From: Actinomycetota bacterium
Lineage (GTDB): Bacteria; Actinomycetota; Actinomycetes; Mycobacteriales; Micromonosporaceae
Direction: 5' to 3'
Length of the DNA: 64,000 bases
Assembly (NCBI GenBank): GCA_005885555.1
Contig: VAWN01000094.1
Location: forward strand, 62,001-126,000
Shown here piece after piece: positions 1-64,000 of the stretch. The position numbers and the translations under genes were made by a program. The notes under the pieces were generated by a model. That model was not told the origin of the DNA. It ran no database searches and saw only the letters and a program-made list of their open reading frames with translations. Each line of letters begins with the position of its first letter. The stretch's first letter is position 1.

Positions 1-1878
1 GTCGGGCCGGTCGCCCCGGCGGCCAGCGCGCTCGGCGAGCACTCCGTCGACCTGGTCGCCTTCATGGCCGGCTCGGCCGTGCTGTACCTGCTGGTGCTGG
101 CCCGCATCGTCGGCGTCGTCCGCCAGCACGAGCGCAGCCTGCACCGGGAACAGGACCTGCGGGCCCGCAGCCGCAGCAGCGAGCGGCGGTTCCGCGCGAT
201 CGTCGAAGCCTCCTCCGACATCGTCACGGTGTCCGACGCCGATGGCATGATCACCTGGTGCGCGCCGTCGATCCAGCGGCTCACCGGGTACCTGCCGGCC
301 GACCTGATCGGCCGCAGCCCGCGCGAGTTCGTCCATCCCGACGACGCGGCCACCGTCGACTACCTGGCTGAGGCGATCACCACCCGGGGTACCTCGGCGC
401 ACGCCGACTGCCGGCTGCGCATGCGCGACGGCACGTACCGCGTCTTCCAGGTCACCGCCCAGAACCTGCTCGCCGACCCGGACGTGGCCGGCGTGGTCCT
501 CACCGGGCTGGACGTCACCGAACGCCGGCAGCTGGCCGACGAGCTGCACCGGCGCGCGTTCTGCGACGAGCTGACCGGCCTGGCCAACCGGGCCCTGTTC
601 GCCGACCGGCTCCAGCACGCGCTGCTGCGCCGCAGCAGTCCGGCCGGTGACGTCGCCGTGCTCTTCGTCGACCTGGACGACTTCAAGACCATCAACGACA
701 GCCTCGGCCACCAGGCCGGCGACGACCTGCTGGTCCAGGTGGCGCGGCGGCTACCGGCGGCGCTGCGCCCGGCCGACACCACCGCGCGCCTGGGCGGCGA
801 CGAGTTCGCGGTGCTGCTCGAAGAGACCGACGAGGCGTACGCCGCACAGGTGGCCGGGCGGATCCTCACCGAACTCGCCAACCCGTACCGCGTCGACGGG
901 CGCGACGTGTTCATCGGCGCGAGCATCGGCCTGACCACCGGCCGGCACGGCGGCGACGAACCCGAGGTGCTGCTGCGCAACGCCGACATCGCCATGTACC
1001 AGGCCAAGCAGTCCGGCAAGAACCAGCACGCGGTGTACCGGCCGAGCATGCACGCCGCCGCCGTCGCCCGCCTGGAACTGCAGGCGGACCTGCAGCGGGC
1101 GCTGGAACGCGGCGAGTTCGTCGTGTACTACCAGCCGGTGACCGACCTGCGCACCGGCCGGCTGGTCAGCGTCGAGGCGCTGCTGCGCTGGCACCATCCG
1201 CAGCGCGGTCTGGTCAACCCGGCCGAGTTCGTGCCGCTGGCCGAGGAGTCGGGGCTCATCGAACCGCTCGGCCGCTGGGTGCTGCACGAGGCGTGCCGGC
1301 AGTTGCGCGACTGGCAGCGGCGCTTCCCGGCCCGGTTCAACGTCGCGGTCAACGTCTCGGTCCGCCAGCTGGCCGCGGCGGGCTTCACCGGCGACGTCGC
1401 CGACGCGCTGCGCCAGACCGGCCTCGATGCCGCGTACCTGATCCTGGAACTGACCGAGACCGCGTTCATGGCCGACGTCGACGCCGCCGAGGGCAAGCTC
1501 GCCGCGCTGCGCGACCTGGGTACCCGCATCGCCATCGACGACTTCGGCACCGGGTACTCGTCGCTGAGCTACCTCGACCGGTACCCCATCGACATGATCA
1601 AGATCGACCGGTCCTTCGTGGCGGCGCTGCCCCACCCGACCGGCGAGCCCACCCTGATCCAGATCATGCTGGACCTGGCCCGCCGGTTGGACCTGCCGAT
1701 CGTCGCCGAAGGCATCGAGAACGCCGAGCAGCTCAACACCCTGCGCCGCCTCGGCTGCGCCCTCGGCCAGGGCTTCCTGCTCGCCACCCCGCGGCCGGCC
1801 GAGGACATCAGCGCGATGCTCGCCGCGAGCCGGTACCTACACCTCGACCCGACCATGCCGACCGTCGCCGCCGCGTGA
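1..1878 (+). CDS. GGDEF/EAL c-di-GMP turnover protein with PAS domain (5' end outside window)
   Basis: The reading frame is open from the first base, so the true start lies upstream; the first internal ATG, at 64, falls inside a hydrophobic segment and is unlikely to be the start. The visible 625 residues hold the end of a membrane region (about residues 18-37), a linker, a PAS domain (about 60-170), a GGDEF domain and an EAL domain. GGDEF is intact (RLGGDEF) with an RxxD inhibitory site (RPAD) five residues before it. The EAL domain keeps SVEALLRW, NVSVRQL, ELTETAF, DDFGTGYSSL, KIDRSF, AEGIEN and GQGF. Both cyclase and phosphodiesterase activities therefore look possible; which dominates cannot be read from sequence. 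It is probably a membrane-anchored sensor. Its 3' end overlaps the convergent next gene. Confidence 0.93.
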   Translation, partial: VGPVAPAASALGEHSVDLVAFMAGSAVLYLLVLARIVGVVRQHERSLHREQDLRARSRSSERRFRAIVEASSDIVTVSDADGMITWCAPSIQRLTGYLPADLIGRSPREFVHPDDAATVDYLAEAITTRGTSAHADCRLRMRDGTYRVFQVTAQNLLADPDVAGVVLTGLDVTERRQLADELHRRAFCDELTGLANRALFADRLQHALLRRSSPAGDVAVLFVDLDDFKTINDSLGHQAGDDLLVQVARRLPAALRPADTTARLGGDEFAVLLEETDEAYAAQVAGRILTELANPYRVDGRDVFIGASIGLTTGRHGGDEPEVLLRNADIAMYQAKQSGKNQHAVYRPSMHAAAVARLELQADLQRALERGEFVVYYQPVTDLRTGRLVSVEALLRWHHPQRGLVNPAEFVPLAEESGLIEPLGRWVLHEACRQLRDWQRRFPARFNVAVNVSVRQLAAAGFTGDVADALRQTGLDAAYLILELTETAFMADVDAAEGKLAALRDLGTRIAIDDFGTGYSSLSYLDRYPIDMIKIDRSFVAALPHPTGEPTLIQIMLDLARRLDLPIVAEGIENAEQLNTLRRLGCALGQGFLLATPRPAEDISAMLAASRYLHLDPTMPTVAAA

Positions 1879-2349
1879 GCCGGACCCGCCGCGTGAGCCG
1901 GACCCGCTGACGGCACCGTTGCGCCGCAGCGCCCACCAGGTCAGCGGTACCCCGACGCACGCGGGAACCAGCCAGTACAGCAGGTGTGGCAGCCGGTCCC
2001 AGACCGGCAGGCGCGCTCCGTTGTCGACATAGAAGCCGGTGAACAGGGCGATGAAGGAGCCGGCCATGGCGCTGCCGTGCCAGGCCATCCACCGGCGTGG
2101 CCGGGCCCGCCGGACCACCCATCCGGCCGCGGCCAGCCCGGCCGCCACGGTCGCGATGAGGAACAGGTGCCAGTCCCGCTGCCAGTGCAGCGCCACCAGC
2201 ACCGTGGCGGTCGCGAACACCACACCGATCGCGTACAGGTACACCGTGCCGGCACGCGGGTGGCGGCCGGCCCGCTTGGGCGCGGTCGTCGCCAGGACAC
2301 CGGACACCACGGCGGTCAGGCCGGCGACGATATGGACCACGAGCAACAT
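1837..2349 (-). CDS. DUF2306-like multi-spanning membrane protein
   Basis: 170 residues with about five hydrophobic segments, histidines in or next to them (VHIVAG, LVALHW, MAWHGS) and a Gly/Ser/Arg-rich tail generated by an 18-bp tandem duplication. It resembles DUF2306-type integral membrane proteins of unknown function. The ATG sits exactly six bases after a TAGGAT -10 box, so the mRNA is probably leaderless. The gene is divergent from padR and shares a palindromic promoter-operator with it, which suggests PadR controls it. The 3' end overlaps the convergent GGDEF/EAL gene by 42 bp. Confidence 0.75.
   Translation of the reverse strand: MLLVVHIVAGLTAVVSGVLATTAPKRAGRHPRAGTVYLYAIGVVFATATVLVALHWQRDWHLFLIATVAAGLAAAGWVVRRARPRRWMAWHGSAMAGSFIALFTGFYVDNGARLPVWDRLPHLLYWLVPACVGVPLTWWALRRNGAVSGSGSRGGSGSRGGDGRHGRVEV
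1871..1906. repeat. 18-bp perfect tandem duplication at a stop codon
   Basis: The unit CCGCGTGAGCCGGACCCG occurs twice head to tail (1871-1888 and 1889-1906). The first copy contains the TGA stop of the GGDEF/EAL gene. On the other strand both copies are coding and give a repeated six-residue Ser/Gly/Arg unit near the C-terminus of the overlapping membrane protein. Confidence 0.95.
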
Positions 2350-2394
2350 GTAGCTATCCTACCTATCCAGCCCGCCGCGCGGTAGGATAGCTAC
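2350..2394. promoter_or_regulatory. Mirrored divergent promoter-operator (PadR site)
   Basis: Perfect 14-bp inverted repeat, GTAGCTATCCTACC at 2350-2363 and GGTAGGATAGCTAC at 2381-2394, with a 17-bp spacer. Each arm holds a TAGGAT (TANNNT) -10 hexamer facing its own gene: 6 nt before the ATG at 2349 on the minus strand and 8 nt before the ATG at 2397 on the plus strand. Both transcripts would be leaderless. PadR regulators commonly bind dyads over their own promoter, so this is the likely autoregulatory operator (inference). Confidence 0.8.
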
Positions 2395-2396
2395 TC

Positions 2397-2741
2397 ATGA
2401 GGTCCGACGCCCAGGCGCTCAAGGGGCACCTCGACGTGCTCCTGCTGGCCACCCTCGAAGACGGCCCCCGGCACGGTTACGCGGTCAAGGAGGCGCTGCG
2501 CGAAGGCAGCGGCGGCCGGTTCGACCTGCCGACCGGCACCGTCTATCCGGCACTGCACCGGCTGGCGGACGCCGGTCTCATCGCCGGCACCTGGTCGGTC
2601 ACCGACGGGCGGCGCCGCCGCAGCTACCGGCTCACCGCCGCGGGAAAGCGCAAGCTGGCCGGCGAGCGGGCCAACTGGCGCGAGTTCGCCGCCGCGGTCA
2701 CCACTCTTCTCGAAGGGGTACCGTGGCCAGCCACCAGCTGA
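2397..2741 (+). CDS. PadR-family transcriptional regulator
   Basis: 114 residues, the usual length of short (subfamily 2) PadR proteins. The winged helix is clear: LKGHLDVLLLATLEDGPRHG, a GTVYPALHRLADAGLI recognition helix, then the wing RRRRSYRLTAAGK. The ATG lies 8 nt after TAGGAT with no ribosome binding site, consistent with a leaderless message. The 3' end overlaps the next gene by 19 bp, so the two are co-translated. PadR proteins repress transport or membrane genes and release DNA on ligand binding; here the likely targets are its own operon and the divergent DUF2306-like gene. Confidence 0.93.
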   Translation: MRSDAQALKGHLDVLLLATLEDGPRHGYAVKEALREGSGGRFDLPTGTVYPALHRLADAGLIAGTWSVTDGRRRRSYRLTAAGKRKLAGERANWREFAAAVTTLLEGVPWPATS

Positions 2742-3295
2742 TCGACGCCTACCTCGGCTCGGTCGCGCCCCGGTTGCCCGCCGACACCGTCGACGAACTC
2801 GCCGACGGGCTCACCGAGACCTACCGGCGGCACCGGCGGGCCGGCCTCGACGCCGACACCGCGGCCCGGTCGGCGGTCCGCGAGTTCGGCGCACCCGACC
2901 TCGTCGTCGCCGCGTTCGTCCGCCAGTCGGCCGGCCGGCGCACCGCCCGCGCGCTGATGTCCACCGGACCGCTCGTCGGCCTGTGCTGGGCCGCCACGCT
3001 GGCCGCCGGCCACGCCTGGCGGTGGCCCGTCCCGGTACCGGTGCGGATCGCCACGGCCGCCACGCTGCTGACCGTCATCGCGGCCCTCGCGCTCGCCGCG
3101 ACCGCCCGCACCTGGCGCCGCACCCGCATCGCCGCGCTCGCCGGCCTCGGCCTGGTCGCCCTCGACGCGACCCTGGTCGCCGCGGTCGTCGCGCTACGCC
3201 CCGGTTTCGTGTGGCCGATGGTCCTCGCGGTGCCGGCCAGCCTCGCCCGGCTGGCGTTCACCGCGCGGTTTCTGCTCAGAGCACGCGCGTCATGA
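2723..3295 (+). CDS. Membrane protein co-translated with PadR
   Basis: 190 residues. The N-terminal 75 residues form a soluble helical region (LIDAYLGSVAPRLP through AVREFGAP) like the short domain that precedes the membrane part of many PadR-linked proteins. Three to four hydrophobic helices follow (about 75-180). The GTG start follows AAGGGG and lies inside the end of padR. The pairing of a PadR repressor with a small permease-prefix-type membrane protein is common in actinomycetes; its biochemical role is unknown. Its last 20 bp overlap the convergent GNAT gene. Confidence 0.75.
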   Translation: MASHQLIDAYLGSVAPRLPADTVDELADGLTETYRRHRRAGLDADTAARSAVREFGAPDLVVAAFVRQSAGRRTARALMSTGPLVGLCWAATLAAGHAWRWPVPVPVRIATAATLLTVIAALALAATARTWRRTRIAALAGLGLVALDATLVAAVVALRPGFVWPMVLAVPASLARLAFTARFLLRARAS

Positions 3296-3731
3296 ACACG
3301 CTGTGCGGGTCGAGCCGGTAGTCCGCGAACGGTTCGCAGTAGCCGAACCCGAACTTCTCGTACAGGCTGCGCGCCGGCCGGAAGAACTCCGCCGAGCCGG
3401 TCTCCAGGCTCACCCGGGTGTACCCCATCCGCCGCGCCTCGGCGAGGATGTGCTCCAGCAACCGCGACGCGACGCCGCTGCGCTTGCGGCCGGCCTTGGT
3501 ACACATGGATTTCAGCTCGGCGTGGTACCCGTCCAGTCGCTTGAGCGCGCCGCAGCCGACCAGGGTGTCGCCGTCGAGCACCGACCAGAACGTGATGCCC
3601 GGCCCGCGCAGGCCGTCGAGGTCCAGGGCGTGCTTGCTCTCCAATGGCGTGATGGCGCGCATCTCCTGCACGTGCTCGTCGAGGAACTCGGCGATCTGCG
3701 GACCGGACAGGTCGTCGACCACGATCTGCAC
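3276..3731 (-). CDS. GNAT-family N-acetyltransferase
   Basis: 151 residues, full length for a single-domain GNAT. The acetyl-CoA site is seen at AELKSMCTKAGRKRSGVASR (motif A, R-x-x-G-x-A form), and motif B at RPARSLYEKFGFGYCEPF. The N-terminal half (LSGPQIAEFLDEHVQEM, then TPLESKHALDLDGL) is close to the YsnE/ArgA-like small-molecule acetyltransferases. The substrate cannot be told. It lies 11 bp upstream of, and in the same direction as, the end of the alcohol dehydrogenase-like operon, so it may be its last gene. Confidence 0.88.
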   Translation of the reverse strand: MQIVVDDLSGPQIAEFLDEHVQEMRAITPLESKHALDLDGLRGPGITFWSVLDGDTLVGCGALKRLDGYHAELKSMCTKAGRKRSGVASRLLEHILAEARRMGYTRVSLETGSAEFFRPARSLYEKFGFGYCEPFADYRLDPHSVFMTRVL

Positions 3732-3742
3732 GGGACCTCCTT

Positions 3743-4711
3743 TCAGTCCATCGTCACGACCACGTTGCCCTGCTTGTGTCCGGCGTCCACCCGCCGGTGC
3801 GCGTCGGCGATGCGCGGCAACGGGTACCGCGCCTCGATGACCGGTACCAGTGTCGCCGCTTCGGCGAGTTCCTTGAGGTACCCCAGATCGTGGCGCTTGT
3901 CACCGGCGGAGCGCAGGCCGGTGAACGCGACGATCGCCCGGCGTGCCCCGAACCGCCTCGTCCACGCCATCTGGACGAATATCGCCGGGGACGGCGCGGT
4001 GGTCAGGTAGGTACCCGTCGGGCTGAGCGCGCGCCGGCAGCGCCGGAACGAACTGGCTGCGGCCACGTCGAAGATGACGTCCCAGGTGCGCCCGGTCCGG
4101 GTGAAGTCCTCGGTGGTGTGGTCGACGACGCTCTGCGCGCCGAGCTTGCGGACCAGCTCGGCGTTCGGCCCGCTGCACACCCCGGTGACCGTGGCGCCGT
4201 AGTGCTTCGCGAGCTGCACCGCCGCGACCCCGACCGCGCCGGACGCGCCGTTGACGAGCACCGTCTGTCCACTGTGGAGCTTTGCCTTGTCGCGCAGGAA
4301 GACCAGCGCCGTCGCGTCGGCGAGCGCGGCCGCCCCGGCGTAGTCCACAGTGGACGGTTTCGATGCCAGCGCGGCCTGTTCGGACAGCAGGACGTACTCG
4401 GCATGGGCACCGAACCGCGGTGCCGTGGTGCCGAAGACGTCGTCGCCGACCGCGAACCGGGTGACGTCCGGCCCGACGGCCTCCACCCGCCCCGCGAAGT
4501 CGTTGCCCAGCACGGGATTGCGTGGCCGCAGCAGCCCGAAGGCGGTCCGGGCGTACGCCGGGGAACCGCGCCGGGCCAGGCTGTCGACCACCCCGACGAC
4601 GGCCGCGCGGACGCGGACCAGTACCTCGTCGCCACGCGGTACCGGCGTCGGCAGGTCGGCGACGGTCAGCACGTCCGGGGTACCGAACCGGTGGTGTACG
4701 GCGGCTTTCAT
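3743..4711 (-). CDS. Zinc-free MDR-family NAD(P)H oxidoreductase (quinone reductase-like)
   Basis: 322 residues of the medium-chain dehydrogenase/reductase superfamily. The GroES-like half (VLVRVRAAVVGVVDS, NPVLGNDFAGRVEAVG) is followed by a Rossmann fold with VLVNGASGAVGVAAVQLAK. The catalytic-zinc cysteine and the structural-zinc cysteine cluster are absent, which points to the zeta-crystallin/quinone oxidoreductase branch. The start ATG overlaps the stop of the upstream HTH gene (ATGA). The operon order is small membrane protein, HTH regulator, oxidoreductase, GNAT. The substrate is unknown. Confidence 0.9.
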   Translation of the reverse strand: MKAAVHHRFGTPDVLTVADLPTPVPRGDEVLVRVRAAVVGVVDSLARRGSPAYARTAFGLLRPRNPVLGNDFAGRVEAVGPDVTRFAVGDDVFGTTAPRFGAHAEYVLLSEQAALASKPSTVDYAGAAALADATALVFLRDKAKLHSGQTVLVNGASGAVGVAAVQLAKHYGATVTGVCSGPNAELVRKLGAQSVVDHTTEDFTRTGRTWDVIFDVAAASSFRRCRRALSPTGTYLTTAPSPAIFVQMAWTRRFGARRAIVAFTGLRSAGDKRHDLGYLKELAEAATLVPVIEARYPLPRIADAHRRVDAGHKQGNVVVTMD

Positions 4712-4941
4712 CGCACCTCTCCTGCACCGTCCGGGTACTGGAACACCTCGTCGAGCGGTACCCGGAACACCCGCGCGATCTGGAAGGCCATCTCCAGCGA
4801 CGGCGAGTACCGCCCTTGCTCGATGGCGATGACGGTCTGCCGGGTCACCCCGATGCGCTCGGCCAGCTGCGCCTGGGTCATCTCGCCGTTGGCGAACCGC
4901 AGCGACCGGATCGCGTTGGTGATCCTCGTCGGCTTGGTCAT
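4708..4941 (-). CDS. XRE-family helix-turn-helix regulator (YozG-like)
   Basis: 77 residues, almost entirely one HTH_3 domain: MTQAQLAERIGVTRQTVIAI followed by EQGRYSPSLEMAFQIA and VPLDEVFQYPD. This short form is usually encoded beside a small membrane protein, as here. The ATG at 4941 overlaps the stop of that gene (ATGA), and its own stop overlaps the next start, so all three are translationally coupled. The frame stays open upstream, but the homology begins at this ATG. Confidence 0.88.
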   Translation of the reverse strand: MTKPTRITNAIRSLRFANGEMTQAQLAERIGVTRQTVIAIEQGRYSPSLEMAFQIARVFRVPLDEVFQYPDGAGEVR

Positions 4942-5195
4942 GAGGTCGGCTGCGTCATGCCGCCGGCTGCAGCCCGCGGCGGTAGGCTGTCGCTGGGCCG
5001 CGCGGTCTCCACCGCAAGCTGACCGATCATCGAGGCGACCATGGCCGCCACACAGCTCCACAGCAGCACCGCCGCGTACGGCACGTGGGCCACCGGCGTG
5101 TGCCGCACCCGACCCACGATGATCACGAGATACACCAGGTAGGCGGCGGCGCTGGTCACCAGGTACGCCCAGGTGCGTTTCTCCTCGTACGACAT
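4938..5195 (-). CDS. Small two-to-three-helix membrane protein
   Basis: 85 residues: a charged start (MSYEEKRTWAY), hydrophobic helices at about 10-30 and 38-62, and a polar proline-rich tail. It is the first gene of a coupled operon with a YozG-like HTH regulator. Such pairs, a DUF-type membrane protein with a 70-residue XRE protein, recur in bacteria without an assigned role. Upstream is a short AT-rich divergent promoter region shared with the SDR gene. Confidence 0.75.
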   Translation of the reverse strand: MSYEEKRTWAYLVTSAAAYLVYLVIIVGRVRHTPVAHVPYAAVLLWSCVAAMVASMIGQLAVETARPSDSLPPRAAAGGMTQPTS

Positions 5196-5315
5196 GACGC
5201 CAATGTAAGCAGACCAGACGCCATGTCAAAAATTCTTTACGCACCTGAGAGTTGCCGGTTCAACGGGCCTGGTAGGCTTCCGGACCCGCACCCAACTCGT
5301 TCGTGGAGGCGACGC

Positions 5316-6164
5316 GTGTCCAGGCAACCAGTTGTCCTCATCACCGGTACGTCCTCCGGCATCGGCCTGGCTGTCGCGGTAGCAGCGGCCCAGGCCGGGT
5401 GGCACAGCGTGGCCACGATGCGTGACACCGCCCGCGCCCCGAGGCTCATCGAGGCAGCGCAGGTGGCCGGAGTCGCCGGTCGCATCGAGGTGCGGCAGCT
5501 CGACGTCACCGACGCGGGCCAGATCGCCGACTGTTTCGGCGCGGTCGTCACCGACCACGGCCGGCTCGATGCCGTGATCAACAACGCCGGCGCCGGGCAT
5601 CTGGGCACGGTTGAGCTCGAGCCGGTCGAGGAGATTCGCGCGGCGATGGAGCTCAACTTCTTCGGTGTGGTGCAGGTGACCCGGGCGGCGATGCCGCACC
5701 TGCGCGCCTCGGGGGGACGGCTGATGACCGTCACGAGTGTCGGCGGGGTTATCGGGCAGCCGTTCAACGAGGCCTACTGCGCGGCCAAATTCGCGGTAGA
5801 GGGGTTCATGGAGGCACTCGCTCCGGTAGCCGCGACGGTCGGTGTCAGCGTGAGCGTCATCGAGCCTGGCGCCGTCGCGAGCGACTTCGTCGCCAACGTC
5901 GGAGTCGACCCGCAGACGATGCTTGAGGCTGCCGGCCCTTACGCGGGCGCGCTCAGCGCGTACCTCGCGCGCACCCGCAGCCAGTTCGCCAACGCGGCGC
6001 AGAGCGCCGACGAGGCGGCTAACCGGATCGTCGAGGCGCTCACCGCCGACAAGCCCGCCTTCCGGCTGCAGACGTCCGACTCCGCCCAGCAGTTCATCGG
6101 CCTGAAGCTGGCTGATCTGGACGGCTCCGCGGTGCAGGGGGCCACCAGCGGCTGGGTCGGGTGA
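5316..6164 (+). CDS. Short-chain dehydrogenase/reductase (SDR)
   Basis: 282 residues. The Rossmann cofactor motif TGTSSGIG is at the N-terminus, with NNAG, the catalytic serine (VTSVGGV) and YCAAK. The length and C-terminal extension fit the classical SDRs annotated as oxidoreductases acting on retinol-, steroid- or keto-type substrates; the real substrate is unknown. GTG at 5316 was chosen because GGAGG lies 6 nt upstream and the Rossmann fold starts eight residues in; the frame is open for another 230 bp upstream but without homology. GGTACC sites are absent here, unlike most neighbours. Confidence 0.9.
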   Translation: MSRQPVVLITGTSSGIGLAVAVAAAQAGWHSVATMRDTARAPRLIEAAQVAGVAGRIEVRQLDVTDAGQIADCFGAVVTDHGRLDAVINNAGAGHLGTVELEPVEEIRAAMELNFFGVVQVTRAAMPHLRASGGRLMTVTSVGGVIGQPFNEAYCAAKFAVEGFMEALAPVAATVGVSVSVIEPGAVASDFVANVGVDPQTMLEAAGPYAGALSAYLARTRSQFANAAQSADEAANRIVEALTADKPAFRLQTSDSAQQFIGLKLADLDGSAVQGATSGWVG

Positions 6165-6260
6165 GACCGCGCGCCACGACACCGAACCGCCGCACAGACG
6201 TGACGGTCCAGCCTGTGCCGGGTCGGTGCTACGCGATCCCCCTCGGGCCGGTCGTGCCGG

Positions 6261-6674
6261 TCACCTGCCGGCCGCCGGACTACCGCCGCCGTCGATCGTG
6301 CCGAGGGTGATCAGGATGCCGCCGTCCTTGACGTGCGCGCAGCCCTCGGTGACCACGACGCTGTTCCGGTCGGCGACGAACGTCACCCCGGTCAGCTCGT
6401 CCGCGATGCGCTGCTGGTCGGCCGGCGCGACGGGGGTACCCCCGCTGGTCCGGTCGAGGACGTGGACGGTGGGGAAGTTCTGCGCGAAGGAGTTCTCCGC
6501 CGGGGTACCCAGATACCGGCGCAGGACCTGCACGTAGATGTCGGCGTCGCGGTGCTCCGCGACCGGCGACGGCGACAGCACCGGCGACGGCACCGGTACC
6601 GCCGCGGGCGCCGGTTCGCGGGCGCAGCCGGCCGCCAGCAGCACCGTCGCAAGAACGAGCATCATCCGCCGCAT
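6261..6674 (-). CDS. Small lipoprotein, unknown function
   Basis: 137 residues from the ATG at 6674, which has an AGGGGG-type ribosome site just upstream; an in-frame GTG at 6698 is possible. The signal peptide MRRMMLVLATVLLAAGC ends in a lipobox (LAAGC), followed by a Pro/Val/Ser-rich linker. The C-terminal 95 residues (DADIYVQVLRRYLG, then ITLGTIDGGG) form a compact globular region seen in actinobacterial lipoproteins of unknown role. It should be exported and anchored on the outer face of the membrane. It is divergent from the drug-exporter operon. Confidence 0.75.
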   Translation of the reverse strand: MRRMMLVLATVLLAAGCAREPAPAAVPVPSPVLSPSPVAEHRDADIYVQVLRRYLGTPAENSFAQNFPTVHVLDRTSGGTPVAPADQQRIADELTGVTFVADRNSVVVTEGCAHVKDGGILITLGTIDGGGSPAAGR

Positions 6675-6738
6675 CGAAGGCCCCCTGTCCGTCGTCACCG
6701 GCTATGACGGCGGCCACCCGGCAACGGTTCCAGAGGGC

Positions 6739-6770
6739 TTGACCCTGCCCCTGGGGCAGGGTTCGAGCAT
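6739..6770 (+). promoter_or_regulatory. MerR-type promoter with palindromic operator
   Basis: TTGACC (-35, 6739-6744) and GAGCAT (weak -10, 6765-6770) are separated by 20 bp, the overlong spacer typical of MerR-controlled promoters. Between them lies a perfect dyad, ACCCTGCCCC at 6742-6751 and GGGGCAGGGT at 6753-6762, around one central base. The ATG of the ABC ATPase starts 6 nt after the -10, so the message may be leaderless. The operon's own MerR protein is the obvious ligand-dependent activator (inference). Confidence 0.8.
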
Positions 6771-6776
6771 GGGTGC

Positions 6777-7697
6777 ATGAACGCGGTCTGCGTCACCGGC
6801 CTGCGCAAGGCGTACCACGACAACGTCGTCCTCGACGGCGTCGACCTGGACATCGGCGAGGGCGAGGTCTTCGCCCTGCTCGGACCCAACGGCGCCGGAA
6901 AGACCACCACCGTGCGGATCCTGTCCACGCTGATCCCGGCCGATGCCGGTACCGCCACGGTCCTCGGGCACGACCTGCGTACCGGGGCCGGTGCGGTGCG
7001 CGCCGGCATCGGTGTCACCGGCCAGTTCTCCGCGGTCGACAACCTGCTGACCGGCGCGGAGAACCTGCTTCTCATGGGCCGGCTGCTGCACCTGCCGGCA
7101 GCGCAGCGGCGGGCGCGGGCCACCGCGCTGCTGGAGCGCTTCGACCTCGTCGAGGCGGCGCGGCGACTGCCCGCGACCTACTCCGGCGGCATGCGGCGGC
7201 GCCTGGACATCGCGATGACGCTGATGGGCCGGCCGCGGCTCATCTTCCTCGACGAGCCCACCACCGGACTGGACCCGCGCAGCCGGCACACCATGTGGCA
7301 GCTCATCCGCGACCTCGCCACCGAAGGTGTCACGATCCTGCTGACCACGCAGTACCTGGAGGAGGCCGACCAGCTCGCCGACCGCATCGCGGTGCTGGAC
7401 CATGGCCGGATCGTCGCCGACGGCACCCCGGCGGAACTCAAGCGGCGCATCCCCGGCGCGCACATCCGGCTGCGGTTCTCCGACGCCGCCTCGCTCGACG
7501 CGGCCGCCGGGGCGCTGCCGGACGGTACCCGCGACGACGCGGAACTGGCGCTGCGGGTACCGCACGAGGGCGGCATCGGTTCCCTGCGCGCCATCCTCGC
7601 CCGGCTCGGCGACGGGGTCGCCGTGGCGGACCTGTCCATCCACACGCCCGACCTCGACGACGTGTTCTTCGCCCTGACCGCCAAGGAGTCCCGATGA
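6777..7697 (+). CDS. DrrA-type ABC exporter ATPase
   Basis: 306 residues. Walker A GPNGAGKTT, Q-loop region GVTGQFSAVDNLLTG, signature YSGGMRRRLDIAM, Walker B LIFLDEPTTGLDP and the switch region TTQYLEEADQLADRI are all present. The C-terminal extension after residue 220 is typical of the daunorubicin-resistance (DrrA/CcmA) subfamily. It drives export by the permease encoded immediately downstream with an ATGA overlap. Expression is likely induced through the MerR operator just upstream; the exported compound is unknown. Confidence 0.95.
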   Translation: MNAVCVTGLRKAYHDNVVLDGVDLDIGEGEVFALLGPNGAGKTTTVRILSTLIPADAGTATVLGHDLRTGAGAVRAGIGVTGQFSAVDNLLTGAENLLLMGRLLHLPAAQRRARATALLERFDLVEAARRLPATYSGGMRRRLDIAMTLMGRPRLIFLDEPTTGLDPRSRHTMWQLIRDLATEGVTILLTTQYLEEADQLADRIAVLDHGRIVADGTPAELKRRIPGAHIRLRFSDAASLDAAAGALPDGTRDDAELALRVPHEGGIGSLRAILARLGDGVAVADLSIHTPDLDDVFFALTAKESR

Positions 7698-8470
7698 CCG
7701 CCCTCGCCGACGCGACCACGATGTTCGGTCGCGAGCTGAGGCACACCGTGCGGTACCCGTTGATGCTCATCGCCTCGATCGTGTCGCCGGTCGTGTTCCT
7801 GCTGCTGTTCGTCTACGTCCTCGGCGGGCCGATCGGTGGCGGGATCGGCGCCGCGGCACACGGTGCGCCGTACGTCGACTTCCTCGTACCCGGCATCCTC
7901 ATGATGACCGTCGCCGCGGGTACCTCGACCACGTCCATCAACGTGTGCACCGACATGACCGGCGGCATCATCGACCGGTTCCGCACGATGGCGGTCAGCC
8001 GCGGCGCGGTACTGAGCGGGCATGTCGGCGCCAACGTCGCGCGCACGCTGCTCACCACGGCCGCGGTCACCGCGATGGCGCTGCTGGTCGGCTTCCGGCC
8101 GGAGGCCACCGCCGCGGGCTGGCTCGGCGTGGCCGGCATCGTCCTCGCGTTCTCCGTCGCGCTGGCCTGGCTGTCGGTCGCCTTCGGTCTCGTCGCGAAG
8201 ACGGTCGCCGGGGCGAACAGCGCGACCCTGCCGCTGCAGTTCCTGCTGCCGTTCCTGTCCAGCGCCTTCGTACCGGCCGCGGCGATGCCGGCCGGGATCC
8301 GCTGGTTCGCCGAGCACCAGCCGTTCACCGCGGTCGTCGAGAGCCTGCGCGCGCTGCTGGCCGGGCGGCCGGCCGGTACCACCGGATACGTCGCGCTGGC
8401 GTGGTGCGCCGCGATCGCGCTGGCCGGGTACCTGTGGGCGCGGGCGGCGTTCCGGCGCGGTACCCGGTGA
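7694..8470 (+). CDS. DrrB/ABC-2 type exporter permease
   Basis: 258 residues with six hydrophobic segments (the first LMLIASIVSPVVFLLLFVYV) and the ABC-2 layout: a long loop after the first helix (HGAPYVDFLVPGILMM), then DMTGGIIDRFRTM, the coupling region to the ATPase. It forms the membrane half of a multidrug or antibiotic exporter with the preceding ATPase; the two overlap by ATGA. The homology starts at the ATG at 7694. Confidence 0.93.
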   Translation: MTALADATTMFGRELRHTVRYPLMLIASIVSPVVFLLLFVYVLGGPIGGGIGAAAHGAPYVDFLVPGILMMTVAAGTSTTSINVCTDMTGGIIDRFRTMAVSRGAVLSGHVGANVARTLLTTAAVTAMALLVGFRPEATAAGWLGVAGIVLAFSVALAWLSVAFGLVAKTVAGANSATLPLQFLLPFLSSAFVPAAAMPAGIRWFAEHQPFTAVVESLRALLAGRPAGTTGYVALAWCAAIALAGYLWARAAFRRGTR

Positions 8471-8482
8471 GATGATGAAACG

Positions 8483-9190
8483 ATGATCACCATCGGTCAG
8501 CTCGCCAACTACGCGGGCGTGACCATCAAGGCGGTCCGCCACTACCACGAGCGCGGCCTGCTGGCGGAACCGCCGCGCGATGCGTCCGGGTACCGTCGCT
8601 ACAGCGCGGCCCATGCCGTCGACCTGATCAAGATAAAGACGTTGGCCGAGGCGGGGGTACCGCTGGCCCGCATCAAAGAACTGCTGGCCGCGGACCCGGA
8701 CCGGTTCGCGGCGGCGGTCGCCGAGATCGACCGGAACCTGCAGGAGCGGGCCGCGGAGCTGCAGCGTACCCGCGAGCGGATCGCCCGGCTCGGCGCGGGC
8801 GACCGGCTGTTCGTCTCCCCCGAGGTCGCCGACTTCCTCGACCGGCTGCGCGGGATCGGGGTGAGCGAGCGCGGCGTGCGGATGGAGCGCGACATGTGGA
8901 TCCTGCTGCAGTCGGTGTCGCCGGAGCAGGCGGCCGACTGGATCGCCGACAAGCGCGAGGCGATCGGGGATCCCGGGTTCCAGGCGCTGTACGTCGAGTA
9001 CGACGCGGCGTTCGACTGGTCCCCCGACGACCCGCGGCTGTCCGAGCTGGCCGACCGGGCCCGCAGGTGGCTCGCCGGGCGGGGTACCCGGTCGGGACCG
9101 GCGCCGGATCCCACCGTCATCCGGCTGGTCGCGACCGCGACCGGCGTCTCGCCCGCCTGGGACCGGCTCGCCGAAATCGCGCGGCGTTAA
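8483..9190 (+). CDS. MerR-family regulator of the exporter operon
   Basis: 235 residues. An N-terminal winged helix (MITIGQLANYAGVTIKAVRH, then SGYRRYSAAHAVDLIKIKTL) is followed by a coiled-coil dimer helix (EIDRNLQERAAELQRTRERI) and a roughly 110-residue helical effector domain resembling drug-binding TipAS-like domains. It starts 12 bp after the permease and is the third gene of the operon, so it should activate its own promoter at 6739-6770. Its TAA shares bases with the TAA of the convergent esterase gene (GTTAAC). Confidence 0.92.
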   Translation: MITIGQLANYAGVTIKAVRHYHERGLLAEPPRDASGYRRYSAAHAVDLIKIKTLAEAGVPLARIKELLAADPDRFAAAVAEIDRNLQERAAELQRTRERIARLGAGDRLFVSPEVADFLDRLRGIGVSERGVRMERDMWILLQSVSPEQAADWIADKREAIGDPGFQALYVEYDAAFDWSPDDPRLSELADRARRWLAGRGTRSGPAPDPTVIRLVATATGVSPAWDRLAEIARR

Positions 9191-10296
9191 CGGCGCGGGC
9201 CGATCGCCCAGGACAGTGCGTCGCCCAGCCGGTCGCGCCAGTTGCCCCAGGTGTGGCCGTCCCAGGCCTCGACGTAGCGCAATTCGGTACCGGTGGAGCG
9301 GAACACCGGCAGCATCGCGCGGTTGCGCACGATCAGCGGCTCGTACCGGCCGCAGCTGACGAACAGCCGGTCGGTGACCCGGGCCGGCTCGCGGCGGTAC
9401 CGGTTGACGAACTCGACGATCGGGTCGAACAGCGGGCCACCGCCGTGGTCGCCGACCCCGTCGGTGAACACCAGCGAGCCGGACAGCAGCGCCAGCGACG
9501 AGAACCGGCCCGGTGCGCGGACCGCCGCGGACAGCGCGGCGATCGCGCCGAAGCTGGCACCGAGCAGGCTGCATTCACCGGTCAGCGGGTAGAAGTCGGC
9601 GAGCCGGGGCAGCAGTTCGTCGGCGAGGAACCGGGCGTGCTCCGGCGAGTCGGCGTACTCGGTCAGCCGGTCCTTCGGGTGCAGGAACACCGCCACGGTC
9701 GGGGCGAGGTCGCCGCGGTGGATGAGGTTGTCCAGCACCGTCTTCGCCGCGGCGTACTGCAGGAAGTCGGGGCCGTCGTGGACCACGAGCAGCGGGTACC
9801 GCGCGGCGCCGGAGAACCCCGCCGGCTGGTACACCGTGATCGTGCAGTCCCGGCCCAGCGCCGGGCTGTACCCGATGAGCTCGGTCAGCTCCCCCTGCGG
9901 CGCCGCCGGGTCGGGCTGCGTCCAGCCTGGCGTGGTGTAGCCGTGCGCGAAGCACAGCGACGTGGCGCCGAACGGGCTGTACGCGTGGTGCCGGTTCAGC
10001 GGGTCGTTGCACCACTCGACGTGGTCGCCGCGGCGGACCTGGAACTGGTACTCCAGCCGGGAACCGTCGGGCACCGACAGCACGAGGTACCACAGGTCGC
10101 TGTGCGGCAACCGGTGCAGCGGCAGCAGGCCGGGCAGGCCGACGATCCGCTGCGCCAGGTGCACCTCGTCGGCCTCGCCGCGGTACACGAACGTGCAGGT
10201 GCGGCTCTCGACGACGGGTACCTCGTGCTCGGCCAGGAAACGGTCGACATCGATCGGCTGCTCCCGGCGCAGCCGATCGATCGCGAGCTCGTTCAC
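9187..10296 (-). CDS. Fes-like esterase with N-terminal beta-sandwich
   Basis: 369 residues. An N-terminal Ig/CBM48-like domain (about 20-150, with RLEYQFQVRRGDHVEWCNDP) precedes an esterase-D/enterochelin-esterase alpha/beta hydrolase domain. The nucleophile elbow is LLGASFGAIAAL and the catalytic histidine is in EAWDGHTWGNWRD. Fes-type enzymes cleave siderophore or other ester and amide-like bonds. The GTG at 10296 overlaps the TGA of the upstream ATP-grasp gene (GTGA), so the two are co-translated; this ties the hydrolase to the product of the ATP-grasp pathway. The frame is open further upstream but only as antisense of the ligase gene. Confidence 0.85.
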   Translation of the reverse strand: MNELAIDRLRREQPIDVDRFLAEHEVPVVESRTCTFVYRGEADEVHLAQRIVGLPGLLPLHRLPHSDLWYLVLSVPDGSRLEYQFQVRRGDHVEWCNDPLNRHHAYSPFGATSLCFAHGYTTPGWTQPDPAAPQGELTELIGYSPALGRDCTITVYQPAGFSGAARYPLLVVHDGPDFLQYAAAKTVLDNLIHRGDLAPTVAVFLHPKDRLTEYADSPEHARFLADELLPRLADFYPLTGECSLLGASFGAIAALSAAVRAPGRFSSLALLSGSLVFTDGVGDHGGGPLFDPIVEFVNRYRREPARVTDRLFVSCGRYEPLIVRNRAMLPVFRSTGTELRYVEAWDGHTWGNWRDRLGDALSWAIGPRR

Positions 10297-11516
10297 GCGG
10301 CATACACGTGCACGGTCCGCCCCACGTCGTCCAGCAGTCCGCGCAGCGTGTCGTAGTCGGGATGGCGCATCCGCACGTAGGCGTTGGCCATGTACCCCGC
10401 CTCGACCGGCTGGGTCGGCGTGCCCGGCTCGGGCAGGTGCGCGTCGATCACCCACTCGCCGGAGCGCGCCTGGATGTCGTCGACGCCGGAGTACCCGGTG
10501 ATGCGCCCGTCCCGCTCCGGGCGCAGCGCGACGATGCCGGCCGCGAACCGCCGCGACGGCCGCGCCCCGATGTGGTGGTGCACGATCGCGTTGGCCCACT
10601 CGCGGTACACGTCGAGGTCGTTGCCGGCCGAGTACAGGTCCCACGCGCCGACGCCGGGCGGGCGGCAGCCGATCTCGGAGAACTTCAGCCCCTTGGGCCC
10701 GAAGAACCATTCCATGTGCGTGGCGCTGGTGCCGATGCCCAGCGCCGCGTTGACCTGGGCGCCGAGCTCGCGCAGCTGCCCGTAGTCGGCGGCCGAGTCG
10801 ACCCGGTTGGTCGCGATGAACTGCGGCGAGATCCACCGGGTGCGCATCGCGTCGAGCACGTTCGGGAAGTAGTGCGACACGAAGTCCAGCGACGGCTGCC
10901 CGTCGATGGAGACCGTGTCGTAGAAGCCCTCGTGGCCCTCGACGAACTCTTCGACCGCGATCGATTCGATGCCCTGCCCGCCGAACCGGCCGAGGGCGGC
11001 GTCCAGCTCACCGGGGTTGTCGACCCGGGTGGTGTCCAGCGCGCCCGCTCCGGTGCGCGGCTTGAGAATCAGCGGGTACCCGATCGCGTCGGCGAACGCC
11101 CGCACCTCGGCGGCGGTGTGCGCGGCGGTCGAGGCGGCCGTGGGTACCCCGGCGGCGCGCAGCGCCTCCTTCATCGACGGCTTGTCCCGGCACAGCCAGG
11201 CGGTGCGCACCGAGGTACCCGGAATGGTGCAGTTCTCCCGGACCTGCGCGGCGGCCAGGGTGTGCGCCTCGATCGTGGCTTCGAGCCGGTCCACCCAGAC
11301 CTTGTCCTGGATCCACCGGACCGCGTCGGTCATGACGCCCACATCGACCACCGTCGGTACCTGGTGGTAGTGCGTCATCCAGCTCCTGAGCTGGTCGTCG
11401 AGCGCATCCTGATGACGCTCGCCGATCCCTATCACGGTCGCCCCGACCTCCGCCAGCGCACGTACGAAGTGCCGCTGCGTCGGTGGGAACGCCGGCTCGA
11501 CGAATACTATGTTCAC
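10293..11516 (-). CDS. ATP-grasp ligase A
   Basis: 407 residues with the carboxylate-amine ligase form of the ATP-grasp fold: a pre-ATP Rossmann-like domain (MNIVFVEPAFPPTQ, then ATVIGIGER), the central ATP-binding region (LCRDKPSMKEALRAAGVPTA, GYPLILKPRTGAGALDT) and the metal/ATP site (THMEWFFGPKG, FSEIGCRPPG). The usual E-x-N-x-R metal motif reads E-I-G-C-R here. Such enzymes activate a carboxylate as acyl phosphate and join it to an amine or thiol. The GTG start is 6 nt after a TAGCAT -10 box (leaderless). It heads a two-gene operon with the esterase and is divergent from two paralogues. Confidence 0.9.
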   Translation of the reverse strand: MNIVFVEPAFPPTQRHFVRALAEVGATVIGIGERHQDALDDQLRSWMTHYHQVPTVVDVGVMTDAVRWIQDKVWVDRLEATIEAHTLAAAQVRENCTIPGTSVRTAWLCRDKPSMKEALRAAGVPTAASTAAHTAAEVRAFADAIGYPLILKPRTGAGALDTTRVDNPGELDAALGRFGGQGIESIAVEEFVEGHEGFYDTVSIDGQPSLDFVSHYFPNVLDAMRTRWISPQFIATNRVDSAADYGQLRELGAQVNAALGIGTSATHMEWFFGPKGLKFSEIGCRPPGVGAWDLYSAGNDLDVYREWANAIVHHHIGARPSRRFAAGIVALRPERDGRITGYSGVDDIQARSGEWVIDAHLPEPGTPTQPVEAGYMANAYVRMRHPDYDTLRGLLDDVGRTVHVYAA

Positions 11517-11551
11517 ATCGACATGCTAGCCGGGGGCGGTACCGTCTTCCT
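11517..11551. promoter_or_regulatory. Compact divergent leaderless promoters of the ATP-grasp operons
   Basis: Only 35 bp separate two divergent GTG starts. On the minus strand TAGCAT (11528-11523) is followed by exactly 6 nt and GTG; on the plus strand TACCGT (11540-11545) is followed by exactly 6 nt and GTG. The two -10 boxes therefore lie between the genes without room for ribosome binding sites, and the two operons must compete for, or share, the same control region. Confidence 0.7.
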
Positions 11552-12781
11552 GTGGTCGTTGCTGCATTCGTCGCCCCGTTCCTGTTGGAAGCCACCACGC
11601 GCTTCGTCGCGACCGCGGCCCGGGTGCCCGGTGTCCGGCTGGCCGTCATCACCTCGACCCCGGCTGAGCAGCTGCCGCCGGTGCTCAAGGAGCACCTCGA
11701 CGGGCACTGGCGGGTCGACGACGCGCTCGACCCGCGGCAGATCGCCGAGGCGGTCGCCGGGCTCAGCCGCCAGATGGGCCGGGTGGAGCGGCTCATCGGC
11801 GCGCTGGAACAGCTTCAGGTGCCGCTGGCGCAGGTCCGCGAGGCGCTGGGCATCGAAGGGATGGACGTGCAGACCGCCCGCAACGTCCGCGACAAGGCGC
11901 GGATGAAGACGGTGCTGCGGGAGGCGGGGGTACCGTGCGCGCGTCACCAGCTGGTGTCCAGCGCGCACGAGGCGCTGGGGTTCGCCGAGGCGGTCGGTTT
12001 CCCGCTCGTCGCGAAGCCGCCGGCCGGTGCCGGTGCGCTGGCGACGTACCGCCTGGACGACATCGGTGCGCTGCGCGCCTGGCTCGACGCGATCCCGCCG
12101 CGCGCCGACGCGCCCGGCCTGCTGGAGGAGTTCCTCGTCGGCGAGGAACACACGTTCGACAGCGTCACGGTCGGCGGCGACACGGTGTTCTCGTCGGTGT
12201 CGGACTACCTGCCGCCGCCGCTGGAGGTGCTGCGCACCCCGTGGATCCAGTGGACCGTGCTGCTGCCGCGGGAGATGGACGATCCGCGCTACGACGGGAT
12301 CCGGCAGGTCGGTCCGGCGGCGTTGCGGGCGCTCGGGGTACGGGACGCGTTGACGCACATGGAGTGGTTCCGCCGGCCGGACGGGTCGGTCGCGGTGTCC
12401 GAGGTCGGTGCCCGGCCGCCCGGCGCGCAGATCACCGCGATGCTCGGGTACGTGCATGACGTGGACTTCTACCAGGTCTGGTGCGACCTGGTGCTGCGCG
12501 GCTCGTTCACCCCGCTGGAACGGAAGTACGCCGCGGGTACGGCCTACCTGCGCGGCATGGGGCGCGGTCGGGTGCGCGCGGTGCACGGGGTGGAGGAACT
12601 GCAACGCGACCTCGGTCACCTCGTGGTGGAGGCGAAGCTGCCGCAGCCGGGGCAGCCGGCCTCGTCCAGTTACGAGGGCGAGGGGTACGTGATCGTCCGT
12701 GACCCGCGCACCGACGTGGTACGGGAGGCGCTGCGCCGCATCGTGAGCGGGATCCGCATCGAACTTGTGGAGGCGCAGTGA
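11552..12781 (+). CDS. ATP-grasp ligase B
   Basis: 409 residues from the GTG at 11552, chosen because TACCGT lies 6 nt upstream and the length then matches its paralogue; the frame is open to 11483. ATP-binding region: VRDKARMKTVLREAGVPCAR, GFPLVAKPPAGAGALATY; metal site: THMEWFRRPDGS, VSEVGARPPG. The aspartate/asparagine normally in E-x-N-x-R is again replaced (E-V-G-A-R). It is paralogous to ligases A and C across the whole length. First gene of the plus-strand operon; a 94-bp gap with an inverted repeat separates it from ligase C. Substrates unknown. Confidence 0.9.
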   Translation: MVVAAFVAPFLLEATTRFVATAARVPGVRLAVITSTPAEQLPPVLKEHLDGHWRVDDALDPRQIAEAVAGLSRQMGRVERLIGALEQLQVPLAQVREALGIEGMDVQTARNVRDKARMKTVLREAGVPCARHQLVSSAHEALGFAEAVGFPLVAKPPAGAGALATYRLDDIGALRAWLDAIPPRADAPGLLEEFLVGEEHTFDSVTVGGDTVFSSVSDYLPPPLEVLRTPWIQWTVLLPREMDDPRYDGIRQVGPAALRALGVRDALTHMEWFRRPDGSVAVSEVGARPPGAQITAMLGYVHDVDFYQVWCDLVLRGSFTPLERKYAAGTAYLRGMGRGRVRAVHGVEELQRDLGHLVVEAKLPQPGQPASSSYEGEGYVIVRDPRTDVVREALRRIVSGIRIELVEAQ

Positions 12782-12786
12782 GCGTA

Positions 12787-12855
12787 GTGAGGCGCGGCGG
12801 CGCCTGGACCGAGGAGCGCAGCGACGAGGGAAGGCGGCGCACCAAAGCGCCTCAC
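12787..12855. repeat. Hairpin-forming intergenic element inside the ATP-grasp operon
   Basis: Arms GTGAGGCGC (12787-12795) and GCGCCTCAC (12847-12855) flank a purine-rich core that includes GAGCGCAGCGACGAG and GGCGCGGCGGCGCC. Sequences of the GAGCGCAGCGA type recur between genes in high-GC actinomycetes. It could be an intercistronic processing or attenuation element, or a decayed REP-like repeat. Confidence 0.5.
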
Positions 12856-12875
12856 GGAGCGAACCGGGGTTCGAG

Positions 12876-14063
12876 ATGACAACGGTCGTCATGCTGTCGC
12901 CGGGGTATCCGGCCGAGATGGCGTACTTCACCCGGGGCCTCGCCGCCGCCGGGGCGCGGGTGATCGGGGTCGGCGACCAGCCGCCGTCCGCGCTGCCGGC
13001 CGCGGCACGCGAGGCGCTGGCCCACTACGAGCACGTGTCGCTCAGCGACGAGGGCGCGGTGCTCGCGGCGCTGCACGGGCTGCGCCAGCACGCCCAGATT
13101 GACCAGGTCGAATGCCTGTGGGAGCCGTACATGATCCTCGCGGCGCGCATCCGCGAGGTGTTCGGCCTTCCCGGGCTCACCGTGGCGCAGACGGTACCGT
13201 TCCGCGACAAGGAACGCATGAAGCAGGCCATCGACGCGGCCGGTATCCGTACCCCGCGGCACGCCAGCACGACGACCGTGGCCGGTGTGTGGGAGGCGGC
13301 CGAGCGGATCGGGTACCCGCTGATCGTCAAGCCGATCGCCGGAGCCGGCTCGGCCGACACCTACCGGGTCGACTCGGCAACCGAGCTGGCCGAGGTGCTC
13401 CCGTTCCTGCGCCACGTCCCGGAGGTCAGCGTCGAGGAGTTCGTCGACGGCGAGGAGTTCACCTACGACACCGTCTGCGCGGGCGGCGAGGTGCTGTTCG
13501 AGAACATGCTGTGGTACCGGCCGCGCCCGCTGCAGATGAAGATGCACGAGTGGATCAGCCCGGTGTCCATCGCGCTGCGCGACATCTCCGTGCCGCACCT
13601 GGCGGCCGGGCGCACGATGGGCCGGGAAGTCATTGCGGCGCTTGGCTTCCAGACCGGCTTCACGCACATGGAGTGGTACCGCAAGGCCGACGGCGAGGCG
13701 GTCTTCGGCGAGATCGGCGCACGGGTCGCCGGGGCGCGGATCGCCGACCTCATCAACTACGCCACCGACGGCGACGTGTACGCCGGATGGGCCGAAGCGG
13801 TGGTGCACGGCCGGATGTCGCGGCCGCTGGAACGGCGGTACAACGCGGGCATCGTCTTCAAGCGCGCGCAGGGCGCCGGCCGGATCACCCACGTCGAGGG
13901 CCTGCAGAAGCTGCTCGGCGAGTACGGCGACCACGTGGTCGTGGTCGACCTGCTGCCGGTCGGCGCACCGCGGCGCGACTGGCGGGCCACGCTCATCAGC
14001 GACGGCACCATCGTCGTGCGCCACCCCGAACTCCAGCCGCTCATCGAGATGACCGACCGGTGA
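12876..14063 (+). CDS. ATP-grasp ligase C
   Basis: 395 residues from the ATG at 12876; in-frame sequence upstream of it is the intergenic hairpin element and has no homology to the paralogues. ATP-grasp motifs: FRDKERMKQAIDAAGIRTPR, GYPLIVKPIAGAGSADTY, EEFVDGEEFTYDT, THMEWYRKADGE, FGEIGARVAG. Unlike A and B the last motif has V-A in place of P-P after the arginine, so the active site has diverged and a different substrate is likely. Its TGA overlaps the GTG of the M20 gene (GTGA), indicating coupled translation of ligase and peptidase. Confidence 0.9.
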   Translation: MTTVVMLSPGYPAEMAYFTRGLAAAGARVIGVGDQPPSALPAAAREALAHYEHVSLSDEGAVLAALHGLRQHAQIDQVECLWEPYMILAARIREVFGLPGLTVAQTVPFRDKERMKQAIDAAGIRTPRHASTTTVAGVWEAAERIGYPLIVKPIAGAGSADTYRVDSATELAEVLPFLRHVPEVSVEEFVDGEEFTYDTVCAGGEVLFENMLWYRPRPLQMKMHEWISPVSIALRDISVPHLAAGRTMGREVIAALGFQTGFTHMEWYRKADGEAVFGEIGARVAGARIADLINYATDGDVYAGWAEAVVHGRMSRPLERRYNAGIVFKRAQGAGRITHVEGLQKLLGEYGDHVVVVDLLPVGAPRRDWRATLISDGTIVVRHPELQPLIEMTDR

Positions 14064-15346
14064 CGGACCTGGCCTCCCTGGTCCGGATCCCGTCGGTGTC
14101 CGCGGACGAGTCCGCCGCCGACGCGATGGACCGCAGCGCGGCCGCGGTCGCCGCGCTGTTCGCCGACACCTGCCTCACCGAGGTCGAGGTGGTCCGCGCC
14201 GACGACGGCCTGCCGGCGGTGCTCGGCCACCGGCCGGCGCCGGCCGGCGCGCCGACCGTGCTGCTGTACGCGCACCACGACGTGCAGCCGGCGGGCGAGC
14301 GCGCGGACTGGGACACCGACCCGTTCGAACCGGTCGAGCGCGACGGCCGGCTGTTCGGCCGCGGCGCCGCCGACGACAAGGCCGGCATCGCGCTGCATCT
14401 GGCCGCGTTGCGGGCGCTGGGCGACGATCCCGGCGTCGGCGTAACGGTGCTCATCGACGGCGAGGAGGAGATCGGGTCGCCGACGCTTGCGGCGCTCCTC
14501 GACCGGTACGGCGACCGGCTCGCCGCCGACGTGTTCGTGCTCGCCGACTCGACGAACTGGCGGATCGGGGTACCGGCGCTGACGACCTCGTTGCGCGGCG
14601 GCGTGAACGTCGTGGTGGACGTGCTGACGCTGGAACATGCGGTACACAACGGGGTGTACGGCGGCGTGGTACCCGACGCGCTGACCGCCCTCGCCCGGTT
14701 GCTCGCCACGCTGCACGACGAGAACGGTGACGTGGCGGTCGACGGGCTCGTCCGCGGGCCGGCCGACCCGCTCGACCTCACCGAGGAGCAACTGCGTACC
14801 GACGCCGGACTGCTCTACGGGGTACAGCTGATCGGCACCGGGCCGCTCACCGCGCGGATGTGGACCCGGCCGGCGATCTCGGTGATCGGCATCGACGCGC
14901 CGGCGGTCGACGGCGCCGCGATGACGCTGGTACCCCGGGCGAGCGCGAAGCTCACCCTACGGGTCGCGCCCGGCGACGACGCGGACGCCGCGGCCGAGGC
15001 GCTGGTCGAGCACCTGCACGAGAACGCGCCGTGGGGCGCCGTGGTGGTGACCGACGTCGGTAAGTCGGTTCAGCCGGTCCGGGTACGCACCGACGGTCCG
15101 GCGTACGCGGCGGCGCGGGCGGCGCTGCGCGAGGCGTGGGGCACCGCCCCGGTCGACACCGGCGTCGGCGGATCGATCGACTTCGTCCGGGTACTGGCGC
15201 AGCGGTTCCCCGACGCCGAGATCCTCATCACCGGCGTCGAGGACCCGGACACCCGGGCACACAGCGCGAACGAGAGCCTGCACCTGGCCGAGTTCGAGCG
15301 CGCCTGCCTGGCCGAAGCGCTACTGCTGCGGAGCCTCGCGCCATGA
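14060..15346 (+). CDS. M20-family metallopeptidase (dipeptidase-like)
   Basis: 428 residues. Di-zinc ligands are visible: YAHHDVQPAG (first His), GRGAADDKAG (bridging Asp), IDGEEEIGSP (catalytic Glu and ligand), LADSTNW (Asp ligand) and DTRAHSANE (C-terminal His). The insert between residues about 185 and 300 is the lid/dimerisation domain. The family hydrolyses dipeptides such as carnosine, or acyl-amino acids. Encoded directly after ligase C with a GTGA overlap, it may trim, recycle or detoxify the amide made by the ligases (inference). Confidence 0.92.
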   Translation: MTDLASLVRIPSVSADESAADAMDRSAAAVAALFADTCLTEVEVVRADDGLPAVLGHRPAPAGAPTVLLYAHHDVQPAGERADWDTDPFEPVERDGRLFGRGAADDKAGIALHLAALRALGDDPGVGVTVLIDGEEEIGSPTLAALLDRYGDRLAADVFVLADSTNWRIGVPALTTSLRGGVNVVVDVLTLEHAVHNGVYGGVVPDALTALARLLATLHDENGDVAVDGLVRGPADPLDLTEEQLRTDAGLLYGVQLIGTGPLTARMWTRPAISVIGIDAPAVDGAAMTLVPRASAKLTLRVAPGDDADAAAEALVEHLHENAPWGAVVVTDVGKSVQPVRVRTDGPAYAAARAALREAWGTAPVDTGVGGSIDFVRVLAQRFPDAEILITGVEDPDTRAHSANESLHLAEFERACLAEALLLRSLAP

Positions 15347-15771
15347 GTGAGCAGAGCCGCTTCACCCCGGACGAGTGGCAGACGCTGCAGTTCGCGCCGT
15401 TCTGGATTTTCAGCGCGGTGCTCGGCTCCTACCGCAACTACGACCCGCTGGACCACGCCGCGTTCTCGCGTTCGCTGCAGACCGCCGCCGCGAGCCCGGG
15501 CCGGCTGGTGCGGGAGGTCCTCGACTCGGTGACCACCGAGCACGACCGGATCAGCGAGAGCTTCGCGGCCGACGACCGTACCATCGGCCGCGGCCTGTGC
15601 GCCGTGGCGACCGTGCTGAACCGGGCGCCGCGTGACGAGGCGGAACTGTTCAAGGAGATGCTCATCTCGGGTGTCGGGGCCGGTGTCGCGCGCGCCAGGG
15701 GACGGTACGGCATTGTGATGAGCGAGGACGACAGCAAGACCCTGGAACTGGTCGCGCAGTTCCTCACCTGA
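15343..15771 (+). CDS. Unknown 142-aa protein, last gene of the ATP-grasp operon
   Basis: No recognised family. It is soluble, probably all-helical, with a conserved-looking start (FTPDEWQTLQFAPFWIFSAV), LDHAAFSRSLQTA, and a Gly-rich stretch (LISGVGAGVARARGRYGIVM) before an acidic C-terminal helix. No signal peptide or membrane helix. Its ATG overlaps the stop of the M20 gene (ATGA), so its supply is tied to that enzyme; a role as a small partner or carrier in the pathway is only a guess. Confidence 0.75.
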   Translation: MSEQSRFTPDEWQTLQFAPFWIFSAVLGSYRNYDPLDHAAFSRSLQTAAASPGRLVREVLDSVTTEHDRISESFAADDRTIGRGLCAVATVLNRAPRDEAELFKEMLISGVGAGVARARGRYGIVMSEDDSKTLELVAQFLT

Positions 15772-15821
15772 CTACCGGCCCAGGCGGTTGACCGGCAGCT
15801 TCGGGGTGCGAGGATCAGCGG

Positions 15822-16199
15822 GTGCCGGGTAAGGCGCTTCGGGAGTACCGGGTGCGCCTCGCCCTGTCCCAGGAGGAGCTGGCCCGTGCCGCCGGCCTGG
15901 ATGTGCCAGACCATCAACAACATCGAGGCCGGCCGGACCCGGCCGCGGGCGTCGACGATGGGCCTTGCTCGCCCGCGCGCTGGGCCTGCGCGAGGACGAG
16001 CTACGGTGCGTGGCCGTCGAGGGTACCGGTGCCTCCGCCCGGCCCGGGCGGCCGACCGGTACCGGCGCAGTTGCCGGTGGACGTGCCGAGCTTTGTCGGG
16101 CGCGCCGACCACCTCGCCCGGCTCGACGCGGTACTCGCCGGGCCGGCCTCGACCGGGGTCGTCATCACGGTGCTGTCGGGTACCGCCGGCGTGGGCAAG
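15822..16199 (+). pseudogene. 5' remnant of an HTH/NB-ARC regulator (frameshifted)
   Basis: Starts GTG with REYRVRLALSQEELARAAGL (HTH_3), but the second half of the helix-turn-helix (QTINNIEAGRTRPRAST) is in another frame and LARALGLREDELR in the third. PSFVGRADHLARLDAVLAG and VLSGTAGVGK, the start of an NB-ARC ATPase, are back in the first frame. At least three frameshifts therefore exist. Homology stops inside the Walker A motif at the boundary of the inserted segment; the remaining domains appear again after 20155. Confidence 0.8.
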
Positions 16200-16222
16200 C
16201 CCAACCCGGGGTTGTGGCACAC
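16200..16222 (+). repeat. Left terminal inverted repeat (candidate)
   Basis: Begins CCCAACCCGGGG and ends TTGTGGCACAC. Compared with the reverse complement of the right end (CCCAGACCCCGG then ATTGTGACACAC) it matches at about 19 of 23 positions with one gap. Confidence 0.5.
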
Positions 16223-16763
16223 CACCTCGGACCCGCTCAAGAGCACGAGTACACCGCCGAGTGCCGGCTAGCCGAGCCGAAAGCCTTGCCGCGTACGAGA
16301 TCCGTCCACGGTCGACCTCATTGTTGGCCTGGTGAGGGTCCGATTCTGCGGTACGCAAGGGTGTCCACTATGGACAGGCGGCTGGGTCAATGGGGGCGCT
16401 GGGAGCGGACAGTTGCTGTGGGAGGTGATCGTGGGCACTTCCACCAGCCCCGATCACGTGGTGATCGGGGCTGGTGCCCTGGAGGGACCGACAAGGGTGA
16501 GTGTTGTGTTGTGTCGCGGCCAGGTAGGCCAGTCACCCTTCGCTGTCGGGGTGGTGTGAGTCGGGTGACCTGCGCTGTCAGCGGGTCGGGGGTCGGACCC
16601 TCACGCCGGTACTCACGTCTGGAGAGGTCCCGGGGAGTACCCGGGTGAAGGTCTGAGTCAACGCCGAACCCAACCGGCCGGGTGTGAGACTCGGCCAACA
16701 GCCAAGATCGGCTCGGTGCGGACCGCCTTCGACCGGCCCACACACGGGCCGGGCGGAGGGGTG
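16223..16763. other. Non-coding stretch with strong palindrome
   Basis: No convincing gene over about 540 bp: open frames here lack homology, codon bias and ribosome sites. It holds a TGTCCACTATGGACA motif (16362-16376), a perfect 16-bp hairpin (16442-16476) and a GTCACCC/GGGTGAC inverted repeat near 16530-16570. It could be the control or attachment region of the inserted element. Confidence 0.5.
16442..16476. other. Perfect 16-bp stem, 3-nt loop hairpin
   Basis: CACCAGCCCCGATCAC is followed by GTG and then the exact reverse complement. There is no T-tract after it in either direction, so it is either a strong actinobacterial-type terminator or a protein-binding/processing site of the inserted element. 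Confidence 0.7.
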
Positions 16764-17324
16764 TCAGCGATCGCGCCAGGCAAGCGGAGACAGCCTGACC
16801 GCCGCCTCGGCGATCCGCTGACCGGTCCCGGTTTTGAGGCTCTTGCGCGCTGAGTCAATCCAACCGTCCACCCGGTGAACGCCGATGTCGCGGTACTCGA
16901 CGGCTTGGAGAAGCATCTCCAGCTTGTCGGCATCCCTTGCGCACAGCGCCTCGGCGGTCTGCTGCGACTCGTACTCATCGACCGCTCCACGGATCATCTC
17001 GCGGGACCGTTCGGGCAGCTTCGCCGTCTGGTCGGCGGTGATTTTTCGCGGCTCAGGCTTGGTCAGGTATTCGCTGACGGTGTGCGGCAGGTCGCCGGTC
17101 CGGGTCTCCTGGCTGTCGTGCCACAGCGCAAGGAACGAGGCTCGGGCAGGGTCGGCCCCCTCCTCGGCAGCGATGATCGCGGCCAACTGAGCAACCCGCA
17201 CGCTGTGCTCGGCAACCGACTCGGGGTCGCGCACGCCAGCATGCCACCAACCGGCGCGTCGGATGCGTTTGAGCACTCCGAGTTCGTAGCCGAAGGCGGC
17301 GAGAGCTGCGGCGTCATCCGGCAC
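16764..17324 (-). CDS. HD-domain nucleotidase (HDDC2/YfbR-like)
   Basis: 186 residues. HD-domain metal ligands: SVAEHSVRVAQLAAI (His), FLALWHDSQETRTGD (His-Asp plus the downstream E/D pair) and ARDADKLEMLLQA (Asp). This pattern is that of 5'-deoxynucleotidases of the YfbR/HDDC2 group, which remove phosphate from dNMPs. GTG start with GAGGAG upstream; 12 bp after the XRE gene, same operon. Such HD proteins travel on plasmids and integrative elements, in line with the foreign composition of this segment; a defence or nucleotide-pool role is possible but unproven. Confidence 0.85.
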   Translation of the reverse strand: MPDDAAALAAFGYELGVLKRIRRAGWWHAGVRDPESVAEHSVRVAQLAAIIAAEEGADPARASFLALWHDSQETRTGDLPHTVSEYLTKPEPRKITADQTAKLPERSREMIRGAVDEYESQQTAEALCARDADKLEMLLQAVEYRDIGVHRVDGWIDSARKSLKTGTGQRIAEAAVRLSPLAWRDR

Positions 17325-17336
17325 GGTGTGTCTCCT

Positions 17337-18455
17337 CTAGCGGTCGGCGATGCGCAGCGCGTACTGAAGCCCTGCGAGCTGATCACGTCCGGTCCGGTTC
17401 AGCCGGTCGGTGGACGCGAGCTTGGCGAGCACCTCGGCGAGCGACGCGCGAACGGCAGGTCGCCCACTCAGGAGCGATGGTCGAGAGGCGATCAGCGCAT
17501 GCAGCGTATGGAGGTTCAGCGGAAGGTGGGGTGAGTCGGGCTCCAGCCGATTCGTGAGGTGGTGTAACAATCGGACGCCCATCCACGATCGCGTGTCACT
17601 CTCCACCATGAACGCATCGCTGGTCTGCTCGTCGTTCAGTTCGCTGATCCAGTGCGCCCAGTAGTTCAGGTTCGCCACGTCGGCGCGCGTGTCTTTCATG
17701 TGATCTACGAAGTCGTGAAGGTGGGTAGCGTCACCGGCGGAGGCAAGAGCGACTGATGCGGAGCGCGCCTCCAATAGGCCCGTGATATCTCCGTGCTTCA
17801 CCGGTCGACGTCCGGCACGTTTCCACTCGACACGAAGCCAGTCGACCACGTGCGGCCGGCCATCGAAACCGAGCAGGTACACGGCCTGTCGGCGCAAGAG
17901 TGCCTCGTCGGCGTGCGTACTGCGTTCCGCGATCGTCAGCAAGTGATCAAGGAAGCGCGTCCGCTCGTCAGCGCCTAGTGACGGGTAGGTCGGTGTGGGT
18001 CCACGCCGAGACACCTTGGAGGTGAACTGGTGTAGGTGCTGCGGCATCTTCCCGGTGATCGGCCACGTGATCAGGTTCGTGATCGTCCAGCGATGAACGC
18101 TGGCAGCCAACGGATGGGTGTCCGCGTCAACCCATGTGGTCCCCGCCGTGATGCCGGTCGACAAGACCTGATCGGCTTCAATTGCCTCGCGGAGATAACG
18201 CCCGGTCGACGCGGGCGCACCGAGCCGGGACAACCGCCCGCTCAGCCGCAAGAATTCACCCGCGTTCATGGCTGCGAGCGGCCGACGACCCGACTCCCAC
18301 CCCTGAACAGTGGTCACGTCAACGCCCAGTACCTCGGCGAGCTTCTCTTGCGTCAGTGCTGCGGACTGCCGGGCGATCTTCAGCACGAACCCGGACACAA
18401 CACCGATGGCCCGCGAACCCTGACCGCTAGTCAGCGTTGCCGGTCCGCCACCCAT
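17337..18455 (-). CDS. XRE-family regulator with large C-terminal domain
   Basis: 372 residues. The N-terminal HTH (residues about 20-75: FVLKIARQSAALTQEKLAEV, then VDVTTVQGWESGRRPL) is followed by a 290-residue helical region with no motif I can name (ERTRFLDHLLTIAERSTHAD, LYWAHWIS-like positions, LPLNLHTLHALIASRPSLL). This architecture is frequent in actinomycete plasmids and phage-like islands, where the protein controls excision or transfer genes. ATG with GGGAGAG upstream; a CTAC-N6-GTAG imperfect dyad near 18520-18533 in the divergent promoter region could be its operator. Confidence 0.8.
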   Translation of the reverse strand: MGGGPATLTSGQGSRAIGVVSGFVLKIARQSAALTQEKLAEVLGVDVTTVQGWESGRRPLAAMNAGEFLRLSGRLSRLGAPASTGRYLREAIEADQVLSTGITAGTTWVDADTHPLAASVHRWTITNLITWPITGKMPQHLHQFTSKVSRRGPTPTYPSLGADERTRFLDHLLTIAERSTHADEALLRRQAVYLLGFDGRPHVVDWLRVEWKRAGRRPVKHGDITGLLEARSASVALASAGDATHLHDFVDHMKDTRADVANLNYWAHWISELNDEQTSDAFMVESDTRSWMGVRLLHHLTNRLEPDSPHLPLNLHTLHALIASRPSLLSGRPAVRASLAEVLAKLASTDRLNRTGRDQLAGLQYALRIADR

Positions 18456-18681
18456 GGACTCTCCCGCGTTCCTGCACTTGCCGTGTCACCGCAGTCGCAC
18501 CGACGGTCAGTTCTGCAGCCTGCTACCTGATCGTAGCGTCATGTCGCGGGAGCGTGAGTACGTCGTTGGCCAGGCGAAAACGAGCGGAGACAGGTCCCGC
18601 CAATCAGATCCCCGAGTCCGCGCGGCGCGAGTAGCGCGCGACTCGCCGAGAGTTCGAGCACATGGCGGCAGGGAGGACACG

Positions 18682-18930
18682 ATGTGGTGGCATCGGCGCA
18701 AAGCTGTTGAACCGAGCCGACCGGCCTTGTCGGGGTACTCGACGGGCAACCCCTGCGCGGGTCGCCACCGGTTGCGCGACCGGGACAGCGCGCCCGCGCT
18801 CGACTCCTGGCGGCAATGGCCGGAGTGGGCGACGCAGCGAACGCGGCTCCTTCCCACCGTCGATACGCAGATCGTCCGGCCCTACGTTCTCAACTCCGAC
18901 GCATGGCGGCGAGAGTCGTGGCTGCGATGA
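18682..18930 (+). CDS. Small basic protein of the inserted element, unknown
   Basis: 82 residues (MWWHRRKAVEPSRPALSGYS onward), rich in Arg and Trp, ending in a motif IVRPYVLNSDAWRRESWLR. No membrane helix. The ATG follows AGGGAGGACACG, a strong ribosome site, which is why the longer open frame upstream was discarded. It overlaps the next gene by about 28 bp. Similar small Trp/Arg-rich proteins sit beside XRE regulators on actinomycete integrative elements; function unknown. Confidence 0.65.
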   Translation: MWWHRRKAVEPSRPALSGYSTGNPCAGRHRLRDRDSAPALDSWRQWPEWATQRTRLLPTVDTQIVRPYVLNSDAWRRESWLR

Positions 18931-19082
18931 TCGCCGCCCTGTGCTTGATGGTCGGTGTCGCAGCGGGCGCCGCGCTCGGCTGGGCTTCGCGTCCGCACGC
19001 GCACTGGTGCCCCCAGTGCGGTGGTCACTTGACCTGCCCTACCTGCAATCCGGTCACGCCGAGCGTATCGGGGAAGCGATGA
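18903..19082 (+). CDS. Small membrane protein with four-cysteine zinc-ribbon motif
   Basis: 59 residues from the ATG at 18903, or 51 from 18927. One hydrophobic helix (AAMIAALCLMVGVAAGAALG) is followed by a polar tail with the knuckles CPQCGGHLTCPTC, i.e. C-x2-C-x5-C-x2-C, a likely zinc site. Its stop overlaps the next start (ATGA). A membrane-tethered zinc ribbon could mediate protein or nucleic-acid contacts during transfer; that is speculation. Confidence 0.65.
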   Translation: MAARVVAAMIAALCLMVGVAAGAALGWASRPHAHWCPQCGGHLTCPTCNPVTPSVSGKR

Positions 19083-19588
19083 CCGCCGACCCGGCCCGGT
19101 CCGGAGTAACGGTGTGGTTGCGCGGACACCGTTGGGTGGTACTGATCGTCGCCGCGCTGTTCCTCATGGGCGCGGAGTGCGAGGACGGCGGCGGCCAAGC
19201 ACCACAAGGCACCTGTCAACCCCGTGCCGACCTACCCCACAAGTCGACCACGGCGGAGCGCCAAGGCGCGAATCTGATCGTGGGGAAGGGCTGGTTCACC
19301 TGTACGGGTGGTGTCCCGGAATCGGTGACGCTCCTGGTGAAGTTGGAGGTGAGCAAGGCCGGGTCGTGGGTGGTCGCAGCCGGACCGACGCGAAACACCT
19401 TCCGGCAGCCCCAAGAGGGCCGGAAGTACGGCAACGACCAAGCCAACCCGCCGCCCGCACTACCATGTCAGCATGGCATATTCCGCACCGGCGCGCAGAT
19501 AAGCGGCGCCAACGACGTTGGTGAGCGGCAAGAATCAGCCTGGACATTCAGCGGCCCGGTCGCAGACCCATGCCAACCGAAGAAATGA
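19079..19588 (+). CDS. Signal-anchored extracytoplasmic protein, unknown
   Basis: 169 residues. An N-terminal hydrophobic segment (WVVLIVAALFLMGAEC) may be a signal anchor; the cysteine context is not a proper lipobox. The rest is predicted exported, with four further cysteines (GTCQPR, FTCTGGVP, PCQHGIF, DPCQPKK) that could form two disulfides, and a beta-rich middle (VTLLVKLEVSKAGSWVVAAG). Co-translated with the zinc-ribbon membrane protein. No family recognised. Confidence 0.7.
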   Translation: MTADPARSGVTVWLRGHRWVVLIVAALFLMGAECEDGGGQAPQGTCQPRADLPHKSTTAERQGANLIVGKGWFTCTGGVPESVTLLVKLEVSKAGSWVVAAGPTRNTFRQPQEGRKYGNDQANPPPALPCQHGIFRTGAQISGANDVGERQESAWTFSGPVADPCQPKK

Positions 19589-19597
19589 GTTCCGACC

Positions 19598-20101
19598 ATG
19601 CCGATACGATTCGTCGCGCCGCCACAGCAACCGAGCGATCCACCACCCAGGCCGGCCGACTGGGCCGGCCCCGAGGAGTGGAACGCCGTGTGTAGACGAC
19701 TGGAACAGGAAGCTGTCCAGCGAGGTGGCTCATACCTGCGAGAGCCGGGTTGGCTGAGTCTGATACCCCCGGGCGAGACTCGCGCTGATCAAGGCGATCC
19801 TGTCACGGTCACGTACCGTGATGACGGAAACGTCCGCATCGACGCTGGGATCTTCGGCAATTTCCACGCCGGCTGTGGTCCCTCGACCGTCGGGTCGATC
19901 GTTGTCGCCATCATGAACGGCGACATGACAGAGACCGTCGAAGTCACCGAGGACGGAATTTGGCTAAGCGCCACGGCGCAGGTATTCCACGGCGGCGAGC
20001 CGTTTGAAGTCCGACGGGAGAACTGGGCCGCCGAACCCGGCAAGCCGCACGTGACGATCACCTGGCGAGTCGCTGGCTGGGGCACAACCCGGCCCCGGTA
20101 G
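19598..20101 (+). CDS. Unknown 167-aa protein of the inserted element
   Basis: Soluble protein with a proline-rich start (FVAPPQQPSDPPPRPADW) and a beta-rich body (PVTVTYRDDGNVRIDAG, IVVAIMNGDMTETVEVTEDG, VTITWRVAGWG). No signal or catalytic motif seen. It begins nine bases after the previous gene and ends about 30 bp before the right inverted repeat, so it is the last cargo gene. Confidence 0.65.
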   Translation: MPIRFVAPPQQPSDPPPRPADWAGPEEWNAVCRRLEQEAVQRGGSYLREPGWLSLIPPGETRADQGDPVTVTYRDDGNVRIDAGIFGNFHAGCGPSTVGSIVVAIMNGDMTETVEVTEDGIWLSATAQVFHGGEPFEVRRENWAAEPGKPHVTITWRVAGWGTTRPR

Positions 20102-20130
20102 CGTGCGTACTTTGCATACAAGCTGAGTTA

Positions 20131-20154
20131 GTGTGTCACAATCCGGGGTCTGGG
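20131..20154 (-). repeat. Right terminal inverted repeat (candidate)
   Basis: GTGTGTCACAAT followed by CCGGGGTCTGGG, an imperfect inverted copy of the left end. The next bases, AAGACCACC, resume the Walker A codons of the host NB-ARC gene. Because GGGGTC-GGGAAG also resembles a normal P-loop, part of this repeat may be native gene sequence. Confidence 0.45.
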
Positions 20155-20883
20155 AAGACCACCCTCGCCGTGCACTGGGCGCACCGGGTGGCGGACCGGT
20201 TCCCGGACTGCCAGCTGCACGTGAACCTGCGCCGCTTCGATCCGGGCGGCCGGCAACTGTCCCCGGCCGACGCGGTACGCGGGTTCCTCGACGCACTCGA
20301 CACGCCGCCGGAACGGGTACCGCCCGGCCTCGACGCCCAGGTCGGCCTGTACCGCAGTCTGGTCGCGGGCCGGCGGGATGCTGGTACCGCTGGACAACGC
20401 CCGAGACGCCGACCAGGTGCGGCCGCTGCTGCCCGGTACCCCGACCTGCCTGGCGGTGGTGACCAGCCGCAGCCGGCTGGCCGGCCTCGCCACCACCGAC
20501 CCGACCCACCCGCTTCCGCTGGACACACTGTGCACAACAACCTCGCCTACCTGCACGGCCGCCGGGAAGAGCTCGGCAGGCCCCGCACCACGCGCAGCAG
20601 GCGCTGGCCCAGTACGAGCTCGCGCACGCGTTGAACAACGTCGGCTGGTACCACGCCCGGCTGGGCAACCATGAACAGATGCTCACCTCCTGCCGGCGGG
20701 CGGTGGCGGTGCACCGGGAGACCGGCGACCGCAGCGCGGAGGCGACCGCGCTGGACAGCCTCGGCTACGCGTACCACGGCCTGGCAACGGGTCATGGACC
20801 TGCTGGCCGGGCTCGACCCGTCCGACGCCGAAGTGGTCCTACAAAAGCTGCGGACCCTGGGAAGTCTGCGGGCAGAATCTGCG
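20155..20883 (+). pseudogene. 3' remnant of an NB-ARC/TPR regulator (frameshifted, deleted)
   Basis: GKTTLAVHWAHRVADRFPD and [20 protein letters not shown] are typical of the NB-ARC domain of AfsR-like regulators. The frame then shifts to [19 protein letters not shown] and [11 protein letters not shown] (the end of NB-ARC). Most of the winged-helix and TPR region is lost; scattered TPR pieces follow in different frames ([43 protein letters not shown]), then DLLAGLDPSDAEVV. With 15822-16199 it makes one dead gene, or less likely two dead paralogues. Confidence 0.8.
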
Positions 20884-20885
20884 GT

Positions 20886-21713
20886 GTGAAGGTTTACGTA
20901 TCCGTGGACATGGAGGGCGTGGCCGGCATCGCCGACTGGGAGCAGTGCCTGCCCGGCGGTGACGACTACGCGCTGGGCCGGGAACTGGTGCTGGGCGAGC
21001 TGAACGCGGCGATCGACGGTGCGCTGTCGGCGGGCGCCGCCGAGATACACGTCAACGACTCGCATTCGCTGATGCGCAACCTGCCGCCCGGCGCGCTGCA
21101 CGGGCGGGCGCGGTACCTGTCCGGGCGCTTCAAGCCGCGGTACATGATGCAGGGGCTCGACGAGACGTTCGAGGCGTGCGTGTTTCTCGGGTACCACGCG
21201 GCGATCGCCACGCCCGGTGTGCTGTCGCACACCTACAACCCGCGGGCGATCACCGGCGCCCGGCTGGGCGGCATCACGACCGGCGAAGCGGGGCTCAACG
21301 CGCTGGTCGCCCAGCACTACGGGGTACCGGTCGCGGTCATCACCGGCGACCAGTACGTGGGACCCGAGGCGGCGCCGTTCTGCCCCGGGATCGTGCACGT
21401 GCCGGTCAAGGAGTCGGTGAGCCGGTACGCCGCCCTGCACCTGCATCCCGACGACGCGCGCGACGCGATCGGCGACGCCGTCTACGATGCACTGTCCAAT
21501 GTGGACACGCTGCGCCCGCCCGGCATCGCGTTGCCGGCGACGCTGGAGGTCGACCTCGCCAGCCCCGACATGGCCGAGCAGGCGACGTGGCTGCGCGGAG
21601 TGTCCAGAGTGGACAGTCGGACGGTGACGGTCACCGACGACGACCCGCTGCGGCTGTTCGGCACCTTCATCACGCTGGTGTACCTCACCCGCTCGCTCGT
21701 CGAGTCGCGCTGA
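20886..21713 (+). CDS. M55 D-aminopeptidase (DppA-like)
   Basis: 275 residues, full length for the family. The zinc-binding and active-site features are clear: VYVSVDMEGVAGIADWEQC (Asp and Glu ligands), IHVNDSHSLMRNLPP, FLGYHAAIATPGVLSHTYN (His ligands and catalytic region) and GLNALVAQHYGVPV. DppA releases D-amino acids from short peptides, a role in peptidoglycan peptide salvage. The GTG at 20886 is preceded by CAGAAT seven bases upstream, possibly leaderless. No dipeptide-transport genes are adjacent; it is isolated between two pseudogene remnants. Confidence 0.93.
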   Translation: MKVYVSVDMEGVAGIADWEQCLPGGDDYALGRELVLGELNAAIDGALSAGAAEIHVNDSHSLMRNLPPGALHGRARYLSGRFKPRYMMQGLDETFEACVFLGYHAAIATPGVLSHTYNPRAITGARLGGITTGEAGLNALVAQHYGVPVAVITGDQYVGPEAAPFCPGIVHVPVKESVSRYAALHLHPDDARDAIGDAVYDALSNVDTLRPPGIALPATLEVDLASPDMAEQATWLRGVSRVDSRTVTVTDDDPLRLFGTFITLVYLTRSLVESR

Positions 21714-21868
21714 GCCGGGTCGCGCTCAGTTCCTGCGTGAACACGGTGACCCGGCCCGCGCGCGAGGGCACGGGTGTGCGCGGCGGCCAGCAGGTCCCGG
21801 TCACCTGATGGCGGTCAGGCCTGCCAGCGTGTCTAGGACGAACCTCGGCGGTCTTGTATGTTCTTGGC

Positions 21869-22045
21869 ATGGCCACACGGCCGGCGGGTGAGCACGTCAG
21901 CGCGTGGCGACCGGTCGTACCCGGCGTCGCCGAGGTCTGCCACGCCCACGTCGCCGCGAGCGTCGGGTTCTCCGACCAGTCCCACCTGACCCGGCAGTTC
22001 AAGCGCCACCTCGGGGTCAGCCCGGGCCGGTATGCAGGCAGCGCC
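21869..22045 (+). pseudogene. AraC-family C-terminal fragment
   Basis: Only the end of an AraC/XylS DNA-binding domain remains: VAASVGFSDQSHLTRQFKRH then LGVSPGRYAG, preceded by about 25 residues without homology. The first helix-turn-helix and the whole sensor domain are missing. It lies directly before the alpha-mannosidase start, so a former regulator gene of that enzyme may have been deleted. The 155 bp before it show no gene, only a short imperfect repeat of GTCGCGCTGAG at the end of the M55 gene. Confidence 0.75.
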
Positions 22046-22046
22046 G

Positions 22047-25000
22047 ATGCACGATGACCGCGTCCTGGTCGAGCGCCGCCTCGACCGGATCCTCGCCGAA
22101 CGGGTACGGCCGGCGAAGTACGCCGCGACGGTGCCGCTGGAGCTGGCCGTGTGGCACGTACCCGACGAGCCGGTACCGGTGACCGACGCGCTCGCCGCCA
22201 CCTACGAACCGGTCCGTATCGGCGAGCCGTGGGGCCGGCCGTGGTCGACGAGCTGGCTGCGGGCCACCGGTACCGTGCCGGCGGAGTGGGCCGGGCGGCG
22301 CGTGGAGGCGGTGTTCGACCTCGGGTTCACCGGCGGGGCACCGGGCGGGCAGGCGGAGGCCCTGGTGTACGACCGCACCGGCCGGCCGCTCAAGGGCATC
22401 GCGCCGGGCAACCGGTACGTGCCGGTCGCCGGTGGAGACGTGCACCTCTATCTTGAGGCGGCGGCCAACCCGGACATCCTCGCTGCCGGGTTCCGCCCGA
22501 ACCCGTTGGGCGACAAGGCAACCGCGGGCGACCGGCCGCTGTACGCGTGGGTTGCCGCGGACCTCGCGGTACTGGACGAGCAGGCATGGCAGCTGGCGCT
22601 GGACATGACGGTGCTCAGCGAGCTGATGCGCGAACTGGCGGTCACCGACCCGCGCCGGCACGAGATCCTGCGCGCACTGGAACGGGCGCTGGACGCGCTG
22701 GACATCGACGACGTGTCCGGCACCGCCGCCGCTGCCCGGGTGCACCTCGCCGACGTGTTGAGCCGGCCGGCCCACCCGAGCGCGCACGTCCTGTCCGCGG
22801 TCGGCCACGCGCACATCGACACCGCATGGCTGTGGCCGTTGCGCGAGACGGTGCGCAAGGCGGCCCGCACCTTCGCCAACGTCACCGCGCTCGCCGCCGA
22901 GTACCCGGACCTCGTGTTCGCCGGACCGCAGGCGCAGCAGTACGCCTGGGTCCGCGACCGGTACCCGGAGATCTTCCAGCGGGTCCGCGACGCGGTCAAG
23001 GACGGCCACTGGGTACCGGTCGGTGGCATGTGGGTCGAGGCCGACGGCAACCTGCCCGGCGGTGAGGCACTGGCCCGGCAACTGGTGCACGGCAAGCGTT
23101 TCTTCCTCGACGAGTTCGGCGTGGAGTGCACCGGCGTCTGGCTGCCCGACTCGTTCGGCTACACCGCGGCCTACCCGCAACTGGCACGGCTGGCCGGCAT
23201 GCGCTGGTTCCTGACCCAGAAGCTGTCCTGGAACGACACCAACCGCCTGCCCCACCACACGTTCTGGTGGGAGGGCATCGACGGCAGCCGGGTGTTCACC
23301 CACTTCCCGCCGATGGACACCTACAACGCGGTGTTCTCCGGTGCCCAGGTGGCGCATGCGGTGCGCAACTTCGCCGAGAAGGGCCGGGCCACGCGGTCGC
23401 TGGCGCCGTTCGGGTACGGCGACGGTGGCGGCGGACCCACGCGGGAGATGCTGGAACGCGCCCGGCGGCTGGCCGACCTGGAGGGCTCCGCGCGCGTGGT
23501 CATCGAGGACCCGGACACGTTCTTCCGCGCCGCGCAGGCGGAGTACCCGGACGCGCCGGTGTGGTCCGGCGAGCTGTACCTGGAACTGCACCGGGCGACC
23601 TACACGACGCAGGCGCGCACCAAGGCCGGCAACCGGCGCAGCGAGCACCTGCTGCGCGAAGCCGAACTGTGGGCGGCCACCGCCGCGGTGTACACCGCCT
23701 TCGGGTACCCGTACGAGGACCTCGACCGGCTCTGGAAGACGGTGCTGCTCAACCAGTTCCACGACATCCTGCCGGGCACCTCGATCGCCTGGGTGCACCG
23801 GGAGGCCGAGGCCGCCTACGCGTCGGTGCGCGCCGAACTGGAGGGCATCGTCGCCGCGGCGACGCGGGCGCTCGGCAGCGATCCGGTCGTGTTCAACGCC
23901 GGACCGCGACCGCGCGAAGAGGTCGTCGCGGTACCCGGCGGCGGGCCGGCCTTCGTCCGGGTACCGGCCGGTGGTGCCGCGCGACTGTCCACAGTGGACC
24001 GACCGGCGGCGGTCTCGATCGGCGAACGGGTACTCGACAACGGCCTCGTCCGCGTCGAGCTTGACGACAACGGGCTGCTGCGGTCGGTGCGCGACCTCGC
24101 CGCCGACCGGGAGGTGCTCGCCGGCCCCGGCAACCTGCTCCAGTTGCACACCGACCTGCCCACCGTCTGGGACGCGTGGGACGTCGACCGGCACTACCGG
24201 TACCAGTACGTGGATCTGACCGCGGTCGACGCGATCCGGCCGGTGGCGGCCGGCCCGCTCGTCGGATCGATCGCCGTCGAGCGCTCGTTCGGCGGGTCGC
24301 GCATCGTGCAGACGGTGACGGTACGCGCCGGCAGCCGCCGCATCGACGTGTCGACCGAACTCGACTGGCAGGAGCGGGAGAAGTTCCTCAAGGCGGCGTT
24401 CCCGCTCGACGTGCACGCCGACCGGACCGCCGCGGAAATCCAGTTCGGCCACGTGTTCCGGCCCACGCACACCAACACGAGCTGGGACGCGGCGCGCTTC
24501 GAAACCTTTGCGCACCGGTGGATCCACGCCGGCGAAGCGGGCTACGGCGTCGCACTGCTGACCGACTCGACCTACGGGTACGACGCGGTGCGGGCAGGTA
24601 GCGTCACGACCGTTCGGCTGAGCCTGGTGCGCGCGCCGACGTCACCCGACCCGCACGCCGACCGGGGCCGGCACCGGTTCGGGTACGCGCTGCTGCCCGG
24701 CGCCACGATCGCCGACGCGGTCGCCGAAGGGTACGCGGTCAACCTGCCGCTGCGGGTGGGTACCGGCGGTGTGTTCCCGCCACTGGTGACGCTCGACGGT
24801 GACGGGGGCGCCCGAGCCGGCGCTGACGCGGCCACGATCGAGGCGGTGAAGCTCGCCGACGACGGCTCCGGCGACGTGGTCGTGCGGCTGTACGAGTCGC
24901 TCGGCGGTCGCGCCGACACCCGGCTGCGCACCGGCTTTCCGCTCGGCCGGGCGGAAGTGACCGACCTGCTGGAGCGACCGCAGGCCGGCGGCGCGCTGCC

Positions 25001-25079
25001 GGTCGGGCCGGACGGCACGGTACCCCTTACGCTGCGCCCGTTCCAGATCCTGACCGTGCGCCTCACCCGCGCCGGCTAG
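22047..25079 (+). CDS. GH38 alpha-mannosidase
   Basis: 1010 residues, as usual for bacterial and class II alpha-mannosidases. The GH38 catalytic domain contains HAHIDTAWLWPLRETVRK (zinc His-x-Asp), MWVEADGNLPGGEA, and the nucleophile aspartate in VWLPDSFGYTAAYPQ. A helical three-bundle region (about 520-600) and beta-sandwich C-terminal domains (from about 610) follow. No signal peptide: cytoplasmic, acting on imported manno-oligosaccharides. The ATG at 22047 (MHDDRVLVERRLDRI) was preferred to one 15 bp upstream because it fits the family start. It may work with the secreted GH47 mannosidase encoded at 36623. Confidence 0.95.
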   Translation: MHDDRVLVERRLDRILAERVRPAKYAATVPLELAVWHVPDEPVPVTDALAATYEPVRIGEPWGRPWSTSWLRATGTVPAEWAGRRVEAVFDLGFTGGAPGGQAEALVYDRTGRPLKGIAPGNRYVPVAGGDVHLYLEAAANPDILAAGFRPNPLGDKATAGDRPLYAWVAADLAVLDEQAWQLALDMTVLSELMRELAVTDPRRHEILRALERALDALDIDDVSGTAAAARVHLADVLSRPAHPSAHVLSAVGHAHIDTAWLWPLRETVRKAARTFANVTALAAEYPDLVFAGPQAQQYAWVRDRYPEIFQRVRDAVKDGHWVPVGGMWVEADGNLPGGEALARQLVHGKRFFLDEFGVECTGVWLPDSFGYTAAYPQLARLAGMRWFLTQKLSWNDTNRLPHHTFWWEGIDGSRVFTHFPPMDTYNAVFSGAQVAHAVRNFAEKGRATRSLAPFGYGDGGGGPTREMLERARRLADLEGSARVVIEDPDTFFRAAQAEYPDAPVWSGELYLELHRATYTTQARTKAGNRRSEHLLREAELWAATAAVYTAFGYPYEDLDRLWKTVLLNQFHDILPGTSIAWVHREAEAAYASVRAELEGIVAAATRALGSDPVVFNAGPRPREEVVAVPGGGPAFVRVPAGGAARLSTVDRPAAVSIGERVLDNGLVRVELDDNGLLRSVRDLAADREVLAGPGNLLQLHTDLPTVWDAWDVDRHYRYQYVDLTAVDAIRPVAAGPLVGSIAVERSFGGSRIVQTVTVRAGSRRIDVSTELDWQEREKFLKAAFPLDVHADRTAAEIQFGHVFRPTHTNTSWDAARFETFAHRWIHAGEAGYGVALLTDSTYGYDAVRAGSVTTVRLSLVRAPTSPDPHADRGRHRFGYALLPGATIADAVAEGYAVNLPLRVGTGGVFPPLVTLDGDGGARAGADAATIEAVKLADDGSGDVVVRLYESLGGRADTRLRTGFPLGRAEVTDLLERPQAGGALPVGPDGTVPLTLRPFQILTVRLTRAG

Positions 25080-25432
25080 CGGGTCGAGGTCAGCCAGTCC
25101 CACGCACGCCGCAGCGCCGCCTGCAGCGGCCCGTCCACCGGACCCTCGTCCGGTCGCCGCGGGGCGTCCGGCCGCGGCTCGGGATCGTGCAGGTCGTCGC
25201 GGCCGCCGGTGACCACCACGCCCCCCTCGCGCATCTGCGCGATCTGGTCGGCGTCGGCGTACAGGTGCCGGCCGGGCAACGGCGACGTGTGCACGATCAG
25301 GCCGTGGAAGATGTCGGTCGGCTCGTCGGCCAGCACGTGCTCCACCACACCGATGCGCTGCCCCTGCCGGTCGTAGACCGGGGTACCTTCCTTGAGCGCG
25401 AGATACGCCACCGGTTCGCCCAGCTCCTCCAC
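25076..25432 (-). CDS. PRC-barrel-like domain protein
   Basis: 118 residues from the GTG at 25432. The N-terminal 75 residues form a PRC-barrel-like fold ([44 protein letters not shown]), a small beta-barrel found in RNA-processing and photosystem assembly proteins. An acidic, proline-rich linker and a basic C-terminal helix ([16 protein letters not shown]) follow. TAACGT (25445-25440) lies 7 nt before the GTG, so a leaderless transcript is likely and the longer open frame upstream was rejected. The 3' end overlaps the stop region of the GH38 gene by 4 bp. Confidence 0.8.
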
Positions 25433-25526
25433 GAGGCCGACGTTACGCCGCGACCGGCGGTGCCGCTCGGCGGGCCGGCACCGGCCACCGTACGATCCGG
25501 TTAGAGCCGAGCCTGTAGGAGGGGCC

Positions 25527-27170
25527 ATGTCCGTGCATCCGCGCGCCGGTACGCCCGCCGATTCCCGGGACCTCATCAACGTTCCCCGGGTCGTGCTCTC
25601 CTACTACACCGGGCATCCCGATCCGGCGGTGGCGGCGCAGCGGGTCTCCTTCGGCACCTCGGGGCACCGCGGTTCGAGCCTGCGCGAGGCCTTCAACGAG
25701 GACCACATCGTCGCGACGACGCAGGCGATCTGCGAGTACCGGCGGCAGCAGGGCGTCGACGGGCCGGTGTTCCTCGGGTACGACCCGCATGCGCTGTCCG
25801 AGCCGGCGACGGTCAGCGCGCTGGAGGTGCTCGCCGCCAACGAGGTCACCGTGCTCATCGACAGCAGGGACGGGTACACCCCGACGCCCTCGCTGTCGCA
25901 CGCGATCCTGACCCACAACCGGGGCCGGAAGTCCGGGCTCGCCGACGGGATCGTGGTGACGCCGTCGCACAACCCGCCGGACGACGGCGGCTTCAAGTAC
26001 AACCCGCCCAACGGCGGGCCGGCCGACACCGACGCCACGCGGTGGATCCAGGACCGCGCCAACGCGCTCATCGCCGCCGGGCTCAAGGAGGTGCGCCGCA
26101 TCCCGTACGCGCGGGCGCGCGCGGCGGGCACCACGCAGCGGTACGACTTCCTGGCCGGATACGTCGACGACCTGCCGGCGGTGCTGGACATCGACGCGAT
26201 CCGCGACGCCGGGGTACGCATCGGCGCCGACCCGCTCGGCGGCGCCAGCGTCGCCTACTGGGCCGCGATCGCGGAACGGCACTCGCTGGACCTGACCGTC
26301 GTCAACGCGGCCGTCGACCCCACGTTCCGGTTCATGACGCTGGACTGGGACGGGAAGATCCGGATGGACTGCTCGTCGCCGTACGCGATGGCGTCGCTGA
26401 TCTCCCGCAAGGCCGAGTTCCAGATCGCCACCGGCAACGACGCCGACGCCGACCGGCACGGCATCGTCACCCCGGACGCGGGCCTGATGAACCCCAACCA
26501 CTACCTCGCGGTGGCGATCTCGTACCTGTTCCGGGCCCGCGGCGACTGGCCCCGCGACGCGGCCGTGGGCAAGACGCTCGTGTCCTCCTCGATGATCGAC
26601 CGGGTGGCTGAGGATCTGGGCCGCCGCCTGGTCGAGGTTCCCGTGGGCTTCAAATGGTTCGTACCGGGACTGCTCGACGGTTCCATCGGCTTCGGTGGCG
26701 AAGAGAGCGCCGGTGCCTCGTTCCTGCGCCGCGACGGCGGTGCGTGGAGCACCGACAAGGACGGCATCCTGCTCTGCCTGCTCGCCTCCGAGATCCTCGC
26801 CACCACCGGGCGTACCCCCAGCGAGCACTACGCCGACCTGACCGCGCGCTTCGGCGACCCGGCGTACGCGCGCATCGACGCACCGGCGACCCCGCAGGAG
26901 AAGGCGGTGCTCGGCAAGCTGTCCCCGGAACAGGTGACGGCCACCGAACTGGCCGGTGAGCCGATCACCGCGACGCTGACCTCCGCACCCGGAAACGGCT
27001 TTGCGATCGGCGGGCTGAAGGTCGTCACCAACTCCGGTTGGTTCGCCGCCCGGCCGTCGGGTACCGAGGACGTCTACAAGATCTATGCCGAGTCGTTCAA
27101 GGGACCGGAGCACCTCGCCCGGATCCAGGAGGAGGCCCGGGCCGTGGTGTCCGCGGCGCTGAAGGGCTGA
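25527..27170 (+). CDS. pgm: Alpha-D-glucose phosphate-specific phosphoglucomutase
   Basis: 547 residues, the length of the bacterial Pgm family. Phosphoserine loop [16 protein letters not shown], magnesium loop [10 protein letters not shown], sugar-binding loop [12 protein letters not shown] and phosphate-binding [12 protein letters not shown] are all intact. It interconverts glucose-1-phosphate and glucose-6-phosphate in the cytoplasm. Start set by AGGAGGGG seven bases before the ATG; TACGAT at 25490-25495 is a possible -10. It is monocistronic by position. Confidence 0.96.
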
Positions 27171-27426
27171 ACCGTGGATGTTCAGGCCGTTGAGGCCGGG
27201 CCCGCGGCCGTAGCAGTGGGTTCAGGTCGACGCAATGGTCGGGATGTCCGTGACTGACGAACACCGCATCGACCTCGTCGGCGTTGAGCTGTTCCAGCAG
27301 TCGCGGCAGCGTCGCGTAACCGGGGTCGACGAGCAGCCGGAACCCGTCGTGCTCGACGAGGTACCCGCTGCACGCCTGGCCCGCCGCCGGCCACGCGCCG
27401 CACCCGCCGAGAACCGTCAGCCGCAT
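27097..27426 (-). pseudogene. Truncated metallo-beta-lactamase-fold hydrolase
   Basis: The N-terminus is a good MBL-fold (RNase Z-like) start: MRLTVLGGCGAWPAAGQACS, LLVDPGYATLPRLLEQL, VDAVFVSHGHPDHCVDLNPL with the HxHxDH zinc motif. Homology ends at LLR (about 27215); the frame then runs 100 bp through antisense sequence into the end of pgm. Roughly two thirds of the protein is missing, so it is a 3' truncated remnant. Confidence 0.75.
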
Positions 27427-27435
27427 CCGGGCACC

Positions 27436-27876
27436 CTACTGCGCGCCGCGGTTGCGTCGTCGCCAGCGGACGGCCAGCCAGGCGAACACTGCCGCACCGA
27501 GCGCCGAGTACGCCACGTTGACCGCGACGCCGAACTCGGGTCGTATGCCGAGCCGACGCAGTTCGTCGGCCTTGGCCGCCGGTACCCCGGCGTACAGCTG
27601 CCATGCCGCGGCGAGGGCGATGACCGGCTGGGCCGCCAGCCCCGCGACGGCGATCGGCACCGCCCAACGGGCGGCCCGCAGCACCCCGACGGCCAGGGCC
27701 GTGCCCGCCACGGCCACCGCGACGAACGTCATCCCGGACCAGATGCCCAGACGAGTGAAGGCGGGCCCGGCCGTCGCTGCCGCCAGCGCCACGCCGATCC
27801 CGGCCATGCCGGCGATCGCCCGCCGCAGTGGAGGATGGATCGTGGGCGCACGGCCCGGCCGTTCGTCGCTCTGCAC
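27436..27876 (-). CDS. Four-helix membrane protein, unknown
   Basis: 146 residues from the GTG at 27876, which has GGGAGG six bases upstream; the open frame continues far upstream only as antisense. Four hydrophobic helices (IGVALAAATAGPAF, MTFVAVAVAGTALAVGVL, PIAVAGLAAQPVIALAAAW, VAYSALGAAVFAWLAV) and a basic tail. No motif or family recognised. Nine bases upstream of the truncated MBL gene and the likely first gene of a former operon with it. Confidence 0.7.
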   Translation of the reverse strand: MQSDERPGRAPTIHPPLRRAIAGMAGIGVALAAATAGPAFTRLGIWSGMTFVAVAVAGTALAVGVLRAARWAVPIAVAGLAAQPVIALAAAWQLYAGVPAAKADELRRLGIRPEFGVAVNVAYSALGAAVFAWLAVRWRRRNRGAQ

Positions 27877-27991
27877 CGGTCGCCTCCCGCCATGTCGGCC
27901 AGCATTCGCTTTGCCGACCAGGCTTCCCGGCACCCCGGCACAGGCTAACGCATCGGCGCCACCACCAGCGGACCCGTTAGAGTACCCAAGC

Positions 27992-28555
27992 GTGGATGAG
28001 GCCTTCGGACGTTTCCTCAACGTCGTCGACGTCGAGGCGACCTGTTGGGCCGACGGCCCGCCGCCCGGTGAGTCCAGCGAGATCATCGAGATCGGGGTCT
28101 GCGTGGTCGACACCGACGACTGGCGACGGGTCGAGCGGCGGGGCATCCTGGTCCGGCCACGGCGGTCGCGCGTCAGCGCCTTCTGCAGCGAGCTGACCGG
28201 GCTCACCCAGGCCGACGTGGACGGCGGGGTGGACTTCGCCGCCGCCTGCGCGCAGGTGCGCGACGAGTTGCGGGGCCGCTTCCGGACCTGGGCAAGCTGG
28301 GGTGAGTACGACCGGCGCCAGTTCGAACGCCAGTGCGTGGACGGCGTCGGGTACCCGTTCGGCAGCCGCCACATCAACGTCAAGGAACGGTTCGCCACCG
28401 CGTTCGGCCTACGCCGCGGGGTGGGCATGAGCCGCGCGCTCGCCCACGTCGGCCTGCCACTGGAGGGACGACACCACCGCGGCGACGACGACGCCTGGAA
28501 CATCGCCGCGATCGTCGCCGAGCTTGCCCGGCTGGGGCAGCCGATCACCGGGTGA
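27992..28555 (+). CDS. DEDDh 3'-5' exonuclease (ERI1/KapD-like)
   Basis: 187 residues. The four acidic residues and histidine of the DEDDh fold are present: NVVDVEATCW (Asp-x-Glu), WASWGEYDRRQFERQC (Asp) and EGRHHRGDDDAWNIAAIV (His, Asp). The spacing and the DVEATCW start match the ERI1/KapD group, which trim RNA 3' ends in eukaryotes and whose bacterial members are poorly studied. TAGAGT (27978-27983) lies 8 nt before the GTG, suggesting a leaderless message. It stands alone. Confidence 0.88.
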   Translation: MDEAFGRFLNVVDVEATCWADGPPPGESSEIIEIGVCVVDTDDWRRVERRGILVRPRRSRVSAFCSELTGLTQADVDGGVDFAAACAQVRDELRGRFRTWASWGEYDRRQFERQCVDGVGYPFGSRHINVKERFATAFGLRRGVGMSRALAHVGLPLEGRHHRGDDDAWNIAAIVAELARLGQPITG

Positions 28556-28695
28556 GCAGTGCACGGGGCGGACCCGAAGCAATGCCTGCGCGCCGGTTCC
28601 CGTGGCTGGCCTGAACCGGTGCTTCCACCGGGTGGCAACGGGCCCGACGGCACGGCCCACATGTCGAACCATGGCACCACGAGGAGGTGCGCGCC

Positions 28696-29436
28696 ATGGG
28701 AGACATGAGCGGTCAGGTCGCACTCGTCACCGGCGGGGTACGCGGCATCGGGCTGGCGATCTGCGAACGGCTGGCGGGCCGCGGAGTCACCGTGGCGGGC
28801 GGGTACTCGCGTGACAAGGAGGCGGCACAACGGTTCCTGGCCCGCTTCGGTGAGGAGAAGGCGTCCATCCACCAGGGCAACATCGGCTCCAACGACGACT
28901 GTGCCCGGGTGGTACAGGAGGTGCGCGACCAGCACGGAAAGCTCGACATCCTGGTGAACAACGCGGGCATCACCGTGGACAAGACGGTGCGCCGGATGAC
29001 GCCGGAGGAATGGGACCGGGTCATCCACGTGAACCTGTCCGGCGCGTTCTACCTGAGCCGCGCGGTGCTGGAACAGATGCTCGGGCGCGGGTACGGCCGG
29101 ATCGTGAACATCAGTTCGGTCATCGGCTCGGCCGGCGGTTTCGGCCAGGCGAACTACGCCGCCGCGAAGTCCGGCATGTTCGGGCTGACGATGAGTCTCG
29201 CGCTGGAGACCGCCGGCAAAGGCATCACCGTCAACACGGTCACGCCCGGCTTCATCACCACCGACATGACCGCCGCGGTACCGGCCGCCGCGATGGAGAA
29301 GGTCGTCGCCCGCATCCCCATCGGCCGGCTCGGCGAGCCCGACGAGGTGGCCCGCGTCGTGGAGTTCCTGGCCGATCCCGACTCCGCCTACATCACCGGT
29401 CAGGTCTACGCCGTCAACGGCGGCCTCTACATGTGA
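28696..29436 (+). CDS. Acetoacetyl-CoA/3-ketoacyl reductase (FabG/PhaB-like SDR)
   Basis: 246 residues. TGGVRGIGLAI cofactor site, NNAGITVDKTVRRM, catalytic serine in NISSVIGSAGGFGQ, YAAAKSGMFG and the FabG-like end ITGQVYAVNGGLYM. The NNAGIT-x-D and GxFGQxNY features are those of PhaB-type acetoacetyl-CoA reductases. With the thiolase 14 bp downstream it would make (R)-3-hydroxybutyryl-CoA, the polyhydroxyalkanoate precursor, although no PHA synthase is in view. The ATG has GGAGG eight bases upstream. Confidence 0.9.
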   Translation: MGDMSGQVALVTGGVRGIGLAICERLAGRGVTVAGGYSRDKEAAQRFLARFGEEKASIHQGNIGSNDDCARVVQEVRDQHGKLDILVNNAGITVDKTVRRMTPEEWDRVIHVNLSGAFYLSRAVLEQMLGRGYGRIVNISSVIGSAGGFGQANYAAAKSGMFGLTMSLALETAGKGITVNTVTPGFITTDMTAAVPAAAMEKVVARIPIGRLGEPDEVARVVEFLADPDSAYITGQVYAVNGGLYM

Positions 29437-29450
29437 ACAGGAGGCGCGTG

Positions 29451-30638
29451 ATGAACGAGCCGCGCGACGTCGTGGTGCTGAGCGGGGTACGGACCGCGAT
29501 CGGCCGGTACGGCGGCAGCCTGAAGGACTCTGCGCCCACCGACCTCGCCGCGGCGGTGACCCGCGAGGCGGTCAACCGGGCCGGGGTCGCGCCGGCCGAC
29601 GTCGGGCACGTGGTGTTCGGCAACGTCATCCACACCGACGTGCACGACATGTACCTGGCGCGGGTCGCCGCGGTCAACGCCGGACTACCCGTGCAGACGC
29701 CGGCGTTCACGCTGAACCGCTTGTGTGGCAGCGGTTTGCAGGCGATCGTGTCGGCGGCCCAGCTCGTCATGCTCGGCGACGCGGACGTGGCGGTCGCGGG
29801 CGGTGCGGAGTCGATGAGCCGCGGCCAGTACTGGATTCCGGCCAACCGCTGGGGGCAGCGGATGGGCGACGGGACGACCGTCGACGCGGTGGTCGGCGCG
29901 CTGACCGACCCGTTCGACGACTGCCACATGGGCACCACGGCGGAGAACGTCGCGGCGAAGTGGGGCGTCACCCGCGACGATCAGGACGCGCTCGCGGTGG
30001 AGAGTCACCGGCGGGCGGCGAAAGCCACCTCCGAAGGCTGGTTCAAGGAACAGATCCTGCCGCTTTCGGTACCCGCCGGGAGGAAGACCGTCGTCTTCGA
30101 CACCGACGAGCACATCCGCCACGAGATCGACGCCGACGCGATGGCGAAGCTGCGCCCGGCGTTCGACCGCAACGGTACCGTCACCGCCGGCAACGCGGCC
30201 GGTGTCAACGACGCGGCCGCCGCGGTGGTACTCATGGACCGCGGCACGGCCGAACAGCAAGGTCGGCAACCGCTGGGCCGGCTGGTCGCCTACAGCCACG
30301 CCGGGGTCGAGCCGAGATACATGGGCGTCGGTCCGGTACCGGCGGTGCGCGCGGTGCTCGACCGCGCCGGCCTGAAGGTCGACGACCTCGACGTGATCGA
30401 GCTCAACGAGGCGTTCGCCGCACAGGCCCTCGCGGTCATGCGCGACCTGGGCCTGCCGCCGGAGAAGACCAACCCGCTCGGCAGCGGCATCTCCCTCGGC
30501 CATCCGATCGGCGCGACCGGCTGCATCCTCGCCGTGAAGGCGCTCTACGAGCTGCGCCGTACCGGCGGCCGGTACGCCCTGGTTACCATGTGCATCGGCG
30601 GCGGGCAGGGAATCGCGGCGGTATTTGAACGGATGTGA
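29451..30638 (+). CDS. Acetyl-CoA C-acetyltransferase (thiolase)
   Basis: 395 residues. Acyl-enzyme cysteine in LNRLCGSGLQAIVSA, the GHPIGATG histidine loop and the C-terminal cysteine in CIGGGQGIAA, all as in biosynthetic/degradative thiolases (PhaA/AtoB). NEAFAAQALAVMRDL is conserved as well. It condenses two acetyl-CoA or cleaves acetoacetyl-CoA. AGGAGG lies nine bases before the ATG. Operon partner of the reductase just upstream. Confidence 0.94.
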   Translation: MNEPRDVVVLSGVRTAIGRYGGSLKDSAPTDLAAAVTREAVNRAGVAPADVGHVVFGNVIHTDVHDMYLARVAAVNAGLPVQTPAFTLNRLCGSGLQAIVSAAQLVMLGDADVAVAGGAESMSRGQYWIPANRWGQRMGDGTTVDAVVGALTDPFDDCHMGTTAENVAAKWGVTRDDQDALAVESHRRAAKATSEGWFKEQILPLSVPAGRKTVVFDTDEHIRHEIDADAMAKLRPAFDRNGTVTAGNAAGVNDAAAAVVLMDRGTAEQQGRQPLGRLVAYSHAGVEPRYMGVGPVPAVRAVLDRAGLKVDDLDVIELNEAFAAQALAVMRDLGLPPEKTNPLGSGISLGHPIGATGCILAVKALYELRRTGGRYALVTMCIGGGQGIAAVFERM

Positions 30639-30710
30639 GCCGGTGTATGAGCCGGCTGCCCGCCGTGGTGTCCACAATGGAGGGACAGCTACGGCGAGCC
30701 GATTCCCCCA

Positions 30711-31022
30711 TTAGGGGACAATTCGGCCATAATGGTCAGCCGCCCCGTGCCGGCCCCGGTCCAGCGCATGCAGCAGAGCCATCAGCGTGGTGGACAGCCG
30801 CTCGGTCTCCGACCCGTACCAGTTGCAGTCGGCGATCGCCTTCTTGGCCAGCCGGTCCTGCGACACCTCGATGTCCTGGTTGACGCTGCCGGCGAAGACC
30901 TCCCGACGCCGCCGGTACCGGGCCTTGGCGGCGCGGTAGTTGGTGGAGGCTTCTAACAACTCGGGCAGCAACATGCGCACCTCGTCGGTGAGACGCTGGC
31001 GGATATCACTCGTGTCAGCCAT
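30711..31022 (-). CDS. Small coiled-coil protein, unknown
   Basis: 103 residues, highly charged and helical: IRQRLTDEVRMLLPELLEA, YRAAKARYRRRREV, QDRLAKKAIADCNWYGSETE, LSTTLMALLHALDRGRHG. No signal, membrane helix or known domain. The ATG has AGGGGAC upstream. Convergent to the thiolase; a weak TCCCC/GGGGA hairpin near 30703-30718 may end both transcripts. Confidence 0.6.
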   Translation of the reverse strand: MADTSDIRQRLTDEVRMLLPELLEASTNYRAAKARYRRRREVFAGSVNQDIEVSQDRLAKKAIADCNWYGSETERLSTTLMALLHALDRGRHGAADHYGRIVP

Positions 31023-31198
31023 CGTTGTCCCCTTGGCGCGTTTGCGGGCCAGAGACTGAGCTTGCCAGGTGACGTCGCCGCCCGCTAGGAACGAGTTTTC
31101 CGCGAACCCCCAACGGGTGGTTCATTCCTGCGGGGGGATACCCGGTACCCGGCACCCGTCCTTTCCTGACCACGGGCGGTCTACGAAGGACGGTGGAC

Positions 31199-32284
31199 AT
31201 GGACACGCAGCGTGCTTCCGGCGGGCAGTGGATCACCTGGGGCGGTATCGCCGCCGCGCTGGTCGTCGGCGGCGTGGTCGGCGGGGCGCTCGTCGCGGCG
31301 AACAGGTCCTCCGCGCAGAACCCGGAACCGGCCAGCGCGAGCGTCTGCTCGGCGACCGACGTCGCCAACAAGAGCCTGCCGTCCGTGGTGACGATCACCG
31401 CGACCAAAGGCGACACCGGCGGTACCGGATCCGGCGAGGTCATCCGCAGCAACGGGTACATCCTGACCAACAACCACGTGGTCTCCATCGCCGCCGACGG
31501 CGGGCAGGTGGAGGTGCTGTTCAACGACGGCCACACCACGCCGGCGACCATCACCGGTCGCGACCCGAAGGCGGACCTCGCCGTCATCAAGGTCGACGGG
31601 CAGCCGTCACTGCCGGTGATCCCGTTCGGCTCCTCCAAGGACGTCGTGGTGGGCCAACCGGTGGTCGCGCTCGGTGCCCCGCTCGGGCTGTCGAACACGG
31701 TCACCTCCGGGATCGTCAGCGCACTGGACCGCACCATCGAGGTACCCGGCGACAACGGCCAGACCGCGCTGCTGGTGTCCGCGCTGCAGACCGATGCCGC
31801 GATCAACCCGGGCAACAGCGGCGGCGCGCTGGTCAACTGCAACGCCCAGCTCATCGGGGTACCGTCAGCCGGCGCGACCGTGCCGAACCCGGGCCCCGGC
31901 ACCAGCGGTGGCGGCAGCATCGGGCTCGGGTTCGCCATCCCGGTGGACCTCGCGAAGTCCATCTCGGACGAGATCATCGCCACGGGTACGGTCACCCATG
32001 CGTACTTCGGGCTCAGCGTCGTCACGGTACCCCCGGCGGTGGCTTCGTCGAGCGGGCACCAGGGCGGCGTCTACGTCGCGACGGTGGTGCCCGGTTCACC
32101 CGCCGCCCAGGCCGGCCTCAAGGAGGGCGACGTCATCACCGCGATCGACGGTAAGCCGGCCACCACGACCGACGACCTGGCCGCGGTGACGCTGACCAGG
32201 AACCCGGGCGACACGGTCACCGTCGAGTACATCCGGGACGGCCGGCCGGAGCAGACGAAGGTGACCCTCGGCGCGCAGCCGTGA
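31199..32284 (+). CDS. HtrA/DegP-like membrane-anchored serine protease with PDZ domain
   Basis: 361 residues. One membrane anchor (about 14-36), an exposed trypsin-like domain with the triad NNHVVS (His), DPKADLAVIKV (Asp) and INPGNSGGAL (Ser), and a C-terminal PDZ domain (GSPAAQAGLKEGDVITAIDG). Two cysteines (VCSATD, LVNCNAQ) could bridge. It is an envelope quality-control protease. ATG at 31199 was preferred over GTG at 31193 because AAGGA is nine bases from it. Confidence 0.94.
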   Translation: MDTQRASGGQWITWGGIAAALVVGGVVGGALVAANRSSAQNPEPASASVCSATDVANKSLPSVVTITATKGDTGGTGSGEVIRSNGYILTNNHVVSIAADGGQVEVLFNDGHTTPATITGRDPKADLAVIKVDGQPSLPVIPFGSSKDVVVGQPVVALGAPLGLSNTVTSGIVSALDRTIEVPGDNGQTALLVSALQTDAAINPGNSGGALVNCNAQLIGVPSAGATVPNPGPGTSGGGSIGLGFAIPVDLAKSISDEIIATGTVTHAYFGLSVVTVPPAVASSSGHQGGVYVATVVPGSPAAQAGLKEGDVITAIDGKPATTTDDLAAVTLTRNPGDTVTVEYIRDGRPEQTKVTLGAQP

Positions 32285-32459
32285 CCGCCAGCCCGGTCGC
32301 CTGCTGGTAGCTTGGGCGTCGGTTCAACCGGCCGACCATTCGCGGACGCGCGCTGCTGGACGCGCGGCGGGACCGGCCACGCCGGACCGGGTCGTCGCCC
32401 GGCCACCCAACGTCGTGAACATTGTGATGCACTCGCGATGATCATGTAACAATCCGTTC

Positions 32460-33101
32460 ATGGCCGATCGCGCGGGGGCGGTCCGGGTCCTCGTCAGGGT
32501 ATTGCGCCGGGTGCTGGTCCTGCGCCGGGTGCTGGTCTTTGCCAGCCTGACGATCGCGGCCCTGCTCGGCGCGCTGCTGTCGACGGCCGCGCACGCTGCC
32601 GGCCCGGTGCCGCCGGTCGTCGCCATCCCCGTCCCGGCCCGGGTGGGGTCGGTGACCGGCACGGTGACCGACGCGGTGGTGCGTACCGGTACGGCGACCG
32701 TCCGGCAGGCCGTGGTCACGGCCCGGGTTCCGGTTCCGGTCCCGGTCCCGGCCGAGTCCGCGGTCGCTCCGCGGGAGGTGCCGGTCCGGGCGGTGGAACC
32801 CGCGCCAACGGCACCCGCTGTCGCGGGGCACCGCACCGGTGCGCGCACCCGGTCGGCCACCGGGTCCTCAGCCGCGGGCGGTCGGCGGCCGGTGGCACCG
32901 GTACCCGCCCGTCCGAACCCCGCCGCGGCGGACTCGGGCGCGTCGGCGGGTACCCGAGGGTCGCGCGCACCCGACCGTAGCCCGGCAACGGCCGGGGTGC
33001 TGACGACACCCGACCCGCTTCAGCTTCTCGGCGTCGTCGCCGGGGTACCTCGACATCCGCCACGCGTGGCGGCCATCCGCCCCACGGTGCGCCGGGACTG
33101 A
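32460..33101 (+). CDS. Exported Pro/Val/Ala-rich protein
   Basis: 213 residues. A basic n-region (VRVLVRVLRRVLVLRRV) precedes a signal sequence (ASLTIAALLGALLSTAAHA). The mature part is low complexity (VPVPVPVP, many Ala-Pro and Arg), with no cysteine and no membrane anchor. AACAAT (32448-32453) lies 6 nt before the ATG, fitting a leaderless promoter with a weak -10. It precedes a second exported protein in the same direction; together they resemble cell-surface proteins of aerial or spore-forming actinomycetes, but no chaplin or rodlin motif is present. Confidence 0.65.
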   Translation: MADRAGAVRVLVRVLRRVLVLRRVLVFASLTIAALLGALLSTAAHAAGPVPPVVAIPVPARVGSVTGTVTDAVVRTGTATVRQAVVTARVPVPVPVPAESAVAPREVPVRAVEPAPTAPAVAGHRTGARTRSATGSSAAGGRRPVAPVPARPNPAAADSGASAGTRGSRAPDRSPATAGVLTTPDPLQLLGVVAGVPRHPPRVAAIRPTVRRD

Positions 33102-33158
33102 CACCTGCCGCCGGTCGACACCTCGTTCACCTCTCCCATAGGACTTGGCAGGTAACAC

Positions 33159-33779
33159 ATGCACAGATGGATCCTCCGTGGCCTGGTCACGGCGGGCTTC
33201 GCGGGCGGCGTATGGCTGCTCGGCACCGCCCAGGCCCAGGCACACGACAGCAACCCGACCACTATTCACGTGCCGCTGCGGATCGCCGTGGCGGTACCGA
33301 CGTCATCGATTGACGTCAATGCGGCCGTTACCGCGCGCGTAGCCGGCTGCCACCACGCGGCCCGCAAGCGGACCGGAACCGGCGGTCCGGCCGGCACCGC
33401 CCAGGGCGGCGGCGCGCAGGCGGAAGGCGTCACCACGGCGGACAGTGCCAGCACCGTGGACAACGCCGCCACCGCGGACAACGCCGCCAACCCGGACAGC
33501 GGCGCCAACCCGGCACCGCCGGCCGCCACCGGCGCTGCCGCCGCGGCCGCCGGAACCGGTGCCGCGGCCGGTAACCGCCACGGCTCACATCCGGCACGGG
33601 CCGGCACCGCCGCCGGTACCGCCAGCGGCGGCAGGGCGCGCGGGGTCTGCACCAGCCTGGCCGCACTCAACCAGCCACTGAACGGCTGGCCGGCCGCGCT
33701 GCTCACCGGCCTCCTTGTCGCCGGGGCGGCCGTGGTACTGCGTCATCGGCGAAGGCCACAGCTGAGCCGGACCGGCTGA
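33159..33779 (+). CDS. Surface-anchored low-complexity protein
   Basis: 206 residues. Signal peptide MHRWILRGLVTAGFAGGVWL with cleavage near AQAQAHD, a short folded piece (TIHVPLRIAVAVPTSS), then Ala/Gly/Asn/Asp repeats (TADSASTVDNAATADNAANP). A C-terminal hydrophobic helix (WPAALLTGLLVAGAAVVL) is followed by RHRRRPQ. The end has the shape of a sorting signal but no LPXTG or LAXTG motif, so it is probably a plain membrane anchor. It ends at a strong hairpin terminator. Confidence 0.7.
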   Translation: MHRWILRGLVTAGFAGGVWLLGTAQAQAHDSNPTTIHVPLRIAVAVPTSSIDVNAAVTARVAGCHHAARKRTGTGGPAGTAQGGGAQAEGVTTADSASTVDNAATADNAANPDSGANPAPPAATGAAAAAAGTGAAAGNRHGSHPARAGTAAGTASGGRARGVCTSLAALNQPLNGWPAALLTGLLVAGAAVVLRHRRRPQLSRTG

Positions 33780-33790
33780 AGCCCGACCAC

Positions 33791-33823
33791 GCGGGGGCCC
33801 CGGTGCAGCGCCGGGACCCCCGC
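33791..33823. terminator. Bidirectional hairpin terminator
   Basis: Arms GCGGGGGCCCCGG (33791-33803) and CCGGGACCCCCGC (33811-33823) pair at 12 of 13 positions around a 7-nt loop. It lies between the convergent exported-protein gene and the GNAT-LeuRS gene, whose stop codon it touches. There is no U-tract, as is common for actinomycete terminators. Confidence 0.75.
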
Positions 33824-36588
33824 TACCTGATGAGGTTGACCAGCGTCGGTGGCCGGACCACGACCCGGCGGGGCGGGCGGCCGTTCAGCTCATCGACGAT
33901 CCGGTCGGCCGCGAGCGCACGCGACCGCAGTTCTTCCGCGCCGATGTCGACCGGTACCGCCAGCCGGGCCCGTACCTTGCCGTCGACCTGTACCACACAG
34001 GTGACCTCCGCGACCGCCAGCAGCGCCGGATCGACCTCGGGCCAGCCGGCCTCGACGACGGATTGCTCGTTGCCCAACGCCGCCCAGGCGTCCTCGGCGC
34101 TGAACGGCGCGACACAAGACAGCATCCGGCACAGTGCCTCGACGCCTTCGCGGACGACGCGGTCCGCTACCCCGCCCGCGTGGTCGAGTTCCCGGCGCAG
34201 CAAGGTGGTCAGCTCCATCATCCGGGCGATGGCCACGTTGAACCGTCGCTGGTCCATGAGCCGGTCGATGCCGTCGACGAGCCGGTGTACCGCCGACCGC
34301 GCGGCCACCGACCCGACCCCGGCGCCGTCAGGCCCGGCGCCGTCGGATCGGGCGAGCCCCACCTCGCCGGCCAGCCGCCTGACCCGGGCCAGCCACTTGA
34401 CCGCCCCGGCCGGCGACACGGTGGCCCAGTCGATGTCGTCCTCGGGCGGGCCGGCGAACAGCATCGTCACGCGTACCGCGTCGGGCCCGAACCGCGCGAT
34501 CTGGTCTTGCAGGTCCACCAGGTTGCCCAGCGATTTGCTCATCGACTTTCCGGCCATGATCACCTGGCCCTGGTTCGTCAGCCGGCGGAACGGCTCGTCG
34601 AAAGGCAGCATCCCGAGGTCGTGCAGCACCTTGGTGATGAACCGCGCATACAGCAGGTGCAGGATCGCGTGTTCCTTGCCGCCGATGTAGTCGTCGACGG
34701 GCAGCCAGCGCGCGATGCCTTCCGGGTTGAACGGCCCGCGGTCGTAGGCCGGGTCGGGGTACCGCAGGAAATACCACGACGAGTCGACGAACGTGTCCAT
34801 CGTGTCGACGTCCCGGCGCGCCGGCCCGCCGCACCGGGGACACGGCACGCTGACCCAGTCCCGCGCGGTCGCCAGCGGCGGTTCACCTGAGCCCGGTCGC
34901 AGCTCGAACCCGGACTCCGGAAGGGTGACCGGCAGCTGGTCCTCCGGTACCGGTACCACGCCGCACGCCGGGCAGTGCACCATCGGGATCGGGGTGCCCC
35001 AGTACCGCTGCCGGGAGATCAGCCAGTCGCGCAGCCGGTAGATGACCGCCGCGGTACCCGATCCGGTGCGCTCCAGGTCGCGCACCACCGCGTCCCGCGC
35101 CTGCGCGACGGTGCGCCCGGTCAGCGGGCCGCAGTCCACCGGCCGGCCACCGGTGTCGATGCTGGCGCCGGTGCCGTAGTCGCTCACGACGTGGTCGGCC
35201 GCGTGCACCGGGATCCGTTCGCCGTTCACCGGGTTGACCGCGGCGCGGCCGGCCAGTTCGGTGTCGGCGACGACGAGGAACGTGGCGCCGTACAAGGTTT
35301 CCGGGCGGGTGGTGAACACGCGCACGGTCTGGCCGGTACCCTCGATCGGGAAGTCGACGTAGGCGCCGGCGGACCGGCCGATCCAGTTGCGTTGCATGGT
35401 GAGCACGTCCTCGGGCCACCCACCCAGCTGGTCCATGTCGTCGAGCAGGCGCTGCGCATACCGCGTGATGCGGAAGAACCACTGCGTCAGGTCGCGCTGC
35501 CCGACGACCGCGCCGCACCGTTCGCACCGGCCCTGGACCACCTGCTCGTTGGCGAGCACCGTGCGGTCGTTCGGGCACCAGTTGACCGGGGCGGTGGCGC
35601 GGTAGGCGAGGCCGCGCTCGTACAGCTTCAGGAACAGCCACTGGTTCCAGCGGTAGTACTCCGGGTCCGAGGTGTGCAGCCGGGTGCGCCAGTCGAACGA
35701 CATGCCGAGCCGGCGGAAGCCCTCCGCCTGTACCTCGATGTTGTCGTAGGTCCAGTCGCGGGGGCTGAGGTTGCGCTTGAAAGCGGCATTCTCGGCGGGC
35801 AGGCCGAAGGAGTCCCAGCCGATGGCCGCGAGGACGTTGTGTCCCTTCAGGCGAAGGTAGCGCGCTATCGCGTCGCTGATCGAGTATGCCTCGGCGTGCC
35901 CCATGTGCAGGTCGCCGGACGGGTACGGGAACATGCTCACGACGTAGCGGTTGTTCGAGCGCGGTTGCGCGGAGGGCGGGAAGCCGGGCAGCCCGTCGGC
36001 CTCGAACGGCCGCCGGACGGTCTTCGCCAGGACCAGTTCCCGGCCCCGGCCGTCGGGCAGCGGGTCGCCCGGCTCGCCCGTGTCGACGAAGCCGTGGCGC
36101 CGGTACAGCGCCAGCGCCGCGCCGTTGTCCGGCATGACCGACAGCCGCACCGTTGCCGACCCGCGCGCGGCGGCCCACCGCTCGACCTCGCGGATCAGGC
36201 GGTCACCCACGCCGCGACCGCGCACCGCCGGGCTGACCCACATGGAGATCAGCTCGACACTGTCCGGCCGCTCGACACTGTCCGGCTGCTGTGCCGGTAC
36301 GCCGCTGGCCATGGCGACCGCTCGGCCGTCGACGACCGCGACGACGTTGTGCGACCCCGGGATCGCCAGGCGCGCGCGCCAGCGTTCCTCCGCCTGGTCC
36401 TGCCACTGCGCCAGGGTCGAGCCGAAGGCGTACGGCGCCTCGGCGAGAGCGGCCAGCCGCAGGTCACGCCAGATTGTCCAGTCGTCCGGGCGCACGGTAC
36501 GCAGCTCAATCCCGTCCACATTGGACACGGTAAGGGGCGGGCGCTCTTTACCGCGGCCGGATTTTCGTCTAGATTCATAGACCATCAT
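33823..36588 (-). CDS. GNAT acetyltransferase fused to a compact, editing-defective leucyl-tRNA synthetase
   Basis: One uninterrupted 921-residue frame. Residues about 25-190 are a complete GNAT domain (motif A RGRGVG at 123-128, motif [14 protein letters not shown]). From about 212 it is a class I LeuRS: HMGH at 228-231, zinc knuckles (CPNDRT, CERCG, CPACG, CPRCG), KSMSKS at 681-686, the anticodon-binding helical domain and the C-terminal [17 protein letters not shown]. The CP1 editing insert is only about 100 residues (about 408-515) against about 190 in E. coli; TTRPETLYG and DYGTGA remain but the VPxHDxRD block with the catalytic Asp is missing, and the leucine-specific domain before KMSKS is lost. 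Probably a paralogue, not the housekeeping enzyme. Alternative starts: ATG 36585, GTG 36528. Confidence 0.92.
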
Positions 36589-36592
36589 CGCT

Positions 36593-36606
36593 TGATAACG
36601 TTGTCA
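36593..36606. promoter_or_regulatory. LacI-family-type operator
   Basis: TGATAACGTTGTCA is a 14-bp near-palindrome (one mismatched pair) with the central AACGTT typical of LacI/GalR operators. It lies in the 34-bp gap between the divergent GNAT-LeuRS and GH47 starts, 17 bp before the GH47 ATG, so a sugar-responsive repressor may control the mannosidase. Confidence 0.5.
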
Positions 36607-36622
36607 TACCCGGGGAGGGCAT

Positions 36623-38044
36623 ATGGGAACGCACCGGCGCGCTGCGCGGCCCACCAGACGGACAGTCCTTCTCACGCTCGCCGCGGCGGGCGGGCTGGCC
36701 GCCGCCGGCGGTACCGGCATCGCCCAGGCCGCAACGCACGCCGCCGGTTCCGGGCCGGCCGACCAGCCGAAGGCCGACGCGGTACGCAACGAGTTCCTGC
36801 GCGCGTGGAACGGGTACAAGCGGTTCGCCTTCGGGCGCGACGAGGTGCATCCGGTGTCCGGTACCGCGAGCGAGTTCTTCGCGACCGGCCACCCGGTCGG
36901 CCTGACGATGATCGAGGCGCTGGACACCCTCTACGTGATGGAACTGGACAGCGAACTGTCGCTGGCGACCAACTGGATACAGAAGAACCTGTCGTTCGAC
37001 ATCAACGCCAACTTCCACGTGTTCGAAGCGATCATCCGGCTGGTCGGCGGCCTGCTGTCCGGGTTCCTGTGCACCAAGCAGCCGTTCCTGCTGACCAAGG
37101 CCCGCGACATCGCCGACCGGCTGCTGCCGGCGTTCACCAAGTCGCCGACCGGCATCCCGTTCACCCAGGTCAACCTGCGCACCGGCGCGGTGTCCGGGCG
37201 CACGCCACCGCTGGCCGAGGTCGGCACCAACATCCTCGAGTTCGGCGTGCTGTCCAACCTCACCGGCGACCGCAAGTACTTCAACGCGGCGAAGAAGGCC
37301 TACCAGGCGACGATCGACCGGCGCTCGTCGCTCAACCTGCTCGGTACCACGATCGACGTCAACGGGAACTGGCGCGACGGCACCGACACCGCGCCCAACC
37401 CACCGGTCGACTCGTTCTACGAGTACCTGTGGGGCGGCTTCGCGCTGCTCGGCGACCAGGATCTGCGCAACTGGTACAACATGCTCGTCGGCGCCATCAA
37501 CAACCGCATGATCGACCGGGTGAACGGCCAGGTCTGGTACAAGCAGGTCGACTTCCGCAGCGGCGCGACGGTCGGCACCGAGCAGTCGGAGCTGGCCGCG
37601 TTCTGGGCCGGCCTGCTCGGCAAGGCGGGCAACGTGTCGCTGGGCCGGTCGTACTTCAACTCGTGGACCGCGGTGATCCAGAAGTACGGGCTCATCCCGG
37701 ACAACGTCCACTACCCCACGCTGACCGGCAGTGGCGGCAACGCGTTGCGGCCGGAGTACGCGAACTCGGCGTTCGACCTGTACGTGCTGACCCAGAGCCA
37801 GACCTTCCGCAACGCCGCGTGGAACTACTTCCGCGCGATGCGGGCCAACCAGCGGGTCACCAACGGGTACACGGTCGTCAACGACGCCACCACGAGCCCG
37901 ATGCCCAAGGGCGACTACACGCCGGCGTACTGGTTCGCGGAGAACATGAAGTACCTGTACCTGACCTTCGCCAACGCACCGCGGTACGACTACAGCACCG
38001 GGCTCCTGTCGACCGAGGGGAAGATCCTGCGCGGGGCCCGCTGA
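36623..38044 (+). CDS. Tat-exported GH47 alpha-1,2-mannosidase
   Basis: 473 residues. The Tat-like signal RRAARPTRRTVLLTLAAAGG ends near AQAATHA. The body follows the GH47 (class I mannosidase) pattern: FLRAWNGYKRFAFGRDEVHP, TMIEALDTLYVMELDSEL, FEAIIRLVGGLLSGFLC, LAEVGTNILEFGVLSNLTGD, DSFYEYLWGGF, LRPEYANSAFDLYVLT, YWFAENMKYLYLTF and a final STEGK that supplies the calcium-binding threonine. The enzyme trims alpha-1,2-mannose from high-mannose glycans outside the cell. GGGGAGGG precedes the ATG. GH47 is mainly eukaryotic, so bacterial members are relatively rare. Confidence 0.93.
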   Translation: MGTHRRAARPTRRTVLLTLAAAGGLAAAGGTGIAQAATHAAGSGPADQPKADAVRNEFLRAWNGYKRFAFGRDEVHPVSGTASEFFATGHPVGLTMIEALDTLYVMELDSELSLATNWIQKNLSFDINANFHVFEAIIRLVGGLLSGFLCTKQPFLLTKARDIADRLLPAFTKSPTGIPFTQVNLRTGAVSGRTPPLAEVGTNILEFGVLSNLTGDRKYFNAAKKAYQATIDRRSSLNLLGTTIDVNGNWRDGTDTAPNPPVDSFYEYLWGGFALLGDQDLRNWYNMLVGAINNRMIDRVNGQVWYKQVDFRSGATVGTEQSELAAFWAGLLGKAGNVSLGRSYFNSWTAVIQKYGLIPDNVHYPTLTGSGGNALRPEYANSAFDLYVLTQSQTFRNAAWNYFRAMRANQRVTNGYTVVNDATTSPMPKGDYTPAYWFAENMKYLYLTFANAPRYDYSTGLLSTEGKILRGAR

Positions 38045-38110
38045 CCGGGTGGACGGGTGCGCCACGGGCTGACACGCTGAGCGTGGACCGGTGCTCAGCG
38101 AGGAGGCCCG

Positions 38111-38926
38111 ATGGCGCAGTCGCGGGAATGGACCTATGACGGGCGGCACGGCAAGCTCGTCGCCCGGACGTGGCGCGGGCCGGACCGCCCAACGCACGTC
38201 GTGGTCGTCGCCCACGGCTACGGGGAGCACGTCGGCCGGTACGAGCGGCTCGCCGACGCGTTCGTCGGCAACGGCGCGGTCGTCTACGGCGTCGACCACG
38301 TCGGCCACGGCCGCAGCGGGGGCGAGCGGGTTCTCGTCGAGGACTTCGAGGACCTCGTCGCCGACCTGCACACGCTCGACGAGACGGCGCGACGCGAGCA
38401 CCCGGACCTACCCGTCGTCCTGCTCGGCCACTCGATGGGCGGGCTGATCGCCGCGCGGTACGCCCAGCGCTACCGCGGTACTCTCGCCGCGCTCGTCCTG
38501 TCCAGTCCGGTGATCGGCCGCTGGGACGCGGTGCCGCAACTGCTCGCCTTCGACGAGATCCCCGACATACCGCTCGACATCACCACCCTGTCGCGCGATC
38601 CGGCGGTCGGCGAGACCTATGCGGCCGACCCGCTGGTCTGGCACGGGCCGTTCAAGCGGGCGACGCTGGAGGCCCTGCAGCGCGGACTGGAGACGATCGC
38701 CGCCGGACCGGGCCTCGGCGACCTGCCGCTGATGTGGATCCACGGCGAGGACGACCAGTTGGTACCGATCGAGGCGACGCGCGCCGGGATAGCGCACCTG
38801 CGCGGTGCCCGGCTCGTCGAGCGGACCTACCCCGGCGCCCGCCACGAACTGTTCAACGAACTCAATGCCGACGACGTCATCGGCGAGGTCACCGGGTTCA
38901 TCCACGCACAGCTCGCGACCGACTGA
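38111..38926 (+). CDS. Monoacylglycerol lipase-like alpha/beta hydrolase
   Basis: 271 residues. Oxyanion HGYGEHVGRY, nucleophile elbow LLGHSMGGLIAARY, acid HGEDDQLVP and histidine GARHELFNE are all in place. The HGxxEHxxRY and VDHxGHGRS blocks are those of serine aminopeptidase S33/monoacylglycerol lipases. No signal peptide. GAGGAGG lies six bases before the ATG. It stands alone between two exported enzymes. Confidence 0.92.
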   Translation: MAQSREWTYDGRHGKLVARTWRGPDRPTHVVVVAHGYGEHVGRYERLADAFVGNGAVVYGVDHVGHGRSGGERVLVEDFEDLVADLHTLDETARREHPDLPVVLLGHSMGGLIAARYAQRYRGTLAALVLSSPVIGRWDAVPQLLAFDEIPDIPLDITTLSRDPAVGETYAADPLVWHGPFKRATLEALQRGLETIAAGPGLGDLPLMWIHGEDDQLVPIEATRAGIAHLRGARLVERTYPGARHELFNELNADDVIGEVTGFIHAQLATD

Positions 38927-39081
38927 GCCGCCTGCGCGGCACGCCGCCGGCGAGGAGTTCCGCGTCCCCGTCTTCTTCCTCATGGGCGACTTTCTGGCCC
39001 GGTGCGGCCGCACGCCGCATCGGTACCGATTCGCGCCTTCCCGCGCCAGCCGCACCAGGGACATCGAGGCTGTTGATTGTG

Positions 39082-39093
39082 GCGTGGCCACGC
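39082..39093. promoter_or_regulatory. Short palindrome upstream of the peroxidase
   Basis: GCGTGGCCACGC is a perfect 12-bp palindrome within the 260-bp gap before the peroxidase gene, next to TTGATT. It may be an operator. The rest of the gap holds no gene I can support. Confidence 0.3.
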
Positions 39094-39187
39094 ACGAGAT
39101 TCGGCGCAGCGGCCGGCCCGATCCGATCGACGGTCAGCCATGCCTGGGATCACGGGTGTGCCGGCGCCGACGGCAGGGAGGCCCGCC

Positions 39188-40756
39188 ATGGCGGAGGAAC
39201 GGTGCGAGCGCGGCGGTCACCCGGTGAGCCGCCGCCGGTTCATCCGCGGCGTCGGGCTCGCCGGTGCGGCCGGACTGGTCGCGACCGAGGTGGCCGGCGT
39301 GGGCTCGCACGGCATGGCGGCGGTCACCCGGTCGCCGCAACGCTTCGGCCGCATGTTCGGCTCGCTGCCGGCGTTCTGCCCCGCCACCGACAAGATGCGC
39401 AGCGCGCTGCTGATGTTGGGTGCGCCGGGCGGCATTCTCGACGCGAACGACAACCTGGCGGCCGGACCGGTCAAGCTCATCACCGACCCGTCGCTGAGCC
39501 CGAACAACCTGGACAACCCGACGCAGACCGCGGGTACCACGTTCCTCGGCCAGTTCCTCGACCACGACATGACCTTCGATGCGTCCTCGGCCCTCGGCCA
39601 GACCGCCGACCCGGAGGCGACGACGAACCAGCGGACGCCGTCGTTCGACCTCGACTCGCTGTACGGCGGCGGCCCGGCCGCGGATCCGCAACTGTACGAC
39701 GACACCGACCGGGCCAAGATGAAGGTCGGCTTCGGCGGCAGGTTCGAGGACCTGCCGCGCGACGCGTCCGGCCGGGCGATCATCGCCGACCGGCGCAACG
39801 ACGACAACCTGATGGTCGCCGGCCTGCACGCGGCGTTCCTGTTGTTCCACAACCGGGTCGTCGACCTGGTCCGGGACCAGCAGCCCGGCATCTCGCCGGC
39901 GGCCGCGCTCGCGGCGGCCCGCCAGACCGTGACCTGGCACTACCACTGGATGATCCTGCACGAGTTCCTGCCGCTGATCGTCGGCCCGGCGATGGTGAAC
40001 GACATCCTCTCGGGCGGCCGGCGGTACTACCTGCCGCCGGTCGGCCAGGCGTTCATGCCGATCGAGTTCGCCGCCGCCGCGTACCGCTTCGGACACAGCA
40101 TGGTCCGCCCGTCCTACCGGGCCAACCTCGCCGGCAACGCCGACGGCAGCGCGTTCTTCGGGTTCATCTTCGATCCCGGTCAGGAGGGTGTGGCCGATCC
40201 GGCCGACCTGCGCGGCGGGGCCCGCGCCCCGCGCCGGTTCATCGGCTGGCAGACCTTCTACGACTTCGGCGACGGCCAGGTGCGGCACAACAAGCGCACC
40301 GACACCCGCATCTCCACAGCGCTGTTCCACCTGCCGCTGGGCGCGATCGCGACCGGCGACCCGCCGACCGCGCTGCCGCAACGCAACCTGCTGCGCCAGA
40401 TGACGTGGTCCATGCCGGCCGGTCAGGACGTGGCCCACGCGATGGGCGCACAGGTGTTGAAGGAGCAGGACTTCACCGAGCTCAAGCAGTTCCACTCGGA
40501 CATGCAGGCGCGCACGCCGCTGTGGTACTACGTGCTCAAGGAGGCTGAGCTCATCAACGACGGGCTGCACCTCGGGCCGGTCGGCGGCCGCATCGTCGGC
40601 GAGGTCATCATCGGCCTGCTGCAACAGGACCCGGCCGGGTACCTGCAACGTCAGCCGTCCTGGCAGCCGACGCTGCCGGCGGCGACCCCGGGTACCTGGA
40701 AGGTCGTCGACCTGCTCCGGTTCGCGAAAGTGGACCCGGCCAGCCGGGGACAGTGA
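39188..40756 (+). CDS. Tat-exported animal-type haem peroxidase
   Basis: 522 residues. Twin-arginine signal SRRRFIRGVGLAGAAGLVAT. Distal histidine region TFLGQFLDHDMTFD and proximal histidine FGHSMVRPSY are the hallmarks of the animal haem peroxidase superfamily, with DNLMVAGLHAAFLLFHNRVV and HYHWMILHEFLP between them. It should oxidise small substrates with H2O2 outside the cell. GGGAGG precedes the ATG at 39188; the longer frame upstream would bury the Tat signal. Followed by a hairpin terminator. Confidence 0.93.
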   Translation: MAEERCERGGHPVSRRRFIRGVGLAGAAGLVATEVAGVGSHGMAAVTRSPQRFGRMFGSLPAFCPATDKMRSALLMLGAPGGILDANDNLAAGPVKLITDPSLSPNNLDNPTQTAGTTFLGQFLDHDMTFDASSALGQTADPEATTNQRTPSFDLDSLYGGGPAADPQLYDDTDRAKMKVGFGGRFEDLPRDASGRAIIADRRNDDNLMVAGLHAAFLLFHNRVVDLVRDQQPGISPAAALAAARQTVTWHYHWMILHEFLPLIVGPAMVNDILSGGRRYYLPPVGQAFMPIEFAAAAYRFGHSMVRPSYRANLAGNADGSAFFGFIFDPGQEGVADPADLRGGARAPRRFIGWQTFYDFGDGQVRHNKRTDTRISTALFHLPLGAIATGDPPTALPQRNLLRQMTWSMPAGQDVAHAMGAQVLKEQDFTELKQFHSDMQARTPLWYYVLKEAELINDGLHLGPVGGRIVGEVIIGLLQQDPAGYLQRQPSWQPTLPAATPGTWKVVDLLRFAKVDPASRGQ

Positions 40757-40767
40757 ACGGGAAACGC

Positions 40768-40797
40768 TGAGGGCGCCCTGCGGGAAGGACGCCCTCA
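40768..40797. terminator. Hairpin terminator
   Basis: TGAGGGCG (40768-40775) pairs perfectly with CGCCCTCA (40790-40797) around a 14-nt loop, between the convergent peroxidase and membrane-protein genes. Confidence 0.65.
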
Positions 40798-40812
40798 TGT
40801 CTGTGCCCGGCG

Positions 40813-41301
40813 CTACGGGCGACGGGTACCCATCTGGGCGAGCGCGATGATCCAGCCGGTGATCAGGCCGTACGCCGCACCGCCGAGGGCCCACACCAGC
40901 GCGGTGTAGAGCCCGGCGTGCACCGACAGGAACGCGGTGAGGAAACCGGCCAGGGCGGCGGCGAAGATGACCGCACCCCAGCCACTGAACAGGTCGGCGA
41001 GCGTGCCGCGCGCCCGCGACAGTTCCGCCCCGGCGAGCATGGTGAGGAACACGGCGACGAACACGATGAACAGGATCGCCTTCAGATCCTGTGCCAGCAG
41101 GTCGCGCACCGGCATATCCGAGTTGAACGACCACGCCGGCCATGCCAGCGTCCGAAGGAACAGTCCGCCAGCGGTATCGGGTCTGGTGTTGTGGTTGACC
41201 CAGTCGACGAAGATGGGACTACCGAACACCAGAACCAGCAGAAAAGCTACGAGCGTGCCCACGCCCGTCGCGCTACGACGACGCGTTCTGGTGACAGCCA
41301 T
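40813..41301 (-). CDS. Four-helix membrane protein
   Basis: 162 residues from the ATG at 41301: a basic start (MAVTRTRRRSATGVG) and four hydrophobic segments (LVAFLLVLVFGSPIFV, AILFIVFVAVFLTMLAGAEL, GAVIFAAALAGFLTAFL, LVWALGGAAYGLITGWIIAL). No family recognised. The frame is open upstream without a stop into the catalytic domain of the S9 peptidase remnant, so it could also be read as the C-terminal part of a fusion; the independent start is preferred because the peptidase homology ends naturally before it. Confidence 0.65.
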   Translation of the reverse strand: MAVTRTRRRSATGVGTLVAFLLVLVFGSPIFVDWVNHNTRPDTAGGLFLRTLAWPAWSFNSDMPVRDLLAQDLKAILFIVFVAVFLTMLAGAELSRARGTLADLFSGWGAVIFAAALAGFLTAFLSVHAGLYTALVWALGGAAYGLITGWIIALAQMGTRRP

Positions 41302-43301
41302 GGATGCCAGGTGCCCGGACGTCGACGTTTTCAAACCATTGTCGCCCCCGCCCGCCATGGCGATCTTCAGGAACCGGGCTTCGAGTGTCAGCGTCTCGGC
41401 GATCTCCGCGCCGGGCGCGTGGGTGGCGCGGGACAGCGGTACGACGGTGTGCGGGTGCCCGGCGGCGAGCAGCGCCGCGGACAGCCGGATGGTGTGTGCC
41501 GGATGGACGTTGTCGTCGAGCAGCCCGTGGATGAGCATGAGCGGCCGGCGCACATCCGGTGCCTCGTCCAGCAGTGAACTGCGGTCGTACGCTTGCGGCA
41601 CCTTGTCCGGGTGGCCCAGATACCGCTCCTGCCAATGGGTGTCGTAGAGCCGCTGGTCGGTCACTGGCGCACCGGCCAGCGCCGCGAGGTACCCGCCGTA
41701 GGACCAGCCGCGGATGCCGACCCGGGACAGGTCGAGGTCGGGGTACCGTCGGGCGGCCTCATGCAGCGCGACGATCTGGTCCTCCAGCGGCAGGTCGCCG
41801 CGGTTGCCGTGCACCGTGCGCTCCCAACGCGGCCCGCGGCCCGGGGTTGGGAGACAAGGAAAGCGGACTGCGCCGCGAGGACCCGCTGCCCGCCCGGCCC
41901 GCCGTACGGGTCCATGAGTACCGGCAGCGGCCCGTCCCCGGGCCGGTGTCCGGTGGGGAAGAGCACGGCGGTGCGCAGCCGATCGGCACCGGCGTCGAAC
42001 AGTTCGACCTGCGCAGTGACCTCCGGTGTCTCGGCCACACAAGGGATCTCGCCGCCGGACACGGTCACCCGGGTACCGGCGTACGCCAGACTCTTGCTCG
42101 TGATGACCGTGGTCCCCCCGGCCCGCCTCCCGTCGTGCACGCCAGCCTCGTCGCTGACCCGTACCGTCCCCGCGCGGCGCGACCACGTCCACAGCTGTGT
42201 CCGCACCGGGTCGTCGGAGCCGAGGAACAGCACCGTGTCGTCGTCGACGTCGAGTACCTCGCGCACCTGCAGCCCTTGCGGGGTAACGGTTTCGCCGTCC
42301 ACCACGAGGTGCCGCGTGGCGCCGGTGTCGGCGGTCCACACCAGGGCACCGTCGCCGGTGCGGGCCGGTACCCCGGGCACGATCGTCACCCAGGCCGGGT
42401 CCACGTCCTCACGCAGCACCCGCGTCCGGCCGGTGTCGGGGTCGACATCGAGGATGCGCATCCGGTCCTGCGCGCGGCTCTGCACGACCACCAGCAACCC
42501 GAAGGCGTCCCACCGCACCGCGGTCACATACTCGAACTCGCGCCGGTCCCGGTCGATCCCGACCCGGGTGCCGTCCAGGCCGACGATCCACAGGGTCACG
42601 TCGGCGTTGGCGGTGCCCGCCGCCGGGTACCGCAGCGCGGTCGGCGGCGCGGTCGGCTCGGCCGGGTCCGCCAGGTACCACACCTGCACCGGGCTCACGT
42701 CGACCCGGGCGACCACGAGCCGCCGGCCGTCCGGCGCCCACCAGTACCCGCGCATGCGGTGCATCGACTCGGCCGCCACATGCTCGGGGAGTCCGTACCC
42801 GACGAGCGGCGCCTCCGGTTCGGCCAGCGCCCGGTCGCCGTCGCCGTCGCCGACCCGTAGCGCACCACCGGACACGTAAGCGATCGCGGTGCCGTCGCCG
42901 CTGAGCCGCGGATCGATCGCCGCGCCCGCGACGGGTACCGCCGTCACCGCACCGGACCGCAGGTCGACCCGCCAGAGCTTGCCGGACAAGGAGAACACCG
43001 CCGACTCCACCGCGGCGTCGGTGGCGTACCCGGTGATACCCGTGCCCCGCTCCCGCGCGCGTTCCCGGCGGATGCGCTCCTCCCGCGGTACCGGCGCAGC
43101 CGGATCGCCGAGCGCGGACGGGTCGACCAGCAACCGCTCCGACCGGCCCGCCACGTCGTACGTCCACAGGCAGCCGACCGGATCCGAACCGTTGCGGCTG
43201 CGGCAGAACACCACCCGGGTGCCGTCCGGACTCACCGTGAACCGACCGGGTACGCCCAGCGTGAACCGCCGGGTCCGCGCGTACTGCCGAGGAAATGTCA
43301 T
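41302..43301 (-). pseudogene. S9 prolyl-oligopeptidase/DPP4-like gene, frameshifted
   Basis: The N-terminal propeller is complete (MTFPRQYARTRRFTLGVPGR, then VLMDPYGGPGGQRVL). After SAFLVSQ (about 41849) the frame breaks; the catalytic domain continues in another frame from TPGRGPRWERTVHGNRGDLP with GIRGWSYGGYLAAL (Ser), HGLLDDNVHPAHT (Asp) and SRATHAPG (His). About 16 conserved residues expected between the two parts (the stretch ending DGRGTP) are missing, so a deletion of roughly 50 bp caused the shift. All catalytic residues survive, which suggests a recent event. The stop is also lost: the second frame runs on into the membrane protein. Confidence 0.8.
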
Positions 43302-43409
43302 CGCGGTCCATTGTGCCCGGCGGACAGGCGGGTGCCGCGCCTGGCTATCGTTACCGGCGGGCCTCGACGCGCGCCCCGCCACGATCGCGACGCCGGTGGT
43401 CCGGCCGAC

Positions 43410-44135
43410 GTGCTGGCCGCCAAGGCCGCCCTGCGCGAGGAGGTGTGGGCGGCGCTCACCGCCGCCCGGGTCGCCCGCTTCCCCGGCGCCGCCGGGAGAA
43501 TACCCAACTTCGTCGGCGCCGAGGCCGCCGCGCAACGGTTGCGGTCCGCGCGCGAATGGAAATCCGCCGGTACCGTCAAAGCCAACCCCGACTCGGCGCA
43601 GTTACCGGTGCGCCAGCGGGCCCTCGAAGACGGCAAGATCGTCTACATGGCGGTACCGCGGCTGGCCGAACCGGAACCGTTCTTCCTCCTCGACCCCGAT
43701 CATCTCGCGGACAGACCCCGTACCGCGGCGTCGATCCGCGGCGCCACCCGCTCGGCGCGCCGCATCGCGGTCGCCGACCTCGCACCGGTCGACCTCGTCG
43801 TCACCGGATGCGTGGCCGTCGGTGCGGACGGCGCCCGGCTCGGCAAGGGCGGTGGGTTCGCCGATCTGGAGTTCGCCCTCGCCAGCGCGGCCGGTCTCAT
43901 CGGTACCGGCACGATGGTGGCCACCACCGTCCACGAACTGCAGGTGCGCCCGGCCGGTTCGATCCCCACGACGGATCACGACGTACCGGTCGACCTTGTC
44001 GTGACGCCCGACCGCGTCATCGACTGTCGAAACCGGCGCGGACCCCGCCCGGCGGACGGGATCCGTTGGCCGGAGCTGACCGACGAGAAGATCGACGCGA
44101 TCCCGTTGCTGCGCTCGCTCCGTGGGCGTGGGTGA
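43410..44135 (+). CDS. 5-formyltetrahydrofolate cyclo-ligase-like protein
   Basis: 241 residues from the GTG at 43410, which matches the family start (LREEVWAALTAARVARFPG, then GRIPNFVGAEAAAQRL); an in-frame start at 43311 is possible. It has the MTHFS/NagB-like fold: KIVYMAVPRL, the glycine loop RLGKGGGFADLEFALA and TVHELQV. This longer type, with PNFxGAE at the front, is related to archaeal and MTHFSD-like proteins, so folate activity is likely but unproven. Divergent from the S9 remnant. Confidence 0.8.
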   Translation: MLAAKAALREEVWAALTAARVARFPGAAGRIPNFVGAEAAAQRLRSAREWKSAGTVKANPDSAQLPVRQRALEDGKIVYMAVPRLAEPEPFFLLDPDHLADRPRTAASIRGATRSARRIAVADLAPVDLVVTGCVAVGADGARLGKGGGFADLEFALASAAGLIGTGTMVATTVHELQVRPAGSIPTTDHDVPVDLVVTPDRVIDCRNRRGPRPADGIRWPELTDEKIDAIPLLRSLRGRG

Positions 44136-44142
44136 GCACCGG

Positions 44143-44580
44143 TCAGGACGGCCAGTCGTCGCCGGCGTCAAGGCGCAGCCGCAGCAGTTCCGCCAACGGG
44201 ATCCGCTCGCCGTCCCGGGCCCCCTCGCCGATCACCAGCCGCGGCTCCTCCGGGCGCGGGGAGACGCCGGTGAACCGGGCGCGGACCGACGCCGGGACGG
44301 TCAGCACATAGAACTCGCCATCCTCGCCGACCGCGAGAACGCCGTCCGGGCGCAGGTACCAGCCGCGCAGACCGGTGCGGTACCGGGCGCGGCCACGGTA
44401 CGGGCGGGCGGTGAGCCGGCTCGTCCGCAGCCCGCGCTCGCGTGCCTGCGCGGCGAACCGGGCGACCAGTTCCCGTGCCCGGGCGATCTCAGCAGCGGTC
44501 TGCCGCTCCAGCGCGGCGCCCCGTGCGGCCACCGCCCGGTCCCGTTCCCGCCGCCACCGACTCTCGTCCACCGCGCCCAT
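44143..44580 (-). CDS. Unknown 145-aa protein with N-terminal helix
   Basis: The first 65 residues form a charged helix (WRRERDRAVAARGAALERQT, ARELVARFAAQARERGL); the rest is beta-rich (LRGWYLRPDGVLAVGEDGEF, YVLTVPASVRARF, PRLVIGEGARDGERI). No signal or catalytic motif. Start at the ATG where the helix begins; the longer open frame is without bias. Convergent with the folate gene, seven bases apart. The 243 bp upstream, to the next divergent gene, show no coding sequence. Confidence 0.65.
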   Translation of the reverse strand: MGAVDESRWRRERDRAVAARGAALERQTAAEIARARELVARFAAQARERGLRTSRLTARPYRGRARYRTGLRGWYLRPDGVLAVGEDGEFYVLTVPASVRARFTGVSPRPEEPRLVIGEGARDGERIPLAELLRLRLDAGDDWPS

Positions 44581-44823
44581 TGTGCCCCGCGGGAGTTGGC
44601 CGTGGCGGCGCAACCGGTCACGCGGATGACGAGGCGCCGGCCGGTTGCTGCCGGCGAGTGCCGTAGATAGGTCGTGAACCCGACACCGGGCGGTCGGATA
44701 CACCACCGGTCGTGAAAGCATGTGTGGTGAAGCGATGATTTGCCGGCGTACCGACTGATGTATGTACCGGCCGGTCCGCTCGGCGGTCACTCCACAGCGG
44801 CAAAATCACCAAGGGAGTGGATC

Positions 44824-45372
44824 GTGACACAGAAACTCGCTGAGCGCAGCAGTATCCGGGCCTTCCGCGCGGGGCCGTACGTGCTCATCATCGCCGAGGG
44901 CAAGTTGCCCAGCCCCGGGCACGAGGTCGACATCGTGCAGAGCCGGCTGCGGATCTACCCGCCGCAGTACGACCTGGTGGCCCGGTCGTTGCCGGGTGTC
45001 TACCCGCAGGTCGTCACGCCGTACCTCTACGGCGAGACCGTCCGGTTCCCGGCGGACCAGCCGGTGGTGACCGTACACCACGCCGAAGGCTCCGATCAGG
45101 TGGAGATCAAGGACAGTGGCGCCGAGCTGTCCGCTTACCTGCAGGCCGTCTCCGGGGGTACCGCCGGGCAGGCCGACGAGGCGACGGGCTTCTCCAAGAA
45201 CCTCAGCTTCGACGAGGCCTTCGCCAGCGCGTTGGAGTCACTACCCGCCACAACCACGAAGACCGCGGACGCGATGGACCGGGTGCAGGTCGTCGAGATC
45301 GGCGGACTGTTCGGCGGCATCGCCGGGTTCCACGACATGTACGTCCGGATCCGGCGCACGTCCGACACATGA
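44824..45372 (+). CDS. Unknown 182-aa protein, first of a two-gene operon
   Basis: GTG start with AAGGGAG upstream. The N-terminal half is beta-rich (IRAFRAGPYVLIIAEGKLPS, YDLVARSLPGVYPQVVTPY, QPVVTVHHAEGSDQVEI). A linker with Ala/Gly (YLQAVSGGTAGQADEATGF) and a C-terminal segment with a conserved-looking ending (FDEAFASALESLP, VVEIGGLFGGIAGFHDMYVR) follow. No signal or membrane helix; no known family. It sits 18 bp before another unknown gene. Confidence 0.7.
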   Translation: MTQKLAERSSIRAFRAGPYVLIIAEGKLPSPGHEVDIVQSRLRIYPPQYDLVARSLPGVYPQVVTPYLYGETVRFPADQPVVTVHHAEGSDQVEIKDSGAELSAYLQAVSGGTAGQADEATGFSKNLSFDEAFASALESLPATTTKTADAMDRVQVVEIGGLFGGIAGFHDMYVRIRRTSDT

Positions 45373-45390
45373 GATCGGGAGGTTGTCGCC

Positions 45391-46026
45391 ATGACCGACA
45401 GCACCGTCGTCCACAAGGAACTCGTCAGCGGCCTGGACACGTTCCAGGCCGCGCAGGGGGAGGTACTGGCGCTGCGGCTCACCGGTCGGGCCGATCCTGA
45501 CCGCGTCCAGGTCATCACCTACCAGGACGGCGAGTTCACGCTGGGCCTGCGCGCGGCACGGCCGGGCGTGGTCGTTCCCGCCGTGCTCGTCGTCCTCGAC
45601 GACGACGCGCTTTCCGCACTCCTGGCCGCGCTGCGCCGTCAGGTCGACAGTCCGCCCGCCGACCTGGCGCCGGACCTGCCGGCGTTGCGCGCCGCCGTCG
45701 ACGTGCTGGAGCAACGACTCGGTGAGGTGGGCGCGTTTCCCTTCGAACACGCGCGCTTCGCCGACGTCATCCGAGACGCCTGCGGCGGCATCGTCGCTCA
45801 TCTCGGGCTCGGCATCGACACGGCGGGTACCGTGCACGACACGGCCGGGGCGGTGAGCTTCAGCACCCACGTCGTGCCGTTGCCGCCGGGCCCGTTCCGT
45901 CCGCTGTCGCGGGCCGAACGCCACACCCTCGCCCGTGCGTTGACCGCGTTCCTCGACGCGACACCGCGCGCCGACCGTCTCTGGCAGGAACTGCTGAACG
46001 ATCTGCGTCGCACAGCCGGCGCCTGA
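45391..46026 (+). CDS. Unknown 211-aa protein, second of a two-gene operon
   Basis: ATG with GGGAGG upstream. Two parts: residues 1-85 mixed alpha/beta (LVSGLDTFQAAQGEVLALRL, VQVITYQDGEFTLGLRAARP) and a helical C-terminal part (LPALRAAVDVLEQRLGEVGA, IRDACGGIVAHLGLGIDTAG, SRAERHTLARALTAFLDATP). Soluble. No family recognised. The partner gene upstream is also unknown; the pair has its own promoter region. Confidence 0.7.
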   Translation: MTDSTVVHKELVSGLDTFQAAQGEVLALRLTGRADPDRVQVITYQDGEFTLGLRAARPGVVVPAVLVVLDDDALSALLAALRRQVDSPPADLAPDLPALRAAVDVLEQRLGEVGAFPFEHARFADVIRDACGGIVAHLGLGIDTAGTVHDTAGAVSFSTHVVPLPPGPFRPLSRAERHTLARALTAFLDATPRADRLWQELLNDLRRTAGA

Positions 46027-46099
46027 CCTGGGCGAGCCGCAGCGCACCTGAAGCAGGGATGTGGCGACGAATCGGGCTGATAAACCGGCCGGTGACCGA

Positions 46100-47140
46100 T
46101 CACGGACACCGGGCGGTCGAGGCGCGCACGATGAGTTCGGTCGCCAGCTCCACGTGGTGTGATTCGAGCTTCTCGCCGGCGGCCAGGCGGATCGCGGTGC
46201 GCAACGCGACACCACCCATCTGGCGCAGCGGCTGCCGCACGGTGGTGAGTGGTGGTGACGCCAGCTGGGCCACGTGGGTGTCGTCGAAGCCGACGACGCT
46301 CAGATCGTCGGGTACCCGTAGCCCGCGGGCGCGCACCGCCTCGATGACTCCGGCGGCGGTCTCGTCGTTACCGGCGAAGACCGCCGTCGGGGGCTGCGGC
46401 AGGTTGAGCAGCACCGCCCCCTCGTCGACCCCGTTGCGGTACCGGAACTGGCCGTTGCGCAGGTATGCCTTGGGTACCCGGGCGCCGGCGGCCTCCATGG
46501 CGGCCCGGTACCCGTGCATCCGCGCCTGGTTGCATGCGGCGGTGACCGGACCGCCGATGTAGGCGATCCGCCGGTGCCCCAACGACAGCAGGTGCTGGGT
46601 CGCCGCGAGACCACCGGCGAAGTTCGTGGACCCGACACTGGTGACTCTGGCCCGGGGCAGGTTCAGCGGGTCGATGACGACCAGCGGCAGCCCGGCCCGG
46701 GACAGCGCGGCCAGTTCCACGGCCGTCAGCTCGTTCACCACGGCGACCACCGCCTGGCGGCCGGCCGAAGCAAGGTCGCGGGCCCACGCGGCGGTGTGCT
46801 CGCGGGGGCTGCGTTCGCCGCGTTCCCGCGCGCTGACCGCAACCGTGACGCCCGCCTCGACCCCGGCGTCCAGCACTCCCTGGAGAATCTCCATGCAGTA
46901 CGCGGTGAGCGGGCCGTGGAAGATCAGTTCCACGATCGAGCGCGCCCCCGCGGTACCGCGTCCGGGCGCATCGGCCCGGCGGGCGACGTACTCGTGCTCG
47001 TCGAGCAGGCTCTCGATGAGCGCGCGGGTGGCCGGCGCGACGTCGTTACGGCCATTGAGGACCTTCGAGACGGTCGCGACGGACACGCCGGCGGACGCGG
47101 CGACCGTGGCCAGCGTTGCCCGTCCGTCCTTGGCCGGCAC
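46100..47140 (-). CDS. LacI-family repressor of the xylo-oligosaccharide locus
   Basis: 346 residues. DNA-binding domain LATVAASAGVSVATVSKVLN GRNDV followed by the periplasmic-binding-like effector domain (IVELIFHGPLTAYCMEILQG, VVVIDPLNL-type core, HRRIAYIGGP, FAGNDETAAGVIEA, VVGFDDTHVAQLASPPLTT). Located 36 bp after, and in the same operon as, the GH3 gene at 47177. The GAAANTTTC palindromes at 49586 and 49755 are the sites expected for actinomycete xylan-responsive LacI regulators, so it probably represses both divergent operons until a xylo-oligosaccharide binds (inference). Confidence 0.93.
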   Translation of the reverse strand: MPAKDGRATLATVAASAGVSVATVSKVLNGRNDVAPATRALIESLLDEHEYVARRADAPGRGTAGARSIVELIFHGPLTAYCMEILQGVLDAGVEAGVTVAVSARERGERSPREHTAAWARDLASAGRQAVVAVVNELTAVELAALSRAGLPLVVIDPLNLPRARVTSVGSTNFAGGLAATQHLLSLGHRRIAYIGGPVTAACNQARMHGYRAAMEAAGARVPKAYLRNGQFRYRNGVDEGAVLLNLPQPPTAVFAGNDETAAGVIEAVRARGLRVPDDLSVVGFDDTHVAQLASPPLTTVRQPLRQMGGVALRTAIRLAAGEKLESHHVELATELIVRASTARCP

Positions 47141-47176
47141 GGCGTCCTCCTCCTGTCCGTCGCGGAAGCCTGGCAG

Positions 47177-49549
47177 TCAGCTGACTTCGACCGGGGTGAC
47201 CAGCCGGCGGTCGTGCCCCACGAGGCGCAGCGGCCCGGTCAGCCGCACTCTACCGTGGCACGGCAGGTCGGCCGCTGACCTGCCGACGAGCACGTCCAGC
47301 TCACCGGGCTCGACGACGCGGCGCAGGTCCCGGCCGGTGAAGGCGGTCCGGTCGGCGTGCACCCGGAACCGTACCCGGGCCGTCGCGCCGGGTTCGAGGT
47401 GCACGCGGGCGAAGCCGGTCAGCTGCCGTACCGGCCGGGTCACCTGGGCCACCACGTCGTGCAGGTACAGCTGGACGACCTCGGTGCCGGCCCGCGGACC
47501 GGTGTTGCGGACGCGGACGGACACCGTGAACTCGCCGTCGGTGGGTATCTCGGTGTCGCTGATGTGCAACGCGTCCAACGCGAACGTCGTGTACGAGCCG
47601 CCGTAGCCGAACGGGAACAGGGGCGTCGGGTCGACGGTACTGATGCCGATGTTGTCGGCGCCGAGCGCCGGCTGCAGGTACGTGCCGGGCTGGCCACCGG
47701 AAAGTTTCGGGATCTGTACCGGCAGCCGGCCGCTGGGCTGGATCCGGCCGGACAGCACACCGGCGATCGCCGCGGCGCCCTCCTCCCCCGGCAGGAACGC
47801 CTGCACCAGGCCGGCGGCCCGCCCGGCCACGTCACCGAGGGCGTACGGGCGGCCGGACACGACGACCACGACCACCGGGGTACCGGTGCCCAGCAGTTCG
47901 GCCAGCAGTTCCGCCTGTACCCCCGGCAGCCGCAGGTCGAGCGCGTCGCAGCCCTCGCCGGACGAGCCGCGCCCGAACAGCCCGGCGAGGTCTCCGACGA
48001 GCGCGACGCACAGGTCGGCGTCGCGTGCGGCGGCCACCGCCGCCGGGAAGCCGGACCGGTCGTCGCCGAGTACCGCACAGCCCTGCGCGTAGGTCACCTC
48101 GACGCCCGGCAGTTCCGCGCGCAGCGCGTCAACCGCGGTCGGCACCTCGACGCCCGGCCCGAGTTCCGGGTACCGGGGCAGCACGTGGTTGGGAAAGGCG
48201 TAACAGCCCATGAAGGTGTGCGGGTCGGCGGCGCACGGCCCGACGACGGCCACCGTGCGCAGTTGCGGAACCAGCGGCAGCGCGGAGCCCGCGTCGAGGA
48301 GGATCACCGACCGCTCGGCCATTTCCCTTGCCAGCGCACGGTTCGCGGGCGCGTCGAGGTCGGTGGTGGACGCGGCGGCCACCGAAGCCTCCGGCGTCCA
48401 GTCCGGGTCGAGCAGTCCCAGCCGGGCCTTCTGCAGCAGTACCGCGCGGGCGGCGCGGTCGACCGCGGTCTCGGGTACCTCCCCGCGCCGTACCCGTTCG
48501 GCCAGCCCAGCGAAGAGTTCGACGTCGATGCCGGCGGTGAGCGCCTGAACCGCGGCGTCGCCGAAGTCCGCCGCCACGTGCTGGGTCAGCACGAGGAACG
48601 CCACGGCCCAGTAGTCGGACACGACCGTGCCGGTGAATCCCCACCGCCCGCGCAGCAGATCGGTGAGCAGCCAGGGGTCGGCCGCGGCGGGTACGCCGTC
48701 GACGTCGGAGTACGAGTTCATCACCGATCCGGCAGCCGCGAGCGCGACGGCGGCCTCGAACGGCGGCAGGACGACATCCATCAGCTCACGCCGGCCCATC
48801 GACACCGGTGCGTGGTTGCGGCCGGCGCGGGCGGCCGGGTACCCGGCGAAGTGCTTGAGGGTGGCGATGACACCAGCGTTCTGCATGCCCCGCACGTAGG
48901 CGGCGCCGAGCATCGCGACGAGGTACGGGTCCTCGCCCATGGTCTCCTCGACCCGGCCCCAGCGGTAGTCGCGGACGACGTCCAGTACCGGTGACAGCCC
49001 CTGGTGCACGCCGACCGCGGCCATGTCCCGGCCGACCGCGGTGGCCATCCGCTGCACGAGTTCGGGGTCGAAGGTGGCCGCCCAGGCCAGCGGCGTCGGG
49101 TACACCGTGGCGCCGAACGTCGCGAACCCGGTGAGGCACTCCTCGTGGACCAGCGCCGGGACGCCCAGGCGCGAGGCGCCGACGACGGCGCGCTGCTGGC
49201 GGACCAGTTCGGCCGCGCCTTCGGCGACGGTCACCGGCCGGCTGCCGTAGACCCGGGTGAGGTGGCCCAGCCCGTACCGGCTCGACTCCTCCAGTGGCGG
49301 CGCCCCCGCGCCCGCGAAGACCTTCTGCATCGGGGCGACGTCGGCGGGTGCGTCGGCGTTGCCGGCGTCGCGCATGTCGTTGCCGATCCAGCGGCTGCCG
49401 AGCTGGCCGACCTTCTCCTCGACGGTCATCTGCGCGAGAAGAAGGTCGACCCGGGTGGCGTACGGGAGCGTCGTGTCCTGCCACGCCTGCCCGGCCCGCT
49501 CGGTGGTCGGGGTCGGGGTCGGGTTCGGGTTCGGGTTCGATGTCGTCAC
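47177..49549 (-). CDS. GH3 beta-glycosidase, probable beta-xylosidase (with FnIII-like domain)
   Basis: 790 residues. GH3 domain 1 with VLDVVRDYRWGRVEETMGED, LKHFAGYPAARAGRNHAPV and the nucleophile Asp in TGTVVSDYWAV; domain 2 after about residue 380 (AEMAERSVILLDAGSALP-like junction, PSGRLPVQIPKL); C-terminal FnIII-like domain (GTEVVQLYLHD, LTGFARVHLEPG). No signal peptide, so intracellular. The GTG at 49549 has GGGAGGC upstream; the odd N-terminus SNPNPNPTPTPTT comes from a GGGTTC/GGGTCG microsatellite. Adjacent xylA suggests xylosides. Confidence 0.9.
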   Translation of the reverse strand: MTTSNPNPNPTPTPTTERAGQAWQDTTLPYATRVDLLLAQMTVEEKVGQLGSRWIGNDMRDAGNADAPADVAPMQKVFAGAGAPPLEESSRYGLGHLTRVYGSRPVTVAEGAAELVRQQRAVVGASRLGVPALVHEECLTGFATFGATVYPTPLAWAATFDPELVQRMATAVGRDMAAVGVHQGLSPVLDVVRDYRWGRVEETMGEDPYLVAMLGAAYVRGMQNAGVIATLKHFAGYPAARAGRNHAPVSMGRRELMDVVLPPFEAAVALAAAGSVMNSYSDVDGVPAAADPWLLTDLLRGRWGFTGTVVSDYWAVAFLVLTQHVAADFGDAAVQALTAGIDVELFAGLAERVRRGEVPETAVDRAARAVLLQKARLGLLDPDWTPEASVAAASTTDLDAPANRALAREMAERSVILLDAGSALPLVPQLRTVAVVGPCAADPHTFMGCYAFPNHVLPRYPELGPGVEVPTAVDALRAELPGVEVTYAQGCAVLGDDRSGFPAAVAAARDADLCVALVGDLAGLFGRGSSGEGCDALDLRLPGVQAELLAELLGTGTPVVVVVVSGRPYALGDVAGRAAGLVQAFLPGEEGAAAIAGVLSGRIQPSGRLPVQIPKLSGGQPGTYLQPALGADNIGISTVDPTPLFPFGYGGSYTTFALDALHISDTEIPTDGEFTVSVRVRNTGPRAGTEVVQLYLHDVVAQVTRPVRQLTGFARVHLEPGATARVRFRVHADRTAFTGRDLRRVVEPGELDVLVGRSAADLPCHGRVRLTGPLRLVGHDRRLVTPVEVS

Positions 49550-49585
49550 GGCGCCTCCCGTTGTAGCAACGTACCCCCAGAGTTT

Positions 49586-49598
49586 CCGAAATTTTCGG
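49586..49598. promoter_or_regulatory. CCGAAATTTTCGG operator
   Basis: Perfect 13-bp palindrome (arms CCGAAA/TTTCGG), 36 bp before the GH3 start and just upstream of a minus-strand TACGTT -10 (49573-49568). It contains the GAAANTTTC core known from actinomycete xylanase promoters and is the likely LacI-type repressor site. Confidence 0.75.
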
Positions 49599-49710
49599 GG
49601 TCTCCTCAACCCATGCAGCATCGCTTTCTTCCCCGCCAGCCGTTGGCCAGGCCTGTTCCGGAGATCGTCCGCAACCCCGCTTCCACTGAGTGGCAAACGC
49701 ATTACCCTTC

Positions 49711-49739
49711 TTGACACCCTAGCCACACGACCATACTTT
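49711..49739 (+). promoter_or_regulatory. Consensus sigma70-type promoter of the xylo-oligosaccharide operon
   Basis: TTGACA (49711-49716), exactly 17 bp, then TACTTT (49734-49739). The start of transcription should be near 49746, leaving a leader of about 97 nt before the GTG of the binding-protein gene. Confidence 0.8.
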
Positions 49740-49754
49740 GGATCGAAATCCACT

Positions 49755-49765
49755 CGAAACTTTTC
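49755..49765. promoter_or_regulatory. Second GAAANTTTC-type operator
   Basis: CGAAACTTTTC, an imperfect copy of the palindrome at 49586, lies about 10 bp downstream of the predicted transcription start, where a bound repressor would block elongation. A further half site, CGAAAT, is at 49744-49749. Confidence 0.6.
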
Positions 49766-49841
49766 TGGTCATTTCCGAACCGGAGGATGCGGAGTTACGG
49801 GGGACCTGCGGCTGTCCGGCGACGACCGTACGGAGGTCAGC

Positions 49842-51167
49842 GTGGAACGCAGAACGATATCCCGGCGGAACTTCCTCAACCTGGCCGTGGGTACCACCGC
49901 GGGGGCGACCCTGGCCGCCTGCGGCACCTCCGGCCCGAGCGGCGGAGGCAGCGGAGGCGGCGGCACCGGTGCCGGTGCGGCGACGTACTGGTTCCTGACC
50001 GGCCAGCCGCAGCAGGGCATCCGCGAGGACACGGTCAAGCGCTTCAACCAGGCCAACGCCAACTCTAAGATCACGTTCACCGAGTTCCAGAACGACGCGT
50101 ACAAGACGAAGATCAAGACGGCGATCGGCGCCGGGCAGGGTCCGACGATCATCTGGGGCTGGGGCGGCGGCGGGCTCAAGAGCTACGTCGAGGCCGGCCA
50201 GGTCGAAGACCTCACCTCGTGGTTCGCGCAGAACTCCGCGGTCAAGTCCCGCCTCTTCCCGTCCGCGTTCGGTGCGGCCACGGTCAACGGCAAGATCTAT
50301 GCGATGCCGGCAGAGCAGGTCCAGCCGATCGTCATGTTCTACAACAAGACCGTCCTGGACAAGGTCGGCATCCAGCCGCCGCAGTCGTGGGGCGACATCA
50401 TGGCCGCGGTACCGAAAATCAACGCCAAGGGCATCGCCCCGTTCTCCCTCGGCGGGCAGTCCCGGTGGACCAACATGATGTGGCTGGAGTTCCTCCTCGA
50501 CCGCATCGGCGGTCCCGAAGTGTTCCAGGCGGTGTTCGAGGGCCAGAAGAACGCGTGGTCGCAGCCGGCCGTCATGGACATGCTCACCAAGACGCAGGAC
50601 CTGGTGAAGGCCAACGGGTTCATCAAGGGGTTCTCCTCGATCACCGCGGACTCCAACGCCGACCAGGCGCTGCTCGTCACCGGTAAGGCGACCTGGACGT
50701 ACGGCACGATGAAGCAGACCGGCGGCGACCTCGTCACCGGCGGGCACCTCGGGTACATGAACTTCCCGCCGGTCGAAGGCGGTAAGGGCGATCCGAGCGA
50801 CACCGTCGGCAACCCGGGCCAGTACCTGTCGATCTCGTCGAAGGCCACCGACGCGCAGAAGGAGACGGCGAAGAAGTTCTTCTCCACCGCCGTCCTCGAC
50901 AGCGCCGAAGTCAAGCAGTGGATCGACACCGGCGGGGTACCGATCGTCAGCGGTACGGAGAGCCAGCTGGCCTCCTCGAAGGACGCCGACTTCCTCAAGT
51001 TCGTGTACGGCGTCTCCAGCAAGGCCAAGGTGTTCGCGCAGTCCTGGGACCAGGCCATGTCCCCGACCGCCGCCGAGGCGTTGCTGGACAACATCGCCAA
51101 GCTCTTCCAGTTGTCGATCACACCGCAGCAGTGGATCGACAACATGAACCAGGTCATCGGCCAATGA
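49842..51167 (+). CDS. Sugar ABC importer, substrate-binding lipoprotein
   Basis: 441 residues. The N-terminus SRRNFLNLAVGTTAGATLAACG combines a twin-arginine signature with a lipobox (LAAC); a Gly/Ser linker leads into a family 1 solute-binding fold (TVKRFNQANANSKITFTEFQ, PTIIWGWGGGGLKSYV, LFYNKTVLDK-like VMFYNKTVLDKVGIQPPQSW). GTG with GGAGGTCAGC upstream. First gene of the operon with two permeases and xylA; probably captures xylo-oligosaccharides. Confidence 0.92.
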   Translation: MERRTISRRNFLNLAVGTTAGATLAACGTSGPSGGGSGGGGTGAGAATYWFLTGQPQQGIREDTVKRFNQANANSKITFTEFQNDAYKTKIKTAIGAGQGPTIIWGWGGGGLKSYVEAGQVEDLTSWFAQNSAVKSRLFPSAFGAATVNGKIYAMPAEQVQPIVMFYNKTVLDKVGIQPPQSWGDIMAAVPKINAKGIAPFSLGGQSRWTNMMWLEFLLDRIGGPEVFQAVFEGQKNAWSQPAVMDMLTKTQDLVKANGFIKGFSSITADSNADQALLVTGKATWTYGTMKQTGGDLVTGGHLGYMNFPPVEGGKGDPSDTVGNPGQYLSISSKATDAQKETAKKFFSTAVLDSAEVKQWIDTGGVPIVSGTESQLASSKDADFLKFVYGVSSKAKVFAQSWDQAMSPTAAEALLDNIAKLFQLSITPQQWIDNMNQVIGQ

Positions 51168-52087
51168 CCACGCTCGCCCCACCGGTCGTCGAGGCGCCGG
51201 TCGCCGGCGCGCGCGGCGGGCGTACCGGCGCGGTCGCCTGGATGTCGCTGCCGGCGCTGGCCGTCTTCCTCGGGTTCGGCGTCATCCCCCTCATCGGCGT
51301 GCTGGCGCTCAGCTTCACGTCATGGGACGGCATCGGCGCGATCCACCCGGCGGGCTTCGCGAGCTGGCGGACGGTACTGACCGATCCCGGCCTGCTGCAC
51401 GCCCTGTGGGTCACGTTCCTCGTGATGGCGTTGTCGTGGGCGGTACAGACGCCGCTGTCCATAATCATCGGCGTGTTCCTCGCCGGGCAGCAGCGGTACC
51501 GCGAACTGCTGGCGGTGCTGTTCTTCATCCCGCTGCTGCTCAGCTCCGCGGCCATCGCCATCACCTACAAGGCACTGCTCGACCCGAACTTCGGCCTCGG
51601 CGCCGGACTGCACCTCCCGCTGCTCGCCCAGGACTGGCTCGGCAAGGGCCCGCTCGCCCTCGGCGTGGTCATCTTCGTGGTGTCCTGGCAGTTCATCCCG
51701 TTCCACTCGCTCATCTACCAGGGCGCGGTACGGCAGATCCCGCGCACCATGTACGAGGCGGCCCAGATCGACGGGGCCGGGCGGATGCGCTCGTTCTTCA
51801 GCATCACCCTCCCCCAGTTGAAGTACACCATCGTCACCTCGTCGACGCTGATGGTCGTCGGGTCGCTGACGTTCTTCGATCTCATCTTCGTGCTCACCGC
51901 CGGCGGACCGGGCGACGCCACCCGGGTACTCGCGCTCGACATGTACAAGCGCGGCTTCCAGGCCAACCTCATGGGGCCGGCCAGCGTGATCGCGGTCATC
52001 CTGGTCCTCGTCGGCCTCATCCTCGCGCTGCTGCTGCGCCGGCTCGGTGGCGGCGGTACCAGCGAAAGCCAACTGGAAGGAGCGTGA
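51164..52087 (+). CDS. Sugar ABC importer permease 1 (MalF-type)
   Basis: 307 residues with six membrane helices and the EAA loop EAAQIDGAGRMRSFFSITLP that contacts the ATPase. ATG overlaps the stop of the binding-protein gene (ATGA). It forms the channel with the next gene's product. No ATPase gene is in this operon. Confidence 0.93.
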   Translation: MTTLAPPVVEAPVAGARGGRTGAVAWMSLPALAVFLGFGVIPLIGVLALSFTSWDGIGAIHPAGFASWRTVLTDPGLLHALWVTFLVMALSWAVQTPLSIIIGVFLAGQQRYRELLAVLFFIPLLLSSAAIAITYKALLDPNFGLGAGLHLPLLAQDWLGKGPLALGVVIFVVSWQFIPFHSLIYQGAVRQIPRTMYEAAQIDGAGRMRSFFSITLPQLKYTIVTSSTLMVVGSLTFFDLIFVLTAGGPGDATRVLALDMYKRGFQANLMGPASVIAVILVLVGLILALLLRRLGGGGTSESQLEGA

Positions 52088-52088
52088 C

Positions 52089-52985
52089 GTGGCGACCACG
52101 GTGACCACCGGCACCGACCGGGTGACGCGGGTGCCCGCGCACCGGCGGCCCGCCCGACGCCGGCGCACCCGCCAGCACAACTGGCTGGGCGGGTCGGCCG
52201 GCTGGCTCTGGCTCGTGGTCGTCCTGCTGCCCATCTACTGGATAGTCATCACCAGCTTCAAGACGCAGAGCAACTACTTCACGATGAACCCGTTGGCCCC
52301 GCCGTCGCATCCGACGCTGGAGAACTACCGGCTCGTCGTCCAGTCCGACTTTCCCCGGTACTTCGCCAACAGCGTCATCGTGACCGTGGGCGCGGTCGTG
52401 CCGGCGGTACTCGTCTCGTTCATGGCCGGGTACGCCATCGTCCGGGCCGGCGGGCGGTGGTTCCTGCGGTCGGTCAACTGGCTGTTCATCATGGGGCTGG
52501 CGATCCCGCTCCAGGCCGCCATCATCCCGATCTATCTCATCATCATCCGGCTGCACCTGTACGACACGCTGCTGGCCATCATCCTGCCCTCGATCGCTTT
52601 CGCGGTACCGCTTTCCGTGCTCGTGCTGTCGAACTTCATCCGTGACGTACCGAAGGAACTGTTCGAGTCGATGCGGATGGACGGCGCCACCGAGTGGGGA
52701 ACCTTGTGGCACCTGGCTTTCCCGCTCACCCGGCCGGCCCTGGTCACCGTGACCATCTACAACGGCCTGGCGATCTGGAACGGGTTCCTGCTGCCGCTGA
52801 TCCTCACCCAGAACCCGGCCCGGCGTACCCTGCCGCTCGGGCTGTGGACGTTCCAGGGGCAGTACAGCGTCAACGTGCCCGCGGTGCTCGCCTCCGTCAT
52901 GCTGACCACGCTGCCGATCCTCATCCTGTACGCGCTGGGCCGCCGCCAGCTCCTCAGTGGACTGACCGCCGGCTTCGGCAAGTGA
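52089..52985 (+). CDS. Sugar ABC importer permease 2 (MalG-type)
   Basis: 298 residues. A basic cytoplasmic start ([14 protein letters not shown]), six helices and the EAA-like loop [21 protein letters not shown]-terminus GLTAGFGK is typical of MalG-type permeases. The GTG at 52089 is preceded by GGAAGGAGCGTGAC, overlapping the end of permease 1. Confidence 0.93.
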
Positions 52986-52996
52986 GCGGAGACGCC

Positions 52997-54184
52997 ATGG
53001 ACCTCACCCCGACCCGCGACGACAAGTTCTCCTTCGGGCTGTGGACGGTGGGCTGGCCGGCCCGGGATCCCTTCGGTGACCCCACCCGGCCACCGCTGGA
53101 CCCGGTGGAGACGGTGCACCGGCTGGCCGAACTCGGTGCCTACGGGGTGACGTTCCACGACGACGACCTGGTGCCGTTCGGCAGCGACGACAGCACGCGG
53201 GAGAAGACGATCGCCCGCTTCCGGCAGGCGCTTTCGGAAACGGGTCTGGTGGTACCGATGGCGACCACCAACACGTTCACCCACCCCGTCTTCAAGGACG
53301 GCGCGTTCACCAGCAACGACCGGTCGGTGCGCCGCTACGCGATCCGCAAGATAATCCGCAACATCGACCTCGCCGCCGAACTCGGCGCGGCGACCTACGT
53401 GTTCTGGGGCGGGCGGGAAGGCTCGGAAACCGATGCGGGCAAGGACATCCGGGCCGCGCTCGAACGGTACCGCGAAGGGCTGGACCTGGTCGCGCAGTAC
53501 GTCGTCGACCACGGGTACCGGCTGCGGTTCGCCATCGAGCCCAAGCCCAACGAGCCGCGCGGCGACATCCTGCTGCCCACGGTGGGACACGCGCTCGCGT
53601 TCATCTCCACCCTGGAGCACGCCGACATGGTCGGGGTGAACCCGGAGACCGGCCACGAGCAGATGTCCAACCTCAACTACACGCATGGCATCGCGCAGGC
53701 GTTGTGGCAGAACAAGTTGTTCCACATCGACCTCAACGGCCAGAACGGTCCCAAGTTCGACCAGGACCTCGTGTTCGGCCACGGCAACCTGCTCAACGCA
53801 TTCTCCACTGTGGACCTTCTCGAACACGGTGCCCCCGGCGGCGGGCCGGCCTACGACGGGCCGCGCCACTTCGACTACAAGCCGCTGCGCACCGAGAACA
53901 TCGACGGGGTATGGGAGTCCGCGGCGGCGAACATGCGCACGTACCTGATCCTCCGGCAGCGGGTGGCGCAGTTCCGCGCCGATCCGCAGGTGCGGGAGGC
54001 ACTCGAAGCGGCCCGGGTCGCCGAACTGTGGCAGCCCACCCTGGCACCCGGCGAGACGTACCAGGACCTGCTCGCCGACCGGTCGGCGTTCGAGGACTAC
54101 GACGTGGACGCGGCCGGCGGGCAGGGGTACGGGTTCGTCCGGCTCAACCAGCTCGCGGTCGAGCATCTCCTCGGCGCCCGATGA
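52997..54184 (+). CDS. xylA: Xylose isomerase
   Basis: 395 residues, as in the class I (actinomycete) enzymes. [18 protein letters not shown], catalytic histidine in [14 protein letters not shown], metal ligands [10 protein letters not shown] (Glu, Lys), [29 protein letters not shown]. It isomerises D-xylose to D-xylulose in the cytoplasm. It sits inside the transporter/GH3 operon, which assigns the locus to xyloside use; no xylulokinase gene is in the window. Confidence 0.96.
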
Positions 54185-55899
54185 CGGCGGCCGGCTCCTT
54201 CGGCGAGGCGGTGCGCGCCGTCCGGTGCGGGGCCGACCCCGACGCGGCCGCCGGCGCGCTGCTGGCGCGGATGACCGAGGCGGAACGGCTCGGTATCCTC
54301 GACGGTGACGAGCCGTTCTGGCCGGGGATGGCGGAGATGATGGGCAAGGGGTACAACCTCGAACCCATCGTCGCCGGCGCGGTACCCCGGCTCGGCGTGC
54401 CCGGCATCCGGTTCAGCGACGGGCCGCGGGGCGCGGTCATCGGCCGGTCCACGGCGTTCCCGGTACCGATGGCCCGCGGCGCCACCTGGGATCCGGCGCT
54501 GGAGGAACGGGTCGGCGCGGCGATCGGCGCGGAGATCCGGGCGCAGGGCGGCAACCTGTTCGGCGGCGTGTGCGTCAACCTGCTCCGGCATCCCGCGTGG
54601 GGCCGGGCACAGGAGACGTACGGCGAGGAACCGGTGCTGCTCGGTGCGTTGGGCTCGGCCCTGGCCCGCGGCGCGCAGCGGCACGTCATGGCGTGCGTGA
54701 AGCACTTCGCCTGCAACAGCATGGAGAACGCGCGGTTCACCGTCGACGTGCGCATCGACGAGCAGACCCTGCACGAGGTGTACCTGCCGCACTTCCGCGC
54801 CGTCGTCGAGGCCGGTGTCGCGAGCGTGATGAGCGCGTACAACTCGGTCAACGGGCAGTGGTGCGGGCAGAACCGCACGCTGCTCACCGACATCCTCCGC
54901 ACGGAGTGGGGCTTCGCCGGCCTCGTCATGTCCGACTTCATCTGGGGGCTGCGCGACCCGGCCGGGTCACTGGCCGCCGGCCTGGACGTGGAGATGCCGT
55001 TCGCGCAACAGCGCGCCGTGGCCCTTGCGCCGGCGCTCGCCGCGGGTACCGTCCTGCCGCTGCAGGCGCGGCAATTGACCCGGGTGGCGGTGGTCGGGCG
55101 GCTCGCCGACGTGCCGAACAGCGGCGACCACGGCTCGTCCGACGTCCGCGCGCCCTCGGTCGTCACGCCGCTCGCGGGCCTGCGGGAGGCGCTGCCCGGA
55201 GTAGAGGTGTCGCAGGTGGACGGTGCCGGCGACACGGCCGGCTTCGACGTCGCGGTGGTGATCGTCGGGTACACCGCCGAGGACGAGGGCGAGTATGTCG
55301 GGTCGTACGACCCGGCACTGGCGACGCTGTACCCGCCACCGGACGAACCCGGCGCGCACGACGAGCTCGCCCGGGCGGTCGCCGCCGCCAATTCCCGTAC
55401 CGTGGTTGTCGTGATGGCCGGCGCCGCGGTGACGATGGAAGAGTGGCGCGACCGGGTACCGGCGATCCTCCTGGCGTGGTACCCCGGCATGGAAGGCGGC
55501 GCGGCGCTCGCCGACGTCCTGCCCGGTAGGAGCGAACCCGGCGGGCGCCTGCCGTTCGCGATCCCCCGCGACGAAGCGGACCTGCCGCCCTTCGAGCGGA
55601 ACGCCACCACCGTCACCTACGACCGGTGGCACGGGCAGCGGCTGCTGGACCGGGACGCTGAACCGGCGGCGTACCCGCTCGGCTTCGGCCTGTCATACAC
55701 CACGTTCACCATCGGCAACGTGGATCTCGACGTGCAACGCGGCGGCCACGTCGTCCAGGTCTACGCCACCCGTCCCGGGCCGGAGCCGGAACGGTTCCTC
55801 GTCGGCTTCGCCCGCGGCGCCCACGCAAGCGATCCCGGCTCGGTGCCGGTCGCCCTCGCCCTCCCGATCGAGAAGGTCGACGATGACGCAACACGATGA
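54181..55899 (+). CDS. GH3 beta-glycosidase lacking the interdomain linker
   Basis: 572 residues. Domain 1 is complete ([59 protein letters not shown], nucleophile Asp in [12 protein letters not shown]). After [20 protein letters not shown] the sequence jumps to [20 protein letters not shown]. The linker that normally carries the A-R-x2-A-x2-S-x2-LL-K-N block (roughly 60-70 residues) is absent, although the frame is kept. There is no FnIII domain. Coupled to xylA by ATGA. It may be inactive or have altered specificity. Confidence 0.85.
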
Positions 55900-58309
55900 C
55901 TATTCGGCGCTCGTCGCAACGCTTTCCCTGCGGGACAAGGTGACGCTGCTGACCGGTGCCTCGGGGTTCACGCTGGCGCCGTGCGACCGGATCGGGCTGG
56001 GCGAGGTGCGGCTGTCCGACGGGCCGACCGGGGTGCGCGGGCTGAAGTTCTTCGGCGGCCGTACCGTCGCGTTGTTCCCCAACGCCACACTGCTCGCCTC
56101 GGCCTGGAACGAGGAGTCCGCGTACGAGGTCGGCCGGTTGCTCGCCGAAGAGGCGATGGCGCAACAGATCCACGTGGTCCTCGGCCCGACCGTCAACCTG
56201 CACCGCTCGCTGCTGGGCGGGCGGCTGTTCGAGTCGTACTCCGAGGACCCGTTGCTCACCGGCAGGCTGGCCGCCGCGTACGTGCGCGGGCTGCAGGACA
56301 GCGGCGTCGGCGCCTGCCTCAAACACCTGGTGGCCAACGAATCGGAGACCGAGCGCAACACGATGGACAGTGTGGTCGACGAGGCGACCCTGCGCGAGCT
56401 GTACCTGCTGCCGTTCGAGATCGCCGTCGCCGAGTCGGACGCCTGGTCGGTCATGGCGGCGTACAACAACATCAACGGGGTACCCGCGACCGAGCACCAA
56501 CATGTCACCAACGACATCGTCAAAGGCGAGTGGGCATACCCCGGCCTCGTCATGTCGGACTGGTTCGCCACCCGGAGCACCGCACCGGCCGCCAACGCCG
56601 GGCTGGACCTGGTGATGCCCGGACCCGACGGACCCTGGGGCGCGGCGCTGGTCGCCGCCGTGGCGGCCGGAGCGGTGGCCGAGCCGGTCATCGACGAGCA
56701 CCTGCGCCGGCTGCTGCGCCTCGCCGACCGGGTCGGTGCGCTGGGCCGGCCCCGGCAGTATCCGGCCGACCTGCCCGCACCGGACAGCGCACCACGCAGG
56801 GAGCAGCTGCGGCGGTTGGCCGCCGAGGGCATGACCGTGCTGACGAACCGGGATACGACACTGCCGTTGCAGCGCGGACGGACGGTGGCGCTGATCGGCC
56901 GGCACGCGATCGACACCGTCGACATGGGCGGCGGTTCGGCAGGGGTCAACCCGCCGTACCAGAGCAGCGTGGCGGAGGGACTCACCGCGCTGCTCGGCGA
57001 CGCGGTGACTGTCGTCGACGGCGTCGAGGTACGCACCCGACCGGTACCGGCCCGGGGCGGGTTCCTGACCGACCCGGAAAACGGCCGTCCAGGTGTGCGG
57101 TTCACCCTGCTGGCCGCCGACGGATCCGTCATCAAGGAACGGCACGGCGCCGGTGCGGCAACGATGGTCGGCACGGACGACGAGTTCGACGAAACCGTTG
57201 CCGGGATCCGGTTCCGGGCCCGGATCAACGGCACCGGCCGGGTCGAGGTCGGCGCCATCGGCGTCGGCCGGTGGCAGCTGACCGTGGGCGGGCGGGCGGT
57301 GCGGTACGACCTGAAAGTCACCGGTCACGGCTTCGCCGAAGAGGTGCTGACACCGCCGGCCGAAGTCACCGAGGTGGAGGTGACCGGCGGCGAACTCGTC
57401 GACGGTACCGTCGTCCTGCCCTCCGGTGGCGGTGGACCCCTTGCCGGCGCGGGGTTGTACGGCATCGTCGCCCGTGCCGCACCGCGCGGCGCCGACGAGG
57501 TCATCGCCGAAGCGGTGGCCGCGGCCGCGCGTGCTGATGTCGCCGTCGTGGTGGTGGGTCTGACCGAGGCGCAGGAGACCGAGGCGCTCGACAAAACCAC
57601 CCTGCACCTGCCGGGGCGCCAGGACGACCTGGTCGCCGCGGTCGCGGCCGCGGCGCGCGCGACGGTGGTCGTGGTCAACGCGGCGACGCCGGTCATCATG
57701 CCGTGGCGTGCCGACGTCGACGCCGTGCTGTGGGCCGGGCTGCCCGGGCAGGAGGGCGGGTACGCCGTCGCCGCGGCGCTGCTCGGCGATCTCGAACCGG
57801 CCGGCCGGCTGGTGGACACGTTCCCGGTCGACGACGCCCGGACACCGGCGTGGTCGGTGACTCCCGTCGACGGCCGGCTGGAATACACCGAGGGCACCTT
57901 CATCGGGTACCGCGGCCACTGGGCCGGAAAGGCACCGGCGCCGGCGTTCTGGTTCGGTCACGGGCTGGGATACGCCACCTGGGAGTATGGCGAGCCGGAA
58001 CTCTCCCGTGATGATGACTGCGCCACGGTCACGGTGACTGTCACCAACACCGGCACGCGCGGCAGCCGCGAGGTCGTCCAGGTGTATTTCGAACCGGCCG
58101 AGCCCGACCAGCCGGTCCGCCTGGTCGGCTGGCGGAACGTGTCGGCCGCGCCGGGCGAGTCGGTACCGGTACAGGTGCGCACCGACCCCCGGCTGTGGCG
58201 CCGGTGGGACAGCGGCGCCGGCGCGTGGGCGCGACTGAGCGGTGCCGGACAGCTCCTCGTCGCCCGCGGACTCGGCGACGTCCGGTGCACCATCAAGCTG
58301 AACCCGTAG
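55883..58309 (+). CDS. GH3 beta-glycosidase with PA14 insert
   Basis: 808 residues. Domain 1 (LSDGPTGVRGLKFFGGRTV, FESYSEDPLLTGRLAAAYV, CLKHLVANESETERNTMD, nucleophile Asp in LVMSDWFATRST), domain 2, a PA14-like beta insert (about 390-505, RPGVRFTLLAADGSVIKERH), and a C-terminal FnIII-like domain (SREVVQVYFEPAEPDQPVRL). The architecture is that of beta-glucosidase/xylosidase enzymes with a PA14 pocket that sets substrate length. Its start overlaps the previous gene by 17 bp; last gene of the operon. Confidence 0.93.
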   Translation: MTQHDDYSALVATLSLRDKVTLLTGASGFTLAPCDRIGLGEVRLSDGPTGVRGLKFFGGRTVALFPNATLLASAWNEESAYEVGRLLAEEAMAQQIHVVLGPTVNLHRSLLGGRLFESYSEDPLLTGRLAAAYVRGLQDSGVGACLKHLVANESETERNTMDSVVDEATLRELYLLPFEIAVAESDAWSVMAAYNNINGVPATEHQHVTNDIVKGEWAYPGLVMSDWFATRSTAPAANAGLDLVMPGPDGPWGAALVAAVAAGAVAEPVIDEHLRRLLRLADRVGALGRPRQYPADLPAPDSAPRREQLRRLAAEGMTVLTNRDTTLPLQRGRTVALIGRHAIDTVDMGGGSAGVNPPYQSSVAEGLTALLGDAVTVVDGVEVRTRPVPARGGFLTDPENGRPGVRFTLLAADGSVIKERHGAGAATMVGTDDEFDETVAGIRFRARINGTGRVEVGAIGVGRWQLTVGGRAVRYDLKVTGHGFAEEVLTPPAEVTEVEVTGGELVDGTVVLPSGGGGPLAGAGLYGIVARAAPRGADEVIAEAVAAAARADVAVVVVGLTEAQETEALDKTTLHLPGRQDDLVAAVAAAARATVVVVNAATPVIMPWRADVDAVLWAGLPGQEGGYAVAAALLGDLEPAGRLVDTFPVDDARTPAWSVTPVDGRLEYTEGTFIGYRGHWAGKAPAPAFWFGHGLGYATWEYGEPELSRDDDCATVTVTVTNTGTRGSREVVQVYFEPAEPDQPVRLVGWRNVSAAPGESVPVQVRTDPRLWRRWDSGAGAWARLSGAGQLLVARGLGDVRCTIKLNP

Positions 58310-58313
58310 GTAC

Positions 58314-59525
58314 CTACTCGGTGCGCACGCCTGCGTGGACGTTGTCGTCGTCGAAGGTCCGGTCCGGATCGCGGGTCAGGTTGTCCCCGGTGGCCGCGTC
58401 GAACACGTGCATGCGCTCCGGGTCGAACCACAGCTCGGCCTTGGTGCCCGAACGGATCCGGCTGGCCGGGTCGAGGGCCACGACGAGCTGGGTGCGCATC
58501 TGCTCGCTGTCCAGTTCCCGTTCCAGCTCGCCGAGCTGGCGGGTGACCTCCTCCGGTGCCTCGTACGGCACGTACGCGTAGAGCTCGTTGCCCAGCCACT
58601 CGGTGACGTCCACGTCGACGGTGAAGGTGTGGCCGCGCGTCCGGGCACCGGCGGGTACCAGCGAGTAGTCCTCGAAGTACTCCGGGCGGAACCCGAGAAT
58701 CACCAGGTCCCGGTCGCCGATCCGGGTGATCCGCTCGCTGGTCGGCGCCACGGTGCCGAACGGCGTCTCGATGCGGCCGTCCGCGATCCGCCCGGGTACG
58801 AAGTTCATCGGTGGCGACCCGATGAACCCGGCGACGAACAGGTTCGCCGGCTCCTCGTAGAGCTGGTGCGCCGAACCCACCTGCTGCAGGACTCCCTTGC
58901 GCAGCACCGCGATGCGGTCGCCCAGCGTCATCGCCTCGGTCTGGTCGTGGGTGACGTACACGGTCGTGGTACCGAGCCGCCGTTGCATGCGGGCGATCTC
59001 CGTGCGCATCTGGCCGCGCAGTTTGGCGTCGAGGTTCGACAGCGGCTCGTCGAACAGGAATGCATCCGCCTTGCGGACGATGGCCCGGCCCATCGCCACC
59101 CGCTGGCGCTGGCCGCCGGAGAGGTTCGCCGGCCGGCGGCCGAGGTGCTCGGTGAGTTCGAGCATCTCCGCCGCCTCGTTGACCCGTTGGCGTACCTCGC
59201 TTTCCGGCGCCTTTCTCAGCCGCAGCGGGAACGCGATGTTCTCGAAGACGGTCAGGTGCGGGTAGAGCGCGTAGTTCTGGAACACCATGGCGAGGTTGCG
59301 GTCGCGGGGCGCCTTCTTGTTGACCCGTACCCCACCGATCATCATGTCGCCGGACGTGATGTCCTCCAGCCCGACGATCATCCGCAGCAGGGTCGACTTC
59401 CCGCAACCCGACGGGCCTACCAGAATCATGAACTCGCCGTCGGCGATGTCCAGACTGACGTCGTTGACCGCCTGGAACCCGTCGCCGTAGCGCTTCACGA
59501 TGTTCTTCATGGTGATCTCGGCCAT
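58314..59525 (-). CDS. sugC: SugC/MsmK-type sugar-importer ATPase
   Basis: 403 residues. Walker [11 protein letters not shown]-loop [16 protein letters not shown], signature [16 protein letters not shown], Walker [18 protein letters not shown]-loop [10 protein letters not shown], then the OB-fold regulatory domain ([22 protein letters not shown]). Last gene of lpqY-sugA-sugB-sugC, the same order as the mycobacterial trehalose importer. It is the only sugar-importer ATPase in the window and may also power the xylo-oligosaccharide permeases, as MsmK does for several importers. Confidence 0.93.
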
Positions 59526-59547
59526 TGGTCGGTGTCCTCCTCGACTC

Positions 59548-60384
59548 TCAGCCCTTGACGGCGCCGGCCGTCAGACCGGCCATGATCCGACGTTGGAAGG
59601 CCAGCACCAGCAGTACGACGGGAATCGTGACGACCACGGAGGCCGCCATGATGGCCGTGATCGGCGACTGGAACTGCGAGGCGCCGGTGAAGAACGACAG
59701 CGCCGCCGGTACCGTGCGCGCCCGGTTCGTCGACGTCAGCGAGATGGCCAGCAGGAACTCGTTCCAGCAGAAGAAGAACGTCAGGATGGCGGTGGTGAAC
59801 ACGCCGGGAGCGGCCAGCGGGACGATGACCCGGCGGAACGCCTGCCACGCGGTGGCGCCGTCGACCTGGGCCGCCTGCTCCATCTCCCACGGGATCTGCC
59901 GGAAGAACGCCGACATCGTCCAGATCGACAGCGGCAGCGCGAACGTGAGGTCCGGGATGATGAGGCCGATCCAGGTGTCGTAGATGCCGAGACTGCGCCA
60001 CATGTTGAACAGCGGGCCGACGAGCGCGGCCTGCGGGAACATCGCGATCGCCAGCGCCATGGACAACAGGAACTTCTTACCCGGGTAGTCCATCCGGGCG
60101 ATCGCGTACGCGGCGAACATCGCGATGACGACCGAGAGAAGGGTGGCGATCAGGGAGATGCCGATGGAGTTGCGCAGCGCGCTGGTGAACAGCGCGTCGC
60201 TGAACACCGTCTGGTAGTTCGTCCACACCCACTTGCTCGGGAAGAACGTCGGCGTCTGGCTGCGGAACGTGTTGGGGTCCTTGAACGACAGCGACACCAT
60301 CCACAGCAACGGGAACAGCGCCCAGACCAGGATCAGCAGGCCCCCGGTCGTCCACCATCGACTTGCCCGTTGGCCGACCATCAC
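59548..60384 (-). CDS. sugB: SugB-type trehalose importer permease
   Basis: 278 residues, six helices, EAA loop [21 protein letters not shown]-terminus [12 protein letters not shown]. MalG-type permease. Its start overlaps the stop of sugA (ATGA) and it is 22 bp before sugC. Confidence 0.9.
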
Positions 60385-61313
60385 CGATCACCCCGCACCT
60401 GCGAAAGATCTGTCCGGAAGCCCTTGACGAAGATGAACGCGATCACCACGACGGTCAGGAAGAGCAGCACGGAGATCGCCGACCCGGCGCCGAGGTTCAC
60501 CAGGGTCACGTTCTGCCGGTACGCGAGGAAGGACAGCGTCTCGGTCTTGTTCGCGCCCGCGGTCATCACGAACGGGTTGTCGAAGATGCGCCAGGCGTCC
60601 AGCGTCCGGAACAGCAGCGCCACCATGATGGCGGCCTTCATGTTGGGCAGCGTCACCCGCCGCAGCCGCTGCGCCGCCGTGGCACCGTCCACCCGGGCCG
60701 CCTCCTGCAGCTCCTCCGGAATCTGTACCAGACCGGCCAGCAGGAGAAGCGAGATGAACGGGGTGGTCTTCCAGATCTCCGAGAGGATGATGACGAACAG
60801 CGACGACCAGCGCTGACCGAACCAGTTGAAGTCGCCGAGCCCGAGCCACTGGTTCACGAACCCGGAGTCGAGCTGGAACGCGTACCGCCAGATGAACGCC
60901 GAGGCGACGGTGATGATGCCGTACGGGATGAGGATTCCGGTGCGGACCAGGGAACGGCCGGCGAGCACCCGGTACATCACGAAGGCGAAGCCGAAGCCGA
61001 GCACCAGCTCGACCGCCACGCTGACCACGGTGATGACGAGTGTGGTGGCGAAGTCGCTCCACCAGACCGGGTCGGTCAGCACCGTGGCGTAGTTGCCGAA
61101 CCCGACGAAGCTCTTGCCCGCCGGGTCGGTCAGCCGGTAGTTGTACAGCGACAGGACCACCGCGTAGACCAGCGGGTACGCGGTCACGAACACCATGACG
61201 ATGAAGGCCGGCGCGGACAGGGTCAGGCCCAGCCGCCGTTCATGCCGGGCCCGGTCGGTGACTTCGGCCGGTTGCGGTGCCGGCTGGTCCACCCGGGTTT
61301 CGGTGAGGGTCAC
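60381..61313 (-). CDS. sugA: SugA-type trehalose importer permease
   Basis: 310 residues, six helices after a polar start, EAA loop EAARVDGATAAQRLRRVTLP. MalF-type permease, partner of SugB. Located 33 bp after lpqY. Confidence 0.9.
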   Translation of the reverse strand: MTLTETRVDQPAPQPAEVTDRARHERRLGLTLSAPAFIVMVFVTAYPLVYAVVLSLYNYRLTDPAGKSFVGFGNYATVLTDPVWWSDFATTLVITVVSVAVELVLGFGFAFVMYRVLAGRSLVRTGILIPYGIITVASAFIWRYAFQLDSGFVNQWLGLGDFNWFGQRWSSLFVIILSEIWKTTPFISLLLLAGLVQIPEELQEAARVDGATAAQRLRRVTLPNMKAAIMVALLFRTLDAWRIFDNPFVMTAGANKTETLSFLAYRQNVTLVNLGAGSAISVLLFLTVVVIAFIFVKGFRTDLSQVRGDR

Positions 61314-61346
61314 GCGATACTCCTCTCCGTGCGACCGTCGACCGTC

Positions 61347-62684
61347 TCACAGGAGCCGCTTGCCCTGCAGGACGTCGGCCATGAACGTCGAAGTCTGCTC
61401 AGGCGTGTCCGGCGTGTGCACCGAGCTCGCGGGGTGCCAGGTGACCTGCACCGACGTCGATACGTCGTTGTAGTACGGCGTGACCGGCCGCGGCCCGGCG
61501 TCGTTGATGGACTGGCGGATCAGCGCCGCCATCGGGAACGCCTGCTGCACCTTCGGGTCGTCGTATGCGGCAGCCTTCGCCGCCGGGTTCCCCGCGTCGA
61601 GCATGTACTCGACGTTGCTCTCCAACGAGGTGGCGCACTTGACCAGATCCAGCGCCTGGTTCGGGTACGTCGTGTAGGCGCCGATGGCGAGGTTGATCCC
61701 GCCCAGCGGCGGCTTGCTCGGCTCGCCGGCCCGGACCTCCGGGTACCTGGCCCAGGCGATGTCGTCGAGGACCGACTTGGAAAGTGCCCCGCTGTCGACT
61801 TCGCCCTTCGCCGCGCCGTAGACGTAGGGCCAGTTGACCATGAAGCCTCCGGAGCTGCTCTGGAAGGCCGAGCGCGCCTCCTCCTCGCCGGCCGTGGACA
61901 TCGCCGGCGGGGCGGCCGCCGACCGCGCGAGGTCACCGATGATCCGGGCCGCGTCGTCGCCCGCCGCAGAGTTGATCGTGGGAGTGGCGTTCTTGCCGGC
62001 CTCGACGTTGGTGATGATCTGGCCGCCCGCGGACACCACGAGCGCGTTGATCCAGACCATGTAGCCCTCGTACCGGTTGGCCTGTACCCCGATCACCTTC
62101 TTCTGGCTCTCCGCAGCCTTGATCATCTGGTCCCAGGTGAAGTCCGGCGCGGCCGGGTCGACGCCGGCGGCCTGGGCGACGGACTTGCGGTACCAGAGCA
62201 GTTGCGTGTTGGCCCAGAACGGCGCGGCGACGAGCTTGCCCTTCCAGTCCGCGGTCTTCAGCGGCCCTTGCAGGACACCGTTCTTGAAGGTCGCCTCGTC
62301 CTCGGGGGCGAACGGGTGCAGGAAGCCGGCGTTGGCGAACTCGGCGACGAACGGCGGGTCGAGGCTCATGACGTCGATCGAGCTGTCCTTCGCCGCGAGC
62401 CGCCGCACGAGTTGCTCGCGCTGCTGCGAAGCGTCGTTCGGCAGGGTCTGGACCTGGACCTGGTAAGCGCCGTTCGAGGCCGCCGCGCATTTCTGCGCCA
62501 GCCGGCTCTGGCCCCCGTTGTCCGGGTTGATGTACCAGTTGAGGACCGGTGTGCTGCTCCCGCTTCCACACGCCGAGAGCAACGCGGCCGACATGGCCAG
62601 TACCGTCGCCGAAGCGCCGAGCCGGCCGGGATGCAAGCTGCTCACAAGCCTGAATGTCGCCCAGAAGCGCGGGCCGGGCGTCAT
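61347..62684 (-). CDS. lpqY: LpqY-like trehalose-binding lipoprotein
   Basis: 445 residues. Lipobox LLSACG after a hydrophobic segment (TVLAMSAALLSAC); start may instead be the GTG at 62645, which leaves a normal-length signal peptide. The body resembles mycobacterial LpqY: QREQLVRRLAAKDSSIDVMS, FVAEFANAGFLHPF, ANTQLLWYRKSV, GYMVWINALVVSAGG, MVNWPYVYGA and FPMAALIRQSINDAGPRPVT. It binds trehalose or related disaccharides outside the membrane. The 192 bp upstream are a divergent promoter region shared with the protease; a CTCGG/CCGAG hairpin lies near 62740. Confidence 0.88.
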   Translation of the reverse strand: MTPGPRFWATFRLVSSLHPGRLGASATVLAMSAALLSACGSGSSTPVLNWYINPDNGGQSRLAQKCAAASNGAYQVQVQTLPNDASQQREQLVRRLAAKDSSIDVMSLDPPFVAEFANAGFLHPFAPEDEATFKNGVLQGPLKTADWKGKLVAAPFWANTQLLWYRKSVAQAAGVDPAAPDFTWDQMIKAAESQKKVIGVQANRYEGYMVWINALVVSAGGQIITNVEAGKNATPTINSAAGDDAARIIGDLARSAAAPPAMSTAGEEEARSAFQSSSGGFMVNWPYVYGAAKGEVDSGALSKSVLDDIAWARYPEVRAGEPSKPPLGGINLAIGAYTTYPNQALDLVKCATSLESNVEYMLDAGNPAAKAAAYDDPKVQQAFPMAALIRQSINDAGPRPVTPYYNDVSTSVQVTWHPASSVHTPDTPEQTSTFMADVLQGKRLL

Positions 62685-62876
62685 CCTCGCGGGATGAGGC
62701 CGGGGTACCGCGACGATCGCATACGTAGCGTGATCACCCGACTCGGATTAGTAACCGAGCGGAGCAACGCGGTTGCCGGCCGGTGGCAACTCAGGTGCAG
62801 GTGCTGACACACCAGGCCGAACCGGGGCAAGCTGGCTTCATTCCCCTTGGAACGGGTCCCCGGTGGAGGAGTTGTG

Positions 62877-64000
62877 GTGAGGCACCTACAGAACACGAGT
62901 GGCCGGCTGCGTGGTGCGGTGGCGCTGGCCGCTGCCGCCGGGCTGGCCCTGCCGCCGGCCGGCGTGGTCGCCGGGACGGCCGGGTCGCTGCTGGACACCG
63001 GCTGGCAGGCCGGCGGATGGCAGGGCGCCAACGGCACGACCGGCGGCCTGTCGATGACCGACGTGGCCAAGGCGATCGGCGCCTACGGCGACGGACTCGA
63101 CGGTACCGGCGTCGGCGTGGCCCTGATCGACACGGGCGTGTCGCAGATACCCGGGCTGCCGTCGGCGCACGTGGTCAACGGGCCGGACCTGTCGTTCGAG
63201 TCGCAGGGCGCCACGGTGCGGTACCGGGACACCTACGGGCACGGTACCCACATGGCCGGCATCATCATCGGCAACGACTCGGCGACCGGCTTCAAGGGCC
63301 TGGCTCCCGGCGCGAAACTGACCTCGGTCAAGGTGAGTTCCGCGGCCGGGTCGGTCGACGTCTCCCAGGTCATCGCCGGCATCGACTGGGTCGTGCAGCA
63401 CCGCAACGACGACGCGTCCTACCCGATCCGGGTGCTCAACCTGTCCTACGGCACCCCGGGTACCCAACCGGCGTGGTCCGACCCGCTCACCTTCGCGGTC
63501 GAGAACGCGTGGAAGCACGGCGTCGTCGTGGTGGTCGCCGGCGGCAACGGCAGCAACAGCGCCGGGCAGCTGACCAACCCGGGGTACGACCCGGCCGTGC
63601 TCGCCGTCGGGTCCGCCGCGACGAACCCGACGCCGTCCCTGCCCGGCGTGGCGCTGTCCACGTTCACCGACACGTCCGCCAGCCGCAACATCGACCTCAC
63701 CGCCCCCGGCGAGTCGATCGTCTCGCTGCGCGACCCGAAGTCCAACATCGACACCAGCTTCTCCGCTGCCGAGGTCGGTACCAACCAGTTCCGCGGCAGC
63801 GGTACCTCACAGGCCGCGGCGGTCGTCTCCGGGGCGGTGGCCCTGCTGCTGCAGAAGCGGCCGACGCTGACGCCCGACCAGGTGAAGGCGGTGCTCAAGG
63901 CAACCGCCAAGCCGCTGACCTCGGGCACCGGCGCCACCCAGAAACTGGGCTTCCTCAACGTCGCCGCCGCGCTGACCGCCACGGTACCGGCGGTGCAGAC
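62877..64000 (+). CDS. Secreted subtilisin-like (S8) serine protease, 3' end outside window
   Basis: At least 374 residues, open to the last base. Signal peptide LRGAVALAAAAGLALPPAGV. Catalytic Asp in GVGVALIDTGVS, His in TYGHGTHMAGII, oxyanion region VVVVVAGGNGSN and Ser in FRGSGTSQAAAVVSG. The frame has no stop before the edge. GTG at 62877 (or 62874) follows GGAGG by about eight bases. Divergent from lpqY. Probably an extracellular peptidase with further C-terminal domains beyond the edge. Confidence 0.93.
   Translation, partial: MRHLQNTSGRLRGAVALAAAAGLALPPAGVVAGTAGSLLDTGWQAGGWQGANGTTGGLSMTDVAKAIGAYGDGLDGTGVGVALIDTGVSQIPGLPSAHVVNGPDLSFESQGATVRYRDTYGHGTHMAGIIIGNDSATGFKGLAPGAKLTSVKVSSAAGSVDVSQVIAGIDWVVQHRNDDASYPIRVLNLSYGTPGTQPAWSDPLTFAVENAWKHGVVVVVAGGNGSNSAGQLTNPGYDPAVLAVGSAATNPTPSLPGVALSTFTDTSASRNIDLTAPGESIVSLRDPKSNIDTSFSAAEVGTNQFRGSGTSQAAAVVSGAVALLLQKRPTLTPDQVKAVLKATAKPLTSGTGATQKLGFLNVAAALTATVPAVQ

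Follow-up and report, generated by a model that had tools for sequence, protein, structure and literature searches.

Two predicted PadR operators, each joined to a leaderless-type promoter, between divergent genes of an actinobacterial HAAS-PadR-like locus

The stretch of actinobacterial DNA analysed here (64,000 nucleotides, hereafter the window) probably carries, at a rough probability of 0.75, an autorepressor locus of the HAAS-PadR type. Two complete predicted operators, each a TAG-N5-CTA unit that merges with a TANNNT -10 box and is set against a start codon, would place the padR-HAAS operon and a divergent membrane protein gene under joint repression (Table 1).

Table 1. Features of the predicted PadR locus (window positions).
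Feature	Positions	Strand	Sequence	Basis or remark
Divergent gene, DUF2306-like membrane protein, 170 aa	1837-2349	-		BLAST cluster with other loci
Left arm of perfect 14-bp inverted repeat	2350-2363			
Left TAG-N5-CTA copy, predicted PadR operator	2351-2361		TAGCTATCCTA (on +)	Sequence and conservation beside padR relatives
Predicted -10 box of divergent gene	2356-2361	-	TAGGAT	Sequence; 6 nt before ATG
Outer TAT of left copy (CTAC-n-TAT)	2364-2366	+	TAT	Without counterpart in right copy
Right arm of perfect 14-bp inverted repeat	2381-2394			
Right TAG-N5-CTA copy, predicted PadR operator	2383-2393		TAGGATAGCTA (on +)	Sequence and conserved place in 51/62 loci
Predicted -10 box of padR	2383-2388	+	TAGGAT	8 nt before ATG; TANNNT at same spacing in 51/62 loci
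padR gene, 114 aa	2397-2741	+		PF03551, 79.9 bits (cut-off 27)
Downstream gene overlapping padR, permease-prefix/HAAS-like membrane protein, 190 aa	2723-3295	+		NF038403

The arms of the repeat were complementary at 14 of 14 positions across a spacer of 17 nt, and the centres of the two TAG-N5-CTA copies were 32 bp apart. A first-pass annotation had called the region perfectly mirrored, which is correct for the 14 bp and fails beyond them, where the left copy alone continues into an extra TAT. Within the window, TAG-N5-CTA occurred in the two arms and nowhere else, and perfect inverted repeats whose arms reach 14 bp or more, with gaps of 3–40 nt, were found at two places, 2350–2394 and 16442–16476, the latter with a short loop. 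Dinucleotide-preserving shuffles of the window (n = 60) contained a mean of 0.07 such repeats, and none of 20,000 shuffles of positions 2300–2449 contained one. When the 6.7-Mb genome was searched with at most one mismatch, TAGGATAGCTA matched the two arms only, compared with 15 matches for a backward-read control. The local shuffles and the whole-genome search together speak against a product of chance and against a dispersed repeat.

The forward strand reads GGTAGGATAGCTACTC-ATG into padR (start codon at 2397–2399) and the reverse strand reads GGTAGGATAGCTAC-ATG into the divergent ORF (start codon at 2349–2347), with 53 bp between the outer edges of the two ATGs. In-frame TAG codons lie 7–9 nt upstream of padR and 10–12 nt upstream of the divergent ORF; since these stops are no more than 12 nt away, an earlier start is impossible for either ORF and both ATGs are forced. 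Genes with TANNNT 6–9 nt before the start and no SD were taken as putatively leaderless, and TAGGAT was found at 8 nt for padR and at 6 nt for the divergent gene, the sole SD-like string before either ATG being the AGGA inside TAGGAT. Both transcripts are thus predicted to begin at or close to their start codons. The coordinates confirmed the annotated 14-bp repeat with a TAGGAT in each arm, 6 and 8 nt from the ATGs, as well as the packing of the predicted operator and promoters and the start codons into about 50 bp; the wider proposal of divergent promoters with leaderless-type spacing, lying under operator-like repeats beside a PadR gene (PF03551), was borne out at the level of sequence. No sigma-70-type consensus pair was found between positions 1200 and 4000. 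A -35 box for padR was sought and rejected, as none was present at a spacing of 16–18 nt and no TTG stood at the -35 spacing, unlike in 24 of 51 relatives, which have a TTG at the 17-nt spacing. Leaderless genes make up 26% of those with a primary start site in Mycobacterium tuberculosis, where the -10 motif is mainly TANNNT and no -35 is conserved (PMC3898074); more than a fifth of actinobacterial genes are predicted to be leaderless (PMC3160421).

The window PadR exceeded the gathering score of PF03551 and fell just below the NCBIfam TIGR03433 cut-off (97.5 against 101.8). Tyrosines Y28 and Y50 were noted in it by eye; the DNA-contacting winged-helix tyrosines of LftR are Y28 and Y48 (PMC6457526). 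The product of the downstream gene scored weakly with NF038403 (30.7 bits, cut-off 30) and had no Pfam HAAS match; a relative at another locus (L022) reached 16.1 against the Pfam HAAS cut-off of 27, and a GxP-like FGAPD was seen by eye. The BLAST cluster of this gene lay downstream of padR in 44 of 62 loci. For the divergent protein no family match of its own was obtained, DUF2306 (PF10067) failing to reach its gathering score and giving no match up to an E value of 10. Two relatives scored 33.4 (L038, above the cut-off of 31.6) and 26.6 (L063) with DUF2306, and the protein is accordingly described as DUF2306-like by resemblance and not counted as a member of the family.

A scan of contigs yielded 63 loci with padR relatives, one labelled Chloroflexi and the others actinobacterial. 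Two were dropped: L065, whose match lay at the edge of a contig, and L060, which lacked an LKGH in frame. The remaining 61 with the window make up the 62 loci, the counts from which are not independent owing to shared ancestry. A TAG-N5-CTA copy stood at exactly -14, 3 nt before the padR ATG, in 51/62 loci, the window included. The motif was concentrated there, with 140 copies in the 62 upstream stretches of 160 bp versus 8 in 401,805 bp of other locus DNA. In 45 of the 51 loci the -14 site runs as CTAC-n-TAT into the ATG; the window, with CTACTCATG, is outside this group. Upstream copies without an adjoining start codon favour the same outer TA-rich flanks (ATA/TAT), and together these two features suggest that the site may extend as far as the start codon itself. 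Covariation of the inner palindrome bases was not above that expected from column frequencies in the padR-side copies and was slightly above it in the upstream copies (0.52 observed and 0.40 expected for the pair flanking the centre). The predicted dyad is claimed for TAG/CTA and the outer TA-rich flanks only.

Eleven of the 62 loci had no -14 copy. Seven of them (L013, L014, L016, L017, L018, L020, and L025) carried a copy 27–37 nt upstream, L069, L051, and L052 had one further upstream, and in L067 none was found. At L013, L014, L016, L018, and L025, an ATG 3 nt after a TAG-N5-CTA copy opens a frame of 5–8 codons upstream of padR, which ends in a TGA overlapping the padR start (ATGA/GTGA); the frame differs in L020. 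Of the six loci with an ATG so placed, five have this short overlapping frame; it was not regarded as significant, as few lineages are involved and the frame has a chance of 1 in 3. In Pseudonocardia oceani, the padR upstream regions of L056 and L068, one on a contig of the chromosome and the other carried by plasmid pPoc1, were closely alike, which suggests that the module can move.

Two sets of more distant homologues were also inspected. The first (L110–L138, without L111–L114, which repeat loci already used) comprised 25, and the second comprised 20 hand-picked from 42 hits without a locus, at 45–58% identity and with starts assigned by a promoter-blind rule. The -14 copy was present in 8/25 and 4/20, and no copy occurred within 130–140 nt in 5/25 and 7/20, respectively. 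Upstream of padR homologues with 52–58% identity (L123, L124, L127, L128, L134, and L136), three to four TAG-N5-CTA copies were arranged with a 15-bp period.

The divergent gene of the window clustered with divergent genes of 24 other loci, L038 among them. Other partners formed clusters of 7, 6, and 3, which inspection by eye suggested to be ABC ATPases, PEP-utilising enzymes and MMPL transporters, these counts being rough because some of the “divergent ORFs” are spurious frames. At L046, L051, L052, L058, and L061 (and at L024 by cluster), a PEP-utilising enzyme-like partner replaces the DUF2306-like one and the operator copies stay. Pfam support for the PEP-utilising reading came from L058 only (PPDK_N, PEP-utilizers).

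Real operators bound by some other regulator, such as a PadR paralogue, are an unlikely alternative. From genome to genome the motif goes with this group of PadR proteins even where the divergent partners change, and no other locus of the genome has the exact 11-mer; on the other side, the genome of the window holds 10 further PadR-like matches, and upstream of its PadR paralogue L002 (38% identity) a TAG-N5-CTA copy stands at -50 relative to the assumed start. Cross-talk with this paralogue is possible. A wider regulon was considered and rejected: TAGGATAGCTA with at most one mismatch had no other match in the genome, and TAGNNTNNCTANNNATG had 38 matches in 61 genomes, fewer than the 57 that its backward-read control gave with just the forward strand counted. 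In the window's own genome, TAGNNTNNCTANNNATG matched once, at padR.

The arms were taken by the first-pass annotation as half-sites for one PadR dimer or dimer pair, which does not agree with the finding that each arm holds a whole TAG-N5-CTA unit. In 8 of the 51 loci with a -14 copy, that copy is solitary, with no other within 130 nt, and elsewhere the unit occurs in tandem pairs 15 bp apart or in longer arrays, which argues for two operators rather than half-sites. The arms look like two predicted operators, each for one dimer, and their mirror symmetry is the look of two copies with outward-facing -10 boxes. A single large operator, in which the 14-bp arms would be half-sites for one PadR dimer or a looped pair, fits the perfect complementarity of the arms and the centre-to-centre distance of about three helical turns, but it is decidedly improbable given the solitary units, the tandem pairs and the wide variation in the distance between copies among loci, from 25 to 65 bp.

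Leaderless-type spacing was widely conserved on the padR side. TANNNT was found 6–9 nt before the padR start in 56/62 loci, versus 48 of 6573 background ATGs, and the full geometry of TANNNT, 8 nt and ATG in 51/62. It was also found in 19 of the 20 homologues with promoter-blind starts; the value for the L110–L138 set (23/25) is biased, the start having been chosen with a preference for TANNNT. Among the 51 padR starts with a -14 copy, SD-like strings preceded six, the window included, and each was the AGGA of TAGGAT. On the divergent side, a GGAG-type SD preceded the start in 15 of 21 relatives examined, and 3 of 25 divergent genes yielded no core motif. Besides the window, TANNNT 6–9 nt before the divergent start was seen only at an alternative ATG in L044, a locus that also has an SD-led start close by. 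As the divergent relatives are mostly SD-led, the leaderless divergent start is not conserved. By this distribution, the arrangement predicted on the padR side is the old one, whereas the mirror form with two leaderless-type starts, encountered in the window alone, is a local variant.

TAG-N5-CTA is symmetric except for its middle base, which in the window is A at 2356 in the left copy (T on the reverse strand) and T at 2388 in the right copy. This base was T in 51/51 of the -14 copies, giving TAGNNT, with the T as the sixth base of a TANNNT -10 box that points toward padR. Upstream tandem pairs with a 15-bp spacing numbered 29. The copy nearer to padR carried A in 27 of them and G in the other 2, the A forming a TANNNT box on the opposite strand, toward the divergent gene; the distal copy had T in 17 and A in 12. 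When counted by genus-level label, with MAGs kept apart, T was found at -14 in 26/26 and the proximal A in 11/12. The window fits the rule on both sides. Among the distant homologues, tandem pairs had the proximal A in 3/6 only (L118–L120, with T in L126, L129, and L130), the padR-most copy of arrays of 3–4 copies had T or C, and padR mostly had a TANNNT box of its own downstream of the copies.

These patterns may reflect a composite element in this group of actinobacterial PadR regulators, a reading to which we give somewhat less than even odds. One palindrome would serve as operator, -10 box and start-codon edge, its asymmetric centre base would set the direction of the promoter, and copies mirrored or added in tandem would bring changing partner genes under one repressor. 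An A/T swap at the centre would then remove promoter function one way and may create it the other. The hold of the pair rule in only 3/6 distant pairs lowered our confidence both in this element and in the main reading given at the outset.

A transcription start further upstream, with the repeat acting in RNA as a leader stem-loop or bidirectional terminator, is very unlikely: a transcript that spans the region could fold into a stem of 14 bp with a loop of 17 nt, but no terminator-like site was found in 1200–4000, conserved single copies cannot build a stem, and the centre T obeys the logic of a promoter, not that of an RNA stem. A chance repeat without function, for which the perfect repeat of similar length at 16442–16476 might speak, is scarcely credible against the result of the local shuffles (0/20,000) and the conservation of motif, position and centre base alike.

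With two PadR operators as the preferred reading, one PadR dimer per copy would cover the -10 box and start site and exclude RNA polymerase, and PadR would in this way silence both the divergent DUF2306-like gene and the padR-HAAS operon that encodes PadR itself. Release of PadR would follow from a signal, perhaps relayed by the HAAS-like partner. The middle T of the palindrome, on either strand, would be the sixth base of the -10 box and fix the direction in which the promoter is used.

Searches of openly licensed full texts turned up no description of the TAG-N5-CTA operator, of an operator fused in this way with -10 box and start site, or of the centre-base rule. Going by titles and the beginnings of abstracts, none of the openly licensed texts containing the operator strings concerned PadR, and none of those with both “PadR” and “leaderless”, among the matches listed, concerned this arrangement. 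The repressor genes tetR of Tn1721 and lambda cI lie beside divergent, operator-controlled promoters, and they differ from the window in protein family and operator. Both are named as leaderless in the report on acuR-acuI-dddL of Rhodobacter sphaeroides (PMC3017554), where an autorepressor gene has a leaderless transcript and an inverted-repeat operator over its promoter, as predicted for padR here. AcuR, however, belongs to the TetR family and its operator is TAATAGAC-n6-GTCTATTA; acuR does not share its promoter region with a divergent gene that is leaderless too, and the accessible part of that text reports no direction rule (PMC3017554).

Closer in protein family are LftR, LltR, and LstR of Listeria, self-repressing PadR proteins of about 110 residues, as proposed for the window PadR, and small PadR proteins with membrane neighbours act as autorepressors in that genus (PMC6624303, PMC6457526). 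There, lltR is followed by a DUF1700 membrane gene, comparable to padR and its membrane gene in the window, and the promoter of lftR contains a partly palindromic site to which LftR binds; these systems differ in belonging to Firmicutes, and the sections available report neither a leaderless arrangement nor a TAG-N5-CTA operator (PMC6624303, PMC6457526). The HAAS-PadR dyad couples a PadR gene with a HAAS-type membrane partner, like the putative pair in the window, and has been proposed as an alternative to two-component systems, with HAAS partners proposed to pass signals to PadR; the proteins are defined there, but no operator is given in the available part (PMC11237479). Actinobacterial leaderless promoters have TANNNT close upstream of the start codon, as in the window (PMC3898074, PMC3160421). 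They are a general class, whereas the hexamer of the window sits inside a palindrome tied to one group of regulators. The leaderless autorepressor with its operator over the promoter (acuR, PMC3017554), PadR autorepression and the HAAS-PadR pair are thus already known. As a refinement of known principles, and not a new kind of regulation, the present analysis puts forward a specific candidate operator for one group of actinobacterial PadR regulators that are uncharacterised, uses a single base to predict the direction of the promoter, links autorepression with leaderless starts, and points to likely targets, the DUF2306-like gene and, in other genomes, transporter-like and PEP-utiliser-like genes.
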